Source: a virus. From it: 61,192 bases of DNA. The notes beneath the pieces were generated by a model. That model had not been told where the DNA came from. It ran no database searches and worked only from the letters and a program-made list of their open reading frames with translations. The stretch covers positions 1 to 61,192 of IMG/VR virus record IMGVR_UViG_3300031669_000025. One strand, written 5' to 3'. Below, piece by piece: positions 1 through 61,192 of this stretch; within the stretch, counting starts at the first letter, position 1; the number at the start of each line of letters is the position of its first letter. Made by a program: the position numbers and the translations under genes.

Positions 1-26
1 AATGTTTTATATTTGTTGTTATGTTC
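1..26. repeat. attC-like site, right arm only (cut by window edge)
   Basis: This is the right arm of an integron-like recombination site whose left arm lies outside the window. It nearly repeats the right arm of the complete site ending at 6539: both contain GTTTTATATTTGTTGTTATG. The core box GTTATGTTC (18-26) begins the next cassette. Its exact complement GAACATAAC lies at 199-207, where that cassette's own site begins, as expected for integron cassettes. Confidence 0.6.
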
Positions 27-198
27 TTTTAAAAATGGGGATATGATGCAGTAATGTATCATCGACAAACATAATCTTCTATAACCTCTGGGAATCGGCA
101 CGTTATGGAGTGAAAGAGATGCCAAACTGAAACAGGACGCTAAAAGCCGATATATAGCCGAGTAGGTTGGTCTGGTGCGATAATGCCCCATTTTTATT
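27..198 (+). ncRNA. ORF-less cassette, possible structured RNA
   Basis: This cassette body has no usable open reading frame but looks structured. AAAAATGGGG (31-40) is exactly complementary to CCCCATTTTT (186-195), which would close a long stem that ends in a T-run like a terminator. Inside, ATGATGCA and TGTATCAT flank a GTAA loop (a GNRA-type tetraloop), and GGCA/TGCC and CGGC/GCCG pairs can form. It is visibly more GC-rich than the phage backbone. A small RNA carried as a cassette is my inference; I do not recognise a known RNA family. It could also be a decayed gene. Confidence 0.35.
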
Positions 199-333
199 GA
201 ACATAACGGCTGGCAATAAGAAATGTATGGGATTTAGAAGCAGTAACCTATCCCACTACACGAAATTAAATTAAAGGCACAACTGCACAATTTGGCACTG
301 ACACCCATATATTTTTTATTGTGTGTTATAGCC
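199..333. repeat. attC-like recombination site 2
   Basis: Left box GAACATAAC (199-207), right box GTTATAGCC (325-333). The stem is formed by 214-231 and 304-321 (18 nt, 16 pairs, the two mismatches being G/A that would be G-T wobbles in a folded strand). The unpaired spacer between box and stem is 6 nt on the left and 3 nt on the right, the geometry found at most other sites here. The right box is complementary to 556-564, the end of the next cassette, not to this site's own left box. This is the integron cassette logic, in which the boundary bases travel with the cassette. Confidence 0.75.
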
Positions 334-349
334 AGTTAATTTAAAAACT

Positions 350-553
350 ATGAACAAATTATTACTTACATTGAAAAGAGATTATAACGATTCAATTACT
401 TTAGTCGCAAATAATCACAAAGATTTAGAAGATTACTTACGTTCCAATTATGATTTTCATAAAATAACAGTAAGAGACGATTCTGTTAGTATTGTTGCTC
501 GTGAAGGTTATGAAACAGAGTTTGGAACGCTTGAATGGATACGCCACGTTTAA
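350..553 (+). CDS. Cassette-borne small protein of unknown function
   Basis: A 67-residue protein and the only gene of the cassette bounded by GTTATAGCC (325-333) and GGCTATAAC (556-564). ATG is 24 nt into the cassette after an A/T-rich leader, and the stop is 2 nt before the next site, so the cassette is compact. The sequence is hydrophilic with mixed charge, no signal peptide and no membrane segment. It ends in FGTLEWIRHV. Codons such as CGT, ACG and CGC are used that the phage backbone largely avoids, suggesting a different origin. I recognise no family. Confidence 0.65.
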   Translation: MNKLLLTLKRDYNDSITLVANNHKDLEDYLRSNYDFHKITVRDDSVSIVAREGYETEFGTLEWIRHV

Positions 554-555
554 TT

Positions 556-801
556 GGCTATAACGGACGGGAATAAACGACTTTTAAAAATTATACGATG
601 GAATATACAAAAGCAGATTTAAACTGGTTGATGAGCAAAATGGAATGCACATCAGAACGCTATATGGAAGCGGAAAAAATGATAATTGAGATTATAGATA
701 TGCCTTGGTGGAAGCGTCTATTTTGCGGACGCAAACTACTACGCTTCTTAAAAAGCCGAGACAAGTATAATTTTTAATTGCGTTTATTTATTGTTGTGCT
801 T
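556..801. repeat. attC-like site 3, oversized, with a gene in its loop
   Basis: Left box GGCTATAAC (556-564), right box GTTGTGCTT (793-801). Two stem blocks pair exactly: AATAAACG (572-579) with CGTTTATT (781-788), and TTAAAAATTATAC (584-596) with 765-777. At 246 nt it is much longer than the other sites (65-136 nt) because a 59-codon ORF occupies the loop. The stop codon of that ORF is part of the right stem. The spacers (7 and 4 nt) keep the usual excess of 3 nt on the left. Confidence 0.6.
598..777 (+). CDS. Small basic protein encoded in the loop of an attC-like hairpin
   Basis: A 59-residue ORF (MEYTKADLNW to KSRDKYNF) starting at the ATG just after the left stem and ending in a TAA that belongs to the right stem. 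The C-terminal half contains MPWWKRLFC followed by GRKLLRFLKSR, an amphipathic basic stretch. The compositional coherence and precise fit between the stems suggest a real gene, but it is short and I recognise no family. No Shine-Dalgarno-like sequence is obvious, as is common in Bacteroidota. Confidence 0.5.
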   Translation: MEYTKADLNWLMSKMECTSERYMEAEKMIIEIIDMPWWKRLFCGRKLLRFLKSRDKYNF

Positions 802-821
802 AACGAAGTGGCGTTTTAATG

Positions 822-886
822 AAGCATAACGTATGGTTGTATGATTTCGTTGCTTTTCGCAATGAATTATACAACGTGTTAGTAGC
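822..886. repeat. attC-like recombination site 4 (shortest)
   Basis: Left box AAGCATAAC (822-830), right box GTTAGTAGC (878-886). The stem is 837-853 with 859-874 (one bulged base, two G/A wobbles) around a five-base TTTTC loop. Spacers are 6 nt left and 3 nt right. The left box pairs with GTTGTGCTT (793-801) at 8 of 9 positions, so the cassette between 794 and 830 contains almost nothing but its own ends. The right box is the exact complement of 1496-1504. Confidence 0.75.
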
Positions 887-976
887 TGGCGGTTTAATTA
901 CCCACCACCGCCCGAACGAAGCACTAAAAAAAAGAAAAGCGAAGCGTGGGGATTTTTAATTTTAAAACTAGATATT

Positions 977-1411
977 ATGAAAGATTTTGATTCGATTAAA
1001 GGACTAATTAACAAAGATGCCTTACAAAAAAGCATAGATGCTAACACCGATGGATATGGTGGGGCTTGCGTAAATGTTGCAATAAATGTAATGAAGCATT
1101 TAGACGAGTTTAAGGATGAGTTTAACATTGGTTATAACCCAGACATGACAACACCACACGGCATTATTTGCAAATGTGATGACCAGGGAGGGATTACTGG
1201 CTTTATGGCTGGTGCTGCAAGAAATATAATTGCTAATTGCCACGTTTTAGGATGGAAATTTTACTTGGCTGATACATTAAGTCCATACGATATTGAGAGA
1301 GATGAAGATATTGAAAAAGCGATTAAAAATGTTGTAGATGCTAAACTAGTAAGCTACGATGAAGCAAAAGCATACACTGCTGACTTAATTAAAAGATATA
1401 AATCCAAATAA
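977..1411 (+). CDS. Cassette-borne protein of unknown function
   Basis: A 144-residue, acidic, apparently cytosolic protein, the largest cassette product here. The cassette runs from GTTAGTAGC (878) to GCTACTAAC (1504). The N-terminal third holds CVNVAINVMKHLDEF, and the middle has a Gly/Cys-rich stretch (GIICKCDDQGGITGF) followed by MAGAARNIIANCHVLGW. The C-terminal 40 residues are helical and charged. The start is the ATG after an A/T-rich leader; about 90 nt of cassette precede it. A second reading frame on the opposite strand overlaps but shows no sign of being real. I do not recognise a family. Confidence 0.7.
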   Translation: MKDFDSIKGLINKDALQKSIDANTDGYGGACVNVAINVMKHLDEFKDEFNIGYNPDMTTPHGIICKCDDQGGITGFMAGAARNIIANCHVLGWKFYLADTLSPYDIERDEDIEKAIKNVVDAKLVSYDEAKAYTADLIKRYKSK

Positions 1412-1495
1412 GTTTGAAAAACTTAAAGCGGGTGGGGCTTTTCTTTTTTTGTTCCAATTACGCAGGAACTTTGATACGAGAACTAAACCCCGCTT

Positions 1496-1594
1496 GCTAC
1501 TAACGGTTGGGTGTATGAAACGTAATCTAACCACGAACTTTGATATTAACCACTGAACTATAATAGGTTATGTTTTATACACCTTGTTATGGTT
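1496..1594. repeat. attC-like recombination site 5
   Basis: Left box GCTACTAAC (1496-1504), right box GTTATGGTT (1586-1594). The stem pairs 1510-1529 with 1564-1583 (17 of 20, all three mismatches G against A, hence wobble-compatible). Counting the outer G as unpaired, the spacers are 6 and 3 nt. The right box is the exact complement of AACCATAAC at 1855-1863. Confidence 0.75.
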
Positions 1595-1634
1595 TAGTTA
1601 AAAAATTATTATACAAACTTAAAATAAAAAACAT

Positions 1635-1844
1635 ATGGAAAACAATTTAATGGAAATCGGTAAAAGATTTCATCAACTAAAAAGTGAATTATTACACGGT
1701 GGATACACTGGTGAAATGTTAGAAAATCACATAACAGATGTAATATCTGATGAAATCTTGTCTGAATTAGGTGAGATAGAAAGATATGATGAAGTAAAAA
1801 GAGCGTTAGTTAATATGTTTTTTCTTGGACAACTCTCGAAATAA
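1635..1844 (+). CDS. Cassette-borne small acidic protein, unknown function
   Basis: A 69-residue protein, predicted largely helical and acidic, with no membrane segment. It sits alone in the cassette bounded by GTTATGGTT (1586-1594) and AACCATAAC (1855-1863). The stop codon is 10 nt before the next site. The ATG at 1635 follows a 40-nt A/T-rich leader typical of Bacteroidota genes. An internal Met at codon 6 could also serve as start. I recognise no family. Confidence 0.6.
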   Translation: MENNLMEIGKRFHQLKSELLHGGYTGEMLENHITDVISDEILSELGEIERYDEVKRALVNMFFLGQLSK

Positions 1845-1854
1845 TTTTTTAATT

Positions 1855-1952
1855 AACCATAACGTATTGCAATATGAAACGGTTGCCTTGTAAGACGTTT
1901 CACAATATAGATGCAGTTTTCTGGCAACTGTTTTATATTGCGTGTTATCGGC
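1855..1952. repeat. attC-like recombination site 6
   Basis: This is the clearest site in the window. Left box AACCATAAC (1855-1863), right box GTTATCGGC (1944-1952). The stem is CAATATGAAACGGTTGCC (1870-1887) against 1923-1940, 16 of 18 paired with both mismatches wobble-compatible. Spacers are GTATTG (6 nt) and CGT (3 nt). The loop is about 35 nt. The right box is exactly complementary to GCCGATAAC (2400-2408). Confidence 0.8.
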
Positions 1953-1987
1953 TGCCTTTATTGTTAAATCATTAAAATATCAAATAA

Positions 1988-2395
1988 ATGAAAAGAGAAA
2001 TATTATTTAAAGGGAAATTATCACATTCAAAAGAATGGATTGAAGGCAATTTAATTATTGCACAAAATGGAAAACCTTACATAATTCCATTTGATGTTAT
2101 TGAACCCGATGGGCATCATTTGATTATTGATTCAGATAATCCATTTTGGGTTGATGAAAATACTATTAGTCAATTTATAAACCAAACCGACAAAAATGGT
2201 AAAAAGATTTTTGAAGGCGATTATGATTCAGATGGTAATTGTATAGTTTGGTGCAAAGAATGTAATGGTTTTGAATTTGCTGCAATAGATTTACCAACGA
2301 AAGATATTTGCATCCCATGTCATAGATGCGATGGAAATTTCTTCTTTGGCGACCAAATAAACGACTTTGAGATTGTAGGGAATGTTGCGGATTAA
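1988..2395 (+). CDS. YopX-like protein carried on a cassette
   Basis: A 135-residue protein with the hallmark of the YopX family of phage and mobile-element proteins. It starts MKREILFKGK, has a WIEGNLI stretch, a central DENTISQF, then DKNGKKIFEGDY at about residues 68-79. YopX proteins are widespread on prophages, but their molecular role is unknown. The C-terminal part contains two Cys-x2-Cys pairs (CKEC and CHRC), suggesting a bound metal. This is the last cassette of the array. Its terminal box GCCGATAAC follows the stop by 4 nt and runs directly into the conserved junction with phage backbone. Confidence 0.75.
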   Translation: MKREILFKGKLSHSKEWIEGNLIIAQNGKPYIIPFDVIEPDGHHLIIDSDNPFWVDENTISQFINQTDKNGKKIFEGDYDSDGNCIVWCKECNGFEFAAIDLPTKDICIPCHRCDGNFFFGDQINDFEIVGNVAD

Positions 2396-2399
2396 GGTT

Positions 2400-2441
2400 G
2401 CCGATAACTCGTTTATATATACAGTTCAAAAAATTGAACCA
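2400..2441. other. Cassette array 1 end: attI-like junction motif
   Basis: After the terminal cassette box GCCGATAAC there is no further hairpin. Instead there is a sequence shared with the end of the second array (6709-6751). Both read ATAACT(C/A)GTTTATA, then 9 variable bases, then AAAAAATTGAACCA, with identical total length. Here the variable part creates a small inverted repeat, TTCAAAAAATTGAA. The shared end is best explained as the primary insertion site (attI-like) or as a phage promoter into which cassettes insert. No recombination data exist, so this is inference. Confidence 0.5.
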
Positions 2442-2505
2442 AGAGGAAATCTAACAAAGTAACTTAAAACTAATTTAATGTTTAAATTTACCTATAAATA
2501 ATACA

Positions 2506-2883
2506 ATGAAAAAACTAATTTTAATATTACTCCTATTAATACCTATAACTATATTCTCAAGTCCTCTTCATATTGGTCATGCTAAAGTATATGTTAAATA
2601 TTGTATTACTTCAGATAGACATGATACCTATGATGAAGAAAGTAACTATATAAGAGAATATTGTTCTAATAATGTTCAAGTATTTTATTTCTTTAATAGT
2701 AATAATACTTGCTATGAACAAACTACATTCTATGATAAGTCTATCCTTGCTAAACTTTATACTCAACTATCTAGTTTAACACCTGTTACAACTAATATTT
2801 GGATTGATACTAGTAATGGAGTATACTATGAATTATTAATACAAGATAAAGATACCTATTTCTGTATAAGAAATTGGAAATAA
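2506..2883 (+). CDS. Small exported protein, unknown function
   Basis: A 125-residue protein with a clear N-terminal signal peptide (MKK, a run of Leu/Ile, then a likely cleavage near FSSPL). The mature part has four cysteines (YCITSD, EYCSNN, TCYEQ, YFCIRN) that could form disulfides in the periplasm, and many Tyr, Asn and Thr residues. It is the first backbone gene after cassette array 1. A similar signal-peptide gene follows array 2 at 6810. Export of an early phage product suggests envelope interaction or superinfection control, but that is a guess. Confidence 0.7.
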   Translation: MKKLILILLLLIPITIFSSPLHIGHAKVYVKYCITSDRHDTYDEESNYIREYCSNNVQVFYFFNSNNTCYEQTTFYDKSILAKLYTQLSSLTPVTTNIWIDTSNGVYYELLIQDKDTYFCIRNWK

Positions 2884-2935
2884 TAAATTACTATGAAAAA
2901 AGCATACTTATAGTGTATTAACACCTTGTTAAAAT

Positions 2936-3163
2936 ATGAGAGCATTTATAATAAAACACAGAGGTAAATCAAGATGGCAAAATATGGTATTTGATAGAGA
3001 AATAACTTTTTCTGATAAAGATAAAATATATGCAGGATTATTATTTTTTAGAAAGAAAGATGCTCAAAAATATCTTGAAACATATCAATATAAAGAATAC
3101 TATGAAGTCATTGGTGTGACTATTGATGATTCTAGTAAAGATAATAGGTTTACAAAAACTTAA
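2936..3163 (+). CDS. Hypothetical small basic protein
   Basis: A 75-residue protein, basic at the N-terminus (KHRGKSRWQ), with a middle region LLFFRKKDAQKYLETYQ and a beta-rich end YYEVIGVTIDD. It has no signal peptide or membrane segment. It starts at the ATG after a T/A-rich leader containing a small palindrome (2918-2932), and belongs to the run of small backbone genes that leads into the DNA polymerase. Function is unknown. Confidence 0.65.
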   Translation: MRAFIIKHRGKSRWQNMVFDREITFSDKDKIYAGLLFFRKKDAQKYLETYQYKEYYEVIGVTIDDSSKDNRFTKT

Positions 3164-3190
3164 ATTTATAATTCATAAACTTTAAATACA

Positions 3191-3412
3191 ATGACAAATG
3201 AACAAATTTATAAAAAGGTAGTGGGACATAAGCCAAATAAAAAGTTTGGTATAAAAGGCTCATTTAGTTGGGATGATATAAATAAATTAATGAATGAAAC
3301 AATAGAAAATTACATCATATCTAATGGTATAAAACTTTATTCCCAAGAAGAAATTGATATGGTTTATGATAAAGGTTTTGAAGATGGATGTATTTATTTA
3401 GCAAATAAGTAA
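3191..3412 (+). CDS. Hypothetical small protein
   Basis: A 73-residue hydrophilic protein with an N-terminal lysine-rich segment (KKVVGHKPNKKFGIKG) and an acidic helical C-terminal half ending YDKGFEDGCIYLANK. It lies 28 nt after the previous gene and 15 nt before the next. It resembles the many small early proteins of gut phages in size and composition, but I cannot assign a family. Confidence 0.65.
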   Translation: MTNEQIYKKVVGHKPNKKFGIKGSFSWDDINKLMNETIENYIISNGIKLYSQEEIDMVYDKGFEDGCIYLANK

Positions 3413-3427
3413 TAAATTTTAAATGTA

Positions 3428-3634
3428 ATGAAACATCAATTTAATATTAGAAGAAGAAGCTATGTTTCAGTAATAACTCCAGAAATAGAGTATATTGTAG
3501 AACATAAGAATATAGGTTATAAATCTAACTTTATATCAGCAAAGTTAAGTATGAAACCTACAACAGTAAGTTATATCCTTAAAAGATATACACTTAAAGA
3601 TAAGAATAACAAGTATATAATGCATAATAAATAA
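3428..3634 (+). CDS. Small helix-turn-helix-like protein
   Basis: A 68-residue, strongly basic protein. Residues about 22-50 (IEYIVEHKNIG, then FISAKLSMKPTTVSYILKR) have the spacing of a helix-turn-helix in which a short helix precedes a recognition helix starting at PTTVSYI. That suggests DNA binding, possibly as an early regulator. It shares one base with the DNA polymerase start (TAATG overlap), so the two are co-transcribed. The HTH call is from pattern only. Confidence 0.6.
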   Translation: MKHQFNIRRRSYVSVITPEIEYIVEHKNIGYKSNFISAKLSMKPTTVSYILKRYTLKDKNNKYIMHNK

Positions 3635-5508
3635 TGATTCATTTCATAAGCACACAAAAAATCATAGAAACAGATGAAATAAGAGAATCTACTGTAGAGG
3701 AAGCATTAAATTATCTTAATAATTTAGATATAATTGGATTAGATTTAGAAACTACGGGATTTGATCCATATAAAGATAAAATATTATTAATGCAATTAGG
3801 TGATAGAGAGAATCAATATGTTATAGATACAATTACAGTAGATATTCTTATTTTTAAAGAATTACTAGAAAGTGATAGGTTATTTATAGGTCAAAATATA
3901 AAATTTGATTTAAGATTTTTATTAGTTCAAAAAATTATAGTAAAAGATGTTTATGATACCTATATTGTTGAAGAAATTTTATATAATGGTATTGTAGGAA
4001 TAAGAAAAAGTTTAGATTATATAGCAGAAAGATATTGCAAAGTATTTCTTGATAAATCTATTAGAGGAAATATTCATAGAGAAGGAAATTCTTATAGAGT
4101 TATAAGATATGCAGCTGATGATGTAAAGTATCTACATGAAATTAGAGAGAAACAGTTACTAGATGTATATAAAAAGGATTTAAATAGATCAATAGAACTT
4201 AATAACTTATTTGTTCCAGTTCTTGCCTATGTTGAAATATCTGGATTTACTTTAGATAGTAGCAAGTGGAAAGAAAAAATGAGACAAGATAAAATAGAAT
4301 TAGAATCTAGACTAAATATTTTAAATAATTATATACTTGATAATAAAATAGACCAATTTATAGAGAAACAACTAGATTTATTTAATTCTAATACTACAGT
4401 TACAATAAATTGGAAATCTCCAAAACAAGTTGTAGAATTTCTAAAAATTATAGGTATTGATTCTAGGGAATTAGATAAAGATTCTGGAGAATTAAAATGG
4501 AAAGCAAATGCTACAGTATTACAGAAGAAAATAAGTGAAAATCCTATTATATCTACATTTATAGAGTATGGAGAATATTATAAAAAATGTTCTACTTATG
4601 GGGAGAACTTTTTAAAACAAATCCATCCTATAACTGGAAAATTACATACTAAGTTTCAACAATGGATGAAAACTGGTAGAATGTCTTCAGGTGGGAAGGA
4701 TAAAAGTGCTAATATTGAATATATAAACTTTCAAAATATCCCAGCAGATAGTGAAACTAGAAGTTGTTTTGTTGCTTCTGAAGGTAATATATTAATAGAT
4801 GCAGATTATTCTGGCCAAGAACAAATAGTTTTAGCTAATAAGTCCTTAGACCCAAATATTCTAGAGTTTTATGATAAGAAATTGGGAGATATGCATTCCT
4901 ATATTGCTAAATTATGTTTTAAAGAAGAGTTAGAAGGTATTGAACTCAGTGATGTAAAGAAGTTAAGACCAGATTTAAGACAACTTGCTAAAGCAGCAGG
5001 TTTTGCGATAAATTATGGTGGCAATGGATTTACTATAGCAAACAATTTAAATGTATCTCAAGATTTAGGAGATAAAGTATATGAAGCATATTTTAAAGCA
5101 TTTCCAGGATTAAAGAATTATTTTGATGGTGGATATAAAAATGCTAAAATGAGACATTATATTCTTTATAATGAAGTTACCAGAGATAAATTCTTTATTC
5201 CTTATTCTATGAAGGATGGGGAAATAAAAAGAGCATCAATGAATTTTCCTATACAAGGAACATCAGCTTCAATTACTAAATATGCAGCAATTTTATACTA
5301 TAGAAAATTACTAGAAAGAAATTTACTTTTTAAAATATTTATACCTAATATAATTCATGATGAAATTATACTAGATTGTCCTAAAGAAATAGCAAATGAA
5401 GAAAGTATAGTATTAAAACAATGTATGGAAGATGCAGGAGTAAGATTTAACCAAACTAGAGTTCCATTGTATGCAGAACCATGTATTACAGAATTTTGGA
5501 AACATTAA
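3634..5508 (+). CDS. polA-like: Family A DNA polymerase with 3'-5' exonuclease domain
   Basis: A 624-residue replicative polymerase. The N-terminal proofreading exonuclease has Exo I DLETTGFDP (about residues 37-45), Exo II GQNIKFDLRF and Exo III YAADDVKYL (about 159). The polymerase domain has motif A DADYSGQEQ (about 389), motif B RQLAKAAGFAINYGG (about 449) and motif C HDEIILD (about 575), so all metal-binding acidic residues are present. There is no 5'-3' exonuclease domain; that activity may come from the FEN-like protein at 26350. Length fits phage family A enzymes. The gene lies between the two cassette arrays and overlaps the preceding gene by one base. Confidence 0.95.
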   Translation: MIHFISTQKIIETDEIRESTVEEALNYLNNLDIIGLDLETTGFDPYKDKILLMQLGDRENQYVIDTITVDILIFKELLESDRLFIGQNIKFDLRFLLVQKIIVKDVYDTYIVEEILYNGIVGIRKSLDYIAERYCKVFLDKSIRGNIHREGNSYRVIRYAADDVKYLHEIREKQLLDVYKKDLNRSIELNNLFVPVLAYVEISGFTLDSSKWKEKMRQDKIELESRLNILNNYILDNKIDQFIEKQLDLFNSNTTVTINWKSPKQVVEFLKIIGIDSRELDKDSGELKWKANATVLQKKISENPIISTFIEYGEYYKKCSTYGENFLKQIHPITGKLHTKFQQWMKTGRMSSGGKDKSANIEYINFQNIPADSETRSCFVASEGNILIDADYSGQEQIVLANKSLDPNILEFYDKKLGDMHSYIAKLCFKEELEGIELSDVKKLRPDLRQLAKAAGFAINYGGNGFTIANNLNVSQDLGDKVYEAYFKAFPGLKNYFDGGYKNAKMRHYILYNEVTRDKFFIPYSMKDGEIKRASMNFPIQGTSASITKYAAILYYRKLLERNLLFKIFIPNIIHDEIILDCPKEIANEESIVLKQCMEDAGVRFNQTRVPLYAEPCITEFWKH

Positions 5509-5523
5509 TTAAATAAACTAATT

Positions 5524-5820
5524 ATGGGACAAGCAGTAAGTAAAAAGATCGTAGAATATCTAACCTACGAGGAGTTCAAGCAGCAACTGAAACTTCTCGA
5601 AACTACATCAACAACCAATTTTTTCAGGGATGTTCCAGTATACATTTCCAGTGATGGTAAAGGATGTATTATTGCTCTAATAGGTAACTTTATTTATTTT
5701 AATAAAGAGGATATTCTTATTGTAGATGAAATAGGTGATAATCCCCTTAAAGCCATCACCAAGGAGCAGTTCAATGAGGACTATACTCCCATTGAGGAGA
5801 TAAAGGTTAACCCAGTTTAA
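5524..5820 (+). CDS. Hypothetical protein with host-like codon use
   Basis: A 98-residue protein starting 15 nt after the polymerase stop. The N-terminal region LTYEEFKQQLKLL is helical. The middle is beta-rich (VPVYISSDGKGCIIALIGNFIYF) and the end repeats the phrase KAITKEQFNEDYTPIEEI. Codons such as CTC, GAG, CAG and ACC, rare in the neighbouring polymerase gene, are common here, hinting at recent acquisition. It ends just before the 17-nt repeat that flanks cassette array 2. No family recognised. Confidence 0.65.
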   Translation: MGQAVSKKIVEYLTYEEFKQQLKLLETTSTTNFFRDVPVYISSDGKGCIIALIGNFIYFNKEDILIVDEIGDNPLKAITKEQFNEDYTPIEEIKVNPV

Positions 5821-5834
5821 AAACTAAAGATATG
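5818..5834 (+). repeat. 17-nt direct repeat, copy 1
   Basis: TAAAAACTAAAGATATG occurs exactly here and at 6796-6812, on either side of cassette array 2. Both copies end in a start codon: this one opens a 17-codon ORF, the other opens the exported-protein gene at 6810. It may be a leader shared by duplicated gene starts, or a scar of the event that placed the array. Confidence 0.6.
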
Positions 5835-5885
5835 GAAGTAAAAGAATTTATTGGAGAAAAGGTAGTCTATGATGATCTAGATTAG
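5832..5885 (+). pseudogene. 17-codon ORF, possibly a truncated gene start
   Basis: The ORF reads MEVKEFIGEKVVYDDLD and then stops, about 40 nt before cassette array 2. The leader is identical to that of the gene at 6810 (17-nt repeat). VKEFIGEKVVYDD looks like a normal protein start, so this may be the remnant of a gene cut short near the insertion site. It could also be a tiny intact peptide or chance. Confidence 0.3.
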
Positions 5886-5925
5886 TTTACGTATAATTAG
5901 TATATAATGTTCATTAAAAATTGTA

Positions 5926-6058
5926 CCCTAACGTTAAGTATATGGCAAGGTGGGGATTAAAACGTGCTGCCCTATCGAGCCAAAAGAAAGTAAATTAACA
6001 GCACAAATATTGCAAACTGGAATACGCCCCCAATTTGCTATATACATTGTTAGGGTGC
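5926..6058. repeat. attC-like recombination site 7 (left end of array 2)
   Basis: Left box CCCTAAC (5926-5932), right box GTTAGGGTGC (6049-6058). The stem is 5938-5955 with 6028-6045 (15 of 18). Spacers are 5 and 3 nt. The left box follows AAAAATTGTACC, which resembles the AAAAAATTGAACC at the right end of the array, so the array appears to sit inside a short imperfect direct repeat of backbone sequence. The 10-base right box is exactly complementary to 6404-6413. Confidence 0.75.
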
Positions 6059-6074
6059 GTTTATTCTTATTAAA

Positions 6075-6401
6075 ATGGAAGCAAAAGAAGAAAAATTTAA
6101 AATAGAGGTAAGATTCTCAAAAAATAGACACTACCCTGAATATGGAAGTGAAGCATATAGTATTGAAAGCCATTCTATTTATATTCCGTATGGTAAAAGA
6201 TTTGATTTTAAAAATAGTAGCAGGGCAATAGAATTTATAAAAGGCAGAATTGATTCAAAAGTTTTAGAACATTTCGATTCTGTTTGCATAACAAAATGGC
6301 GTGGTTACGGAGGAACTTACGAATATTTGAAGGAATGTAAAGAAAAAAGCGACACCAAACCAATTGATAAAGAATTTGCTGAAAGTATACTGTTTTTTTA
6401 A
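6075..6401 (+). CDS. Cassette-borne protein of unknown function
   Basis: A 108-residue hydrophilic protein in the cassette bounded by GTTAGGGTGC (6049-6058) and GCACCCTAAC (6404-6413). It starts MEAKEEKFKIEVRFSKNRH and contains two Tyr/Ser-rich beta-like stretches (YSIESHSIYIPYG) and a Gly-Thr-Tyr stretch (KWRGYGGTYEYLKE). The start lies 25 nt into the cassette after an A/T-rich leader. The stop is 2 nt before the next site. It has no signal peptide or membrane segment, and I recognise no family. Confidence 0.65.
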   Translation: MEAKEEKFKIEVRFSKNRHYPEYGSEAYSIESHSIYIPYGKRFDFKNSSRAIEFIKGRIDSKVLEHFDSVCITKWRGYGGTYEYLKECKEKSDTKPIDKEFAESILFF

Positions 6402-6403
6402 AT

Positions 6404-6539
6404 GCACCCTAACGGTTGCAAATATAAAATCGGTGGGATTTTACTCACCGACTTTGATAAATTGAATTAATGTAACTTAAACAGACTGGGCTAACAAGAC
6501 CACTAACACCCCACTGTTTTATATTTGTTGTTATGTGGC
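6404..6539. repeat. attC-like recombination site 8
   Basis: Left box GCACCCTAAC (6404-6413), right box GTTATGTGGC (6530-6539). The left stem, 6420-6437, pairs with 6509-6526 through ten perfect A/T pairs, then one bulge and a GTGGG block. Spacers are GGTTGC (6 nt) and GTT (3 nt). The right arm nearly repeats the fragment at 1-26, so closely related sites occur in both arrays. The right box is exactly complementary to 6709-6718. Confidence 0.8.
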
Positions 6540-6549
6540 GTTAATTATT

Positions 6550-6717
6550 ATGGACTGCCAACGACCAGTAAAAAACAAAGAAACAAACCAATGGGAAGTA
6601 TGGGATTTTGCTTACGAAGAAAATGGCGAAAGATACTATGAACTTCATAAGTTTTTTACATACAAAGAGGCTATTGATTTTTGGAAAGTTAGAAATCAGA
6701 AACTTAATGCCACATAA
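6550..6717 (+). CDS. Cassette-borne small protein, unknown function
   Basis: A 55-residue protein (MDCQRPVKNKE to RNQKLNAT). I chose the ATG at 6550 over an in-frame GTG at 6535, because the GTG lies inside the recombination box that is shared between cassettes. The aromatic-rich middle (WEVWDFAYEENGERYYELHKFF) and the end FTYKEAIDFWKVRN look like a compact alpha/beta domain. The stop codon TAA is itself part of the terminal cassette box GCCACATAAC, so the cassette has no spare sequence at its end. Family unknown. Confidence 0.6.
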   Translation: MDCQRPVKNKETNQWEVWDFAYEENGERYYELHKFFTYKEAIDFWKVRNQKLNAT

Positions 6718-6751
6718 CTAGTTTATAACCTTAGCTAAAAAAATTGAACCA
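6709..6751. other. Cassette array 2 end: attI-like junction motif
   Basis: The terminal box GCCACATAAC is followed by TAGTTTATA, nine variable bases and AAAAAATTGAACCA, matching the end of array 1 in both sequence and spacing. If both cassettes are removed in silico, the left and right junctions join as AAAAATTGTACCCTAA followed by CTAGTTTATA, a plausible intact target. Read on the - strand, this motif precedes the array just as attI does in integrons, which would put the cassette ORFs in the orientation opposite to the classical one. Confidence 0.5.
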
Positions 6752-6795
6752 CATGAAAAGTGTCGAATCTATTGAATAAGATTTTAACTCATACA

Positions 6796-6812
6796 TAAAA
6801 ACTAAAGATATG
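6796..6812 (+). repeat. 17-nt direct repeat, copy 2
   Basis: This is an exact second copy of TAAAAACTAAAGATATG, first seen at 5818-5834. It ends with the ATG of the exported-protein gene at 6810. Confidence 0.6.
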
Positions 6813-7154
6813 AAAAAGTTACTATTATTACTATCATTATTGCTACTATTTACTACAATTAATGCTACAGAAAAAAACATTCAATCAGTTGTAATAGTAA
6901 ATAATAATGTTAAATTAGGTAATGGATTTTATTCAATACCTAAACATTATAAATATACAATGAAACAAAAAGTAATACATTGTATAATTGCAGAAGCTAT
7001 AATATTTGCAATAGGTGAATATGCTATTAAAACTAGAAATGCACAATTATGGAATGCTGATGGTATTCTCTTTGTAGCATCTATTCCTGCTAATATTATA
7101 TATTTGAATAATTACAAAAGACCTATTGGTTGTAGTGGAATGAATAATCCTTAA
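6810..7154 (+). CDS. Small exported or membrane protein
   Basis: A 114-residue protein with an N-terminal signal sequence (MKK followed by about 15 Leu/Ser/Thr/Phe, likely cleaved after INA). A second hydrophobic stretch at about residues 62-75 (VIHCIIAEAIIFAIGEYAI) and a third near ILFVASIPANIIYL suggest it stays in the inner membrane. Like the gene at 2506 it directly follows a cassette array junction. No family recognised. A role at the host envelope during early infection is inference. Confidence 0.65.
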   Translation: MKKLLLLLSLLLLFTTINATEKNIQSVVIVNNNVKLGNGFYSIPKHYKYTMKQKVIHCIIAEAIIFAIGEYAIKTRNAQLWNADGILFVASIPANIIYLNNYKRPIGCSGMNNP

Positions 7155-7157
7155 ATT

Positions 7158-7448
7158 ATGAATTTTAACTCATTTAAAAAGCATTTCAATAAATTATCTA
7201 TATGCTTAGATATTGCAGATATTGAGTTAAAAACTATATGGAATGATTTACCTCTAACTGATGATAAGAAAGCAAAAGAAGTCATTAAGAGAGGTAAATC
7301 TTTCAATATAGCACTCAATAGTTGGATTAATAGTATGGATAATAAGAATATTAGTGAAGATGCTAAACTATCATTAGGTAAGATGTATGATGATGTTAAT
7401 GACATTATTGATGAATATTTTGATGAACTTTATAAAGAAAGAAAATGA
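7158..7448 (+). CDS. Hypothetical helical protein
   Basis: A 96-residue, predicted all-helical, charged protein with no membrane segment. It overlaps the next gene by four bases (ATGA), so they are translationally coupled. It opens the tightly packed operon of replication proteins. An unassigned early phage protein. Confidence 0.7.
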   Translation: MNFNSFKKHFNKLSICLDIADIELKTIWNDLPLTDDKKAKEVIKRGKSFNIALNSWINSMDNKNISEDAKLSLGKMYDDVNDIIDEYFDELYKERK

Positions 7449-7756
7449 GTTTCTTAAATAAATATGTAAAAGCAGTAGAAGATTATTATGGTAAACCTAT
7501 GATATATACACCTCAAGATGGAAAGGGAAGAAATGCAAGAATTGACTTAGAAATGGTTAGAATGCTAATTTTACTTTTAAATGAAGAAGAGGGATTAAAA
7601 TACAGTGAAATAGCTCTTTTATTACCCTTTAAAAAGAAAAGATTAGCTCTCCGTAATGATTCTATAATTGCATCTGATTTATATAGATTAGATAGGTTTT
7701 TTAGAAAAAGATATAGTGAAATTTTACAAACTATTCCTAAAATTATTATAGAATGA
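7445..7756 (+). CDS. Possible DnaA C-terminal-like (DNA-binding) protein
   Basis: A 103-residue basic protein. Residues about 35-85 (DLEMVRMLILLL, GLKYSEIALLLPFKKKRLALRNDS, SDLYRLDRFFRKRY) recall the C-terminal DNA-binding helices of DnaA, where a helix-turn-helix (YSEIALLL) is followed by a basic signature and a helix with a regular Arg pattern. Such a protein could recognise the phage origin. It overlaps both neighbours by four bases, including the helicase gene, consistent with a replication role. The family assignment is tentative. Confidence 0.55.
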   Translation: MSFLNKYVKAVEDYYGKPMIYTPQDGKGRNARIDLEMVRMLILLLNEEEGLKYSEIALLLPFKKKRLALRNDSIIASDLYRLDRFFRKRYSEILQTIPKIIIE

Positions 7757-9054
7757 CAAGAGAAGAAATACAACAACAAGCATTAAATATTGCTAAAGAA
7801 CATAATTATACTGGTATTCTATGTTTAGATATGGGTAGTGGTAAGTCTAAAGTAGCAATAGATTGTATTAAACAGGGTAGTTTTAAAAATATTCTTATTA
7901 CTAGTCCTAGAACTAATTTAAAAGAGATGTGGAGAAAGGAACTAGCTAAATGGGGCATAAAAGACTATAGAGTTGGCATAGATCCTACAGAAATTGTACC
8001 TAAATTTGATAAAATACTATGGAGATATAATGATATTTTTCTTAATATAACTATTGAAAATATACAAACTTGTTACAAATGGACTAAAGAAAAAATTAAA
8101 CAATTTGATTTAATAATTTGTGATGAAGTTCATTTAATAGCAACTCTAGAATATGGTCAATTAATTATTAATGCTAGAGAACTTAATATTCCTGTTATTG
8201 GACTTACTGGAACTCTTAACTTAGAAGATACTTTTAAGAAAGAATTTTACAATACACATATTCCAATATTACTTGAATATTATGATAGTGCAAAAGATGG
8301 ATTAATTAATAAGAGGCACTATTATATTTATAAGTATAAGTTAGATGATAGTTATAAGATAATAACAGGTAGTAAGAAAAAGAAATGGCAAGTAGGAGAA
8401 TTATCTCAATATTCTTACTTAACAGAACAAATCAAAAAAGGTCAAAAATTAATGGCTCAAACAGGAAGTCAAGATTGGTTTAAAGATGCCGCAGATTGGT
8501 TTTGGAAAGGTAATGGAACTACTACAGAAAAGAATGCAGCAAGAATTTATTTACAAGCTATTAAGTATAGAAAAGAATTTCTATGGAATTTGAGTAGCAG
8601 TGCAGATATTGCTGTTAGAATAAAAAATAGAATTCTTGATACAAAAACTGAGAATAAAGTATTACTATTTTCTGAATTAACTACTCAAGCAGAGAAACTT
8701 TCAGCATATTCTATCCACAGTAAACAAGATGAAGACACTAATAAAGAACTTCTTCATATGTTTGATAGTGGTAATATTAAAGAATTAAGTGCTGTTAGAA
8801 GTCTTTCATTAGGTCTTAATTTAGTTGGGGCAAATTGGGCTATTTTAGAAAGTTTTAATAGTAGTTCTACTGATATACTACAAAAAATGGGTAGAACAAA
8901 CCGTTTAGATACTAATGAGGTAGCTAATATTGTAATTATTGTTCCTGTAGAAACACAATCAGAAACTTGGTTTAATAAATTTATTGAGGATATAAATGAG
9001 AGAGACCCTGATATGGCCGTTAGTTATATTAATTCTATTAATGAAATTATATAA
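7753..9054 (+). CDS. SNF2-like superfamily 2 DNA helicase/ATPase
   Basis: A 433-residue ATPase. Motif I (Walker A) is DMGSGKSKVAID at about residues 26-37, motif Ia TSPRTNL, and motif II (Walker B) DEVH at about 124-127. Motif III is GLTGT. In the C-terminal RecA-like lobe, LGLNLVGANWAIL is motif V and QKMGRTNRLD (about 377) is motif VI. The arrangement fits the SNF2/helicase class that many crAss-like phages carry in the replication operon. It starts inside the previous gene (ATGA) and shares a base with the next. Confidence 0.9.
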   Translation: MTREEIQQQALNIAKEHNYTGILCLDMGSGKSKVAIDCIKQGSFKNILITSPRTNLKEMWRKELAKWGIKDYRVGIDPTEIVPKFDKILWRYNDIFLNITIENIQTCYKWTKEKIKQFDLIICDEVHLIATLEYGQLIINARELNIPVIGLTGTLNLEDTFKKEFYNTHIPILLEYYDSAKDGLINKRHYYIYKYKLDDSYKIITGSKKKKWQVGELSQYSYLTEQIKKGQKLMAQTGSQDWFKDAADWFWKGNGTTTEKNAARIYLQAIKYRKEFLWNLSSSADIAVRIKNRILDTKTENKVLLFSELTTQAEKLSAYSIHSKQDEDTNKELLHMFDSGNIKELSAVRSLSLGLNLVGANWAILESFNSSSTDILQKMGRTNRLDTNEVANIVIIVPVETQSETWFNKFIEDINERDPDMAVSYINSINEII

Positions 9055-9323
9055 TGAGCAACATAGAAATAAAGTTAGATAATGTGGAAAATACTACTTT
9101 ATCTGTAACTTATAATTATGAATTTACTCCTGGATTATGGACTTATCCTAATGGTGATCCTGGTTATCCTGAATTTGAAAATATTAATATTGTAACAATA
9201 CTAACTAATCAAGATATAACAGATATGTTGTATTCTTATAAAACTTGTCCAAATATTATTGAAGAAATAGAGGATAAAATTTCAGAATATGAAAGAAATA
9301 AAAGAATTACAGGAAAAGAATAA
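9054..9323 (+). CDS. Hypothetical protein
   Basis: An 89-residue acidic protein with a beta-rich N-terminal half (IEIKLDNVENTTLSVTYNYEF), a Pro/Gly/Trp loop (PGLWTYPNGDPGYPEF) and a helical tail. Its start overlaps the helicase stop (TAATG), so it is co-transcribed with it. No family recognised. Confidence 0.65.
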   Translation: MSNIEIKLDNVENTTLSVTYNYEFTPGLWTYPNGDPGYPEFENINIVTILTNQDITDMLYSYKTCPNIIEEIEDKISEYERNKRITGKE

Positions 9324-9543
9324 ACTTAGAAATGTATCACCCAATGCACTAGGAGAACTTATTTCTATTGCACAACATACATTAGGTGGAGTTTCTGATT
9401 ATATTGAGATAAGTAATTTTATAAGAAATAGATTTAATGCTAATGTTAGCAGAGATGATATAGTAAACTATTTTACACCAATTATCTGTGAGATAGAAAG
9501 TGAATTGTTATATAAAACTTATGGTTATGATAAAACTGTTTAG
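9289..9543 (+). CDS. Hypothetical helical protein
   Basis: An 84-residue, mostly helical protein starting at an ATG 35 bases inside the previous gene in another frame. It contains GELISIAQHTLGGVSDYIEISNFIRNRF. Overlaps with both neighbours imply translational coupling. Unknown function. Confidence 0.6.
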   Translation: MKEIKELQEKNKLRNVSPNALGELISIAQHTLGGVSDYIEISNFIRNRFNANVSRDDIVNYFTPIICEIESELLYKTYGYDKTV

Positions 9544-9877
9544 ATTTCAGTATAAGGAAGATTATGTAAAATTTCTTAATGAACTGAAATCATTAAAAGT
9601 ATTAACTGGAGAATTAGAATTGTTAGAATATGCTTTGCTTGAATATAAAGCAAGTAAATATATCCCAAGAGAATCTACTGCTAGAGGATTCTGTTTATAT
9701 TTTATGAATCAATTTGGTATAGATTCTTTATATTATCATTTACCTACTCTTTATAGACAAAAGTCTTGGTATAAAGATGCAAGTGAACATTGGTGGAAAC
9801 CAGGTAAATTAAATCCTAGAATTAGGGCGCTAAAAGGGGCTATTAAACTATATAAAAAGATACATAAGGTAAACTAA
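9521..9877 (+). CDS. Hypothetical basic protein
   Basis: A protein of about 118 residues. Three starts are possible: GTG 9500, ATG 9521 and ATG 9527. I prefer an ATG because the shorter overlap with the preceding gene matches the rest of the operon. The body is helical and basic, with aromatic residues toward the end (LYRQKSWYKDASEHWWKPG) and a Lys-rich tail (GAIKLYKKIHKVN). It may bind nucleic acid, but no motif proves this. About 95 nt without a gene follow. Confidence 0.6.
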   Translation: MVMIKLFRFQYKEDYVKFLNELKSLKVLTGELELLEYALLEYKASKYIPRESTARGFCLYFMNQFGIDSLYYHLPTLYRQKSWYKDASEHWWKPGKLNPRIRALKGAIKLYKKIHKVN

Positions 9878-9972
9878 TCTAATCTAATACATTATGAACA
9901 AAATAAACACAAGTAAATACAATTAGTTATAAAAATTGGATATTAAGGCCTTACTAAAACTGTATATAAATT

Positions 9973-10503
9973 ATGAATATTTTAAGTATTGATTTAGATT
10001 TAATGAAGGAATCTGGGTTATTTCCTGATGAATTTATGCTAATAAGTATAATAAATTCAGGAATTAATCCAGATTTATTTCAATGGAGAGAAGATATGAT
10101 TCAGAGTATGAAAGATACTCTATGGATTGATAAACCATTGGATGAATACATTTTAAGAAGTAAAAGTTTAGAAATTTTGGAAAAACCAAATAATTCTATT
10201 AACTTTGACGAGTTTTGGGATTCTTTTCCAACTCAAACTAATAAAGGAAGAGTGCTTAGAACAACTAGTAAAGAATGGGGTGGTAAACCAACTAGAGATT
10301 ATCTAGTTTGTAAAAAGAAGTATTTAAGTAAAGTTAAAACACCTGAAGCACACAAAAAGATTGTAGAAATTATTAAGGCTAGAGTTATTTCTAATGATAC
10401 AGAATATATGAATAACTTAGAAACTTATATAAATCAGGCAATTTGGGAAAGAGATATAAAATATATTCTTATGGTGCAAGATTGGGCTAATAAAAGAGTA
10501 TGA
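9973..10503 (+). CDS. Possible replisome organiser/helicase loader
   Basis: A 176-residue protein directly upstream of, and overlapping by four bases, the DnaB-like helicase gene. The centre (NFDEFWDSFPTQTNKGRVLRT, about 78-98) resembles the FDxFWxxYPxKxGK motif common in phage replication-initiation and helicase-loader proteins. The later LETYINQAIWERD resembles the LxTWLNQERWxD end of the same proteins. Position and motif together suggest it delivers the helicase to the origin. No ATPase motif is present. Confidence 0.55.
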   Translation: MNILSIDLDLMKESGLFPDEFMLISIINSGINPDLFQWREDMIQSMKDTLWIDKPLDEYILRSKSLEILEKPNNSINFDEFWDSFPTQTNKGRVLRTTSKEWGGKPTRDYLVCKKKYLSKVKTPEAHKKIVEIIKARVISNDTEYMNNLETYINQAIWERDIKYILMVQDWANKRV

Positions 10504-11612
10504 GTTTATTTAAAAGTGTTCAAGAACAAATTATTGAAAATAAAAGATTAAGAGAGTCAGGTAAAGATATATCAATACCTTTTCCTTTCCCCAGATTTTC
10601 TGAGGAAATCCCTGGTATTCAAAAAGGTAGATATATAATTACAACTGCTGCTAGTAAGATTGGTAAGACTAAGTTTACTGATTCTCTTTTTCTTTATAAT
10701 CCTTATAGATTTACTAAGGAAACTAGCACAAATATTAAAATAAAAGTTCTTTACTTTAGTTTAGAAATGAGTAAAGAAGATAAAGTTAAGGAAGCAATAT
10801 CATATTTTCTATATATAAAGAAAAATATTAGATTGACTCCAGATAAGATGGATTCTATTTTTAAGAAGTATATCTTAGAAAATAGTGTTGTTAAAGCCAT
10901 AGAAGAAATTCAGCCTACAATGGAAGAATTTTTAGATTTAGTAACATTCATAGATCATACAAGAAATCCATATGGAATATATAAAACAGTTAGAGACTAT
11001 GCTCATGCTAATGGCTACTATGTAGATGGCAAAGGATATAGACTTAATACAGAATGGATTGAAAAAGGTTTAAATGAAGAGGCCAAAAAGATATTTAAAT
11101 ATATTCCAAATAATCCAGATGAATTTGTTATAGTTATTACAGATCATGTTAGTTTATTAACTCCAGAAAATCAGGATACTCTGCATGAGGCAATGGGTAA
11201 ATTTTCATCCCAGTATTGTTTGAGTATAAGAGATAGATGGAAGTATATTGTAGTTAATGTTCAGCAACAGGCTGCTGCAATGGAGAGTGTAGAAAATGCT
11301 CAAGCTAATATGCTTAGACCATCTGCTAATGGATTAGGAGATAACAAATTAACTGGTAGAGATTGTGATATGATGTTAGGATTATTTTCTCCATATAGAT
11401 TTAGAAGAAGAGAATGGGAAGGATATGATATTACTAAATTACAAGATTCTTATAGAGAACTTTCTGTAATATTAAATAGAAGGGGAAGTACTGTTATGAC
11501 TGATTTATATTTTGATGGTGGTGTAAACTATTTCAAAGAATTATCTAAATCAGTAGATATGACTCAAGCTTTATACACACAATTAATAGAACGAGATATT
11601 AAAATAAAATGA
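10500..11612 (+). CDS. dnaB-like: DnaB-like replicative helicase
   Basis: A 370-residue RecA-fold ATPase. Walker A is AASKIGKTKFTD (about residues 50-61). VLYFSLEMSKED is the conserved DnaB strand-helix after it. VIVITDHVSLL (about 209-219) holds the Walker B acidic residue. VNVQQQAAAME is the sensor-like strand with the conserved glutamines. An N-terminal DnaB primase-binding domain is missing, as in many phage versions. It overlaps the presumed loader upstream and a 45-codon gene downstream by four bases each. Confidence 0.85.
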   Translation: MSLFKSVQEQIIENKRLRESGKDISIPFPFPRFSEEIPGIQKGRYIITTAASKIGKTKFTDSLFLYNPYRFTKETSTNIKIKVLYFSLEMSKEDKVKEAISYFLYIKKNIRLTPDKMDSIFKKYILENSVVKAIEEIQPTMEEFLDLVTFIDHTRNPYGIYKTVRDYAHANGYYVDGKGYRLNTEWIEKGLNEEAKKIFKYIPNNPDEFVIVITDHVSLLTPENQDTLHEAMGKFSSQYCLSIRDRWKYIVVNVQQQAAAMESVENAQANMLRPSANGLGDNKLTGRDCDMMLGLFSPYRFRRREWEGYDITKLQDSYRELSVILNRRGSTVMTDLYFDGGVNYFKELSKSVDMTQALYTQLIERDIKIK

Positions 11613-11746
11613 TACAGAATAAGACATATAAGAAAATAAGAAAGTTTGAATTAAAACTAGATAAATTCTTATTTAGAGGAAAATTTCAGAATATTATTTA
11701 TGCTAATGAAAAAGAATTTAACAGAATGAAAAACTTAATACAATGA
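11609..11746 (+). CDS. Very small basic protein
   Basis: A 45-codon ORF (MIQNKTYKKIRKFELKL to RMKNLIQ) that starts within the helicase stop (ATGA) and ends within the next start (ATGA). The precise overlaps on both sides support a real gene. It is highly basic, with no motif I can name. Confidence 0.5.
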   Translation: MIQNKTYKKIRKFELKLDKFLFRGKFQNIIYANEKEFNRMKNLIQ

Positions 11747-11919
11747 AAGATACTTATGCATTACTAAAAGAACCTGTTCTTAATCATACAGATATTAATA
11801 TTCCTGTTAAAATTATTAAGATTGTATGGACTACTAATGAAGCATTTGTTCAAGGGACTGAGGAAAAAACATTTTGTGTTCAAGCATCTAATTTAATTAT
11901 TGAAGATAATGCCAGTTAA
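11743..11919 (+). CDS. Small protein, unknown function
   Basis: A 58-residue ORF (MKDTYALLKEPV to IEDNAS), predicted beta-rich (VKIIKIVWTT, TFCVQASNLII). It overlaps the previous gene by four bases and the phosphoesterase start by 11. The lengths and overlaps fit the operon style. No family recognised. Confidence 0.5.
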   Translation: MKDTYALLKEPVLNHTDINIPVKIIKIVWTTNEAFVQGTEEKTFCVQASNLIIEDNAS

Positions 11920-12397
11920 TGTAAGATTTATATCTGATTTACATTTACAACATAAGAATATGGCTATTCATAGGGGATTTAAAGATGAATTTAAATGTGA
12001 TGAATTCATTATAGATTCTTGGAATAGTATTGTTAAATCACCTAAAGATTTAACTTATATTCTTGGAGATATTGCTATGGAAAAATCATCTTCATACTAT
12101 ATCTTAGATAGATTAGTAGGTAGAAAAGTAGTAATACTTGGAAATCATGAGATGAAACAACATATTAGGGAACTGCTTAACTATGTTGAAAATGTTGCGG
12201 GAATGATAGATTATTATGGCTTTGCATTAACACATTGTCCTATACATCCAATTGAGTTAGAAAGATACAGAGGTAATATACATGGTCATACACATGAAGC
12301 AATATATGAAGATAAAAGATACATAAATGTATGTGCAGAAGTAATTAACTATCAACCTAAAACCATTGAAGAATTAATTGCATTATATAAACTATAA
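11909..12397 (+). CDS. Calcineurin-like metallophosphoesterase
   Basis: A 162-residue enzyme of the binuclear-metal phosphoesterase fold. The metal-binding series is complete: SDLHLQHKN (about 8-16), LGDIAM (about 50), LGNHEM (about 77), THCPIHP (about 110) and GHTH (about 126). These small phage members probably hydrolyse phosphodiester or phosphomonoester bonds in nucleic acids or nucleotides; the substrate cannot be read from sequence. I chose ATG 11909 over an upstream TTG. Confidence 0.85.
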   Translation: MPVNVRFISDLHLQHKNMAIHRGFKDEFKCDEFIIDSWNSIVKSPKDLTYILGDIAMEKSSSYYILDRLVGRKVVILGNHEMKQHIRELLNYVENVAGMIDYYGFALTHCPIHPIELERYRGNIHGHTHEAIYEDKRYINVCAEVINYQPKTIEELIALYKL

Positions 12398-12401
12398 TAT
12401 T

Positions 12402-12710
12402 ATGGGTAAAAGTATTAGACTTCCTATTATTAAAGATAGACCAAGAAATAATAAAAAATCTACATTATATTGGCAAAAAGTAAGAAGGAATAATAAACAA
12501 TTTATTCATAAAATTAATGATGCTAAATGGAAAGAATTTGAAGAAATTTATCAAAATGATTTTGATGGATCAGATGAAGAATTCTTATCGATACCTACAA
12601 CATTATTAGAAGAAACTATTTTAATGAAAAAATCTAAAGAAATAGTTAATGACTATGACTATTCTGATTATACATTTAGAATTGATGATGTTAAATATAC
12701 TAGAAAATAA
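12402..12710 (+). CDS. Hypothetical protein
   Basis: A 102-residue protein, basic in the first 40 residues (KDRPRNNKKSTLYWQKVRRNNKQF) and acidic afterwards (NDFDGSDEEF). I chose the ATG at 12402 over a TTG 24 nt upstream that would overlap the phosphoesterase. The charge split suggests a nucleic acid contact at the N-terminus, but there is no motif. Confidence 0.6.
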   Translation: MGKSIRLPIIKDRPRNNKKSTLYWQKVRRNNKQFIHKINDAKWKEFEEIYQNDFDGSDEEFLSIPTTLLEETILMKKSKEIVNDYDYSDYTFRIDDVKYTRK

Positions 12711-12716
12711 AATACC

Positions 12717-13112
12717 ATGAATGAACCATTAATCACATTTAGAACAGCCAAGCTGGCTAAAGAGAAAGGATTTAACATTGAGTCGCATAACTGGTATGAC
12801 CAAACAGAAACGTTGAATCCAACTAAGGGTGTTCGAGGAAGTATGTGTTATACAAATGAAGGGTATGCTCCACCCCAATCTCTTCTTCAGAAATGGCTTA
12901 GAGAAGAACATAACATTGATGTATGGGCACAGCCATTTGTTGAGGGATACCGAACTGATAATTTTGAACTATACCTTCCTGATGAATCTTACTCCTATTT
13001 CCTATTTAAAGATGGAGTTTGGGCAACCGATGAAGTTGACTTTATTGATTTTGAAGAAGCCCTTGAAGAAGGACTATATCAGGCATTATTATTAATCAAG
13101 GATAACAAATGA
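12717..13112 (+). CDS. Hypothetical protein with host-like codon use
   Basis: A 131-residue acidic protein of a type I associate with Bacteroides mobile elements and phages. The features are the phrase APPQSLLQKWLREEHNIDVW, a YTNEGYA stretch and an ending FEEALEEGLYQALLLIKDNK. The function of such proteins is unknown. Codons like CGA, GCC, CTG, CAG and GGG set the gene apart from its neighbours, indicating recent transfer from a richer-GC source. It overlaps the next gene by four bases and so has been integrated into the operon. Confidence 0.65.
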   Translation: MNEPLITFRTAKLAKEKGFNIESHNWYDQTETLNPTKGVRGSMCYTNEGYAPPQSLLQKWLREEHNIDVWAQPFVEGYRTDNFELYLPDESYSYFLFKDGVWATDEVDFIDFEEALEEGLYQALLLIKDNK

Positions 13113-13357
13113 TTTCTAAAAAAGAATTTGAAAAATTATTAAAAGAAGATAAATTCTTTACAGATTTTGATAAACAATGGGAATATAGATATCCTGTTGT
13201 AGAATATTATATTCATAACTATGGCCCAAAGATTATAATAAATGGGCAACCTATGGATATATTACTAATTAGACCTATAGATGATAATAATAAATTACTT
13301 GTTAATCAAGCATTTATGAGTATTAAATATAGGTTTGATAATGGTGAATTCAAATAA
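13109..13357 (+). CDS. Hypothetical protein
   Basis: An 82-residue protein with a charged N-terminal helix (KEFEKLLKEDKFF), then a Tyr-rich beta region (YRYPVVEYYIHNYGPKIIINGQPMDILLIRP). Low-GC backbone codon use contrasts with the gene before it, although the two overlap by four bases. No family recognised. Confidence 0.6.
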   Translation: MISKKEFEKLLKEDKFFTDFDKQWEYRYPVVEYYIHNYGPKIIINGQPMDILLIRPIDDNNKLLVNQAFMSIKYRFDNGEFK

Positions 13358-13379
13358 AGTATTAACCAAATTTTAAAAT

Positions 13380-13931
13380 ATGAAAAGTATATGTATAACA
13401 CTAATAAGTATAATAATCATTCTCCACCCTACTAAGGGTTTTGCACCTGATTTGCACTTTTGTAATATTCCTATTACACAAACGCAAATAATTGTAAAAA
13501 AATATCATATTATTTCGCAGAAATATATAGATTTATTAGCATTCTTAGAATCCAGTAATAATCCTGATAAAGTTAATCAACTTAATTACATAGGATTATT
13601 TCAATTTGGTCAAAGTTCTATTGACTTTTTAAAGTTAGGATTTACAGTTCAGGATTTTAAAGATAATCCTAAGATATTCCCAAAAGATGCGCAAGTATTA
13701 GCTTTAAGAGCTTATACTAAATATCATAAAAAAGCTTTAAAAAGATACATAGCAAAATATAAAAATAAGTATCATAATGGTATTTATATTACTGAATATG
13801 GTATACTAGCAGCAGCACATTTAGGTGGGACTGGTAGTGTTAAAGATTACTTTGATAAAGGTAAAGTAGCAAAGGATGCTAATGGAACCTCTGTGGAAAA
13901 ATATATGGAACTTTTTAAAAATATAAGGTGA
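13380..13931 (+). CDS. Exported lysozyme/transglycosylase-like enzyme
   Basis: A 183-residue protein with an N-terminal hydrophobic signal sequence (ISIIIILHP, cleavage probably near GFA). The mature part looks like a lytic transglycosylase or lysozyme fold. LLAFLESSNNPDKVN holds the likely catalytic Glu (E57), followed by the family's Gly-rich NYIGLFQFGQSS and, near the end, ILAAAHLGGTGSVKDYF. It would act on peptidoglycan in the periplasm. Its place in the early region rather than beside the holin at 59805 is unusual. Confidence 0.65.
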   Translation: MKSICITLISIIIILHPTKGFAPDLHFCNIPITQTQIIVKKYHIISQKYIDLLAFLESSNNPDKVNQLNYIGLFQFGQSSIDFLKLGFTVQDFKDNPKIFPKDAQVLALRAYTKYHKKALKRYIAKYKNKYHNGIYITEYGILAAAHLGGTGSVKDYFDKGKVAKDANGTSVEKYMELFKNIR

Positions 13932-13954
13932 TAATATAAATAAAGCAAGGAAAA

Positions 13955-16348
13955 ATGAATAGAAATTATTATTGTAAAGTTGATTCTCAAGAAGAAGCAG
14001 ATACTTTACTAGAAGAATTAAAAGAATTAGGTGAAAAAATAGAAACTAAATATCTATATGATCCTTTATGGACATATATCAGTTTTAATAAAGAAAAACT
14101 AACTTGGGGTTTACTTAGTAGAAGTTACATTGGTAGTAATGCAATGCTAGTAAAATCTTCAGAATTAATATCTTATGTAAAAGGAGAAACACCTGAAACT
14201 AAATTTATAGTTGGTAAATGGTATAAGAATCTTGGTTCACCTAAAATTTACACAGCAAAATTTAGTTTTATTGATAGTAATAATATTTTTTGCACTACAG
14301 ATGCTGGATATATTTATGGAAGGAAATATGAATTAGCTACTTCAGAAGGAAGAATAACACCCAACTATAAAGATGCAATAGAATGTTCTTTAGAAGAAAT
14401 ACAAGATTATTTACCATTTAATCACCCTGATAAGTTAACTAAGAAAACTGAAGAGTTTGTATTACCTGATAGATGGCATGTTGTAGTTACTGAAGAAAAT
14501 CAGGAAATTCTATCAAGGTGGAGAGAATACTTGGGTATGCTTCCTATAGATAATATTGTAGGTATTTGTAATAAAGATGGAAACAAAGGTAATAATCCTA
14601 AAAGTAGTTTAGTAGGAAAAGATTATGATTTTGGTAAAGAAATAACCTTTGACCAATTTAAGAAATATGTTCTTAAAGATCAAGTAAAATCCAATAATAA
14701 GTTTGAGGTTGGAAAGTGGTATAAAGATGACAACTGGACTTCAAACTCTTATGCTAAATTTCTTAGATTAGAAGATGATAGATTCTATTTTTCTGAAAGA
14801 ATTAAAAATTGGTATAAAAAAGTAGAAAGTTGGTGGAGAATAGATGATAAAACTATTTGTAAAGAAGTATCATTGGAAGAAATACAGCAATATCTTCCTG
14901 AAGGACATTCTGATAAGATTGTTAAGAGTATTAAAAAATGGAGTGTTGGAACCTATGTTGTTTGTGTAACAAATTATGGTGCATATAGTAGAATTGGGGA
15001 TATAGATAAAATAGATAGAATTGTTGATAAAGACCCAAGACTGGAAAAAGAAGGAATATTTGCTCAGGAAGATGATTGGTTTAGATGGTTTCCTACATTA
15101 AAAGAAGCAGAAGAATTCTCTAAAACTATTAAACCTATGACAACTAATAAATTAGAATTAAATAAGTGGTATAAAGATAAATTAAGCTATAATCAACTAG
15201 TTTTTAGAACAAATAAGTCTGGGGGATATGGATTTGTTGATGATATTTGGAGTAACAGTTTATCCTGTCAATCTACTAGAGAATGGATTTTAGCAGATGA
15301 AAAAGAAGTTAAAGAAAGATTATTAAAATATGCTGATAATAAATATAGTCTAGGAAAAGGAAATACTAGGGGAACTACTATTAAAAGTAAATTTGATGAA
15401 AGTGGTAAATATTCTTTAAATGATGCTAAAATACATATATCTCGTGAAGATAATGATCCTTATGGAATTAGAGGTGGTGGAGCATGTTTATACTCAAATG
15501 GTAACTGGGCTGAAATAATTACAATTCCTAAAACTGATACTACATTACAATTTCCAATGATTACTGACAAGGATTATAAAGTTGGAGATGTAGTTGAAAT
15601 TACTAATTTAGGTAAAATTTATTCTACTTTTGATTCTGTGTTTAAAGAAGTAGGATTTAGAAATACTGTAAGTAATTCTATTGAAAATAGTAAGACTGGT
15701 AAAATTTTTCATATTTGTAAACATTCATTTAATAGTTTAACATTGCTATCACTTAATCTAGATGATGGTGCTCAGGTTCTTATTAGTAAAGATGGAGTAA
15801 AACATAAAGAATCAGATAATTATCAAGTAGGAGATTGGGTATTTATTACTGGAAAAAATGCAGGTAATGGATTAGAGTATCATGGTAAAGAAGATGGTAT
15901 ATTTCAATTATTAGAAATAGATATAAGTAAGAATCCATCAGGTAATTTACGTAGTATTTCTCATTTTATGTTTAAGTTTAAAGAAAATTATTTTCTAACT
16001 AATAAAAAACATATACTTAGAAAAGCAACGTTTGATGAGGTTGTTAAAATTTTAGAACCTAATTTAAAACAATATGGTCAATTACTTGAGGAAAAGGCAC
16101 TACAAATCTTAAATCCTGTAAATGATTTAATTGGATTAGGATTTACTGGTGGCCCTGATTATTCTCATTATACATCAGTTCCATCTTATGACTATGGAGT
16201 TTATAATATTTATATTGATCCAGTAGAATATTCTATTAAACCTTCATTATTTACTAAGAAAGAGAAAACAAAAGTTCCTTCTTTAATGAGTAAGGAAAAG
16301 ATTGATGTTAAAATTATTAAAACAAAAGCAAAACAAATTAAACTTTAA
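13955..16348 (+). CDS. Large multidomain protein with repeated GKWYK modules
   Basis: A 797-residue protein of unknown function built from repeats. Three modules begin VGKWYKN (about residue 85), VGKWYKD (about 250) and LNKWYKD (about 401). The first two are followed by a beta-rich stretch and then LEEIQ(D/Q)YLP with a histidine-containing HPDK/HSDK end. Other stretches resemble small beta-barrel domains (VGDVVEITNLGK, VGDWVFITGKN). The N-terminus has a DSQEEADTLLEELKELG helix, and the C-terminus is Lys-rich. Related repeat proteins occur in gut phages. A scaffold or host-interaction role is possible. Confidence 0.7.
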   Translation: MNRNYYCKVDSQEEADTLLEELKELGEKIETKYLYDPLWTYISFNKEKLTWGLLSRSYIGSNAMLVKSSELISYVKGETPETKFIVGKWYKNLGSPKIYTAKFSFIDSNNIFCTTDAGYIYGRKYELATSEGRITPNYKDAIECSLEEIQDYLPFNHPDKLTKKTEEFVLPDRWHVVVTEENQEILSRWREYLGMLPIDNIVGICNKDGNKGNNPKSSLVGKDYDFGKEITFDQFKKYVLKDQVKSNNKFEVGKWYKDDNWTSNSYAKFLRLEDDRFYFSERIKNWYKKVESWWRIDDKTICKEVSLEEIQQYLPEGHSDKIVKSIKKWSVGTYVVCVTNYGAYSRIGDIDKIDRIVDKDPRLEKEGIFAQEDDWFRWFPTLKEAEEFSKTIKPMTTNKLELNKWYKDKLSYNQLVFRTNKSGGYGFVDDIWSNSLSCQSTREWILADEKEVKERLLKYADNKYSLGKGNTRGTTIKSKFDESGKYSLNDAKIHISREDNDPYGIRGGGACLYSNGNWAEIITIPKTDTTLQFPMITDKDYKVGDVVEITNLGKIYSTFDSVFKEVGFRNTVSNSIENSKTGKIFHICKHSFNSLTLLSLNLDDGAQVLISKDGVKHKESDNYQVGDWVFITGKNAGNGLEYHGKEDGIFQLLEIDISKNPSGNLRSISHFMFKFKENYFLTNKKHILRKATFDEVVKILEPNLKQYGQLLEEKALQILNPVNDLIGLGFTGGPDYSHYTSVPSYDYGVYNIYIDPVEYSIKPSLFTKKEKTKVPSLMSKEKIDVKIIKTKAKQIKL

Positions 16349-16382
16349 TTATTTTTTTATTAACAATTTAAATTAAATTATT

Positions 16383-16826
16383 ATGACAACAGAAAAAGGA
16401 AAAGTAACAGAAATGTCTTGGGTAACAAAAGTTCTAGGTAGGTTGAACCTCAATGAAGAAGGTAAAGTAGGTCTATTTGGTGACAAGTTGATTAGTGAGT
16501 GGAATAAGCAAATTAGGGACAAGAAGAGAACTATTGCTCAACTTGAAATTGAGATGGAAGATGAGATTCTTGAAGAAAAGGAAAAATTAACTGACCTAAA
16601 GGAAGAATATGCTGAAGCTTTTCTTACTGTAGATGTTAATAGGATTGCTACTTCTGATAAGAGGACTTCTTATGTTGAATCATTTACTGAGAATCTTTTA
16701 GCAAAGAAGAATAGGGTTCTTGCACAAGAACAAGTAGTAAAGGATTCTGAGGATAGTTATAAGAGTCAAATTGAAGAAGTTCAAGAACAAATTGATCTAT
16801 TAGAAGAATTCAAGAGTAATCTTTAA
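16383..16826 (+). CDS. Coiled-coil protein, probably highly expressed
   Basis: A 147-residue, strongly helical protein. Residues about 45-75 (KKRTIAQLEIEMEDEILEEKEKL) and 105-145 (KKNRVLAQEQVVKDSEDSYKSQIEEVQEQIDLLEEF) show heptad spacing typical of coiled coils. The gene uses AAG and AGG much more than the surrounding genes, and a strong terminator follows directly. This suggests a separate, abundant transcript. It may be structural or bind nucleic acid; no family is assigned. Confidence 0.7.
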   Translation: MTTEKGKVTEMSWVTKVLGRLNLNEEGKVGLFGDKLISEWNKQIRDKKRTIAQLEIEMEDEILEEKEKLTDLKEEYAEAFLTVDVNRIATSDKRTSYVESFTENLLAKKNRVLAQEQVVKDSEDSYKSQIEEVQEQIDLLEEFKSNL

Positions 16827-16839
16827 TAAGCATATTTTA

Positions 16840-16878
16840 AATCCCCATCTATATAATTATAGGTGGGGATTATTTTTT
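16840..16878 (+). terminator. Intrinsic terminator
   Basis: AATCCCCA pairs with TGGGGATT, extended by CTATA/TATAG, and is followed by ATTTTTT. It lies 14 nt after the coiled-coil gene and 22 nt before the dUTPase start. Confidence 0.85.
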
Positions 16879-16899
16879 AACATATTTAACAAATAATTT

Positions 16900-17415
16900 A
16901 TGCAAGTAAAAATTAAAAAATGTATTCCTAGTGCAGTAATTCCTACTTATGCCAAAGAAGGAGATGCAGGAATGGATTTAACTACTACAAGTAAAGTATA
17001 TGATGAATTTGGAAATGTATCCTTTGGAACTGGTATAGCTGTTGAAATTCCAGAAGGATATGTAGGATTAGTTTTTCCTAGAAGTAGTAATTGCAAGAAA
17101 GATTTACTATTAAGTAATAGTGTAGGAGTAATAGATAGCAATTACCGAGGTGAAATTATTCTTAAATTTAAGCCTAGTCTATTTTTTGCACTAGATTCTC
17201 CCGCTCCTGAAGGAAGACTTGGAGAAGATTCTTATGAATTTGACTTCATTAAATTTCCTGATTTAATAGATGATTTTGGATATGAAGAATATAATTTGGG
17301 AGATAGAATTGCACAATTAGTAATCATTCCTTATCCTAAAATTAAGTTTATTGAAGTAGATGAATTATCTAATACTGAAAGAGGAGAAGGTGGATTTGGT
17401 TCAACTAATAAATAA
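16900..17415 (+). CDS. dut: dUTPase
   Basis: A 171-residue trimeric-type dUTP diphosphatase (dUTP to dUMP and pyrophosphate), which keeps uracil out of the AT-rich genome and supplies dUMP. Motif 1 is AGMDLTT, motif 2 PRSSN, and motif 3 GVIDSNYRGEI with the catalytic Asp and substrate Tyr. Motif 4 is GDRIAQLVIIP and motif 5 the C-terminal RGEGGFGSTNK. An insertion of about 30 residues between motifs 3 and 4 (APEGRLGEDSYEFDF) makes it slightly longer than usual. The leader ends in TTTAACAAATAA, which also occurs upstream of 22224. Confidence 0.92.
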   Translation: MQVKIKKCIPSAVIPTYAKEGDAGMDLTTTSKVYDEFGNVSFGTGIAVEIPEGYVGLVFPRSSNCKKDLLLSNSVGVIDSNYRGEIILKFKPSLFFALDSPAPEGRLGEDSYEFDFIKFPDLIDDFGYEEYNLGDRIAQLVIIPYPKIKFIEVDELSNTERGEGGFGSTNK

Positions 17416-17422
17416 GTAAATT

Positions 17423-17656
17423 ATGACAGTTACAACTTTATATGATGTAGAGGAAAAGATTTGGATTTTATATCATCAGAAAGCTAAACTAGTAGAGATT
17501 AAGTCTATTACTATTGCAACAAAACCTAAAGAAAGGTTAGAAATAGATTACTTTGTTGATGTTAGTGAAACTCCAGGAACATATATACCTTATATTATTA
17601 ATGAGAAAGATATGTTTAGAAGTAAAGAGGAATTAATTAAATATATTAGTGAATAA
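17423..17656 (+). CDS. Hypothetical protein
   Basis: A 77-residue protein with alternating beta strands (WILYHQKAKLVEIKSITIA, LEIDYFVDVSETPG) and a C-terminal helix FRSKEELIKYISE. It shares one base with the start of the intron-containing ATPase gene (TAATG), so it is co-transcribed. Unknown function. Confidence 0.65.
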   Translation: MTVTTLYDVEEKIWILYHQKAKLVEIKSITIATKPKERLEIDYFVDVSETPGTYIPYIINEKDMFRSKEELIKYISE

Positions 17657-19275
17657 TGAGTAGTATAGCAATAGCAGGTAAAAGTGGGACTGGTAAAAGC
17701 ACTTCCTATGGACAATTTTTAGATTTAGGAATTAAGGGACTTATTCCTAAAGAAACAGTAATTATTAATGTTGCTGGAAAAGATTTACCATTTAGAGGTT
17801 GGAAAAAACTATATTCTGGTAAAATTACTGAAGGGGGTAATTATTTTGAATCTTCTGATAGTAGTCAAATAGCACAGGCAATTACTTTTATATCAAATAG
17901 TAGAACTGATGTAAAAAATATTGTAATTGATGATGCACAATATACAATGGCTTTTGAATTTATGCGTAGGGCTAAAGAATCTGGTTATGGTAAATTTGCT
18001 GATATCGGTGTGAATACTGGTAAAATTGTTGAAGCAGCAAGAAATACTAGGAAAGATTTAAAAGTATATTTTTTGTGGCACCCTGAACAAGATAGAGATA
18101 CAGGATTTAAGTTAAAGACTGTTGGTAAGATGGTAGCGTAAAATCCGCCATTATCTGCTTAATTGCTGGAATTTCCTAAAGACAATAAAACTACAAAATA
18201 ATCTGAAAAGATAAGTTTGAAAGTTTGAAAATTTATTGTATATTTAATGGACAATCAGCAGCCAAGCCTCTAAGGTCAATTAATTGATTATGAGGAAGGT
18301 TCACAGACTATCTCCTGTTGTGGGAGAGTACATTAAAAAGTAATTAACTTTAATGGAAAGAGCAGACATAAGAATAAAAGTTTATTGTTTAAAGCATCCT
18401 GACACATTAGAAATAAGATATGTTGGAATAACTTCTAAGAGTCTAAACAAAAGGTTGAGTAAACATTTGGATAATGCTAGGTATACAAAACATAATAAGC
18501 ATTTGTATAATTGGATAAATAGCATATTAAAAAATGATAAAAAACCTATTATAGAAATAATAGAAGAAGTGGATTATGATATTTGGCAAGAGAAAGAAAA
18601 ATATTATATATCTCATTATCCCAATTTATTAAATTCTACAGAAGGTGGCGAAGGTGTATTTGGGTTCAGACATTCAGAAGCATCTAAAAAGAAGATGGGC
18701 AGAAAAGGTGTGTATCCAACAAAAGAAACACTACTGAAAAGAAGTAAGGCTTTAAAGGGGCGCATTGTATCGGAGGAACACAGAAGAAAGATAGGAGAAG
18801 CCAATTCAGGTAAGATATATACTAAATATAAAATTTTAGTAAAAGATTTATTGAATGATACTTCTATTATTTACAGTAGTGTTAAAGAGATTCATTCATC
18901 TTTAAGCATTGGAGAGATGACAGTCAGGAGGAATTTAAGCAATAACAAAATTGTTAAATCAAGATTTATTTTTATGAAAATATAGTCGAGACTTAATAGA
19001 AATATTAAGAATAATGCTGGAAGAATAATTAACTTCCTATAAAAAGCATTATTGAAATTTGAGATGATTACCTCACATTAGAAGGATTATTTACCGTAAT
19101 TCTTTATACTAGAGTAACTAAAGGTGCTGATAATAAGATTAAGTATGAATTTGTAACCAATAATGATGGAGAATTTCCAGCAAAAAGTCCTATTGGTATG
19201 TTTAAGGATATCTATATTCAAAATGATTTAGGTCTTGTATCTGAAATCATTGATAAGTATAATGAAGATGAATAA
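17656..19275 (+). CDS. AAA_24/Sak4-like P-loop ATPase, gene split by a group I intron
   Basis: Exon 1 is 17656-18134 and exon 2 is 19062-19275. Spliced, they encode 230 residues. Walker A is AGKSGTGKSTS (residues 7-17). IKNIVIDDAQYTM-like sequence (VKNIVIDDAQY, about 92-102) is Walker B, and VYFLWHPEQDRDTG follows. The intron falls in KTVGKM|VDDYLTLEGLFTV; joining the exons restores GTA-GAT-GAT and an open frame to the stop at 19275. Without splicing the protein would end at LKTVGKMVA. The family (AAA_24) includes Sak4 single-strand annealing/RecA-like proteins of phages, which act in recombination and replication. The SSB-like gene nearby fits this role. Confidence 0.8.
18135..19061 (+). ncRNA. 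Group I self-splicing intron
   Basis: The 5' exon ends ATGGT (18130-18134), which pairs with the internal guide GCCAT (18147-18151), including the required U-G pair at the cut. The core is recognisable: GGACAATCAGCAGCCAAGCC at about 18249-18268 is the P4/Q-type segment, and GGTTCACAGACTA at about 18298-18310 is the R/S (P7) segment. The intron ends in G (19061). It carries the endonuclease ORF at 18353. Its length (927 nt) fits endonuclease-containing phage introns. The exact splice points are inferred from pairing and reading frame. Confidence 0.85.
18353..18985 (+). CDS. Intron-encoded GIY-YIG homing endonuclease
   Basis: A 210-residue protein. The N-terminal GIY-YIG nuclease domain reads KVYCLKHP to IRYVGITSKSLNKRLSKHL (residues about 8-38), with the catalytic Tyr and Arg in place. 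The conserved downstream Glu is probably in NSTEGGEG. The C-terminal part has repeated NUMOD3-type DNA-binding motifs (FRHSEASKKKMG, VSEEHRRKIGEANSGK), then a helix-turn-helix-like end (IHSSLSIGEMTVRRNL). Such enzymes cut intron-less alleles and drive intron spread. The ORF lies wholly inside the intron, downstream of the catalytic core. Confidence 0.88.
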   Translation: MERADIRIKVYCLKHPDTLEIRYVGITSKSLNKRLSKHLDNARYTKHNKHLYNWINSILKNDKKPIIEIIEEVDYDIWQEKEKYYISHYPNLLNSTEGGEGVFGFRHSEASKKKMGRKGVYPTKETLLKRSKALKGRIVSEEHRRKIGEANSGKIYTKYKILVKDLLNDTSIIYSSVKEIHSSLSIGEMTVRRNLSNNKIVKSRFIFMKI

Positions 19276-19297
19276 GTAACAAATAAATAATAAATAT

Positions 19298-19636
19298 ATG
19301 AATAACACAATTAAAGTAGGACTAACTCTTCTACATGCAATTTTTAAAGGAATTTTTGCAGTTCCACTAGCAGTAATTATGCTTTTTACAGTAACATTTA
19401 TTGGAGTAACAAATTTAATTAAGTTGCTTTATAGTGACTCAGAAGTTCCTATTAAGTTATCAATTGAGTTCTTAGGTGAAGTAAAAGAAGTAGTGGAAGA
19501 AGTAAAGAATGAAGAAGTAAAGATTGAAAAAGAAGTAGAAGAAGTAGTTGCTAAGGTTAGAAAACCTAGAGGCCCAAGGAAGCCTAAAGTAGTTGCTGAA
19601 GAAGTAGCTGCACCAATTCAAACACCAGTAGTATAA
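19298..19636 (+). CDS. Membrane-anchored protein with charged repeat tail
   Basis: A 112-residue protein. Two hydrophobic segments at residues about 5-20 and 21-42 (GIFAVPLAVIMLFTVTFIGVTNLI) span the membrane. The rest alternates Glu, Val and Lys (EVKEVVEEVKNEEVKIEKEVEEVV) and ends in a basic Pro-rich tail (RKPRGPRKPK). The tail could bind nucleic acid or replication proteins and tether them to the membrane; that is inference. It sits between the Sak4-like ATPase and the SSB-like gene. Confidence 0.65.
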   Translation: MNNTIKVGLTLLHAIFKGIFAVPLAVIMLFTVTFIGVTNLIKLLYSDSEVPIKLSIEFLGEVKEVVEEVKNEEVKIEKEVEEVVAKVRKPRGPRKPKVVAEEVAAPIQTPVV

Positions 19637-19686
19637 GTAAATGTATATTTGTAAATTAATTAATAACAATAATAAATTATAATTTT

Positions 19687-20280
19687 ATGGCTGAGAACTT
19701 ATTTGTAATTAACGAAGGAACATCAGAAGGAACATCCAAGAACATTAATGTTAGGGAAGAAGTTGATTTTATTCAACAAGGTAAGTTGACTAAGTATGAA
19801 CTAAGTGAAGATAATAGGTATATTCAAATTGAATTTACTAACACTAGAGGACAAGTTTCTAACAGAAGAATGTATCTCCCAAAAGATGCTTCTGAGTATC
19901 AAAGTGATGATAAATATAAGAAAGCAATTAGTATTTTTATGGGAAATATGGCTAATGTTTCTCGTAAGTATATGGGAGATACCTATACTACTCAAGGTAA
20001 TACTGCATTGGAAATTGCAATCAAGGTTATTAAGGATATTACACCAAAGTTATCAACTGTAGTTCTATTCTGTTTAATGGAACTTAATGAAACAGATAAG
20101 GGTATCTTTACTAATGTTGGTTCATTTAGTCCATTCAGTATGACAGGTAGTGACTTGGTAGTTTCTAAGAAGCAGAAGGATTTGCTTCAGAAGAAACTTG
20201 CTTATAAACCAGATACTGATACTATGCCTACTATTCCAGGTAATGGGCCTATTGCTAATGATAGTGGATTACCTTTCTAA
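19687..20280 (+). CDS. ssb-like: Probable single-stranded DNA-binding protein
   Basis: A 197-residue protein. The evidence for SSB is the context among replication genes, a beta-rich N-terminal part (LSEDNRYIQIEFTNTRG), and a flexible Gly/Pro/Asn tail ending NDSGLPF. That ending resembles the acidic DDDIPF tip by which SSB recruits partner proteins. AAG/AGG codon preference and a terminator straight after the stop suggest strong expression, as needed for an SSB. A TATATTTG box at 19644-19651 could be a promoter -7 element. The OB fold itself cannot be confirmed by eye. Confidence 0.55.
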   Translation: MAENLFVINEGTSEGTSKNINVREEVDFIQQGKLTKYELSEDNRYIQIEFTNTRGQVSNRRMYLPKDASEYQSDDKYKKAISIFMGNMANVSRKYMGDTYTTQGNTALEIAIKVIKDITPKLSTVVLFCLMELNETDKGIFTNVGSFSPFSMTGSDLVVSKKQKDLLQKKLAYKPDTDTMPTIPGNGPIANDSGLPF

Positions 20281-20306
20281 TTATTAAGTAGTTAGAGTTT
20301 AATTTT

Positions 20307-20348
20307 ATTCCCTCACTATTAATTTAGTGGGGGAATTTTATATTTTAT
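20307..20348 (+). terminator. Intrinsic terminator
   Basis: ATTCCCTCACTA (20307-20318) pairs with TAGTGGGGGAAT (20325-20336), 11 of 12, followed by TTTTATATTTTAT. It ends the SSB-like transcript and lies right against the primase start, so primase is either read through or started from within. Confidence 0.8.
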
Positions 20349-20350
20349 AC

Positions 20351-21334
20351 ATGCTAGGATTTGGAGAAGAATTAACAATAGAAAATATATATAAGAAAAT
20401 AAGTAGTTATGATTTATTTAAAGCCTACTGTTCACCTTTCAAAAAAGTAGGTATAAATTTTATTTCTGAATTAAGAACAGATTCTAATCCATCTTGTGTA
20501 GTTAATTTATATAATGGAGACTTATTATATAAAGATTTTGGTGATCTATGCACCTATAGAGCAATAGATTATATTAAGGAAAAATATAAACTATCTTTCT
20601 TTGAAGTATTAGATAAGATTAATACTGATTTTGCTTTAGGATTAGGAATATTACAATCCAATACTAAAAATTATAAATCTGTTTATGCAATAAATAAGGA
20701 TATACAGCATAAAGAAAAACAGATAAATACAATACAAAAAAGAGCTAGAAAATTTACAAGTAAAGATTTAGATTACTGGAAACAATTTGGTATTCACATA
20801 GATACATTAAATAAATTTAATGTTGAAGCAATAGATGCATTTTGGATTAATGATGTAATATATTTTGCAGCAGAATATTCTTATGTTTATAATTTTTATT
20901 GGGAAAATAGTGTGTTTAGAAGAAAAATATATCAACCTTTTGACTCCTTTAAATGGGCTTCCAATGGAGGAAAAATATGTCAAGGTGAAAATATGTTACC
21001 CTATTCTGGAGAATTACTTATTATTAGTAAATCATTAAAAGATGTAATGTCTCTGTGGGAATTAGGTTATACTTCAGTGGCACCACCTTCTGAATCTACT
21101 TTTTTACCTATAGAATATTTTAATAAGCAAAAAGATAGATTTAAAAAGATAGTATTATTTTTTGATAACGATATTTCTGGGATAAAAATGAATAAGAAAT
21201 TTTCTGAACAATTAGGAATTCCTTATATTATTTCTCCAGAATTAAAAGCTAAGGATATAAGTGATTATATTAAAATGTTTGGATTAAATAAAGCTAAAGA
21301 ATTACTTAAAACTTTATTATATGAAGTGGTTTAA
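20351..21334 (+). CDS. DnaG-type primase with altered Toprim motif
   Basis: A 327-residue protein starting at ATG 20351; an upstream GTG lies in the terminator and is unlikely. The N-terminal region (LFKAYCSPFKKVG to DLLYKDFGDLCTYRAIDYIKEKY) resembles the zinc-binding domain of primases but lacks the Cys/His set. The Toprim domain includes LLIISKSLKDVMSLWELG (about 223-240) and IVLFFDNDISGIKMNKK (about 267-283). FDND provides the DxD metal ligands. The usual catalytic Glu of the first motif is replaced by Lys (ISKSLKD). It would prime lagging-strand synthesis if active. Confidence 0.75.
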   Translation: MLGFGEELTIENIYKKISSYDLFKAYCSPFKKVGINFISELRTDSNPSCVVNLYNGDLLYKDFGDLCTYRAIDYIKEKYKLSFFEVLDKINTDFALGLGILQSNTKNYKSVYAINKDIQHKEKQINTIQKRARKFTSKDLDYWKQFGIHIDTLNKFNVEAIDAFWINDVIYFAAEYSYVYNFYWENSVFRRKIYQPFDSFKWASNGGKICQGENMLPYSGELLIISKSLKDVMSLWELGYTSVAPPSESTFLPIEYFNKQKDRFKKIVLFFDNDISGIKMNKKFSEQLGIPYIISPELKAKDISDYIKMFGLNKAKELLKTLLYEVV

Positions 21335-21578
21335 ATCTAAAAAATCTTTAAAAAATACTAATACATCTATTGATATAAGTATAGGACAAAAATGGAAGGA
21401 TAAAATATGGGGTGAAGATGTCATAGAAATAGTTGCTATTAGTTTAGAAAAAACTCGAATAAGATACAAGTGGAAAATAATGGTATTAGGTGGTGAAGTT
21501 GTTCACTGTACTTCAGATACAACACATATTTATGAAATGCCAACAAGTCAGTTACATGATGAATATATTTTAATTTAA
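21321..21578 (+). CDS. Hypothetical basic protein
   Basis: An 85-residue protein overlapping the primase end by 14 bases. It is Lys-rich at the N-terminus (KWFKSKKSLKN). The remainder looks like a small beta domain (GQKWKDKIWGEDVIEIVAISLEKTRIRYKWKIMVLGGEVVHC). Unknown function; the overlap implies co-translation with primase. Confidence 0.6.
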   Translation: MKWFKSKKSLKNTNTSIDISIGQKWKDKIWGEDVIEIVAISLEKTRIRYKWKIMVLGGEVVHCTSDTTHIYEMPTSQLHDEYILI

Positions 21579-21589
21579 AACTTTACTAT

Positions 21590-21760
21590 ATGGATTATAA
21601 AGCAATTTATCAGCAGGCTTTAAACAAAAGAAGTTTAAGGCAAATAGAACAGTCTTTAACTATTAGGTCTAGGATTGATAAGTTTAACCAACAAACAGAA
21701 AGACTTGAGAATAAAAAGACTAAAACCTTTGTTCAGAATATTCTTACTAAGTTAAATTAA
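21590..21760 (+). CDS. Small helical basic protein
   Basis: A 56-residue ORF (MDYKAIYQQALNKRSL to NILTKLN), predicted as one or two long helices with many Gln, Arg and Lys. Its stop overlaps the ATG of the resolvase gene (TAATG). No motif beyond a coiled-coil-like pattern. Confidence 0.5.
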   Translation: MDYKAIYQQALNKRSLRQIEQSLTIRSRIDKFNQQTERLENKKTKTFVQNILTKLN

Positions 21761-22200
21761 TGGAAACTAGTATTTTTATACCAGGACAAATTCCATCACT
21801 TAAAAATTCTAAGATTAAAACTTCTAAAGGTATATTTCCATCAAAAACAGTTATGAATTGGTTAAGAACCTTTGGAATACAATCTTATAGTGCTCACAGA
21901 AAAGAAGTTAAGTTTTTTAAGACTATAAAAGGAAAATATGATTTTAAAGAAATATGTTCTCCTTTATTTGAACAAGAATTAGAATACCCTATTAAGTTGG
22001 GATTTCATTTTATAAGAAAGACAAAGGGGGGATGGGATTTCAACAATGCAAATCATATCATAACAGACCTATTTACAGCATTTAATTTTATCCCTGATGA
22101 TAATGTATTTTATATATTACCTTTCCCAATGGAAATGAATGGTAATTACTGGAGTTATGATAAAGAAACTCCAGGAGTATTTATAACAGTAATTAATTAA
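21760..22200 (+). CDS. rusA-like: RusA-like Holliday junction resolvase
   Basis: A 146-residue protein. IPGQIPSLKNSK is the typical N-terminal strand and loop. The catalytic core is WDFNNANHIITDLFTAFNFIPDDN at about residues 88-111, with acidic residues at WDF, ITD and PDD in RusA spacing. The enzyme would cut four-way junctions or branched DNA before packaging. It pairs functionally with the Sak4-like ATPase and SSB upstream. Confidence 0.75.
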   Translation: METSIFIPGQIPSLKNSKIKTSKGIFPSKTVMNWLRTFGIQSYSAHRKEVKFFKTIKGKYDFKEICSPLFEQELEYPIKLGFHFIRKTKGGWDFNNANHIITDLFTAFNFIPDDNVFYILPFPMEMNGNYWSYDKETPGVFITVIN

Positions 22201-22223
22201 TGTTTAACAAATAAATTTTTATT

Positions 22224-22769
22224 ATGACAACAAGAACAATTAAGTTGAAGAGTTTAACTCAAAGCACACTGATTCCAATTGTAACAGATGTTAGAACTTT
22301 TGGTGAATTTAAAAATCTACCTGAAGTAAGGGGTATGGAAGTTAATTGGAATGAAACAAAGTTGATTGATAGGGCAAGTAAGTCTTCTTTTGATGTAGAT
22401 GAGGCAGTATTACCAGCTATTGATAGTATTATGTTTATTACTCCTACTAAGACTAAGAGTGGTAGTTATTATACAGAATTAAAGGCAAAGATTAAAGAAT
22501 ATCTAGATAATGGTGGTTATGTTCCTTTTAACTATACTCATGCTACTACTCAAATTATGCAAGATTTTGTGGCAAGTATTGAAAATATGGATGTAGTTAG
22601 TTCTAAACCTTCTAGTAAGAAGACTTATCGTGAAGTAATTCAACGAGTTATTATTCTTGAAGAGGAAGAAATTGATTCTACTCTTGAAGAGCCTACTAAT
22701 TTAGCAGACTATACTACTGAAGAAGAACTTCAAGATGAAGCAGAAATGCTTCGAGAAAGGTTTAATTAA
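22224..22769 (+). CDS. Possible beta-grasp (ubiquitin-like) protein, highly expressed
   Basis: A 181-residue protein. The first 80 residues alternate as in a beta-grasp fold: strand TIKLKSLTQ, strand LIPIVTDV, helix FGEFKNLPEV, strand NETKLIDRA, and VLPAIDSIMFITPTKTKSG. The middle is helical. The C-terminus is acidic (EEEEIDSTLEEP to EMLRERFN) and lacks a terminal Gly-Gly. It immediately precedes an E2-like/JAMM/E1-like trio, so a modifier role is conceivable. AAG-biased codons and a following terminator suggest strong expression. The fold call is speculative; another early abundant protein is equally possible. Confidence 0.5.
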   Translation: MTTRTIKLKSLTQSTLIPIVTDVRTFGEFKNLPEVRGMEVNWNETKLIDRASKSSFDVDEAVLPAIDSIMFITPTKTKSGSYYTELKAKIKEYLDNGGYVPFNYTHATTQIMQDFVASIENMDVVSSKPSSKKTYREVIQRVIILEEEEIDSTLEEPTNLADYTTEEELQDEAEMLRERFN

Positions 22770-22778
22770 TAACAATAT

Positions 22779-22830
22779 TAGTAAAGAAATAAGGAATAGT
22801 AAATAGTTCTTTATTTCTTTACTATTTTTA
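22779..22830 (+). terminator. Intrinsic terminator, long A/T-rich stem
   Basis: An 18-base arm (22779-22796) pairs with 22807-22824 at all but one position, with a ten-base loop, followed by TTTTTA. It separates the gene at 22224 from the E2-like gene at 22858. Confidence 0.8.
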
Positions 22831-22857
22831 TTAACTTATTTTTAATAGGTATTAACT

Positions 22858-24102
22858 ATGGTTATTCTTCCAGAAGAATTAGTAAAGTTGGATGATGAAA
22901 AACTAAAAAAGGAATTAAGTAAAAGTAATTCAGAATATCAACGTATTTATCAAATAACAGAGGGTAAAATTTATAAAAGAGTAACTAATATTGTAGATAG
23001 AAAAGCCATCTATAAAAATATAAGTAGTAATTATACTACAAGTGCTCTTATAAATTCTTTTGAAACTCCTCTAACTTATAGTAAGTTTAAAGAAATTCAA
23101 TATCAAAATAAAATAGAAAGAATTAGAAAAGTTTCTATACCTCAATTTGCAAAGATTTTAAATATAGCAGCAAATACTGTAATAGATAAAGATAATTTTG
23201 AAATATCTATAGATAACTCTTCTGAATCTATCACTATGATAATTAGATTTCCAGATTATGAAATTACTAATGGAATATTTAATCATAGAATTAGGGATTT
23301 ATTTGTAAAGTTAGATTTTTTCAGAGAGATAAATTTAATATGCTTAAATAGTATTAAGATATTAAGAACTACCTATACTGAAAAAGAAATAGTAGGTGAT
23401 TATATGTTTTCCCATTGTTCTGATAGTCCTGAGTTTACTTGGGTATCGGGACTATGTTTAGGACATACTAATTTTAGTAAAATAGTTCAAAATTTCAAAT
23501 CTTATCATTCTAGTGGAGAAATCTCAACTTTAACTTCTTTTTTACTACAACTTGTTGAATATTTTAAGTGGGAAAGTTTAGATGGAGTTCCTTATAAAAA
23601 AATAGAAGGCTTAAATAAGAATATAAATAATTTATCTTTTGTAGACGTATATGTTAATAGATATGTAGATACTGAAACAATACTTGAAGCTATATTTAAG
23701 AATACTAAGTTAATTGATAGTTTAAGATATACATTTTTACCTAATTCAAACTTAAAAACAAAAAATTATTTTGAAGTAAGATTAAATCAAGATAGTATTG
23801 ATAATATAGATGATTTATTAACATCTTTATACCCTGAGTATAAATATATTAGAATTGATGGAGAATCTTATATAGATAATAATTTACAATCATTATCTTC
23901 CTATGAAAGTAGAATTGGAGAAAAAATGTTAACTTTTAAAAATAAAGATTATTTCTTCAACATAATTAAGGAAGAAAATATTTCAGATAGTTATATTTAT
24001 AAGATTGATGCAAATATACTTGATAGAGTAGTAAATTCTTTAGAAAAATTAATAACAAAAAGTGTTTTACAAAATAAATTAATGGAGGAATATAATGGTT
24101 AA
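22858..24102 (+). CDS. Possible E2-like protein of a ubiquitin-type pathway
   Basis: A 414-residue protein of otherwise unknown type. Around residues 125-205 it has FPDYEITNGIFNHRIRDLFVKL, a loop, then MFSHCSDSPEF and TWVSGLCLGHTNF. A His followed by a G-x-C-L-G loop resembles the active-site loop of prokaryotic E2-like domains (HPHx then GxxCLG), making Cys 200 the candidate catalytic residue. It overlaps the JAMM gene by eight bases, which itself overlaps the E1-like gene. That order is the main support. The C-terminal half (about 270-414) is unassigned. Confidence 0.5.
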   Translation: MVILPEELVKLDDEKLKKELSKSNSEYQRIYQITEGKIYKRVTNIVDRKAIYKNISSNYTTSALINSFETPLTYSKFKEIQYQNKIERIRKVSIPQFAKILNIAANTVIDKDNFEISIDNSSESITMIIRFPDYEITNGIFNHRIRDLFVKLDFFREINLICLNSIKILRTTYTEKEIVGDYMFSHCSDSPEFTWVSGLCLGHTNFSKIVQNFKSYHSSGEISTLTSFLLQLVEYFKWESLDGVPYKKIEGLNKNINNLSFVDVYVNRYVDTETILEAIFKNTKLIDSLRYTFLPNSNLKTKNYFEVRLNQDSIDNIDDLLTSLYPEYKYIRIDGESYIDNNLQSLSSYESRIGEKMLTFKNKDYFFNIIKEENISDSYIYKIDANILDRVVNSLEKLITKSVLQNKLMEEYNG

Positions 24103-25168
24103 TACAATTGGAAATATTGGTAAAATAATTGTTACAAAAAGATTACAAAAATATATTGATTATTTACATTATAAAGTAGGAGCAACTGAATGGTCAGGAG
24201 TTTTATTTTATAAACTTACTAGTGGAAACATTAAGGAAATGAAGGATTTAGTATTTACAGCAGATTTTTTATATCCAATGGATATTGGTAGTGCTACCTA
24301 TACTGAATTTGATTTTAGTGGAGAAGTAGTAAATGCTTATGATATTAATCCAGATTTGATGGAAAGTGCTATGGGGCAAATACATACACATCATTCTATG
24401 GCTACCTTCTTTAGTTCTACAGATCAAGAAGAGTTAGAAAGTAATTGTAAGAATTATAATTTCTATGTTTCTTTAATAGTAAACTTTGCTCATGCTTATA
24501 GTGCTAAAATTGCTTTTCCAAGTAAAACTACAGTAACTAAAGTTGCTACTATTAAAGGAACTAATGGAGAATTTATTACTGTTGAGATACCTTCTTCTGA
24601 AGAAAATATTCTTATTGGAGATTTAGAACCAGTTATTGAGGGAGAAGAAAATGTAGATTCTTGGTTAGATGCTGTAATAGTAAAATTACAAGAAAAGAAG
24701 AAGGAAAAAGAAGCATTTAAACCTATCACTAACTATAATAAGTATCCTTCTACTTCATTTGGATATGGAAGAGCCTATACTGATTTAGATGATTATGATA
24801 CACCTATTAATTCATATAGTAGCTCTAACTATACCAAAAAGGGTGTAACATTACCATCATCTAAAGTAAAAAAAGAGAATTTAACATTGCAATTTTTAAC
24901 AGCTCTTACTTACTTAGATTCAAAAAAGAAAGATGAAAATATCTATCTTGAGTTTAGTGAATTAGCGCAATTAACTGATGATGAATTAATACAATTTTCT
25001 GGACAGTTAGAGGAAAATATAGAAATTATTCATGTTGATATTTATGATTCTTTAACTAATATGGCTGACCATTGTTTAGAAGCTATTCTAGAACTTAGAG
25101 ATTACCAAAATTATTTGCAATTTGAATTTTATGAAATACTTAGAGATAACTTATTAATATATGCTTAG
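24095..25168 (+). CDS. JAMM (JAB1/MPN) metallopeptidase
   Basis: A 357-residue protein. The N-terminal domain carries a full JAMM motif: Glu in GATEWSGVLFY (about residue 31), then HTHHSMATFFSSTD (about 97-110), exactly H-x-H-x7-S-x2-D for one zinc ion. JAMM enzymes of this class remove ubiquitin-like proteins or process their C-termini. In phages they can also belong to tail assembly. The C-terminal half has a charged linker (KKKEKEAFKP), a Tyr/Ser-rich stretch and helices. It overlaps the E2-like gene upstream and the E1-like gene downstream by eight bases each. Confidence 0.82.
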   Translation: MVNTIGNIGKIIVTKRLQKYIDYLHYKVGATEWSGVLFYKLTSGNIKEMKDLVFTADFLYPMDIGSATYTEFDFSGEVVNAYDINPDLMESAMGQIHTHHSMATFFSSTDQEELESNCKNYNFYVSLIVNFAHAYSAKIAFPSKTTVTKVATIKGTNGEFITVEIPSSEENILIGDLEPVIEGEENVDSWLDAVIVKLQEKKKEKEAFKPITNYNKYPSTSFGYGRAYTDLDDYDTPINSYSSSNYTKKGVTLPSSKVKKENLTLQFLTALTYLDSKKKDENIYLEFSELAQLTDDELIQFSGQLEENIEIIHVDIYDSLTNMADHCLEAILELRDYQNYLQFEFYEILRDNLLIYA

Positions 25169-25832
25169 TATAAATGATAGATTTAAGGATGCACCCTGGT
25201 ATAAAGGGTGCATAGATGAAGATATAACTGTAGTTGGTGTTGGTGGAATAGGTAGTAATGCACTATATTATTTAACTAAAACTATTCCTGCTAACTATAG
25301 TATATTAGACCCAGATATAGTTGAGGAATATAATATTGGTAGCCAATTTTTTAATATGAAAGATATTAAAAAGTATAAAGTATCTGCCATATATGAAATG
25401 ATATCAGGTTACTTTACAAATAGGAATAAACTACATATTTATAACTCTAAATTTAAGAGAGAATTTTATTCCCCAATTATGATTTCTGCACTAGATAATA
25501 TGAAAACTAGAAAAGAAATTTATGATGTGTGGAAGACAGATAAGAATAGAGAAATACTTATAGATGGCAGATTACGGGCTAATATGTATGAAGTATTTGT
25601 AGTAACTAAAGGTAAGGAAGAAGAGTATGAAAAAACTCTTTTTGATGATTCAGAAGTAGATGGGGGGCCATGCACATTTAAACAAACTGCTTATTTTGGT
25701 GGATTAATTGGAGCAAGAATTACCCATGTATTAGTTAATTATTTAACTAATAAGTATTCTGAAGAACCTGTTGCTACATTGCCTTTTAAAATTACAGAAG
25801 TAGGTGAACCTTTTTATATTGAAATTTTATGA
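25161..25832 (+). CDS. E1-like (ThiF-family) adenylating enzyme
   Basis: A 223-residue ThiF/MoeB/E1 fold. The nucleotide-binding loop is VVGVGGIGSNALYYL (about residues 25-39). DPDIVEEYNIGSQFF is the conserved Asp/Asn/Gln segment (ThiF: D-x-V-x-x-S-N-L-x-R-Q). ISALDNMKTRKEIYD is the strand with the catalytic Asp. GGPCTFKQTA near residue 171 offers a candidate thioester Cys. There are no zinc CxxC pairs. It would adenylate and transfer a ubiquitin-like C-terminus. It is coupled by overlap to the JAMM gene and the next gene. Confidence 0.8.
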   Translation: MLSINDRFKDAPWYKGCIDEDITVVGVGGIGSNALYYLTKTIPANYSILDPDIVEEYNIGSQFFNMKDIKKYKVSAIYEMISGYFTNRNKLHIYNSKFKREFYSPIMISALDNMKTRKEIYDVWKTDKNREILIDGRLRANMYEVFVVTKGKEEEYEKTLFDDSEVDGGPCTFKQTAYFGGLIGARITHVLVNYLTNKYSEEPVATLPFKITEVGEPFYIEIL

Positions 25833-26332
25833 TACTATCAAGAACAGATGAATATATTCCTATTATTTTCAATGGAAATAATAAAAAATATATTGATGTA
25901 AATGCAGAAAATTATAAAATAAATAGATCATTAAGTAAAGATAATCATTTTAAATTATCTATTGTTAACATTGATAGTGGACCTCAATACTATTTTATTC
26001 CTAGATTAATAAATTATATTGAATTTTATGGTGGTATTATATATCAAGATATTTTAATATGTTTAGTTGTAGTGGATAAAGATAATACTCCTTGGTTATT
26101 AATAGATAATAATATAACTCATTTACCAGCATCTATACTAATAAGATTAAAACAATCGGCAATTTTATTTGGAGTTAAAAGAAAAAATATAATAATACTG
26201 GAAAAAGAAGGTGAGTTACATCAAATATTTGCTTCAGGTATTGAACTTAGTCCTTTAGATTATAAAGAAAAAACTCAACAGGAATATAATAGATTAGTTA
26301 TTGAGAAATATAAGAAAGATCAAGAAGTATAA
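25829..26332 (+). CDS. Hypothetical protein linked to the E1/JAMM genes
   Basis: A 167-residue protein overlapping the E1-like gene by four bases. The first two thirds are beta-rich (YYFIPRLINYIEFYGGIIYQDILICLVVVDK), with the helix ASILIRLKQSAILFG following, and the C-terminus is charged. The layout (a wide beta sheet, single Cys in DILICLVV) could be a divergent E2 or a modifier carrier as in PRTRC-type clusters, but no motif proves it. Confidence 0.6.
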   Translation: MILSRTDEYIPIIFNGNNKKYIDVNAENYKINRSLSKDNHFKLSIVNIDSGPQYYFIPRLINYIEFYGGIIYQDILICLVVVDKDNTPWLLIDNNITHLPASILIRLKQSAILFGVKRKNIIILEKEGELHQIFASGIELSPLDYKEKTQQEYNRLVIEKYKKDQEV

Positions 26333-26349
26333 ATGATAAACCTTTTTAA

Positions 26350-27264
26350 ATGAATACAAAACTAGCAATTATTGATGGGGATGCTTTAACATATACAAGT
26401 TCTAAAGAAACAATAGAGGAATCTATTGTTATTATGAATGAAAAAATTAACAATATATTTGTTAAAACTGAAGCAACTCACTATGTAATATTTTTATCAA
26501 ATACACCTTATTTTAGACATAAAATAGACCCTTTATATAAGAATGCAAGAACTAAGTCACCTTCTACTTTAAAGTGGCTTAAAACTCTTAAAAAGTATCT
26601 TATTGAAGCCTGGAATGCTCAGAGTATGTATTTAGTTGAAGCAGATGATTTATGTACATATTGGATAAATAAGGATATATGTATTACTGATGATAATACT
26701 ACTTTTGAAACTAGAGGAACTTTAGAATCAGCATTATATTTATGTAAAAGTGAATCTTTGCCTAAATTTTCTTTTACTTCTATAGATAAAGTATTATGTG
26801 CTGTTGATAAGGATTTACTAAAGAATATACCTGGAAAACATTTTAATTATTACTATAAGTTAGAAGATAAAACTGATGTAAATAGTTTAATTAAAGGTTG
26901 GTGGGTTGAGACTACAACTAAAGAGGCTCATACAAACTTCTGGAAATCAATGATTACTGGAGATGTTTCTGATGGTATAAAAGGATTAGAGGGGAAAGGA
27001 GAAAAATTCTTTGAAAAATTAATTGTTCCAATTAAATTAAGTGATAATTCTATACTTCAACAACCTTATTATCAACTAATTTTGGCTTCTTATCTAGAAC
27101 AATATGGATTTGCTCAGGGAATATTTAATTTTCAAAAGAACTATAGACTTCTTCATATGTTAGATTGTGATGAAGATTTTATGAGAGAAGTAGGTGGTGA
27201 ATTACCTAGTTTCCCAATAATTACTCCAGTAACTACTTTAGAAGAAGTTAAACTTACTTTTTAA
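26350..27264 (+). CDS. FEN-like 5'-3' exonuclease/flap endonuclease
   Basis: A 304-residue protein with the metal-binding series of 5' nucleases. These are AIIDGDALTY (D9, D11), YKNART, VEADDLCTYW (about 95-104), AVDKDLLKNIPG (about 156-167), and TGDVSDGIKGLEGKGEKFFEKL (about 200-221), the last being the helix-hairpin-helix region. It would remove RNA primers and flaps, complementing the polymerase at 3634 that lacks a 5' nuclease domain. Length fits phage versions such as T4 RNase H. Confidence 0.85.
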   Translation: MNTKLAIIDGDALTYTSSKETIEESIVIMNEKINNIFVKTEATHYVIFLSNTPYFRHKIDPLYKNARTKSPSTLKWLKTLKKYLIEAWNAQSMYLVEADDLCTYWINKDICITDDNTTFETRGTLESALYLCKSESLPKFSFTSIDKVLCAVDKDLLKNIPGKHFNYYYKLEDKTDVNSLIKGWWVETTTKEAHTNFWKSMITGDVSDGIKGLEGKGEKFFEKLIVPIKLSDNSILQQPYYQLILASYLEQYGFAQGIFNFQKNYRLLHMLDCDEDFMREVGGELPSFPIITPVTTLEEVKLTF

Positions 27265-27275
27265 TAGTATTAATT

Positions 27276-27566
27276 ATGAATATTGAAGATAGTGATGAGT
27301 TAACTCTAATTTTTAACTACAGAAAGGATAAAACTATGGTATTAGTAAATGAGGTAGAATTAGCAGCAGCATTGGCACATAATGCTATGTTAAGTAAATT
27401 ACTAAATCAATACAATGAAGATGGTAATGGTATAGATAATAGTGATATCTATACAGATGGAGAGGATGGAACTGAGTATACTGATTTTGCTCAAAGAATA
27501 TTTGATGAAAATTATGATTATTTTTATGACATAATTGTTAAAACAGCAAATAGAGAGGAAGAATAA
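27276..27566 (+). CDS. Hypothetical acidic protein
   Basis: A 96-residue, very acidic protein (EDGNGIDNSDIYTDGEDGTEYTDF) with an Ala-rich helix (VNEVELAAALAHNAMLSKLL). The composition recalls DNA-mimic or small regulatory proteins, but that is only a compositional remark. It lies 11 nt after the FEN-like gene. Confidence 0.6.
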   Translation: MNIEDSDELTLIFNYRKDKTMVLVNEVELAAALAHNAMLSKLLNQYNEDGNGIDNSDIYTDGEDGTEYTDFAQRIFDENYDYFYDIIVKTANREEE

Positions 27567-27569
27567 CTT

Positions 27570-27806
27570 ATGGCTGTATTAATTAGAAGAGATAGATTGG
27601 TAGAATTCTTAATATCAGAAGAAATTGTTATAGATGCCCCAACAGTTGCTGATGGTATTAGAATTCTTAAATCTACAAGTCAGGATAAAGTAAACTCTAC
27701 TTTTCAAGTTAATGAATTAGATGTTAAATTTGTTCAAAACGGAAGTAGTTTTATAAACTCAGATAAATGTAAAATAATTCCAACTCAGATTAAACTAAAT
27801 GTTTGA
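27570..27806 (+). CDS. Hypothetical protein
   Basis: A 78-residue protein with an N-terminal helix (RRDRLVEFLISEEIVIDAPTVADGIRIL) followed by strands ending CKIIPTQIKLNV. Its length and helix-strand order would permit a small alpha/beta fold. It lies 3 nt after the previous gene, so is co-transcribed. Unknown. Confidence 0.6.
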   Translation: MAVLIRRDRLVEFLISEEIVIDAPTVADGIRILKSTSQDKVNSTFQVNELDVKFVQNGSSFINSDKCKIIPTQIKLNV

Positions 27807-27822
27807 GTTATAAAACCTATAT

Positions 27823-28587
27823 ATGAAAGAAGTAGAATTTCTTACTAAAAATTTGAATGCTGGTAAAAAACTTAATTACAAAGTTATAGATTCCAGAAGT
27901 ATAGAAATTCTTTCCAATGGATTACAGATAATAGAAACAATTTCACAAAATAATAAGATTACTGCAATTAAAATTAATGAAGAATTAGAGATTGCTGTTG
28001 GGACAGAGTTTAAAGTGAATATAGATACTATACAAAGTAACTATATTATAGAATTTATTGAGAAGGGAGTAAATAAGTATACATTGTATACACATAGGAG
28101 AAATTTAACTTCCTATTATTTACTCCCTATGTTGGGAATAAAAGAATTATCATTGAATATAGTAAATAATTTTTATAGACATTATGTAATAAATGCCTAT
28201 CTAAATGAAGAATTAAATAAAATGTATGTGTTAACTAGATTTAGCACATATGATAAATATAATGAGTTTGAGAAAACTCTACTAAAGAGTGATAAAATAG
28301 TAAAAGTAACACATCCAAGTCCTGGATTAGATTTATTTGAGTTTAATATTTCAATTAGTTACTTACCAGATATACAAAACTTTTTAAAAGGCAAATATTC
28401 ACAATTTACACCAATGTTAACTAATAAAATACTTGAATCATGTAATGGAAATAAAAAAGCAAGAGTATATCAAGTAATTACAAAAGATGAGAATTTAGTT
28501 AAACTAATGGAAAAGGAATGGGGATGTTCTTTTAACAATATTGATTTAGAGTGTAAACCAATTAAAACTGAAGAAATATGGCAATGA
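27823..28587 (+). CDS. Hypothetical protein
   Basis: A 254-residue protein with no recognised motif. The first half is beta-rich (VEFLTKNLNAGKKLNYKVI, IKINEELEIAVGTEF). Around residue 105 there is YYLLPMLGIKELSLNIVNNFYRHY. The C-terminal half has two similar stretches (YVLTRFSTYDKYNEFEKTLL and YQVITKDENLVKLMEKEWG) that may be repeated small domains. It overlaps the next gene by ten bases. Confidence 0.65.
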   Translation: MKEVEFLTKNLNAGKKLNYKVIDSRSIEILSNGLQIIETISQNNKITAIKINEELEIAVGTEFKVNIDTIQSNYIIEFIEKGVNKYTLYTHRRNLTSYYLLPMLGIKELSLNIVNNFYRHYVINAYLNEELNKMYVLTRFSTYDKYNEFEKTLLKSDKIVKVTHPSPGLDLFEFNISISYLPDIQNFLKGKYSQFTPMLTNKILESCNGNKKARVYQVITKDENLVKLMEKEWGCSFNNIDLECKPIKTEEIWQ

Positions 28588-28718
28588 CTGAAGAATGGGA
28601 AAAATGCCCTAACTATGAACTAACAGATGAAGATAAGGAATGGTTAGGTATGCCTGATGATATTGAGATTGATGAATGTGATATAACTGAGTCTAACTAT
28701 TTAGATGATGATTACTAA
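28578..28718 (+). CDS. Very small acidic protein
   Basis: A 46-residue ORF (MAMTEEWEKC to YLDDDY) rich in Asp and Glu. It overlaps both the gene before (10 bases) and the membrane protein after (11 bases). A second Met two codons in could also be the start. Its strongly biased composition and the packed arrangement support it. Confidence 0.5.
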   Translation: MAMTEEWEKCPNYELTDEDKEWLGMPDDIEIDECDITESNYLDDDY

Positions 28719-28851
28719 AGTAATAACAATTATAGGTGGAGTGACAATAGGATTTGCTATTGTCATTCTACTAGGATTAATTCATGTTTGGAAACAGTTT
28801 GAACCACATCTTACATTTATAGAATTTTTAAAAAAATGGTTGTATGAGTAA
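28708..28851 (+). CDS. Single-span membrane protein
   Basis: A 47-residue ORF with one long hydrophobic helix (VITIIGGVTIGFAIVILLGLI, residues about 5-25) and a short charged tail (FLKKWLYE). It is similar in style to the small membrane protein at 31494. The function is unknown; small phage membrane proteins often act on the host envelope. Confidence 0.5.
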   Translation: MITKVITIIGGVTIGFAIVILLGLIHVWKQFEPHLTFIEFLKKWLYE

Positions 28852-28869
28852 TTTTATAAAAATAAATAT

Positions 28870-30069
28870 ATGAATGAACAAAGAAAATTAGCACATATAG
28901 AAATAATAACAGCACTAAATTCCATAGAAGGAGCTGATAAAATTGAAGTGGCAGAAGTTTTAGGTTGGCAATGTGTAGTTAAAAAAGGTGAATTTAAGGT
29001 AGGTGAAAAGATAATCTATATAGAAGTAGATTCAGTAATGCCTGAAAAACCTGAATATGAATTTCTTAGAGATAGAAAATTTAGGATCCGCACGATTCGT
29101 CTCAAAGGTCAGATAAGCCAGGGGTTAATACTACCATTAAGAACTATACATACTAGTCTTGATACTATGTTAACTTCCCCAGATAAAATTGGAGATGATG
29201 TAACAGAAATATTAGGAATTACTAAATACCTATTTCCATCTGAAAGAGAAGAAATTAATCAACAAGAAAGAAGGTTTGCAAATGATAAAAATAAACTAAG
29301 AAAATTTATGATGAGATATTCTTGGTTTAGAAAGTTATGGAGAAGGTATGTAGAAGGATATAAAGAATTAAGAAGGTGGCCTTACTGGTGTACACATACC
29401 GATGAGGAGCGCATCCAAAATATTCCTCACGTAATTAAACAGTTTGCAGATAAAGAAGTTTACATTACTGAAAAGATAGATTATCAAAGTGGTACATGGA
29501 CAGGTAAAATGATACAAAATCCTACTCCAATTATAGGTAAGTTTCTTCCTAAGAAATATCAATTTGTTGTATGCAGTAGAAATTTAACTACTAATGATAA
29601 AAATAGTTTATATTGGAAGATTGCTAAGAAGTATAACTTAGAACAAATACTTAAAGAGAATCCTACTTTAACTATTCAAGGTGAACAAGGTGCTTCTAAT
29701 GTTCAAGGTAATAAATATGGTATTAAAGAACCTACAATGTGGGTATTTAATATTATAGATCATGAAAAGAATTATCATTACAACTGGACTGAATTACAGA
29801 GTTTTTGTTTAAAATATTCTTTGCAGACTGTTCCAATTTTAGAATACTATGATTCTATAAAAGTTAAAGATGGAAGAAATATGACTTACTATCCTAAACT
29901 ATCAAGATTAGGTTCAACAGTACAAGAATTAGTTGAATTTAGTAAAAGCAAATCTGTATTAGCTGATATTCCAAGAGAAGGTATTGTTGTAAGATGCATT
30001 GAAAATGGTCAGAAATTATTAAGTTTTAAGGTTATAAATCCAGATTTTTTACTGAAATATAATGATTAA
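28870..30069 (+). CDS. RNA ligase, Deinococcus DraRnl (Rnl5)-like
   Basis: A 399-residue ATP-dependent RNA ligase. The N-terminal third (IEIITALNSIEGADKIEVAEVLGWQCVVKKGEF) is the OB-like domain typical of the DraRnl family. The nucleotidyltransferase domain has motif I TEKIDYQSGTW (lysine at about 201), motif III/IIIa GEQGASNVQGNKYGI, and motif IV/V REGIVVRCIENGQKLLSFKVINPDFL near the C-terminus. It could repair nicked RNAs, for example host tRNAs cut as a defence. No kinase/phosphatase partner lies alongside, though the phosphoesterase at 11909 could help. Confidence 0.8.
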   Translation: MNEQRKLAHIEIITALNSIEGADKIEVAEVLGWQCVVKKGEFKVGEKIIYIEVDSVMPEKPEYEFLRDRKFRIRTIRLKGQISQGLILPLRTIHTSLDTMLTSPDKIGDDVTEILGITKYLFPSEREEINQQERRFANDKNKLRKFMMRYSWFRKLWRRYVEGYKELRRWPYWCTHTDEERIQNIPHVIKQFADKEVYITEKIDYQSGTWTGKMIQNPTPIIGKFLPKKYQFVVCSRNLTTNDKNSLYWKIAKKYNLEQILKENPTLTIQGEQGASNVQGNKYGIKEPTMWVFNIIDHEKNYHYNWTELQSFCLKYSLQTVPILEYYDSIKVKDGRNMTYYPKLSRLGSTVQELVEFSKSKSVLADIPREGIVVRCIENGQKLLSFKVINPDFLLKYND

Positions 30070-30088
30070 TAATTTAAAACCTATTTAG

Positions 30089-30331
30089 ATGAAAACAGCT
30101 GAAGATATATATCAGAATAATTATAATCTTGATAAAGATGAAGATGGTAATGAAGTATTTTATAAATGGCAAGTATTAGACGCTATAAAACAAGCGCAAG
30201 AAGATGCAATAAAGGAAACTATTAAAGAATGTTTAACTTTATCAAAACTTAAATTTTATGCTGGAGAATCTGGATATTTAGATAAAGAAACTGGAAAAAT
30301 TTTAGCAGATAAATTAATTAAAGAGTTATGA
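30089..30331 (+). CDS. Hypothetical protein
   Basis: An 80-residue, helical, charged protein with phrases such as DEDGNEVFYKWQVLDAIKQAQEDAIKETIKECL. Similar small acidic-helical proteins are common in gut phages. It ends LADKLIKEL. The stop region (ATTAAAGAGTTATGA) is repeated about 95 nt downstream before the gene at 30427. Confidence 0.65.
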   Translation: MKTAEDIYQNNYNLDKDEDGNEVFYKWQVLDAIKQAQEDAIKETIKECLTLSKLKFYAGESGYLDKETGKILADKLIKEL

Positions 30332-30390
30332 GTAAACTATATGTAATTACATACAAATTACTAGTATTTAATGAAATTATATCTAAATAA
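30328..30390 (+). other. 20-codon ORF, doubtful
   Basis: The ORF MSKLYVITYKLLVFNEIISK starts inside the previous stop (ATGA), like many real genes here. It is very short, and its upstream sequence ATTAAAGAGTTATGA is duplicated before the gene at 30427. It may be a remnant of that duplication or a real small peptide. Confidence 0.25.
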
Positions 30391-30426
30391 ATATAATTAT
30401 GGAAATTAAAAATTGATTAAAGAGTT

Positions 30427-30798
30427 ATGAAAACTATCAAAACACAATCTTCTAATTTAATTGTAGTAGAAATAACTAAAGATCAAGATATAATGTTTGA
30501 TAATGTTGATGGAAGAATATTATCATATTTAAGACATGAAAATAAAAATGTAGAATATATTGGAAGATTATCAGAACTTACTGATAAAGATTGTGAAGAG
30601 TTTATAGATAAAATGTATATAAATTATGGTACAACAAACCCAATACATTTTGAATATAATAACTATAATAAACCAAAGAAGAATACATTACATCTAGCTT
30701 GCAATACAGCAAAAGAATCCTTTATATCTCTACTACAATCAAATGGAGTAGAAACTAATGGTAAAGAATATTTAATTATAAAAGAAAAAGATGAGTAA
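30427..30798 (+). CDS. Hypothetical protein
   Basis: A 123-residue protein with no motif I can name. A beta-rich start (NLIVVEITKDQDIMF), a charged middle and an end (SLLQSNGVETNGKEYLIIKEKDE) suggest a compact cytosolic domain. It overlaps the next gene by eight bases. Confidence 0.6.
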   Translation: MKTIKTQSSNLIVVEITKDQDIMFDNVDGRILSYLRHENKNVEYIGRLSELTDKDCEEFIDKMYINYGTTNPIHFEYNNYNKPKKNTLHLACNTAKESFISLLQSNGVETNGKEYLIIKEKDE

Positions 30799-31039
30799 AA
30801 ATAGAAAATTAACTACACAATGGTTCACTAATTGGAGAACAATGTTTCCACCAGAAGGATTTAGTGCTCATTATTTTAATTTATTTCCTTCATTAGAATT
30901 TTGTTATGATAGTGTGGGGTATCCAGATTGGATAGATGATACAAATCCTTATAAATCATTCGATATAGAGTTTAAATTTTTAATGATAAAAATACAAGTT
31001 GTATTTTATTGGAGAAAAATAGTATGCGTAAAAAATTAG
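30791..31039 (+). CDS. Hypothetical protein
   Basis: An 82-residue protein rich in Trp, Phe and Tyr (QWFTNWRTMFPPEGF, SLEFCYDSVGYPDWIDD), ending in a hydrophobic, basic stretch (FLMIKIQVVFYWRKIV) that might touch the membrane. It overlaps both neighbours. Unknown family. Confidence 0.55.
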   Translation: MSKNRKLTTQWFTNWRTMFPPEGFSAHYFNLFPSLEFCYDSVGYPDWIDDTNPYKSFDIEFKFLMIKIQVVFYWRKIVCVKN

Positions 31040-31275
31040 GTCAAGAACCTGCATTTCCAATATCAGCAGAAAAATATGAACCAAATTTTGGAGTGTCAAA
31101 AAGATTTTATGCTGCTTGTTTTGCTATGCAAGGAATAATATCAAATCCAAATACAGCATATCAGTTATTACAAAGATTAGGTGCTGATGGTGATAAAAAA
31201 GAAGCTGATAAACTAGTAATTGAACAGTCATATATCCTTGCAGATGAACTTTTAAAACAAGAAAATGAAGATTAA
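31024..31275 (+). CDS. Small phage protein, unknown function
   Basis: An 83-residue protein starting at ATG 31024; a TTG further upstream is less likely. The opening LGQEPAFPIS and the later FYAACFAMQGIISNP are typical of a widespread small phage protein type without a known role. A helical C-terminus (ADKLVIEQSYILADELLKQ) completes it. It overlaps the previous gene by 16 bases and the next by 11. Confidence 0.65.
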   Translation: MRKKLGQEPAFPISAEKYEPNFGVSKRFYAACFAMQGIISNPNTAYQLLQRLGADGDKKEADKLVIEQSYILADELLKQENED

Positions 31276-31501
31276 ACTTATAAAAATTTCAGAATTACCT
31301 AATGCTTTGCATCCTAACAATATAGTTGTAGGACATGAAGTTGTTAGAAGTGTTGATTCTGAACTATTTAAACCACCTGAACTTGGAGAAAGATTCTGGT
31401 TAGGATGGTTTAGCACAAGTGAAGTTAGAGAAATAGTAGATGAAAATACTTTCAAAACTTGGAGTAGTATTTACAAATGGGAAAAATTAGAAGATGAGTA
31501 A
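31265..31501 (+). CDS. Hypothetical phage protein
   Basis: A 78-residue protein with a beta-rich middle. GERFWLGWFSTSEVREIVDENTFKTWSSIYKWEKL near the end resembles small phage proteins whose name describes only their occurrence. It overlaps both neighbours. No function is known. Confidence 0.6.
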   Translation: MKIKLIKISELPNALHPNNIVVGHEVVRSVDSELFKPPELGERFWLGWFSTSEVREIVDENTFKTWSSIYKWEKLEDE

Positions 31502-31622
31502 TATTATAGAATTAATATTAAATGTATTCATAGATGTTATAGTTGGAGTAATTGTTGGTATTATATTAGCTATGATTATAATATGGATTCATGATAAATT
31601 ATTTAAGAAACATTGGAAATAA
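31494..31622 (+). CDS. Single-span membrane protein
   Basis: A 42-residue ORF consisting mostly of one hydrophobic helix (ILNVFIDVIVGVIVGIILAMIIIWI) and a basic tail (KLFKKHWK). It starts inside the previous gene (8-base overlap) and stops 1 nt before the next ATG. Unknown function. Confidence 0.5.
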   Translation: MSNIIELILNVFIDVIVGVIVGIILAMIIIWIHDKLFKKHWK

Positions 31623-31623
31623 T

Positions 31624-31974
31624 ATGAATAACAAAATAATTTATTTATGTATACCTTATAGTTGGAACCCAGAAAAATCATTTGAGATAGCAAATAAAGT
31701 TACTGCTAAATTAATGCAAGAAGGTAATATTGTATTTAGTCCTGTAAGTCATTCACATCCAATATCTTTGGAAATGCAGGACTATTTACAAACTAATCAT
31801 GATTTTTGGATGAGTCAAGATTTACCTATGCTTGAAAGATGTGATGAATTATTAGTAGTAATAATAGGTGAAGAAGGGCCAAATTTAATTAGTAATAGTA
31901 AAGGATGCCAAGCAGAAATTAATACTGCTAATACTTTTGGTATGCCTATTAATTATATTGAATATTATGAGTGA
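31624..31974 (+). CDS. DUF1937 / nucleoside deoxyribosyltransferase-like protein
   Basis: A 116-residue Rossmann-like protein. It has YLCIPYSWNPEKSFEIANKVTAKLMQEGNIVFSPVSHSHPI, then HDFWMSQDLPMLERCDELLVV, then SKGCQAEINTANTFGMPINYIE. This matches the DUF1937 pattern, related to nucleoside 2-deoxyribosyltransferases. A role in nucleotide metabolism fits the neighbouring gene at 31967. ATG 31624 was chosen because it follows the previous stop by one base. Confidence 0.75.
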   Translation: MNNKIIYLCIPYSWNPEKSFEIANKVTAKLMQEGNIVFSPVSHSHPISLEMQDYLQTNHDFWMSQDLPMLERCDELLVVIIGEEGPNLISNSKGCQAEINTANTFGMPINYIEYYE

Positions 31975-32299
31975 ATTAGCAGATAGGAAAAATGATGGAA
32001 AATTAAGATGGAGAAATTTTCCTCTTTTTTTAATGAGACCTTTAGCACAAGTAGCACAATATGGTGAAGGAAAGTATGATATGTACAATTTCTTAAAAGG
32101 TGGTTCACAAAATCAATATTTAGATTCTTTAAAAAGACATTTAGATTCTTATGAAGACCCTAAACAAAGTGATCTTGATTCTGAGAGTCAACTTAACCAT
32201 TTATATCATGTTGCTTGGAATGCATTAGTTGGAGCATATATGTTGGAAAATTTTCCAGAGTTAGATGATAGATTTAAATTAGAGAAAAAAGATGAATAA
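31967..32299 (+). CDS. dATP/dGTP pyrophosphohydrolase-like protein (DUF5664)
   Basis: A 110-residue protein with the signature of the phage dATP/dGTP diphosphohydrolase N-terminal family: NDGKLRWRNFP, VAQYGEGKYDMYNFLKGG, YLDSLKRHLDSYED, then D-x-ES-x-LNHLYHVAWNALV. The two acidic/His clusters would bind metal in an all-alpha NTP pyrophosphatase fold. It may adjust dNTP pools in favour of the AT-rich genome. No PurZ-like partner for base Z synthesis is visible in the window. Confidence 0.72.
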   Translation: MSELADRKNDGKLRWRNFPLFLMRPLAQVAQYGEGKYDMYNFLKGGSQNQYLDSLKRHLDSYEDPKQSDLDSESQLNHLYHVAWNALVGAYMLENFPELDDRFKLEKKDE

Positions 32300-32585
32300 A
32301 TTATTAGAAGAAACTAAAATATGTCAAATATGTTATTCTTCTAACTTGGAGTATATTGATAACTATGAACATGAGGATATAATGCTTAATAGTTATGATC
32401 CTGATGAACCAGCAATAATGAGAATTGATAATGTAGTAAAATGTAAAGATTGTGATACATTACATTTTATTGAAAATGATAATGTATCTATTCAATTTAC
32501 TCCAAGTTTAATTCAAGAAAGAAAATTAAATTGGGTTAGTGATTATCAAGCAAGTATAAATAAGAAACTAAAAACTATAGTATAA
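32292..32585 (+). CDS. Zinc-ribbon protein
   Basis: A 97-residue acidic protein with two Cys pairs, CQICYSS (about residues 11-17) and CKDCDTLHF (about 54-62), about 40 residues apart, as in a zinc ribbon. Between them is an acidic loop (NYEHEDIMLNSYDPDEPA). It may contact nucleic acid or a polymerase. It overlaps the previous gene by eight bases. Confidence 0.65.
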   Translation: MNKLLEETKICQICYSSNLEYIDNYEHEDIMLNSYDPDEPAIMRIDNVVKCKDCDTLHFIENDNVSIQFTPSLIQERKLNWVSDYQASINKKLKTIV

Positions 32586-32587
32586 CT

Positions 32588-32746
32588 ATGAATGAACTAG
32601 AGAAAGAACATGATGAACTTACTACATTTCTTATTTCTTGGGCTAAGAAATATGATTATTTTCTAGATGTTGATGTTCAAGATGAAGAACAGGAGATTAC
32701 ATCAATAAAGATAAATTTAAAAGAAAAGATTGTTTATTTTGATTAA
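32588..32746 (+). CDS. Small acidic protein
   Basis: A 52-residue ORF (MNELEKEHDEL to KEKIVYFD) starting 2 nt after the previous stop. It has a helix, then an acidic segment (DVDVQDEEQEITSIKINL). No motif recognised. Confidence 0.5.
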   Translation: MNELEKEHDELTTFLISWAKKYDYFLDVDVQDEEQEITSIKINLKEKIVYFD

Positions 32747-32758
32747 TAATTATTAGTT

Positions 32759-32950
32759 ATGACAGAAGAAAATTTTAAAAGAGGTGTAAGTAAAACCAAT
32801 AAAACTATTGCTAATGAAGATAGGGATAGATTTGTATATCTAAATTCAAAATTAATAGATGCAATAATTTATCTTAAAGAAAGAGATGCAAAAGGTTTAG
32901 ATATAGATGATTGGGAATGTTGGTTAAGTAAACTAATATTTACACTATAA
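32759..32950 (+). CDS. Small hypothetical protein, last of the early block
   Basis: A 63-residue protein, helical with charged termini (KAxNKTIANEDRDRF-like start; ending DIDDWECWLSKLIFTL). It is the final + strand gene before the convergent terminator. Unknown. Confidence 0.55.
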   Translation: MTEENFKRGVSKTNKTIANEDRDRFVYLNSKLIDAIIYLKERDAKGLDIDDWECWLSKLIFTL

Positions 32951-32955
32951 ATAAA

Positions 32956-32976
32956 GGGGAGTAATATATACTCCCC
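32956..32976. terminator. Bidirectional terminator between early and late blocks
   Basis: GGGGAGTA pairs with TACTCCCC around a short A/T loop. It is followed on the + strand by AATATTT and on the - strand by TTTATTTAT. It lies between the stop codons of the converging genes at 32950 and 33008, and so can end both transcripts. Confidence 0.85.
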
Positions 32977-33007
32977 AATATTTCCCTTGCTTCAAAAAAA
33001 ATTTACA

Positions 33008-36000
33008 TCACAATGCAGTTTTGTTAAAAATTGATGTAGTCATACTTTTTAATCTATCTATATTAGATGCACCTGGAAGTGCCTGTTTTGTTGATGCCCA
33101 TGTTTTAGATTGTCCTTTTCTATAACCATTTTTATATATATCATCACCACCAGTAACTAAAGTAAAACTTCTAGTCATAATATCAGAAGCATTACCTAAT
33201 ACACCCATAATAGGTAGTGGATCACGTAATATAGACTTAAACTGCCTTGGGTCAATATAAAACATAATATCACGTTCCATTCTACCAAGTTGATTTATAT
33301 AAAACATTGCTAAATATTTAGCATCAGAATCTTTATCATCTGCTGTAAGTCCTTTAAGTAAAAGTGCTAATGAAGTAATTGCTACCATAAACATAATCTC
33401 AGTTAAATTCTTTCTCATATTAGCTGCATCAACTTCATTTAATTTTTCATCAAAATTAGTGCTAATTGCTCCAAAACTCATCTTCTTAATAAGATTAGTA
33501 GTGAGAGAAAATATACCACCAAAGGCACCATATTCTTTAAAGAAATCACCATAACTATTCCATCTACCTTTATCACTTAAATTATCAATAGGGTTAAGCA
33601 TACCACTTTCACTTTTTAACCTATGATAATATGAGTTAATCATCCATTTTCTAAATACTAAAAGACTCCTACCCATAATATTTTTATTAGCTAATATAGG
33701 TGCATCTTTATCATAGTTACCATGAATAGCCTTAATAATATTATCAATTCTATTTTTAACACCAAATTCTCCTTGCTGATCTTGTAAGAATTCTATATTA
33801 CTTGGTAAATTAGCTTCATTATCATATGCTTCCCACAATGACATTTCTTTACCATCTACTTTTACTTTAGTATTAAGTAACATAGCAACCATAATAGGTG
33901 ACTGGTTTAAATACTCTGCTTTATTAGTTAAATAAAATGGAGCTAATCTTCTCATTGCACCTTTAGCAATACCGACAGTATTATATGCTTCATTTTGAAC
34001 TTCTTTTAGAGTATCTAATTTTTCCATAAGTCTAGCAACTTTACCACTTTTATCTCCTAAAACTAACCCATAAGCTCTTAAAAGTTGACCAGTATCAAAT
34101 CTTAATCCTCCAGCAGCTTCAGTCATATTAGTAAAGAAACCAACATTAAAGTTCATAATAGGAGCAAAGAAATTCCATCCTAAACCTTTCATTCTTATAT
34201 AGGAATTAATCATATCACCTATACCAGATAGAGTTTTCTTACCACCTAATTTATTAAGTTGTTCATCAAGAACTTTTTCATTCTCTATGAAAGTAAGTTT
34301 ATCAATATTACCTTTAGTTAAGTTGTCTAAATTTTCTTGCTTAGTTTTTTCTAACTGTTCTTTCTTAATTTTTTCTTCTGAATTATATATTTTCTCTCCA
34401 AAAGCAAATTCTTGTAAAACCTTAGGTTCACCATAAAAATTAGCCATAAAATAATCTAGGGATGCTTTTAAATTAGCTAAACCTTTTTTTGCTACTTTTT
34501 TATCCTGATTCTTTATTTCATCACCAGCATTGGTAAGTTGTTGCTCTAACTTATCATTAAGAATAGTATTAGCAATACTCATAGCATCCTCAATCTTAGA
34601 CTTATGTGCATAACTAACTGCTGCTAAAGAATATATTTTAATTACTTTTTCTAAATCAAAACTTTTTTCTTCTGCTAATCTATCTTGAATTTCTTTTTTC
34701 CATTCTAACTTTAATTCAAGCATTTCTTCAGGACTAGTATTACCTTTACCTACTTTTAAATTATGTTCAATAGTTTTTTGAGCTATGTAGTCATTAATCT
34801 GGTTAACATTACCTACCATTCCATTAAACTGAACTCCTCTAATTTTATTACCTTCAATATCTCTTTGACTACTGTGTTCAATAATACCACCCATACCTGT
34901 TCTAAGTGCTTCATTCCAATTTTTATTAATAGATTGAAGTCCTTTAAATACTCCACCTTGCATAAAGGATTGAACTACAGACTTTCTTATAAAAGGTAAA
35001 GTATTAGATTGTAACTCACCCTTAACATCTTCAGGTAAATACTGATTTACATTATGCATTGTATCAGTAAGATAATTATATAGTGCAAGTAAATCATTAT
35101 CATTTTCTATCTTAGAAAAGTTATCATCATAAAATCCTGTATCTTTTCCATCAATAGTTCTTCTAGGAACAGTTTCTGTGTATGTATTCCTTGTATTAAT
35201 GTATTCATTACCTACCTTTGATGTAGTATTATCATAAAAACTATCTGCTGCCTTATACGGGCTATTTTGGGCCTCCCAACGTTGCATTTCCATAAGTTTA
35301 GCAGCTTCGTCTCCACTATATTCATCATTAAGGTAACTTTCTTCTGCTTCTTTTAATTCATTATACTCTTCAATACTTTTCTTTAATCTTTCATTATAAA
35401 AATCAAAACCTTTTTGGCCTAAAGTATTAATTAATTCTTGCTTATGTGCTGCTATTTCATCTTCACTAAATCTATCATCAATAGGAAATAATTTTCTAGC
35501 ATCCAGCATTATACTATGCTTCTTGATATCTTCATTATTTCTAATGATAGCATTTTTTTTAGCCTCACCAGTGGTTCTCTCAATAGTTAAATTATGTTTA
35601 TCCCTTCTTAACTTATTCCAATCAAAATAATGTTGAGTAAATCTAGATACAGTATTACCTGTTTTCCTAGAATCTGTATTACTTTGTCTTTGTGCAAATA
35701 ATTCTTTAATCTGAGAGTTACTAAATCTTTTTTTAACATGTTCCATAACTTTATCTATACCATGAAATATCACATTTATTTCTTGATTAGTATTATGAGT
35801 TGCTTCTTTATTCCAAGTATACATGGCTTTAGTAATAATATTATCTATCTCTCCAATATCAAGTAGTAAGGAAGCAGATTTACTAATATCATTAATAATC
35901 CTATTCATATCATACTCAGCATCTTCACCAAAAGTATTCTTAATTCTTTGACCTAGTATCTTTTCAGCAATATTATTCCATTTTGTTTCTAAACTCTCAG

Positions 36001-36610
36001 CAGCAACTTGTATATTCTTTAAACTAGTAGCAATATTTTGAGCAGTAAGATTATCTTCTTCACCAAATGATTCTAATTCATTGACACTAAATAAAGGATT
36101 ATCTCTATCTAATGAAGAAACTCTTTGCCATAACTTTAATACTCTAAGACTTCTCTTTAAATCCGTTTCAGTAATCTTAGGATTATTTAATATCTGCCTA
36201 ATATCATTTAAATCAGATTGAGCATAAGTATATATCTTTTCAACATTATCAATCTTTTCTAAATCTTCTATTTTTTTATTAATATCCTCAATCTTATGTT
36301 CAGTAGTTGCTATCTTTTTACCAGCAATTACTCTGTCCGCACCCTTGGCTTCTTTATATTCCCTTCTATAGTTACTTAGTTGTTTATGTAAAAAACTCTT
36401 TCTATCAAGCTGACTATCTATAATAGGTTGAAACTTATTAACTTTCTTTTCTTTTTGTAATATACCATCTTTCTTTAATTGTTCTGGAGTAGGAATGACA
36501 TTATCATAAGCTTTCCTTATACGGTATGCTTCCTCTTCATTACCATCTACAGCTTTAAGTAATCTTTTCCATTCTTTAGACCCTTTTTCTGGGCAACTTA
36601 ATCCACTCAT
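33008..36610 (-). CDS. Giant virion protein (third of the crAss-like trio)
   Basis: A 1,200-residue protein, the last gene of the late block. It starts MSGLSCPEKGSKEWKRLLKAVDGNEEEA, contains long helical, Lys/Glu-rich stretches over the first 800 residues, and a hydrophobic helix at about 1072-1090 (IMFMVAITSLALLLKGL). In crAss-like phages the genes at this place encode very large proteins packaged in or with the virion next to the RNA polymerase, and injected with the DNA. That role is assigned by position and size. It lies 15 nt from the polymerase gene, clearly in one transcript. Confidence 0.7.
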   Translation of the reverse strand: MSGLSCPEKGSKEWKRLLKAVDGNEEEAYRIRKAYDNVIPTPEQLKKDGILQKEKKVNKFQPIIDSQLDRKSFLHKQLSNYRREYKEAKGADRVIAGKKIATTEHKIEDINKKIEDLEKIDNVEKIYTYAQSDLNDIRQILNNPKITETDLKRSLRVLKLWQRVSSLDRDNPLFSVNELESFGEEDNLTAQNIATSLKNIQVAAESLETKWNNIAEKILGQRIKNTFGEDAEYDMNRIINDISKSASLLLDIGEIDNIITKAMYTWNKEATHNTNQEINVIFHGIDKVMEHVKKRFSNSQIKELFAQRQSNTDSRKTGNTVSRFTQHYFDWNKLRRDKHNLTIERTTGEAKKNAIIRNNEDIKKHSIMLDARKLFPIDDRFSEDEIAAHKQELINTLGQKGFDFYNERLKKSIEEYNELKEAEESYLNDEYSGDEAAKLMEMQRWEAQNSPYKAADSFYDNTTSKVGNEYINTRNTYTETVPRRTIDGKDTGFYDDNFSKIENDNDLLALYNYLTDTMHNVNQYLPEDVKGELQSNTLPFIRKSVVQSFMQGGVFKGLQSINKNWNEALRTGMGGIIEHSSQRDIEGNKIRGVQFNGMVGNVNQINDYIAQKTIEHNLKVGKGNTSPEEMLELKLEWKKEIQDRLAEEKSFDLEKVIKIYSLAAVSYAHKSKIEDAMSIANTILNDKLEQQLTNAGDEIKNQDKKVAKKGLANLKASLDYFMANFYGEPKVLQEFAFGEKIYNSEEKIKKEQLEKTKQENLDNLTKGNIDKLTFIENEKVLDEQLNKLGGKKTLSGIGDMINSYIRMKGLGWNFFAPIMNFNVGFFTNMTEAAGGLRFDTGQLLRAYGLVLGDKSGKVARLMEKLDTLKEVQNEAYNTVGIAKGAMRRLAPFYLTNKAEYLNQSPIMVAMLLNTKVKVDGKEMSLWEAYDNEANLPSNIEFLQDQQGEFGVKNRIDNIIKAIHGNYDKDAPILANKNIMGRSLLVFRKWMINSYYHRLKSESGMLNPIDNLSDKGRWNSYGDFFKEYGAFGGIFSLTTNLIKKMSFGAISTNFDEKLNEVDAANMRKNLTEIMFMVAITSLALLLKGLTADDKDSDAKYLAMFYINQLGRMERDIMFYIDPRQFKSILRDPLPIMGVLGNASDIMTRSFTLVTGGDDIYKNGYRKGQSKTWASTKQALPGASNIDRLKSMTTSIFNKTAL

Positions 36611-36625
36611 AGTTTAATATTTAAA

Positions 36626-39600
36626 TTAACCTCTACATTTTCTCATTTCATCTAAAATCTCATCTCTAGATATAGAATTATACTTATTAAGTATATTTTC
36701 CTCTCTAGGAATAAGTTTAATATAATAGTATTGTCTACCATTACTTCTAACCTCTTCTCCAGAAGTTGTTCCTACCTTGGCAGTATATTCTGTTTGATTA
36801 TTGTTGATATTTTGTGCTTTCTTTATCATCTTATTATAAATAGTAATACCACCATTTCTATCTACAGGAACTAACTTAACTCTACCTTGAGAATTTAATT
36901 CTCCAAATTTACGCAATACTTCATCTGGATTAGTTCTATCTTTACTTGGTAAGAAACTTTCAACTGTTTGATAATCATCATAGAAGTCATCCTTACCATA
37001 TTCAGGATTAATATCATAAAATTCATCCATAGAATCTTTAGGTTGTTCTTCATAATTCATAGTATTCTTATCACTAATTAAAGTTCTACTATTATTACCA
37101 TTAATAAGTATCAAACTATTCTTTAAAGCACCTTCAAGTAAACTATTTTTATTAACATTAAATCCCAGCGAAGATAGTAATTTATTTAATAAGTCAGATA
37201 ACTTATCTAGTAAACCTTTGTTTTTATTATCAGGATCATTTATATCATTTAAAACTTCCTGTATATGCTTATTAGTAGTAGTAAGAGTTACAAACTCATT
37301 TAACTTGTCTACTTGAGAAGCATATATTTCCATAAGTTCATCATTGGTATCAAGTAAATCATACTTTTTACCTTTAATTGCATCTAACTTTGTTGCATAT
37401 TTATCACCATACTTATCTTTAATTCTAGCATTATAAATAGATTGTAATCTCTTCAACTCTTTAATTGCATCTCTAGTTTCAGGAGACACATTTTTAGGAT
37501 TCTTTTCATACTCTTTAATGCTACTATTAATGAAGTGATGTATAGTTTCATGTAACATAGTTTCTGCTACACCTTCTACAGTTTTATTTTTATCACTATT
37601 TAAGTTAAGATATATCTTATTATCTTTATAAGAACCAGCAGTTCCTTCCATATTAGAAGTGGAATCTAAAGATACATTCTCTTTATCTAATAACTTAATA
37701 AATTCTCTTGCTAATACTTGTTGAAATACATCAGAAGAATTTATAGTAATATTATCTAAAATATCCTGAATATCTTTAGTATCACCTTGAGGAACTATTC
37801 TAAGTAACTCTTCTACATTCTCTTTACTACTTTCAGGATTATCATATTCTTCAGAATAACCTTTTTCTGTAGGATATTTTTCATCCTTTTGTTCTACACC
37901 ATCAGCAGCATAAATAGGATTATACTGATTAATCATAGATGTAGCATTGTCAATACCAAAGTTATACTCATTAGTTGATCCCATACCTAAGTTAGCAACT
38001 CTAGTATAAATAGGTTGACCTTCTTCTGTCTTAATACCTTGATATATAAACAGTATATTCTTAGATAATCCTTTAAATCTACCAGCACTTGGTATTACTA
38101 AAAAGATAGGTGGTTCTTTAAATCTACCTGAACCAGTATAGTAATCTGTATTAGTTAAAGCAAAACTAGTAAGTTTATTATTAGTAACATAGTTATTATC
38201 CTTTTCTAAAGGTATAATAGAATTATTTAAATTTTCTCCAGATAATTGTGGTAATCCTCTCTGGTCATGTTGAAAATATTGCTGCACAAATGTAGGTATA
38301 ACCCAATTAGGCATTTCATCATTAGGTATATCTAGTTTCTCATTGTCTTCAAAAAATTTTTCTCTCACCAAGTTTGACATATTGGTAGTAAAACCTATAC
38401 CCTGTAAATAAGAAACAGGCATAAATTTAAGATATTGAGAAAATTCTTGAACTCCACCATTTATATAAGCAGACTTAACTAAATCTTCAAATAGTTCTCT
38501 AGTATTCATCCCAATAGTAGGAATATCTACAACATTAGTATATAGACTTGCAGCAGCTTGCATTATATACAGTTCTGCTGAAGGTTCTACATTAGTGTTC
38601 ATAGATAAAGTAGAAGGTTTGGCACCTTTACTTAAATAAGGAACTAATCTAGATATAAATGGATCATTAATAAATTTAGGTAAATTCTGAATCATCTTAA
38701 TCTTAGTTGCTAAAGACTTATTATCTTTAGTATCTAACATTAATCTTTTTCTCTCAGCATCTATATTTTGATTTAGTAAACCTAAGTTTTGTAAAGTAAA
38801 TAGATAAGACTTAAAATTCTTCCAAATAGTATTCTTAATATCAGATTTTTCTGAAACACCAATTTCATCTTTATTAAAAATATTTTCAACAATATTAAAT
38901 ATCTTAGTTACTCCATCTTGAGTGTAAGGAAAGAAATTACCCCAAAGTTTATTGTTAAATCTTAATCCATACTCAGTAGCGGCACCATTAATAGTTCCTT
39001 CCAATACTTTATTAACATTGGCAATACCACTAGTATTTAATCTATCTATAATTTCTTCTTTAGAAATAGTTTCAAATAGACTCTTATCTAACCCCTTACT
39101 ATCTGTATTAATTACAGATTGAACTAGTTGTAACTTATCAGCATATTTTTTAAGATACATAAGTTGACTTAGTGCTGCCTGTTGAATATAGTTAAAATCA
39201 GCACCAGGATTAAGAATAGATTGTTTCATTGCTTCTATACTCAATCCATGACCTTTATCAAATAACTTTTCAAACTTTTCTTTACTAAAATTTTCATCTC
39301 CATATTTACTTATAGCAAAGAATAATGCTTGAGTATCAGCATTAGGAGTAAAGTCACCCAAAGAAGATTTAAGTCTTTTAAGTTCATTAAAGTAATCTAC
39401 TATAATAGGTTGTTTTACAAAATATGCTACTTCTTCTCCAAATCCAAGTTGAGCAAGTAGCTTAACATATTTGGAAGTATCAGAGTTAAGAAATAACTTA
39501 TCAAGTATTTGTTCCTTTTCATTATCTACAGCAGCAGAAGCTAATCCAGAAATAACCTGAGACTTAAAAGTTATGTCTTTTAAATCTAAGTATTGTTGAA

Positions 39601-42600
39601 TTTTAGGTAAGTAAGTATTAATATCTTTTCTTACTTCTTTAGCATCTAACTTTTCAGTAGCAGCAACTTTAAAAATAAGTTTATTTAAAGTTTTTAAAGT
39701 AAAGATACCACTTAAATCTCCATTAGATACATTAGAACCAAATCTAAAATGTATATTATTACCATCTTTATTTACAAAATGTAAGTCTTTACCTTGTGCT
39801 ACAGCATTAAACATCATTAAGTTAGCAAAATCTCCAACTAATGCTTTACCCATAGCAGCATTAAGTCTCTTATCTCTTTGATAAGAATCTGATAGTGGTG
39901 TAAAATTTTTATTAATTTCTTTTGCTGCATCTATTTCATCGGCAATCTCTTTAAATTTCCAGAATCCTAAAGGTTCAACAATTTGAGATTGAACTAACAT
40001 ATTAGTATTTTGATGTAAAGCAATATGTATATCAAGTAACCTATTCTGTAGTTCTTGTTGCCATACCTTATCTACATCATCAATAAATTTTGCTTCCTTA
40101 TTTATTTCAGGAACTTCATTTTCATTTAATGTAAATGCAAGTTTAGTTAAAGTTTCTTCTTTAAGTTGTTCTATTTCTTCCTTACTATTAAATCTAAGTT
40201 TAGATAATTTACTATCCTTATACATATAGTTATACATGTAGGAGTAAAGTTTATCCACGTCAAAGTCAGAACCCATCTGTGCTAAGAAATCTCTAGGTGC
40301 AACTATAATATCACCACATTCTTTTGGTAAAAATCCAGCAATTTCCATCCAAGATTGTGAATTAGCACCTTGGTTTGGAATTCTCATTCCAAATAAGTTA
40401 AGTAATTCTTCTGGTAACTTACTAGTGTCTATTAGATTAATCTCTGGATCAACAAAATCATTAATATTAAGTTTCTCATTACCCCATTGAAATTTCCAAG
40501 GAATAAAAACTTGTGCTGGAGTTTTAACAATAGCAGTTCCTTCTTTAAATGCTTTTGCTAATTCTTTACCAGTTAATTTTTTACCAGTAGCATCTTCAAA
40601 ATGTCCTGGGTCTAAAGAACCTTTCCATTTAGGAGTATATTTAATACCGCTTTTTTCATTAGGAGTTAAATCATCCTCAGATTTACTATTACTTTGATAA
40701 CCTTCCTCAGTAGATAAGACAAAGGATTTACCTCTAAACTTCATCTTTAATACCTTATTCTTAACAATAGAATTAAGAAGTGCTTCATATTTAGCAGCAG
40801 ATGGCATAAAGGATATATAATCCAGTGCATCATCTAAATTTAAAGATTCTATGTCATTAATAGGATAACCTCTTTGTGTGGCTTCTTCTAGTAAAGTTTT
40901 CTTTAAAGCATCTCTATCTAAAGATTTTATATTACCTCTAGCATCAAACTGAACATTTAACTTTTTAATTAAATTACTATAGTTAGATTTATAAAGATCA
41001 GTATAATGTTGTTCATACTCTTTTTGTAACTCAGCACCAGTATATTCCTTACCTCTATACTTAAATCCTGTTATACTTAGTAGATTAGTAAATAGGTTTT
41101 TATCAGCCTGAGATACTCTATTAATAGCATCTTTTAATTCTTCATAAGGAACTTCCTGCTGTATTCTAAATCCCATTCTAGGTAATTCTTTAGAGGCACC
41201 TTCTATCTCTTCTAAAGGTATATCAGTTCTAATATTGTTATTTTCATCCCATAAATTAACAGCATTTACAGGCATACCTAACTTAGTTCCAGAAGCAAAA
41301 GAAAGTCTATGTAATCCATTCTTTTCCATTGCTATTCTAATGTTATCCATATCTAATCCACTAGTTAAACTAGGAATTAAGGGGTAAGCAGAAGTTTTAA
41401 TATACATTGGAGTAAGACCTGTATTACCTACTTCAAACCAACTATATACAGGTTTTGTTACTTGTAATACTAAATGATTATAGGTATCTTTAAATTCATC
41501 TGACAGTTTATCTTTAATAGCCTGTTCGTAGTAATGATTACCTTTATTAATCTCATCTTGAACAATGCTAGCAATTTCATTATAAAATCCAAGTGGTAAT
41601 AATCCACTTGTATCCATATTATGTAGATGTTCAAGATAGGTAGTAAATTCTTGCGCATTAGTTCCTTCACTTAAAATACCTTCTTTGCTATAATCCTTAG
41701 ATTCATTACCTATTAATACTTTATATTGATCTAAACTTTTAGAATCAACTGCCCTATCATTAGCAAAAATATATTTAACTTTTCCTTCATAATCTGCACT
41801 AGATTTACCTGGAGCAATATGCATAGCAAGTCTCTTACCTACATTGTCAAAGATATCTTTAACTACTCTTAATCTAGTAGTTTCTGACATTGTAGCCCAT
41901 ACTTTCTGTCTATCATTAATATCTTCCTTAGCAAGAAGATTATTTCTAACTAACTTCTTAGATTCTTCTTTATATACTTTAGATTTATAGAAATTAGCAG
42001 CATCACCTACAATACCTGTAAAGATATTTGCATTATTAATAATATACTGAAACACCATATCAGTAGCAACTACTTTACTATAATCCTCAACTCTAGAACC
42101 CTCAAATATTTTATGTTCATTAAATACTCTTAAATCAAGCATAGTAGGTTCTAATACACCTTTACTATTCTCTGTAACAATACCATACTTAGTCCATAGT
42201 TCTAACTTTTCTGCAACTAGACTATTAACTACATTCATAATCTCATCATTAATTTTACTTCTAAACTCAACACTTTCTACATTCTTATTAAGACTACCAT
42301 CTTTTTCCCAAATATCATTCATATTATTCATAGATGGTATAAGTAAAAACATATGCCCACCTTGTTCAAACTCTTTATTAGGAAATGAACTTCTAGACTT
42401 TTTAATATTTTCCCACTGCTTAATTCTTCTAATTTCAGGTAAAACAGCCTGTTCATAAAGTAAATCTATACTTTCCTGTGCTAGTTCACCATTCTCTAAC
42501 TTAATCTTAGCTAAAACAGTCCTAACTGTCATTGCAGTAGATTTATCTGAGTTAGTAACAGAGTTAAGTGTTCCTATTCTTTGTCCTGTGTTAGATTCAT

Positions 42601-44326
42601 CTGTCTGAGGCGCATTTAAGTTAATAAGTTCCTGCATCTCATATTCATCCTCATTAAGATTATGCAACTCTTTACCATCTCTATCTTTAGTATCCATTTT
42701 CTTTATGGAAAGTAAAGATACACTACCTATTCTAAAGTTATCAGTAAATGCAGTATTTTTAGCAGCAAAGTTTTTAAGTATAATACTTTCATTAGCATAT
42801 ACTCCACCTGATGTTAATATTCTTTGAGCAAGTCCTGAAAACTTTAGTTCTCTAACAAAGTCTATAATATACTTATTAAGTCCATAGGATTGAACAGTTT
42901 TATTACCTACTCTATGTGAAGTAGAAAGTATTTGCTTATTATACTTAGCATCTTCTTTAGATAAGTTTTTAAATGCTGTATCTTTAAATACATCATATTC
43001 TTCTATATTCTTACTTCCAACTAACTTAATGTTTTTGTATAGTAAGAGAAATGGACTATTATTATTATTTAGAAATGATTTAAAATCTGTTTTAGTATCT
43101 TTCTTATTTAATTTATATTGGCCTTTAACTATCTTATCCCAGAATTTATCTGAAATAGTTATACCTAAATCTTCTAAAAGTTGTCTTGCTTCATCTGGAT
43201 TACCATCTTTAAGAATCTTTTCAAACCTATCTACAACTTCTTTCTTATTATGTAATACTCCCTCAGAATCTAAATATTTACTATTATTTAAGTTGGCTTT
43301 CCAACTATCAAAAATATTTTTACTTATAGCATTCTGGTTAGCAATAACTTGAACAAATTGCATTGCTTTACCTTTTACCTTAGACCACATACCCATAGTA
43401 TGTTCTACATAGTGACAAGTTAAACTGGTGACAAATTTATTCCTAGTATTAACTCCCATAGCATCTAACTTATCAACTAACTGAGTTACCCAAGGGTATG
43501 CTTCAACATACTCAAGTAACCTATCTTTCATAAGTTCATAATCCTGTGGAATACCCGCAAGAATACTTCTAGTTATGCTTTCAACATAGGTTCCATCTAA
43601 ACTATCAACTTCACCTAAGGCATTCTTTGTTCCTGAGTCTATATCTGAAAATATTCTTTTTAACTCAGCATCTAACTCAATTTTAGCTTCATAAGAAGAC
43701 TTATTAAAATCTAATTTTTCATTAACACTTGCTTCTTCTTGTTCTAAATTAATATCATCATTAACACTACTTGCCAGATTATTAATTCTCTTTAACTTAA
43801 TATTTACTAGATTAGATAAAGTAGTAAAATTATCAATAACAGGATTAAGTAATCCATTTAAAATCTTTTCTTTAGTAGGAATATCAGAGTTTTCTATCTC
43901 TGACTTCATTCTTTTAAATCTATCTAATTCTGCCTTTAATACATTATTTCTAACTGTATTAATATCAGCATTAGGATTTTTAAGAAGTTCTCTATTAATT
44001 TTTCTAGTTAGAGAATTAGTAATTTGTTCTTGTCTAATAGCATCTAAGTCTTTAACTAAATATTTAGATAGAGACTCTTCTATCTTTTCACTAATAGATT
44101 TACCTGTATAGTTAGCATCAGCAGTAATTAACTTCTTATCACCAGCATATTTATCCCATAGATAGTAAGTAGCATCCATAGCAGTCTTATTAATACCTTT
44201 TCTCTTATCTCTAAGTTGAGGGTCTTTAAATTCCTGTTCTGTAAGTTTCTGTCCACCAAAATGTTCAACTATACTGTTGAAATCATCAACTACATCTTTA
44301 TTTACTACATTAGGACAATATGACAT
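36626..44326 (-). CDS. Giant virion RNA polymerase with a zincin-like C-terminal domain
   Basis: A 2,566-residue protein. AQMGSDFDVDKLYSYMYNY at about residue 1354 holds the D-x-D-x-D catalytic motif (DFDVD), matching the DFDID of the single-chain, two-barrel RNA polymerase of the crAss-like phage phi14:2. That enzyme is packaged in the virion and transcribes early genes. About 900 residues later, GVAETMLHETIHHFINS (about 2260) is an HExxH zinc-protease-like motif with the following His and a distal Glu region. The protease part might cut the giant proteins or host targets. The start is ATG 44324-44326, 3 nt after the upstream gene. Confidence 0.85.
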   Translation of the reverse strand: MSYCPNVVNKDVVDDFNSIVEHFGGQKLTEQEFKDPQLRDKRKGINKTAMDATYYLWDKYAGDKKLITADANYTGKSISEKIEESLSKYLVKDLDAIRQEQITNSLTRKINRELLKNPNADINTVRNNVLKAELDRFKRMKSEIENSDIPTKEKILNGLLNPVIDNFTTLSNLVNIKLKRINNLASSVNDDINLEQEEASVNEKLDFNKSSYEAKIELDAELKRIFSDIDSGTKNALGEVDSLDGTYVESITRSILAGIPQDYELMKDRLLEYVEAYPWVTQLVDKLDAMGVNTRNKFVTSLTCHYVEHTMGMWSKVKGKAMQFVQVIANQNAISKNIFDSWKANLNNSKYLDSEGVLHNKKEVVDRFEKILKDGNPDEARQLLEDLGITISDKFWDKIVKGQYKLNKKDTKTDFKSFLNNNNSPFLLLYKNIKLVGSKNIEEYDVFKDTAFKNLSKEDAKYNKQILSTSHRVGNKTVQSYGLNKYIIDFVRELKFSGLAQRILTSGGVYANESIILKNFAAKNTAFTDNFRIGSVSLLSIKKMDTKDRDGKELHNLNEDEYEMQELINLNAPQTDESNTGQRIGTLNSVTNSDKSTAMTVRTVLAKIKLENGELAQESIDLLYEQAVLPEIRRIKQWENIKKSRSSFPNKEFEQGGHMFLLIPSMNNMNDIWEKDGSLNKNVESVEFRSKINDEIMNVVNSLVAEKLELWTKYGIVTENSKGVLEPTMLDLRVFNEHKIFEGSRVEDYSKVVATDMVFQYIINNANIFTGIVGDAANFYKSKVYKEESKKLVRNNLLAKEDINDRQKVWATMSETTRLRVVKDIFDNVGKRLAMHIAPGKSSADYEGKVKYIFANDRAVDSKSLDQYKVLIGNESKDYSKEGILSEGTNAQEFTTYLEHLHNMDTSGLLPLGFYNEIASIVQDEINKGNHYYEQAIKDKLSDEFKDTYNHLVLQVTKPVYSWFEVGNTGLTPMYIKTSAYPLIPSLTSGLDMDNIRIAMEKNGLHRLSFASGTKLGMPVNAVNLWDENNNIRTDIPLEEIEGASKELPRMGFRIQQEVPYEELKDAINRVSQADKNLFTNLLSITGFKYRGKEYTGAELQKEYEQHYTDLYKSNYSNLIKKLNVQFDARGNIKSLDRDALKKTLLEEATQRGYPINDIESLNLDDALDYISFMPSAAKYEALLNSIVKNKVLKMKFRGKSFVLSTEEGYQSNSKSEDDLTPNEKSGIKYTPKWKGSLDPGHFEDATGKKLTGKELAKAFKEGTAIVKTPAQVFIPWKFQWGNEKLNINDFVDPEINLIDTSKLPEELLNLFGMRIPNQGANSQSWMEIAGFLPKECGDIIVAPRDFLAQMGSDFDVDKLYSYMYNYMYKDSKLSKLRFNSKEEIEQLKEETLTKLAFTLNENEVPEINKEAKFIDDVDKVWQQELQNRLLDIHIALHQNTNMLVQSQIVEPLGFWKFKEIADEIDAAKEINKNFTPLSDSYQRDKRLNAAMGKALVGDFANLMMFNAVAQGKDLHFVNKDGNNIHFRFGSNVSNGDLSGIFTLKTLNKLIFKVAATEKLDAKEVRKDINTYLPKIQQYLDLKDITFKSQVISGLASAAVDNEKEQILDKLFLNSDTSKYVKLLAQLGFGEEVAYFVKQPIIVDYFNELKRLKSSLGDFTPNADTQALFFAISKYGDENFSKEKFEKLFDKGHGLSIEAMKQSILNPGADFNYIQQAALSQLMYLKKYADKLQLVQSVINTDSKGLDKSLFETISKEEIIDRLNTSGIANVNKVLEGTINGAATEYGLRFNNKLWGNFFPYTQDGVTKIFNIVENIFNKDEIGVSEKSDIKNTIWKNFKSYLFTLQNLGLLNQNIDAERKRLMLDTKDNKSLATKIKMIQNLPKFINDPFISRLVPYLSKGAKPSTLSMNTNVEPSAELYIMQAAASLYTNVVDIPTIGMNTRELFEDLVKSAYINGGVQEFSQYLKFMPVSYLQGIGFTTNMSNLVREKFFEDNEKLDIPNDEMPNWVIPTFVQQYFQHDQRGLPQLSGENLNNSIIPLEKDNNYVTNNKLTSFALTNTDYYTGSGRFKEPPIFLVIPSAGRFKGLSKNILFIYQGIKTEEGQPIYTRVANLGMGSTNEYNFGIDNATSMINQYNPIYAADGVEQKDEKYPTEKGYSEEYDNPESSKENVEELLRIVPQGDTKDIQDILDNITINSSDVFQQVLAREFIKLLDKENVSLDSTSNMEGTAGSYKDNKIYLNLNSDKNKTVEGVAETMLHETIHHFINSSIKEYEKNPKNVSPETRDAIKELKRLQSIYNARIKDKYGDKYATKLDAIKGKKYDLLDTNDELMEIYASQVDKLNEFVTLTTTNKHIQEVLNDINDPDNKNKGLLDKLSDLLNKLLSSLGFNVNKNSLLEGALKNSLILINGNNSRTLISDKNTMNYEEQPKDSMDEFYDINPEYGKDDFYDDYQTVESFLPSKDRTNPDEVLRKFGELNSQGRVKLVPVDRNGGITIYNKMIKKAQNINNNQTEYTAKVGTTSGEEVRSNGRQYYYIKLIPREENILNKYNSISRDEILDEMRKCRG

Positions 44327-44329
44327 ATG

Positions 44330-47300
44330 TTAACATTTTTTATTAGAGTCTATAATATCTTTATCAAAAGTATCACTTGGTTTATCTGAAGGAACATAAG
44401 GTAAATCTGACCAACTATCAAAAGCATTTATTAAGTCTAAAGAATCTTGAGATAATTCAGATTTAGTAGTTTTAACTTCTTTAATTTTAGGTTCTTTAAC
44501 TTCCTTAGTTTCTTCTTGTAATTTCTTACTTTCTTCATTAAATTCTGAAAAATCTGCTCTAACTACTGGATTGAGTGTATAAGAATAAACAGGTTTACTA
44601 TTTCTTTCTCCTACCTTATTACCTTTAACTTTAGTAGTTAGATTATTCATAACAAATTCTTTGTAAGGTCTTGAATTAAATTTTTCACCATCAAAGATAG
44701 CAATATTTTTATTATCTGCAAATTCTTCAATATTAGTATTTAAATATAATCCATCTAAAGTTCTTTCCAATCTATCCATTACTAGACCTCTTAATTCTTG
44801 ATGTTCTTTAGAAATACTATATGGTCTACCACCTTTTCTATCTAAGTTGCCATCAAAGAATTCTATAACACCATTATTCATAGTAAAGTAAGTATTATTA
44901 GTAGCATGAGGAATACTATCAATAATATCTCTTAGCATACTTCCTCTAGTATCATAACGGTATAAAAACATATTTAAGAAGTCACTTAATCCTTGTGAAG
45001 TCAATACATTTTTTTTAGTTATATCTTCAATATTTTTAGCAACTTCTTCATTACCATCTAAATGTGCATTAATAGCCTCAAGTATACTTTGTTTTATTTC
45101 ATCTCTTTCATCCATAGTTTCAATCCTAGGACTATTGAGAACAATACCTAAGTTCTTACCATTGGCAGTTTTAACTATAAGATAAGTAGCACCAGGTATA
45201 ACATGCTGGTTAACTACTTCTTCTTTAAAAACATCATTTTTACCTGTTTTAAACTCAGTTCTAGTTGCAACTGCTATAGTATACCTACTATCTTCTCCTA
45301 CTGCATCCTTAGCACTGTGAGATTCATTATTAGATAGTAAAAATAATACACCATTACTTACATCTTCAATCTTAGTTTTATACTTTCCTTTATTATTAAT
45401 AATACCAGTTCTAATATTTCTAAGTTGTAACTTACTTCTTTGTAAATCAGCAATGGTATTTTCTGGATTAATCCAACTATCATTATGAAGAAATACATTC
45501 TGTCCTGTAACTCTAATTGGAACATTATCTATATATTCCTGTAACTTTGTCACATCTTCATTAGGATGAGTGTCAATAAGTCTTTGCTTATAAGCACCCC
45601 AACTAATTAATTCTTTACCTTCTGTATCAGGATCATAAATTTGTATCTCACCATCATCAGCAACTTCAAAAGATATGTTATCACCTACATTAAACTTATA
45701 TGGATTCATTAAGTCTAATGCAGCATCTTTATCTAACTCATTAGTTTCATCTGTATAAACTACTCTAGTTTTACCATTAACTTCTCTAACTTCTCTTTTA
45801 TACTGTCTATCTCTATGTGCTAAAGCATTACTAGGATTATCTATCTTAGTATTAGTATATGATATAGTTCCATTATCATTAATTTCTTTGGCACCATTAT
45901 TATCCTGTAAAGTTTTATTAGTATTAGCAAACTCTTCACTAATTTCTTTTTCTTTATCTGAATCTAAATTTAATGGATCAGCAACTACCTTAGTAACAGT
46001 TTCACTAATTACTTCCTGTCTATTTTGAGAAATAACATTCCAATCTTCTTTAGATATACCATTCTTTAATATAACTTCTCTATCCTGTCTAGATAAATTA
46101 TCTACATCAGAATCCTTGTAACCCATAGTATTAAGTTGTTTTCTTGCTCCAGGATTAACATCTGTTGCAATTTTAACTTCAGGTTGAGTATTAGATTCAG
46201 CAGACTCTAATTTAGCTAATTCTGCATCATATTTAGCGTTGATTTCTTTATATTGATTGTAAAGCTCATTTAATTTAGTAATATCTCCTTTCCTTGCTAC
46301 ATTTATCATAGCAGTAGAAAATATACCAGCTATTTCTTTTTTATTTTCATCTTGAAATTTATCAGGATGTGTCTCTTTTAAGTATTGTTTTAAAAGTTTA
46401 TTAGCTCTTTCATTTTCAATTTTCTCATTTCCATTTAAAACATTTGATATTTTACTAAAAAGGTTATCAAAATGGTCTTTTGGTAATGGTTTTTTATCTT
46501 CTTCTGTTATTGGTCCACTTCTTTTATTTTCTTCTCCTCTATTTACAATTTTTTCTACTATATTATCAGATTCTTCATTTCTTCTCTTTTCAATATCAGC
46601 TTTTTTAGTTTCTAATTCTGAAGTAACATTTGTTGAAATATTTTCCTGTTTAGATTTAGGTTGAGAAGCAAACTCATCATTAGCATTTAAAGCATTATAT
46701 TCATCTATATCTACAGGATTAGAAATAACTTCTTGATTAGGAATTACTTCATTTAATTTTTCTGCTTGAGCCTTAACCCTCGCATCTTTTACTTCCCCTT
46801 TAAGTTGAACTAATACTTTATTTAAATTACCAGTAAATTCATTATCATTAATTCTTTTCTTTTCTTCTGTAATTTTATTTAATCTTTTAACACCTTCAGG
46901 AGTAGAATATAAATCTAAAGTTTTAATAGCATTTCTTCTATCCATTGCTAACCTTAAATAGTCAGAAACTAGTTGAGTTCCATTCTCTCCAGTTTGTGTA
47001 AAAATATGGTTATTATCTTTAATAGTTTTTTCTAATATTTTAGAGTTCTCATCATTAGAGTTTTCTAAAAAGTTCTGCATTGCTGCATGAATTTCTGGTG
47101 ACTTACTAATAGTTGAAAGTAACTCATCATTTCTCCTACCTAAGTTTTGCAACTTAGATGCTTCTCCATACATTACTTCTAAAGTTTCCTGAGATGCTTC
47201 TGGATGAAGTATTTGTAAATTATTATAAAGGTCATTAAGTTTAGTAGCTTCCTGCTTCATCATCTCAATATACTGCATAGGTTGTTTACTATCTACAGCA

Positions 47301-49162
47301 GGATCAATACCAAAGTATTGTTGAAATTCTTCTTTAGGTAATGATTTAAAATCATCTATATCATCCATGAGTTGTTCAAACTTTCCAGTTTTAACTCTGG
47401 AAAGGACAAAACTTTTGAATGAATCATTCTTTAAATTCTTATAAGTATAAATATCATTATTCTTGATAGCCTCATCCATCTCCTTTTGGAGTGTAAGAAA
47501 TCTAACTCCATTATCTATCTTATCTGAATTTTTATTAAATATATCTTTACCTTGAGAATTAAGTATATCAACAAATTTTTTACCTAACTCATTTTTTTCA
47601 TCAATTTCTTTTAATGACCTTCTTATTTCACCAGTAACAGTTCCAGATATTACACCAGTTAATCCACCAAGTAACATAGATTCCTGACCATTCTTAGTTC
47701 CAAAACTTTGGTCAATACCATACTTAGTAGCCTCAACTAAATCTGCAAAATCTGCTTTACCATTCTTATTAAACTTCTTATCATAATAATCTTGAGTAGA
47801 AGCCTGAAAAATATTCTGCATATTTTCCTCGTTACTTTCTGTAATAAGCCCAGGAGTCCAAGCCTTTACTTTAGCCATAACTTTAGATAACTTAGTAGCA
47901 TCATTAAGAACATAGTTACTACCTTCTTTAGTTATCCTCTCAGCAACTTCTTGAGTTGCTTTACCCATATCCTGTATTGCAGTTTTTTGAAGTGTTTTAT
48001 GACCAGATAGATATTTACTAAACTGTATTAAATCACTGCCAGCAAGAAGAGGTAAATTTAAAAGGTAATCCCAATTACCAGCAGAAGAAGAATATTTATC
48101 TACATCTTTAAGTTTATTTTCATAAAGATTAGGTTCCCATACTTGTAACTCTTTACTTAAAGCTTCTTGTCCTTGTGGAGTTATTTGTTTTTCCCATTTT
48201 TCTCGATCTCCAACTCCTGATCTATTAAATGTATAATATTCTGGATGTGCAATTTCAAAATCATTAATAACTTGCGCTCTAGTTTTAACTTTACCTTCCT
48301 TAACCTGTTGGTTAAGTTCATCCATATAAGCCTGTTGAGAACTTTGCTTAGTCTGAAGTGCTTCTGATGTAGCTTCAGTTCCAGCAGAAAGTAATGCAGA
48401 ACCTGCTTTAGTGGCTGCATTTACTATTGAACTTTGTTTTGCTGTTATATCTAAAGCTTTTTCTAAAGCTTGTGCTTTATTCATACCCTGAGCTAGATAA
48501 GCTGCCTCATACTTTAAAGCATTACCTGTTAATTCAGCACCTCTAGCAGAAGCCATCAATTTACCAGCAGCAGAAAATGCTTTAAATAATGCTCCACTAC
48601 CAACCCAACCACCACCAATAGCACCTACTATATATCCTGCATTCTTTAATATCTTATCGGAGAGAAAATTCCAAGTAAAAATATTATGTTTTAAATTGAA
48701 TGCCCCAGCATTTAATTCTTCATTAGTATAATAATTAGGAAGATAATCTTCCATTGCTTTATTAAACTCATCAAATTTTCTAGATATATCATTATCATAT
48801 ACCTTAGAAAAATCACCTTCCGCAATTGCTTGAATTATACCATAAGGTAATGATGTAAAAGTAGTAGCAAATGTAGTAGCGGCTAAACCTGTTCCTTTCA
48901 ATAATCCAGCACCTACTTTTTCATACCAATGTTGATCTAAACCTCTAATTTCTGATAAATTATCTAAAGCACCAGCAGGAGTTCCATTATCAAATTTAGA
49001 TGAATATTTATCACCTATACCTAAAAATTCTGGAGTATCTTGAAATGTACTTCCATAATTATATCCTGTTTGAAAAAATGGAGATTTAGTTAAATCTTTG
49101 TTAGTAGGAGGTAATAATGAATTAACATTATCATCTTGTAAAAAAGTATTGTCAATTGGCAT
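44330..49162 (-). CDS. Giant virion protein with a J-domain-like segment
   Basis: A 1,610-residue protein. The first 300 residues include Gly/Ala-rich hydrophobic stretches (GLLKGTGLAATTFATTFTSL; AGYIVGAIGGGWVGSGALF) that may insert into the host membrane during DNA entry. Near residue 930 the sequence KLLKQYLKETHPDKFQDENKKE resembles the HPDK loop of DnaJ J-domains, followed by a helix ending NQYKEINAKYDAEL. The rest is charged helical and beta mixed. Position next to the RNA polymerase marks it as part of the packaged giant set of crAss-like phages. Exact role unknown. Confidence 0.7.
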   Translation of the reverse strand: MPIDNTFLQDDNVNSLLPPTNKDLTKSPFFQTGYNYGSTFQDTPEFLGIGDKYSSKFDNGTPAGALDNLSEIRGLDQHWYEKVGAGLLKGTGLAATTFATTFTSLPYGIIQAIAEGDFSKVYDNDISRKFDEFNKAMEDYLPNYYTNEELNAGAFNLKHNIFTWNFLSDKILKNAGYIVGAIGGGWVGSGALFKAFSAAGKLMASARGAELTGNALKYEAAYLAQGMNKAQALEKALDITAKQSSIVNAATKAGSALLSAGTEATSEALQTKQSSQQAYMDELNQQVKEGKVKTRAQVINDFEIAHPEYYTFNRSGVGDREKWEKQITPQGQEALSKELQVWEPNLYENKLKDVDKYSSSAGNWDYLLNLPLLAGSDLIQFSKYLSGHKTLQKTAIQDMGKATQEVAERITKEGSNYVLNDATKLSKVMAKVKAWTPGLITESNEENMQNIFQASTQDYYDKKFNKNGKADFADLVEATKYGIDQSFGTKNGQESMLLGGLTGVISGTVTGEIRRSLKEIDEKNELGKKFVDILNSQGKDIFNKNSDKIDNGVRFLTLQKEMDEAIKNNDIYTYKNLKNDSFKSFVLSRVKTGKFEQLMDDIDDFKSLPKEEFQQYFGIDPAVDSKQPMQYIEMMKQEATKLNDLYNNLQILHPEASQETLEVMYGEASKLQNLGRRNDELLSTISKSPEIHAAMQNFLENSNDENSKILEKTIKDNNHIFTQTGENGTQLVSDYLRLAMDRRNAIKTLDLYSTPEGVKRLNKITEEKKRINDNEFTGNLNKVLVQLKGEVKDARVKAQAEKLNEVIPNQEVISNPVDIDEYNALNANDEFASQPKSKQENISTNVTSELETKKADIEKRRNEESDNIVEKIVNRGEENKRSGPITEEDKKPLPKDHFDNLFSKISNVLNGNEKIENERANKLLKQYLKETHPDKFQDENKKEIAGIFSTAMINVARKGDITKLNELYNQYKEINAKYDAELAKLESAESNTQPEVKIATDVNPGARKQLNTMGYKDSDVDNLSRQDREVILKNGISKEDWNVISQNRQEVISETVTKVVADPLNLDSDKEKEISEEFANTNKTLQDNNGAKEINDNGTISYTNTKIDNPSNALAHRDRQYKREVREVNGKTRVVYTDETNELDKDAALDLMNPYKFNVGDNISFEVADDGEIQIYDPDTEGKELISWGAYKQRLIDTHPNEDVTKLQEYIDNVPIRVTGQNVFLHNDSWINPENTIADLQRSKLQLRNIRTGIINNKGKYKTKIEDVSNGVLFLLSNNESHSAKDAVGEDSRYTIAVATRTEFKTGKNDVFKEEVVNQHVIPGATYLIVKTANGKNLGIVLNSPRIETMDERDEIKQSILEAINAHLDGNEEVAKNIEDITKKNVLTSQGLSDFLNMFLYRYDTRGSMLRDIIDSIPHATNNTYFTMNNGVIEFFDGNLDRKGGRPYSISKEHQELRGLVMDRLERTLDGLYLNTNIEEFADNKNIAIFDGEKFNSRPYKEFVMNNLTTKVKGNKVGERNSKPVYSYTLNPVVRADFSEFNEESKKLQEETKEVKEPKIKEVKTTKSELSQDSLDLINAFDSWSDLPYVPSDKPSDTFDKDIIDSNKKC

Positions 49163-49166
49163 ATTA

Positions 49167-51050
49167 TTACCTATTTTGTTTTTGTTGTTGTGTGAAATTT
49201 AAACCATAATTTCCTAAATTAGATAAATGTCCAGCCATCATACTATTAATAGCATTAACAAAAGTTCCATAATCAACATCTTTTGCTTGTTGACCATGAA
49301 TTTTATCCACAATAGTATATTTATCATCTCCATTATATGTAGCAGAGAATAAAGAATTATCATCTATTACTTGAGAATTTTTAATATTATCAGATAATAT
49401 TTTTCTAGCTTTTTGTAAAGAATGAGATACTGCATTAGTAAAAGTATCAAAAGTTAAATTAATATTCTTTGACTTACCATTACCTAAATCAATTGAGGTA
49501 GAAAATTCCCCAGTTCTAGTATTATAATTTAATGCATTATTAGTTATCTGTTTAATTATTTCATTTTGATCTAAATCTAATTTATCTGCGACCTGTGCTA
49601 TACCTATATTACCAGAAGAGTCATTACCCAATCTAAAAGTCATACTATTAACAAATTGAGGATTATTATCTTTTAATGCTGAAATACCTTTTTGAACTAA
49701 AGGATTAATAGCATTATATTTTGGAACATCTTTATATGTATATTCTTTATCTGAATCATACATTTCTGCCCATCCTTTATCTGTAGTAGGTAATGCAATA
49801 CCATTAGCTTTTAATAATTGACTTTGATTTTTTTTATAATCATCTAAAATATCTTGAGCTTGTTTTATTTTTTCTTCTTTATTTTTTAATTTGTATGCTA
49901 GTATATCTGGTGCTAATGATCCAGCAAGGTCCATAATATTAGAACCCTTTGTATTTGCTATATAGTTATCTACATTTTCTTTTGCTTTTTCAATATCACT
50001 TAAATTATTGAAATCTCCAGTAAACCAATATGGCTTATCAAACAAGCTAGTCATAGATTCTTTTCTGGTAGCAAAAGCATTGTCTTCTAATGTTCCATCA
50101 AAAGAATTCATAAAAGGATTTATAGGTTGATTTAAAGTATTTTGTCTTTGATCTGCTGGAACTTCTAAATGTTGAATATCATTAGCCTTAGAAGTTTGAC
50201 CTTTAATTATATTTGCAACATATTGTCCAATAGCATTAGGATTTTTTATGTTAGCAAACTCTTGACTAGCTTGAGGTGCGTCATTAAGAAAATGTTTAAC
50301 TATTTCTTGCCCAGTAGAATTAAGATTACCATCCTTATTAAACATATAATCTTGAATTTCTTGATCACTTTTACCTCTATATTTTATAGAGTTCATTAAC
50401 CAAGCATATTTAGGGTCTTGTGCTAAGTTTGTTTCACTACCACTTTGTTGTAATGCCTTAGAATATTCTTCATCAATCCATTTACTAAAGTCTCCAGCAG
50501 CTCTAACATTATAAGTAGGTAAAGCATAAGTTCCATTAGGTTGTAATACAGATTTATTACCAAATATTTCATCAGGAGATATATCAACCCTATTAACATT
50601 ACCATTATCATCAATTACAGCTTTCTTTGGGCCAATACCTTGTGCTACTAAAGTATCATAAAGTTGTTTTGCTTTAGCCTGATTATCATAATTAGTTTGA
50701 ATCAAGTTGAAGATAGGTTTTGATGCAATAAGTTTAGATGCAATAGACTTTCTAGCTAAAGCATAATCACCATTATATTTAGTATCTACTTCTTTTTGAA
50801 TATCATCATTAACTTTCTGTAATGCTTGAGCAGCTACAGGCATATCATCATTAGTAGCTTTCATATCACCAACTTGAGCAGCAAATTGTTCAGGCATCAT
50901 AGAAGCCTCATTATACTCCTTATTACGCTCAGTAAGATACTGCATTGCTAAAGCATCTCCACCACTATAATCTGTAGGATTATAATTAACTACTTGTGCT
51001 TGAGATTGATTTTGATTCTGATATGGATAACTATATCTATTATTAGGCAT
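49167..51050 (-). CDS. Virion-associated protein, unknown role
   Basis: A 627-residue protein rich in Asn, Gln and Lys. It starts MPNNRYSYPYQNQNQSQAQVV, suggesting a disordered N-terminus, and ends with a Gln/Lys-rich NFTQQQKQNR. No enzyme motif is seen. It sits between the promoter-proximal 713-residue protein and the giant proteins, with intergenic gaps of about 5 nt. By position it is likely packaged cargo or internal virion protein. Confidence 0.65.
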   Translation of the reverse strand: MPNNRYSYPYQNQNQSQAQVVNYNPTDYSGGDALAMQYLTERNKEYNEASMMPEQFAAQVGDMKATNDDMPVAAQALQKVNDDIQKEVDTKYNGDYALARKSIASKLIASKPIFNLIQTNYDNQAKAKQLYDTLVAQGIGPKKAVIDDNGNVNRVDISPDEIFGNKSVLQPNGTYALPTYNVRAAGDFSKWIDEEYSKALQQSGSETNLAQDPKYAWLMNSIKYRGKSDQEIQDYMFNKDGNLNSTGQEIVKHFLNDAPQASQEFANIKNPNAIGQYVANIIKGQTSKANDIQHLEVPADQRQNTLNQPINPFMNSFDGTLEDNAFATRKESMTSLFDKPYWFTGDFNNLSDIEKAKENVDNYIANTKGSNIMDLAGSLAPDILAYKLKNKEEKIKQAQDILDDYKKNQSQLLKANGIALPTTDKGWAEMYDSDKEYTYKDVPKYNAINPLVQKGISALKDNNPQFVNSMTFRLGNDSSGNIGIAQVADKLDLDQNEIIKQITNNALNYNTRTGEFSTSIDLGNGKSKNINLTFDTFTNAVSHSLQKARKILSDNIKNSQVIDDNSLFSATYNGDDKYTIVDKIHGQQAKDVDYGTFVNAINSMMAGHLSNLGNYGLNFTQQQKQNR

Positions 51051-51055
51051 ACTCT

Positions 51056-53197
51056 TTATTTTTTATTTTTTACTTTAGGAACAAACATTGGTCTACCTGT
51101 TGATGGATTTTTATAAATATCATAATTTTCATTAAGTTGTGCCATATCCCACATATTCTTTCTGGAACCTGCTCTACTAAAGGCATCTACAGGAGTTTGA
51201 ATCACAGCAGCTCTATATCCTGCTTGAGTGTTATTATAAGTTTGATTCTGATTATTATTAATCTCAGCCTCTCTATTACCAATCTCAGCATTAGTCATAT
51301 CTGCTTGAGTTCCTAACTGAGCATTACTTTGTGCTTCTTGACTATAACTATTTAAAGTATTTTCTCCTAAACTCTTATCTACACCTTGAATAGCATTAAT
51401 AGAATTGGCTCTATACCCAGCATCTTTAGGCATACCCCTCATCATATTAACTTTAGTATTTTGAGCAGAATCTTCCATTGCAGTTCTAGCAGCAGATAAG
51501 TCTACAGTTCTAGGTGTTACTCTAGATAATCTAATATTACCAGGTTTTTTATTTAAAGCCATTTGTGCTAAATTTCCCACCATACTTGCTCCAGCACTAA
51601 TATAATCCATTGTATTATTACCAGTGTATAGTTTATTACCTACATCACCATTATTATCTATTAGTGTTCCATATCCATCATAATTTTTTCCAACTATATT
51701 AAATCCACCATCATCATACTTAGGTAAAGTTCCACCATATTTATAATCCTCAGCATTTTGATTCTCATTCTGGAATGTAGGAAACTTAAAAGGTTTTGGT
51801 GCAGTTTGTCCTGCTGAATTACCACTGAATCCATAGTCTCCTGCTTGACTTGGAAGTAATGCAGGAACTAAAGTATTATAATTAATAGTAGGTATACCTT
51901 CTTTATCTACATGATAATAATCTGTAAATGCATCTGGATGTTGTTCTAGATAAGGTTCTACAAGTTTATTGAAACCTTTTATATCATTATAAGAAGCACC
52001 AGCTACTTTATTAGTATTAGCCCATCCAGCTTTCTTTAATATCCAGCCTAAGTCTTCTCTAATTTTTGCTGCATCATTAGTATTAGTAGGAGTTGCAACT
52101 GCTGTTCCAGAATTAAATCCTGCACTAGGATCATATATTGGAACAGTAGTATTTTCATTAGAAGGAGATATATTACTAGCCATTGGTATAGTTACATCAT
52201 CATTAGTTTTAAAAATAGGTGGTGGAGTTAATTTCTCAGGCCCACCAGTTAAATACATTGGAACTTCACCATCTAACATACCACCATAAGCATGATGCCA
52301 CTTAGCAGCATTTTGTGCAAATACAGCTCTCTTACGAGTTAGAGGATTTTTACTATGAGTTAACTCTTCAGTAGTTTTACCCGTTTTTTCTTTAGTTTCA
52401 GTAAATTTACCTTTATTTGCTGGATTAATATGTATACCGCCATCAGCATACATTAACCCACCATAAGCCATCATAGGTTGTTCTTGTTGTTCCATAGGTT
52501 GTTCTTGTGTTTGAGGTTGACCTTGAACTTGTTGTTGTGTATTTTCACTATTCATTATCTTCTTAGTTGCTTCTTGTTGAGCAGCTAAATCATCAAGGTC
52601 TTGAGTTAAACCTTTTAATGCAATAGGATCATGTTTATCTAACTTCTTTCCAAGTCTTGTCTCATACTTAGAATATATTTTTTTAGCTTCTTTAGCAAAA
52701 CCTAATCTTTCTGAAAAGATATAGGTATTACCAGTAGGTAATTTCCATGCAACTTCTTTATCTTCAGTTAGTCCTGTAACTGGTGCTCCTGATTGTGCTG
52801 AAGGATTGCCATTAGCATCAATAGGTATTCCACCATTTGGCCCCTCATGAGTTTGACCAGTATAGTTAACTATTCCACCAGTAGCAAAAGTAGGAATATT
52901 AGGTTGATTAGGTTTCATATTAGCATTTAAAGAATTAACAGCACTATTATAATCTTGCTGCTGATTATTACTTTCTTGTGCTTTTTTCATGGCATCATTT
53001 TCTTGAATTGAGCCTCCCATCTTACCTCCAATTGAGGCCCCAATAGATGTTCCAATTCCTGGAGCAATTACAGTTCCTATAGCACCACCAACAATAGCCC
53101 CAGTAACTCCTGCATTTTCTTTTAACCAACTACCTAAACTATATTCAGGAAACTGAGTTAAATCAATCTTTTTATATTTTTTATATTTATTTCTCAT
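51056..53197 (-). CDS. Virion protein with glycine-zipper N-terminus and YGG/DGG repeats
   Basis: A 713-residue protein. Residues about 25-65 form a Gly-rich hydrophobic zipper (GVTGAIVGGAIGTVIAPGIGTSIGASIGG), as in pore or membrane-insertion proteins. The centre has repeated YGG-x-x-YxDGG motifs (YGGLMYADGG; YGGTLPKYDDGG). It also has GIHINPANKGKFTETKEKTGKT to NAAKWHHAYGG, a small domain I know from Bacteroidota phage structural proteins. By position it resembles cargo/ejection proteins of crAss-like virions. A host-type promoter lies just upstream, making it the first gene of the giant-protein transcript. Confidence 0.7.
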   Translation of the reverse strand: MRNKYKKYKKIDLTQFPEYSLGSWLKENAGVTGAIVGGAIGTVIAPGIGTSIGASIGGKMGGSIQENDAMKKAQESNNQQQDYNSAVNSLNANMKPNQPNIPTFATGGIVNYTGQTHEGPNGGIPIDANGNPSAQSGAPVTGLTEDKEVAWKLPTGNTYIFSERLGFAKEAKKIYSKYETRLGKKLDKHDPIALKGLTQDLDDLAAQQEATKKIMNSENTQQQVQGQPQTQEQPMEQQEQPMMAYGGLMYADGGIHINPANKGKFTETKEKTGKTTEELTHSKNPLTRKRAVFAQNAAKWHHAYGGMLDGEVPMYLTGGPEKLTPPPIFKTNDDVTIPMASNISPSNENTTVPIYDPSAGFNSGTAVATPTNTNDAAKIREDLGWILKKAGWANTNKVAGASYNDIKGFNKLVEPYLEQHPDAFTDYYHVDKEGIPTINYNTLVPALLPSQAGDYGFSGNSAGQTAPKPFKFPTFQNENQNAEDYKYGGTLPKYDDGGFNIVGKNYDGYGTLIDNNGDVGNKLYTGNNTMDYISAGASMVGNLAQMALNKKPGNIRLSRVTPRTVDLSAARTAMEDSAQNTKVNMMRGMPKDAGYRANSINAIQGVDKSLGENTLNSYSQEAQSNAQLGTQADMTNAEIGNREAEINNNQNQTYNNTQAGYRAAVIQTPVDAFSRAGSRKNMWDMAQLNENYDIYKNPSTGRPMFVPKVKNKK

Positions 53198-53214
53198 GGC
53201 TACTTCTTAATTTA

Positions 53215-53246
53215 CAAATATAGTATAATGATGAATTACTTGCAAA
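53215..53246 (-). promoter_or_regulatory. Bacteroidota housekeeping-type promoter
   Basis: Read on the - strand, TTTG (53243-53246) is followed by exactly 20 bp and TATATTTG (53215-53222). This matches the Bacteroides consensus TTTG, 19-21 bp, TAnnTTTG. The expected start of transcription is about 10 nt before the ATG of the 713-residue gene. It should be read by host RNA polymerase and would serve the 713, 627, 1,610, 2,566 and 1,200-residue genes. Confidence 0.7.
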
Positions 53247-53267
53247 TAAATTATTTAACAAATAATA

Positions 53268-56200
53268 TTAAGTATTTTTATTCCAAAGATTTAATGGAGT
53301 ATAAGTTGTTATTATATCATGTAGAATAAATGGATTTGTAGTATCACTATAGGTTAATTCTAATCCTAAGTAAGTATCCTTCATTCTACTATTTTCTGAA
53401 TCACTATCAAATATAGTATTAGTTCTCCAATTTCTAAATCTTTGAATAAATACATCTTCATCTGAAGTAGCTATTGAACCACTATTTTGATAGGAGTTGT
53501 AACATCTGTAAGTATCACATTTATAATCTCCAAAAGTAAAGGTAAGAACTTCATACCTGTTTACTATCTCACCATTTGGATTTATGATAACATTAATAAG
53601 GATAGGATAACTACTACCATAATATGTAGGAGCCTGACCAGCAGTTTCATCATGTTTATATAGTTTAGGTTTATTATTAATAAAATCAGTGCTAAATACA
53701 CTATTACCAATCTTATAATAATCTAGTGTTCCATAAGTATCTACTGAAATAAATGCATTAGTTAATTCATTATATACTAATGATTTACCTATATTACCAA
53801 AACTTATTAATATCTCATTTCTAAAGTAATCTGACATTAAAGTAATAGGTAAAGTTTTAGCATAAACTCCACTTGCTATATTAATCATTCCACTAATATT
53901 ACCATTAATAAAAGTTCCTACACCTAATACATCAGATAAAACTTTATGTTGACTAGCCCAGGTGCATATTTTATTATTATTAGTATCATAGAAATATAGG
54001 GCATTTTGAGTGCTAGTTAGATTTCTTAGATGAGTTATACCAGCACCTGTGTTTAAGTAGTCAAATCTATCTAAAACACCCCCTACACCAAGCACTGTTG
54101 CTTGACCATCAGTAGTAGTTGTAACACTTTTTTCTTGAACTGGTAAATAACCATATGCTTTTTCTTGAAAGAAAAATAGTTGGTTATTGAAAGTATAGAG
54201 TGCTATTAAATCATTAAATTTAGTATCTAAATCTTTAAAGTTATTGGGATAGAATTTTGACCAACTATCACTACTTTCTCCATTAACTTTTTCTTCAGCC
54301 CTAATTATTCTAGTAGGATATTCTTTATTACTTGAATATGTAGCAGGTTTAGATATATAAATTCTACTATCAAATATTTGTGAGTATGCTGAATTATAAG
54401 TATATAAAGAAAAATCTTGAGTATATAGTGTATCTACATTATTTAGTTGATAAACTCCAGGAATCTCGTGCATAGCATAGTAAGGAGCAGCAGTAGTTCC
54501 ACCATTATATAAAGTATTAATAGTTGGATTAACTACATAATTTAGATCAATAGTAGTTTCTACAGGAATAAACATTACTTCACCTAAGTTATCTGTTCCA
54601 TCTAATTTATCTTCCCATATAGTTCTATTGTATTCAAACATATTGATATTACAATCCCCAAACTGAGCATCAATAGTATAGGAATCTACTCCATCTTGTA
54701 GATAAACTACTCTAGAAGCAGGTATAAATGTATTATACTCTATAGCATTTAAACTAGGGCCACCATAAGGATATGTTACTTGTCTTAATCTACAGTATGG
54801 AGTTACATTATTAAGAGATGTAAAATTATCTACTAACTGAATCATTGGTGTGCTACCTTTATAAGCATGAACATTTTCTGTTAATCCTCTATTAACATTA
54901 TTTTTAATAGTTATTCCATCTATAGTAATAGAGTTATCATTATCATCCACACAGTTTCTTCCATAAATATTAGCAATATTTAAATAAAATGGAGATGTTG
55001 TATCATATTCTCTAACCTTAGTTACAGAATAACTACTATTTCCACCATCAATATCACTAATTATAGAAGTCTTAACTTTTCTTTTTATATCTAATCTTGT
55101 TCCTTGTAATATAGTTTTATTATTAAAATTATATTCTGGAGTAATAAATTCTAAAATATTTCTTTGAGATATATTAGTATTAGAATTATCTGCTAAAAAA
55201 GGTCTTATATAACCATATTGTGTAGGTGTATTAATTTGAAATAGTGTGGTAGTTCCTGTTTTACTTAAATGTCCTGCTATACCACATGCCACTACAGTTC
55301 TATCTGAAGGTGTTCTCTCACATCTAAGTATTTGAAAGGAATCTATACTATCATGTATATCTGTAGGAATATTTACAGTAAATTGCGGATATAAATATTT
55401 AGCTGTTATATTTGTACTTAGAGAATCATAAGTAATAAAATCTGTATTAGGAAACCTAATATCATCAATCCATTTTACAAAAGAAGATTGCCCATAACCA
55501 TTAAAGAATACAATTACAAATCTATATATTTCATCTCTAAAATAACTTTTAGGTATTCTATCTACCCCAGTTAGTAGTTGATTACCAGTATTTTTATCTC
55601 CTAAATTATCTATTAAAACATCAGCAGTAATAAAAGAGTAAGATATGTTGGCACCACTACCACCAGTAACAGAGCCGTTACTTTGAAAAGTTTTTACATC
55701 ACTTCCATTTGTAGAATCATTAGTAAGATAGTTATATGGGTTAAAATCACCTGTATAAGTATTACCTAAATAATCATATCTTTTTGCTCTGGCATCAAAA
55801 TCTATATCAAAAGAATCCTCATTAATATTACCTAAAAATAAATAGTTATTTTTAGTTTCTATTGTCTTAGGAGTAATTTTCCTAATTAAGTAATTTACTT
55901 CATCTTGAGTTAAAGTTCCTAAATCTTGACCACTATCTATAATCTCAGTTGTAGGAAATGTAGCAGTAGTATCTGCTATAATAGTATAAGTAGGTGGTTG
56001 TCCATATACATTATATTGAACTCTTACTACTCTTATTCTATCATAGGTATTATAAGAAGTAGAGTTGTAGTTAAATATTGTTAACCTAACTCCTTTATTA
56101 GTAACTTCTCCAACAGGAGTTCCTCTATAGTCTGTAGAATTACCACTTTCAGAACTTTTAGTTATACTTACTAGTTGGCTAAAATCTGGATTAAATACTG

Positions 56201-56846
56201 TCTCAACTCCATTAACATTATAAAATTGATGAGTATATTGAACTCTTCCTGCCTTTAATGTTCCTGAAGTTAAGTCTACTGCATATCCACCTACTCCAAA
56301 ATTAACTGCATATACCATATCAAATGAAGCAGGGTCTTGAGTTGCTATAGTAGGAGATACTACATTAACTATCTTCATTTGAGATTTACCATCAATAATA
56401 TAAAGTTTTAATAAATCTGGTCTTTCATTCCTAGGTATAATTTGAACAGGAGTATCTAACACATTATCTAACCTATTATAAAATAAACCTGTAGCACCAA
56501 TTTTACCATCTCTAATTTGATAGGATACTAAATTAAGATGAGGTGTTGCTACAAAATCTATAGTTGGGATTAAATAAAGTCTATTACTAAGGTTAGGAGA
56601 AGTTCCATAACAACTAATTATAGCAGTATAATCTCCTATCTCAGATACACCTATTAAATACTCATTACTAGTTTGAAATTGAATCCACTCAGTATTACCA
56701 GGAGAACCTGTAATAACACCATTAAGTCCTATTGAAGTATTATTAATGACTCTAACATTCTGAGCCATATAAGTTTCATTAGAAGATTTATTAAAGTTAG
56801 TATCATAGTCTAACCCTTTAGAGAAGGTATTTACAGTTTTAGCCAT
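53268..56846 (-). CDS. Large tail protein (muzzle/tail-stabilisation-like)
   Basis: A 1,192-residue, beta-rich protein. It starts MAKTVNTFSKGLDYDTNFNKSSNETYMAQNVRVINN, an opening characteristic of the large tail protein that follows the connector genes in crAss-like phages. Long Asn/Thr/Tyr-rich strands dominate (for example SYSFITADVLID, FVIVFFNGYGQSSF). No enzyme motif is seen. It lies 4 nt downstream of the 286-residue gene. In the phicrAss001 structure the protein in a comparable place forms the tail muzzle; I assign that by position and size. Confidence 0.7.
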   Translation of the reverse strand: MAKTVNTFSKGLDYDTNFNKSSNETYMAQNVRVINNTSIGLNGVITGSPGNTEWIQFQTSNEYLIGVSEIGDYTAIISCYGTSPNLSNRLYLIPTIDFVATPHLNLVSYQIRDGKIGATGLFYNRLDNVLDTPVQIIPRNERPDLLKLYIIDGKSQMKIVNVVSPTIATQDPASFDMVYAVNFGVGGYAVDLTSGTLKAGRVQYTHQFYNVNGVETVFNPDFSQLVSITKSSESGNSTDYRGTPVGEVTNKGVRLTIFNYNSTSYNTYDRIRVVRVQYNVYGQPPTYTIIADTTATFPTTEIIDSGQDLGTLTQDEVNYLIRKITPKTIETKNNYLFLGNINEDSFDIDFDARAKRYDYLGNTYTGDFNPYNYLTNDSTNGSDVKTFQSNGSVTGGSGANISYSFITADVLIDNLGDKNTGNQLLTGVDRIPKSYFRDEIYRFVIVFFNGYGQSSFVKWIDDIRFPNTDFITYDSLSTNITAKYLYPQFTVNIPTDIHDSIDSFQILRCERTPSDRTVVACGIAGHLSKTGTTTLFQINTPTQYGYIRPFLADNSNTNISQRNILEFITPEYNFNNKTILQGTRLDIKRKVKTSIISDIDGGNSSYSVTKVREYDTTSPFYLNIANIYGRNCVDDNDNSITIDGITIKNNVNRGLTENVHAYKGSTPMIQLVDNFTSLNNVTPYCRLRQVTYPYGGPSLNAIEYNTFIPASRVVYLQDGVDSYTIDAQFGDCNINMFEYNRTIWEDKLDGTDNLGEVMFIPVETTIDLNYVVNPTINTLYNGGTTAAPYYAMHEIPGVYQLNNVDTLYTQDFSLYTYNSAYSQIFDSRIYISKPATYSSNKEYPTRIIRAEEKVNGESSDSWSKFYPNNFKDLDTKFNDLIALYTFNNQLFFFQEKAYGYLPVQEKSVTTTTDGQATVLGVGGVLDRFDYLNTGAGITHLRNLTSTQNALYFYDTNNNKICTWASQHKVLSDVLGVGTFINGNISGMINIASGVYAKTLPITLMSDYFRNEILISFGNIGKSLVYNELTNAFISVDTYGTLDYYKIGNSVFSTDFINNKPKLYKHDETAGQAPTYYGSSYPILINVIINPNGEIVNRYEVLTFTFGDYKCDTYRCYNSYQNSGSIATSDEDVFIQRFRNWRTNTIFDSDSENSRMKDTYLGLELTYSDTTNPFILHDIITTYTPLNLWNKNT

Positions 56847-56850
56847 ATAA

Positions 56851-57711
56851 CTACACTCTTAATGTATCTTGTTGGTCTAGGTTTTGAAATCCTGAGTTAA
56901 ACTCATTTACTCTTGGAATAAGAGATATAACCCTATTTTTAATTTGTTCCATTCTAGCCATACCTGGAGTACTACTTTTAGTAATAGCAGATGCAGCAGA
57001 ATGATAATATTGTGTTTCTATCCAATCCTTTTTTTCTCTACTAAGTTCATCTTTAAACCATAGTTTAGTAGCAACCTTAAATGAGATATAATCTACACAC
57101 ATTCTAATTACATTAGCATCATTAGGTATTTTAGGAGTATAATCATCATACATTGGAAATGCTTGATAAGATATTTCAAGAACTGTATTCTTAATACCAC
57201 ATCTAAGTAAGTCACCATTAACTTTAAATGTATACCTATCAGTATTACCACCTACAGGAAGTATTGCACCATAGATAGTAGAATCTACACTACCATTGGG
57301 GTATACTACATTCTCTCCATAGGTAATAACTATAGGTGTATTAGCATCTAAACTACCTGGAGTTATGTTATTTTCACTATAGTTAAGTAGTGGAGTAGAT
57401 TGAAATGCATCAGGTCTACTAACAGTATTTCCAACATAGGTAAAAGAATCAGTAGTTTCTGTTAAAGGATACCTAGACTTCTTTTCCCTTATCATCATAT
57501 TAGTAGGATTATACAAATCTTCTGGAAGCATACCATTATAGTCCATAATTTCTATCTCACCAAATCTATCTACTAACATACTTTCATTAAAAGTATATCC
57601 TATAACATCCCATACAAATTCTTTTGCAGAGGATATATCTACATCTAATCCATAATTTTCTTTAATCTTATGAATAATTTCTTCTATCCTAGTATATCCT
57701 ACATTAATCAT
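56851..57711 (-). CDS. Tail/connector structural protein
   Basis: A 286-residue protein. The N-terminal helices (RIEEIIHKIKENYGLDVDISSAKEFVWDVIGYTF) resemble the adaptor/ring proteins of podovirus-like necks. The middle is beta-rich. The C-terminal region (IPNDANVIRMCVDYISFKVATKLWFKDELSREKKDW) is helical. It stands between a small charged protein and the large tail protein, so a ring or tail-hub role fits, but the exact part is unknown. Confidence 0.65.
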   Translation of the reverse strand: MINVGYTRIEEIIHKIKENYGLDVDISSAKEFVWDVIGYTFNESMLVDRFGEIEIMDYNGMLPEDLYNPTNMMIREKKSRYPLTETTDSFTYVGNTVSRPDAFQSTPLLNYSENNITPGSLDANTPIVITYGENVVYPNGSVDSTIYGAILPVGGNTDRYTFKVNGDLLRCGIKNTVLEISYQAFPMYDDYTPKIPNDANVIRMCVDYISFKVATKLWFKDELSREKKDWIETQYYHSAASAITKSSTPGMARMEQIKNRVISLIPRVNEFNSGFQNLDQQDTLRV

Positions 57712-57713
57712 AA

Positions 57714-58034
57714 CTATTTAATTAGATTGTTGATATCATTTGGATTAAATAATTTTTCTAAAGATAATTTATCATCTTCTTTAGATTTTTTATCTATTTC
57801 CATATCCATATCTTTCAAAGGATTTTCCTTAGAAAAGTATTTTTCATTTTTATCAATGTAATCTTTACTTCCTTCTTTAGTTCCATAAATATTTAAAGTG
57901 CATAAAAATCCATTTTCAATTTCTTCTACAGTTTTAGATACATGAAGATTACCTATATTTTTAGATATAGACCATCTTTTATTCTCTTTCTTTTCAGAAG
58001 TAGAATCCTCTATTGGCATAATACTATCACTCAT
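57714..58034 (-). CDS. Small charged virion or assembly protein
   Basis: A 106-residue, highly charged protein (DSTSEKKENKRWSISKN; DMEMDKKSKEDDKLSLEKLFNPND-like C-terminus) with little predicted structure apart from VSKTVEEIENGFLCTLNIYG. It overlaps the upstream gene by eight bases and precedes the adaptor-like gene by 2 nt. It may be an assembly factor. No family recognised. Confidence 0.6.
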   Translation of the reverse strand: MSDSIMPIEDSTSEKKENKRWSISKNIGNLHVSKTVEEIENGFLCTLNIYGTKEGSKDYIDKNEKYFSKENPLKDMDMEIDKKSKEDDKLSLEKLFNPNDINNLIK

Positions 58035-58557
58035 AATAATTTAATTTTTTAGTATATTTTATAAATACTGCTAATTCTCTACTAAATTTTCTAACTGGTC
58101 TAAATAAATACATGTTCTTATTCTTAAAGTTAGATGTTACTTTACTCCATCTAAAATAAGCTCTTTGTCCATCTACATCTTCATTAAGATGATAAAAAAC
58201 TTTCTTATCTTTAATCTGCCTTATCTCATCTGTAGTTAAATCTTTATATATTTCTGCCCAATACTTAGTTGTTCTACCCCAATCTATAGGTAATTTATTA
58301 GTATTAACTTGACCATTATCATCATAGGATACTTTTTCACTAATTCTTTTTAATGATATATCTCCTAATCTATAAGGCATATAGTATATATAGTTATTAT
58401 ATATTACAAGTCTCATTATAGCCTCACCTATATCTTTAGAAACTTGAGAAAATTCCTTTCTAGATAAAGGTTTTCTAGTTAATTTACAGTAGTAATTATA
58501 AGTATCTAACTCTGTAAATGTCTTCTTATACTTTCTTCCACTAAATCCAAAATACAT
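58027..58557 (-). CDS. Structural/connector protein
   Basis: A 176-residue basic protein. The start MYFGFSGRKYKKTFTELDTYNYYCKLTRKPLSRKEFSQVSKDIGEAIMRLVIYNNY and the middle with YMPYRLGDISLKRI suggest a viral DNA-proximal or connector protein: many Lys/Arg, and a Tyr-rich RxxD pattern. An ending PVRKFSRELAVFIKYTKKLNYYE is also basic. It shares a base with the upstream gene. I do not know the family. Confidence 0.6.
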   Translation of the reverse strand: MYFGFSGRKYKKTFTELDTYNYYCKLTRKPLSRKEFSQVSKDIGEAIMRLVIYNNYIYYMPYRLGDISLKRISEKVSYDDNGQVNTNKLPIDWGRTTKYWAEIYKDLTTDEIRQIKDKKVFYHLNEDVDGQRAYFRWSKVTSNFKNKNMYLFRPVRKFSRELAVFIKYTKKLNYYE

Positions 58558-59255
58558 TATTTCTTACCCATTCCTATGTTAACAATATCATTGGCACCAT
58601 TATCATTAGTATCTTCTTTTTCTTGTCCAAGAAGAAGTAAATTTTCTTTAAATATCATAGTTTCAATATCATGAACCATATCTTCTCCTAAAGCATAAGG
58701 ACTATTTTCATTATAGTTAGGATTAGTAAATTTAGCAGCAACATCTACATCTTGAAATACTCCAACTATATCAATATACTTAGTATTCTTTATTGCTAAA
58801 TCTCTTGATGCTAAATAAATTCTATTGTCTAGTTGAAATGCACATATATCTTTCTTATTAAATTTACCAAATCCAAAAGTTAGTGCATCATTAAAATCTG
58901 TTATTTTATACTTAATTTCATATCTATCAGCAGGGCCAATTCTGTAGAATGAACCTACATGACCCCTTCTATCAATAGTCTTAGGGATATCTACCTTAGT
59001 TCTTAAAAAGTATTTATTAGAGTTAATACCTGTAAATATAGAACTATCTACTAACTCTACTTCAACTGGGCCTAAAGATTGTAATATAGACTGGTCAAAA
59101 CCAAAGGTAGATTTATCTAGTCTTTGTTTAAGAAACTTAGTTCTAGCATTATTAATCCAGTTGTATACATACCTAATGTCTAAATCATCTGATACTTTAG
59201 ATTGTATCCTATAATTCTTTAAGATACTGTAAGCTATAGTATTAAGTGTTACCAT
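58557..59255 (-). CDS. Head-tail connector/ring-type structural protein
   Basis: A 232-residue protein. The N-terminal helices (NTIAYSILKNYRIQSKVSDDLDIRYVYNWINNARTKFLKQRL) are typical of phage adaptor or ring proteins that bind the portal. A beta-barrel-like middle follows (VEVELVDSSIF to FLRTKVDIPKTID), then YEIKYKITDFNDALTFGFGKF. The C-terminal helix has MVHDIETMIFKENLLLLGQEKEDTND. Neighbouring genes encode connector proteins, which agrees. Identity inferred from position and fold pattern. Confidence 0.65.
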   Translation of the reverse strand: MVTLNTIAYSILKNYRIQSKVSDDLDIRYVYNWINNARTKFLKQRLDKSTFGFDQSILQSLGPVEVELVDSSIFTGINSNKYFLRTKVDIPKTIDRRGHVGSFYRIGPADRYEIKYKITDFNDALTFGFGKFNKKDICAFQLDNRIYLASRDLAIKNTKYIDIVGVFQDVDVAAKFTNPNYNENSPYALGEDMVHDIETMIFKENLLLLGQEKEDTNDNGANDIVNIGMGKK

Positions 59256-59824
59256 TTGATTATTTTATTTATATTAATATATGCTCCTATTACTGGTGTA
59301 TTATAGGTAATATTATACCCAGCCAATATACTAAATTTTTTTGTAGAATATACAACAGTTGGTGTAATTTCTTTACTACTAAAAGTTCCACCTAAATATA
59401 TACTATTTGCATAAACTGTATTAGTATTTGTAATAGTTTTTGTTATAGTAGGAAAATTCTTCTCTATACTTATTTCTCTACTAGTTACCTGATTTTGTGT
59501 AATAGTATCTTTTAACTTAACTACTAGATTACTGTCCTTATAAATAGTAGCTTGAGCCAAGTATTTAGAATAGTATTTTAGGTATAAATCCTTATATAAA
59601 CTATCACACTTGGTAGTATCATACTCAGGTGCTATGATAGTGTCTATAATGATAGGTTTATCAGGCTTTAATTTAATTGTAACAGTATCATGAATCCAGG
59701 TTGTATCTATCTTTATAGTTTGTTCATGTTTTATTATAGTAGTTGGAAAGTATCTGTGTTGAACAAATACTACTCCAACTATTATAAGAGATATAATAAA
59801 GGTATTAAGAAGAAACTTTTTCAT
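59249..59824 (-). CDS. Membrane-anchored protein, possible lysis (spanin-type) factor
   Basis: A 191-residue protein with a single N-terminal membrane anchor (FLLNTFIISLIIVGVVFVQ) and a long Thr/Ile-rich periplasmic part full of alternating strands (TTWIHDTVTIKLKPDKPIIIDTII; TITKTITNTNTVYANSIYLGG). The end repeats Tyr/Gly/Asn patterns like an outer-membrane strand (GTFSSKEITPTVVYS; ILAGYNITYNTPVIGAYI). It overlaps the holin-like gene by 20 bases. A role in spanning the envelope during lysis is inferred from the neighbours only. Confidence 0.55.
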   Translation of the reverse strand: MKKFLLNTFIISLIIVGVVFVQHRYFPTTIIKHEQTIKIDTTWIHDTVTIKLKPDKPIIIDTIIAPEYDTTKCDSLYKDLYLKYYSKYLAQATIYKDSNLVVKLKDTITQNQVTSREISIEKNFPTITKTITNTNTVYANSIYLGGTFSSKEITPTVVYSTKKFSILAGYNITYNTPVIGAYININKIIKW

Positions 59825-60023
59825 CTTCAGTATCTATTTTTACTAAACCACCTGTAACTCCAGTAAGCAAACTATTCTTAGCTGCTAAGTAAGTCCATCC
59901 TAACCCCATTGCTATACTAAATGAAGTAGTATCAATTTTAGAAAGAATCCATAATACTAGTGATGCTAGTATAATTACTCCACCTACAATAGTGCTAAAT
60001 ACTTGTTTAAATCTATCTTTCAT
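59805..60023 (-). CDS. Holin-like small membrane protein
   Basis: A 72-residue protein with two hydrophobic helices (VVGGVIILASLVLWIL-like segment, residues about 11-27, and FSIAMGLGWTYLAAKNSLL, about 35-52) and short charged ends. Size and topology are those of small phage holins. The DUF5675 gene upstream and the membrane-anchored gene downstream could make a lysis module. Confidence 0.6.
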   Translation of the reverse strand: MKDRFKQVFSTIVGGVIILASLVLWILSKIDTTSFSIAMGLGWTYLAAKNSLLTGVTGGLVKIDTEDEKVSS

Positions 60024-60030
60024 AACTTTA

Positions 60031-60477
60031 TTATTTAATTATTAATGTGTATTCTTCTTGCTTGTGTTTCTCTATGAGCGCAAGGAGTATGTTAAGGATG
60101 GCCACCGAGTTAGTAACTTTTCCTTTAACATTATTTACTCCTACCAATATGCACCCTCTGGTGTCTAAATCGGTTGTGCCGTTATGTATCTCAACAGCAG
60201 TAAAATTAGGCACATTTTGAAGTAAGGGAAGCACTCTTTTAAAGTGAGGTGAATAAACCATTTTAAATTTATATACTCCATAAGGAATAGCAGTTTTACC
60301 CCATATCTTTTTTTCACCATTATCAAACTTACCATCTTTATTTAAGTCTCTAACAGTATCTTCTAAGGTATTGCACAGTTTAGTATATGGTTGAGTATCA
60401 ATACTAAAACTTAAAGTTCCTATTGTATAAGTATCTTTAAGTGCAAATCTATCAATTTTAAAAATTATTTCTGACAT
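60031..60477 (-). CDS. DUF5675 protein, probable lysis-module component
   Basis: A 148-residue protein with the DUF5675 signature: CNTLEDTVRDLNKDGKFDNGEKKIWGKTAIPYGVYKFKMVYSPHFKRVLPLL, then FTAVEIHNGTTDLDTRGCILVG. The conserved His in EIHNG and Cys in RGCILVG sit as in L,D-transpeptidase-like sites, so action on the cell wall is plausible. Codons such as GCG, GCC and ACC at its end are richer in GC than the neighbours. It lies 8 nt before the holin-like gene. Confidence 0.72.
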   Translation of the reverse strand: MSEIIFKIDRFALKDTYTIGTLSFSIDTQPYTKLCNTLEDTVRDLNKDGKFDNGEKKIWGKTAIPYGVYKFKMVYSPHFKRVLPLLQNVPNFTAVEIHNGTTDLDTRGCILVGVNNVKGKVTNSVAILNILLALIEKHKQEEYTLIIK

Positions 60478-60503
60478 ATCTTTATAATTTTAAATTTCTT
60501 ACA

Positions 60504-60884
60504 CTACGTTTGTGTAATATAAATATACGCATTGGGATATATAGAAGCAACAGTAATTGTTGCTGTTCTTGGACCGAGAGATGATGTAACTGTTACCGTA
60601 AATCCTCCAGTTCCAGTGCCACTAGAAGAACTAAGTGTACACCATGTTCGATCGGATGTTGCACTCCAACCAATAGCTGGGTCTGTTGTTACTTGCACAT
60701 CGTTTGAACTAGTTGGAAGTCCATTAAGTGCAAAAGTAATACTTGTAAGTGAAACAGTTAAAGAATTTAATAATACTGTAAATGTTACCTCATCAATTGT
60801 AGAAATATTGGCAGCCAATACCCCATTTATCGAAGATACGTTTGAATCTGTTACTCCCGCTATACTAGATACTGTGTCGCTCAT
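60504..60884 (-). CDS. BACON-domain protein
   Basis: A 126-residue protein. Residues about 40-125 form a BACON (Ig-like) domain: VQVTTDPAIGWSATSDRTWCTLSSSSGTGTGGFTVTV, then SSLGPRTATITVASI ending in YIYITQT. The invariant Trp-x-Ser-x and W-C-T-L pairs and the Gly-Thr-Gly loop are all present. BACON domains occur in Bacteroidota glycan-binding proteins and in crAss-like phages, where they may bind mucin or capsule sugars. The first 35 residues are SerValThr-rich and possibly a linker. It adjoins the tail-fibre-like gene. Confidence 0.8.
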   Translation of the reverse strand: MSDTVSSIAGVTDSNVSSINGVLAANISTIDEVTFTVLLNSLTVSLTSITFALNGLPTSSNDVQVTTDPAIGWSATSDRTWCTLSSSSGTGTGGFTVTVTSSLGPRTATITVASIYPNAYIYITQT

Positions 60885-60897
60885 TATTCTAAATCAT

Positions 60898-61192
60898 TTA
60901 TTTTAATAATATTACGTCTGGTGAAGGATTAAATATATAGTTGTATGCACTAACAGCAGTTCCTATACACTGAACATACTGTCCTGCTATGGTTGGTCTA
61001 GTGGTTGTAGGCAACCCTGTTGTTCCTAAGTATACTGGTGCACCTACTGTAAAAGTAACTGAATTATAACTATTACCTCCAAAAAGTAGAAATGAACCAG
61101 ATGCGCCACTTCCAACACTACTTGTAGAATTATTAACTCCAACTACTCTTGCTTTTGCAGCAGTATCTGCTCTCGCAATACCAACAGTTCCA
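60898..61192 (-). CDS. C-terminus of a tail-fibre-like protein (5' end outside window)
   Basis: The last 97 codons of a gene that continues beyond the right edge; stop at 60898-60900. The visible part is Gly/Ser/Thr-rich and beta-stranded: RVVGVNNSTSSVGSG, GSFLLFGGNSYNSVTF, TVGAPVYLGTTGLPTTT, and ends AYNYIFNPSPDVILLK. The phrase AGxPVYLGTTG to YIFNPSPDV is typical of C-termini of phage fibre or appendage proteins. With the BACON protein it probably makes the receptor- or glycan-binding part of the virion. Confidence 0.7.
   Translation of the reverse strand, partial: GTVGIARADTAAKARVVGVNNSTSSVGSGASGSFLLFGGNSYNSVTFTVGAPVYLGTTGLPTTTRPTIAGQYVQCIGTAVSAYNYIFNPSPDVILLK

Follow-up and report, generated by a model that had tools for sequence, protein, structure and literature searches.

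Two probable integron-type gene-cassette arrays in a crAss-like phage genome, with cassettes that read toward an attI-like site

The window analyzed here, a viral contig of 61,192 nt, begins with a row of short genes separated by hairpins. The question raised by this locus is whether these genes are integron-type cassettes and, if so, how they are oriented, whether they move and which recombinase moves them. The window contains two cassette arrays, array 1 at the contig start and array 2, which has two cassettes, at positions 5924–6718 (Table 1). An earlier note made from the sequence alone had described the six cassettes of array 1, which are present, but had missed array 2. The latter is interior to the phage sequence, flanked by polA and helicase, and its left junction with the phage is the AAC at positions 5930–5932.

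Table 1. Features of the two cassette arrays (bit scores are for covariance model R1; fractions are matches between self-complementary ends)
Feature	Position	Strand	Details
Array 1, hairpin right arm, cut by contig start; R′ box GTTATGTTC at 18–26	1–26	+	R1 match 5′-truncated, 16.3 bits, E 0.18
Cassette 1 body, GTTATGTTC...GAACATAAC	18–207	+	ends self-complementary, 9/9
attC-like hairpin site 1	199–333	+	75.1 bits, E 2e-15, though itself in training set
Cassette 2 gene, 67 aa	350–553	+	from ORF list; stop 11 nt ahead of cassette-end AAC (564)
Unusually long hairpin site, 246 nt; stem encloses 59-aa ORF (598–777)	556–801	+	
Gene-less 38-nt remnant, bounds GTTGTGCTT / AAGCATAAC	793–830	+	8/9
attC-like hairpin site 3	822–886	+	50.3 bits
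Cassette 4 gene, 144 aa	977–1411	+	cassette ends 878–886/1496–1504, 9/9
attC-like hairpin site 4	1496–1594	+	70.5 bits
Cassette 5 gene, 69 aa, no assigned function	1635–1844	+	ends 1586–1594/1855–1863, 9/9
attC-like hairpin site 5	1855–1952	+	63.5 bits
Cassette 6 gene, 135 aa, YopX-like phage protein	1988–2395	+	ends 1944–1952/2400–2408, 9/9
attI-like end of array 1, AACTCGTTTATATATACAGTTCAAAAAATTGAA	2406–2438	.	conforms to pattern seen in other phages, either next to arrays or empty
Array 2, attC-like hairpin, first site	5924–6057	+	68.4 bits
Array 2 cassette gene, 108 aa, no assigned function	6075–6401	+	ends GTTAGGGTG / CACCCTAAC, 9/9
Array 2, attC-like hairpin, second site	6405–6538	+	65.4 bits
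Array 2 last cassette gene, 55 aa, no assigned function	6550–6717	+	ends GTTATGTGG / CCACATAAC, 9/9
attI-like end of array 2, degenerate, AACTAGTTTATAACCTTAGCTAAAAAAATTGAACC	6716–6750	.	

The cassettes of array 1 had been reported to begin with a nine-base sequence and to end with its reverse complement. This is correct for all six pairs; five match at 9/9 positions and the 793/822 pair at 8/9. Five exact GTT-9-mer pairs are found in the first 2450 bases, where 0.35 are expected from a first-order Markov sequence. For 43 hairpin sites taken from several phages, an own-end partner exists at 8/9 in 40 cases and at 9/9 in 27, versus means of 10.0 and 2.2 when the R boxes are permuted among the sites. 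The two arrays thus display what defines a CALIN (an attC cluster without an integrase): R′ is complementary to its own R″ in each cassette, and there are at least two attC sites with the R″/L″/L′/R′ architecture and an imperfect hairpin, as judged by our own model and by covariation. Eight sites had been named; the window has seven complete hairpins, two of them in array 2, and one truncated where the contig begins, of which 22 bases are the same as those at 6515–6536. An Rfam search of the arrays gave no match.

A covariance model of the hairpins (R1) was trained on sites of the window and of phage record G002. It includes six of the seven complete window hairpins, the long hairpin at 556–801 being left out. 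A plain MAFFT alignment of 11 sites, drawn from the window and a second phage, has 97.9% of its cells paired. The covariation score is 0.842; shuffling lowers it to 0.204, and sliding the partners to 0.175 or less. The noted spacers of 6 nt on the left and 3 nt on the right are true of most sites. The arms are asymmetric with respect to strand: 61 of 82 mismatches in 34 sites form G.T pairs in the coding strand, the other strand has no wobbles, and the coding strand gives the more stable fold in 26 of the 34. The longest open reading frame is in sense orientation in 41 of 42 cassettes, with a stop usually no more than 20 nt from the AAC, and it starts within the hairpin in 10 of 42. R1 finds sites in other phages with E-values down to 5e-11.

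The earlier note had held that simple terminators found throughout the genome would speak against cassettes. It is highly improbable that they are usual terminators or punctuate operons, with genes turned over as similar intergenic sequences recombine homologously or illegitimately. The hairpins are indeed intergenic, and leader sequences are common to G002 and LR745206. However, an R1 scan of the whole window gives matches confined to the two arrays, a scan of 26 polA-related, partly crAss-like contigs (486 kb) gives no sites, and the hairpins are at the 5′ side of genes, where they may hold the start codon.

The cassettes are compositionally foreign. The CpG observed/expected ratio reaches 1.15 in one array and 0.81 in the other versus 0.10 in the backbone, where it does not exceed 0.29 in any 2.4-kb stretch, which bears out the reported difference in CG-containing codons. 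This composition, and the fact that array 1 abuts the contig start, could suggest a contig-end chimera of a phage with a bacterial integron. Such a chimera is hardly credible and was rejected: the position of array 2 between polA and helicase rules it out, both arrays terminate in the same attI-like core, and the same structure is found in isolated, complete Cellulophaga phage genomes. Plasmid searches with the window arrays gave just short unrelated matches.

The window phage is probably crAss-like, since its virion and PolA proteins are distant homologues of those of Crassvirales. A 1192-aa structural protein has crAss-like phage matches at 27–30% identity, and the window PolA has 37% identity to Steigviridae cr108_1. 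The other array carriers are unrelated Bacteroidota phages. R1-type arrays are also present in two huge phages (635 and 462 kb), in Polaribacter phage P12002L and in four isolated Cellulophaga phages with complete genomes. A site resembling hairpin site 4 is present in the 462-kb phage. DNA methyltransferase cargo is frequent in the cassettes of these other phages. The proposal of an integron-like array in a crAss-like phage is supported, with the second array and a mirrored polarity as corrections.

With regard to polarity, the cassette had been read as GTT-gene-AAC-hairpin. The mobile unit is instead bounded by AAC at both ends and has its hairpin at the 5′ side of the gene, in the order hairpin-GTT-gene-AAC, so that the genes point toward the conserved attI-like end. 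In the classical integron, the unit G↓TT-gene-AAC-hairpin reads away from attI; that arrangement is not found here, where hairpin-GTT-gene-AAC↓ reads toward the attI-like site. The unit polarity is thus the mirror image of the textbook cassette. The attI-like end has the pattern AACNNNKTTATA-N7-TTCAAAAAAYTGAA, in fuller form AAC-NNN-KTTATA-N7-TTCAAAAAAYTGAA. Its exact core, AACT[AC]GTTTATA, occurs twice in the window versus 0.14 expected. A narrow form of the pattern had no match in 84,980 bacterial and archaeal genomes. In the arrays inspected by eye the right end is a bare AAC without a hairpin and most left ends have a hairpin. Left ends of the Cellulophaga arrays have no clean AAC junction.

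Whole-cassette exchange with exact breakpoints had been named as a check, and it is observed in related arrays elsewhere. The window loci have no close relative, and movement is therefore seen in the same kind of array in other phages. The closest relative by PolA (G001, 49%) shows no site in an R1 scan and thus offers no empty-site comparison for the window itself. In a pair of near-identical phages, one has TATTAAACCTAAC directly followed by AATGTTATAAG and the other has a 743-bp unit between TATTAAACCTAAC and AATGTTATAAG, which shows the conserved attI-like sequence serving for insertion. The unit consists of a hairpin, GTTAGGCAC, a 218-aa methyltransferase-like open reading frame and GTGCCTAAC. 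It is inserted directly after TAAC with no target duplication, and the adjoining blocks are 99.5% identical over 3.3 kb and 99.2% over 3.5 kb. A search of genome contigs with the methyltransferase cassette protein gave no confirmed relative.

The last cassette is a different one in each of four Cellulophaga isolates, and identity resumes exactly at AACAATGTTATATAAC. A 371-bp unit (99.2%) is common to phi13:2 and phi19:3, with different neighbours and an AAC boundary at each side. The overlapping contig ends of G002 differ by exactly one 1209-bp cassette encoding a cytosine methyltransferase, with a 5-bp overlap, TAACG, and the junction without this cassette is also where another assembly stops. 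All breakpoints in these comparisons are at TAAC. Cassettes are gained, lost and exchanged as whole units in related phages. The ends of the empty-site event have only the six bases CCTAAC in common, a stretch not long enough for homologous recombination, and breakpoints fall repeatedly on the same three bases; both points further argue against turnover between similar intergenic sequences. Phages thus appear to gain and shuffle integron-type cassettes site-specifically and not just carry dead fragments.

Insertion right after TAAC without target duplication, a hairpin near one end and a fixed orientation are also traits of IS200/IS605-like elements. The units could then be non-autonomous elements mobilized in single-stranded form by an HUH (Y1) transposase, which is very unlikely. 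AAC is present at both unit ends, and the 9-nt ends vary by unit yet remain self-complementary, which argues against fixed ends of the IS200/IS605 type. The units are also arranged head to tail, with a two-armed AAC...GTT hairpin at every junction. IS200/605 elements have fixed targets and are not known to form arrays.

The arrays resemble those of classical integrons (class 1, the Vibrio superintegron) in that self-complementary R′/R″ boxes travel with single-gene cassettes, hairpins are imperfect with a conserved strand asymmetry, and insertion is at a simple site. They are also similar to the "reverse" integrons of Treponema, where integrase and cassettes are transcribed in the same direction (PMC3607928). 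There, however, intI is transcribed toward attI with cassettes on the other side, whereas in the present arrays it is the cassettes that are directed at the attI-like end. Another related case is the CALIN of virulent phages, e.g. P12002L (Qi et al. 2023, PMC9892861), which shares tandem small genes between attC hairpins, a phage without intI and DNA methyltransferase cargo; P12002L bears sites found by R1. For P12002L the parts of that paper considered here give attC sites of divergent direction, and do not describe a mirrored unit, a shared attI-like docking site or an empty-versus-filled comparison. As the way in which the clusters came into phage genomes, the authors suggest recombination that was off-target or illegitimate. 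The paper makes no mention of crAss-like phages. Phage attC clusters as such are already published, but the crAss-like carrier is new, and a literature search found no report of attC clusters in crAss-like phages. Also new are the mirrored polarity, the shared docking site and the direct evidence of insertion.

We consider it likely that the window holds two integron-type cassette arrays of a crAss-like phage, whose units move at an attI-like site with a recombinase supplied in trans. The mobile unit comprises an attC-like hairpin, R′ box GTTNNNNNN, a short gene and complementary R″ box NNNNNNAAC, and in related phages it is gained, lost or exchanged at the attI-like site or between units with breakpoints inside TAAC. 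A tyrosine recombinase, most likely the integron integrase of a Bacteroidota host, would fold the coding strand and link the attI-like site of the phage, at AA↓C, with a cassette in circular form. Expression may depend on phage read-through transcription or on promoters in the hairpin leaders. The phages would seem to profit by obtaining accessory genes quickly; methyltransferases would protect phage DNA from restriction and could defeat host defences. In this specific way, counter-restriction genes could pass between unrelated Bacteroidota phages. The insertion site and unit polarity, now defined, are directly assayable.

A recombinase in trans is proposed because, unlike in classical integrons, IntI is not found in these phages: the integron integrase model TIGR02249, applied at E 0.01 to 13 records, of which the window record is a fragment, matches none of them. 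Tyrosine recombinase PF00589 is found only in the Cellulophaga phages among the 13. IntegronFinder 2.0 reported very few complete integrons in Bacteroidetes (PMC9024848), and a host integrase is thus not a given.

It is unlikely, but worth weighing, that a non-IntI recombinase is dedicated to the system, either that of Cellulophaga phages or an unrecognized host enzyme, which would make it integron-like and not an integron. The rarity of host integrons agrees with this, as does the PF00589 gene, which directly follows a 78-aa open reading frame beside the attI-like site in all four Cellulophaga phages and does not match TIGR02249. However, PF00589 is absent from G002, G003, G005–G007, P12002L and both huge phages (some records being fragments), and the Cellulophaga enzyme looks like a common Bacteroidota phage integrase, encoded close to a repressor gene as expected for one serving lysogeny. 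It gave no sequence match in the PDB. IntI1 activity in E. coli on P12002L attC2 is also reported (PMC9892861), which likewise counts in favour of integron-type cassettes; P12002L carries R1 sites, the correspondence being at the level of the phage. A broader reading, less likely than not, is that Bacteroidota phages have a mirror-image integron-like system of their own, with 5′-hairpin cassettes, a dedicated attI-like site with the TTCAAAAAAYTGAA hairpin (often then the conserved 78-aa open reading frame), a recombinase other than known integron integrases and an anti-restriction gene pool shared across unrelated phages. The host-supplied recombinase is preferred here.

The array 1 cassettes vary in content. 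Cassette 1 has no sense open reading frame of at least 40 aa in the ORF list, and a 63-aa antisense frame is open. The 67-aa product of cassette 2 has no Pfam or PHROG match. The long hairpin at 556–801 has a DNA folding z of −4.13, with 0 of 200 shuffles equally good, and an inner stem of 13 perfect nt (584–596/765–777). A Tad4-like function (Thoeris inhibitor) for the 144-aa product of cassette 4 was dropped, the Pfam E-value of 0.083 being under the cut-off and the single-sequence AlphaFold model having a mean pLDDT of 52; the product also matches phrog_9822 (E 0.0031). The cassette 6 product matches phrog_8684 with an E-value of 1.5e-17, and YopX at 0.0014, which is under the Pfam cut-off.

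The window carries two arrays of foreign composition, with attI-like ends, paired boxes and asymmetric hairpins whose arms covary. The six self-complementary end pairs described in the earlier note are all found where it placed them in array 1 (1–2441), and reading of the sequence reveals a second array of the same type. The cassette ends of array 2 are GTTAGGGTG/CACCCTAAC and GTTATGTGG/CCACATAAC, each complementary at 9/9 bases. The right end of both arrays is AACT(C/A)GTTTATA, followed by TTCAAAAAATTGAACC, exact or degenerate. Only two exact copies of the 12-mer core of this attI-like site are present in the window (0.14 expected), each of them at an array end. The phage is classed as crAss-like because its virion protein and its PolA are distantly homologous to those of crAss-like phages. 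The CpG observed/expected ratio is 1.15 and 0.81 in the two arrays and 0.10 in the backbone, which bears out the previously noted contrast in CG-containing codons. Thus CpG is normal in the arrays and nearly absent from the backbone, and the cassettes are foreign DNA on this basis. The extreme depletion extends across the whole backbone. The cargo consists of small unknown genes and one YopX-like gene.

Coordinates of features in the window and in related loci
Feature	Record	Position	Remark
Long attC-like site	window	556–801	unusually long
59-aa ORF	window	598–777	wholly within stem-loop of long site
38-nt remnant	window	793–830	gene-less; after long site
polA	window	3634–5508	left of array 2; phrog DNA polymerase
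98-aa ORF	window	5524–5820	directly before array 2; composition appears unlike neighbouring phage genes
Array 2	window	5924–6718	two hairpins, two genes
Helicase	window	7753–9054	right of array 2
TATATTTG	window	within 6515–6536	hairpin right arm
TATATTTG	L035	16785 and 17150	hairpin right arms
Hairpin and leader	L021	1319–1450	
Hairpin and leader	L034	14996–15130	
77–78 aa ORF	L038	6693–6929	
77–78 aa ORF	L004	478–711	
77–78 aa ORF	L047	36 nt after 2401	minus strand
Degenerate attI-like sequence	L023	15053–15090	in G002
1887-bp block	L049	743–2629	in G007
Tyrosine recombinase gene	L042–L045	7256–8545	adjoins attI-like site in 4/4 Cellulophaga isolates

At 13 sites in the window and contig G002 the left and right arms pair in register, and the spacers, earlier given as 6 and 3 nt, are usually 5–6 nt (left) and 3 nt (right). 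When 11 sites are aligned with MAFFT, 97.9% of cells are paired and both sides have changed in 9 of 13 pairs; covariation is 0.842 vs 0.204 shuffled and ≤0.175 slid. Two pairs are kept as G.U (10/11 and 9/11 sites). Among the 82 arm mismatches in 34 sites drawn from several phages, 61 are coding-strand wobbles and none are other-strand wobbles, and mean arm energy is −5.7 kcal/mol on the coding strand vs −4.5 on the other. In attC sites conserved asymmetry of this sort selects the recombining strand; in these phage hairpins it marks the coding strand. Recombination may involve single-strand DNA.

TATATTTG is frequent in right arms and agrees with TAnnTTTG, the −7 promoter element of Bacteroidota. 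A hairpin with its 5′ leader (CAGCACTAAATTTAATTT...) is nearly alike before different genes in two unrelated phages.

Patterns, blastn and R1, a covariance model trained on window and G002 sites, traced same-type arrays to G002 (IMG/VR, 72 kb, portal and terminase families), G003 (IMG/VR, 54 kb), the huge phages LR745206 and LR756500, Polaribacter phage P12002L, a phage labelled Rhodobacteraceae (L036), contigs G005–G007 and four Cellulophaga isolates. Methyltransferases (D12 adenine, C5 cytosine) and YopX are among their cargo, and cassettes may provide an anti-restriction benefit. R1 has no matches in 27 polA-related loci (486 kb), in G001, the closest PolA relative, or in 65 kb of crAss phage phi14:2, and such arrays near polA therefore appear rare among crAss-like phages.

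The earlier note proposed looking for exchange of whole cassettes in related phages, and there, in arrays other than the window's own, whole units are gained, lost and exchanged at AAC. G005 and G007 are near-identical across the compared region. At the bar of the empty G005 site, ...TATTAAACCTAAC|AATGTTATAAGAAACATTCAAAAAATTGAACC, G007 has a 743-bp insertion comprising a hairpin, GTTAGGCAC, a 218-aa ORF (methyltransferase-like by a DPPY motif seen by eye) and GTGCCTAAC. At their second attI-like site the last cassettes differ and identity returns at TAAC. Phages phi18:3, phi13:2, phi46:3 and phi19:3 have a common region downstream of AACAATGTTATATAAC, preceded by a different cassette in all four. 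One 371-bp unit is present in phi13:2 and phi19:3 between dissimilar neighbours; the common block begins with AAC and the hairpin and ends at the next AAC, thus the upstream hairpin travels with the gene and the downstream one does not. The two overlapping ends of G002 are set apart by a single complete unit of 1209 bp, with its breakpoint at TAACG, and an assembly from a separate dataset ends at the same cassette-less junction. As only 5–6 nt are in common, these junctions cannot be put down to an assembler k-mer or to homologous recombination. Movement may proceed through circular cassette intermediates.

The 1887-bp block, present in G007 and absent from G005, has two methyltransferase-like ORFs and its own attI-like copy, and its ends carry AAATAAAAAGATTA as a short direct repeat. 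The docking site may be mobile as well.

No integron integrase is found in the 13 phage records searched. Among the array-carrying phages searched, only the Cellulophaga phages have a tyrosine recombinase; it resembles an ordinary Bacteroidota phage integrase, and array-less G001 also has one. A host enzyme acting in trans is the simplest inference; published IntI1 activity on a P12002L site (PMC9892861) supports it, and reports that integrons are rare in Bacteroidetes (PMC9024848) weaken it.

The comparisons of G005/G007, Cellulophaga and G002, the bare AAC at array right ends, the ORF starts (10/42 inside the hairpin) and the stop codons, which usually abut AAC, define the unit as hairpin-GTT-gene-AAC, whereas the textbook integron cassette is GTT-gene-AAC-hairpin. 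Taken from the opposite strand, the attI-like sequence of the window and G002 is TATAAAC-GA-G|TTA, like the L box/R box of attI with classical insertion geometry, but the cassette genes face the site. Thus array expression cannot start from a promoter there; it may depend on read-through from upstream phage genes or on promoters in the hairpin leader (TATATTTG, several right arms). The arrays are no new category, since integrase-less attC clusters in virulent phages are published (PMC9892861). As far as the literature shows, the crAss-like carrier, the mirrored unit, the docking site common to unrelated phages and the empty-vs-filled comparisons are new.

Cellulophaga phages, G002 and G005 have a conserved 77–78 aa ORF of unknown function (40% identity over 58 aa in the two compared) directly after the attI-like site; it may encode a DNA-binding accessory protein. 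G002 has a second, degenerate attI-like sequence, TAACTATGTTATAATGTCAGGTCAAAAAATTGCACC, after an ORF without a recognisable hairpin.
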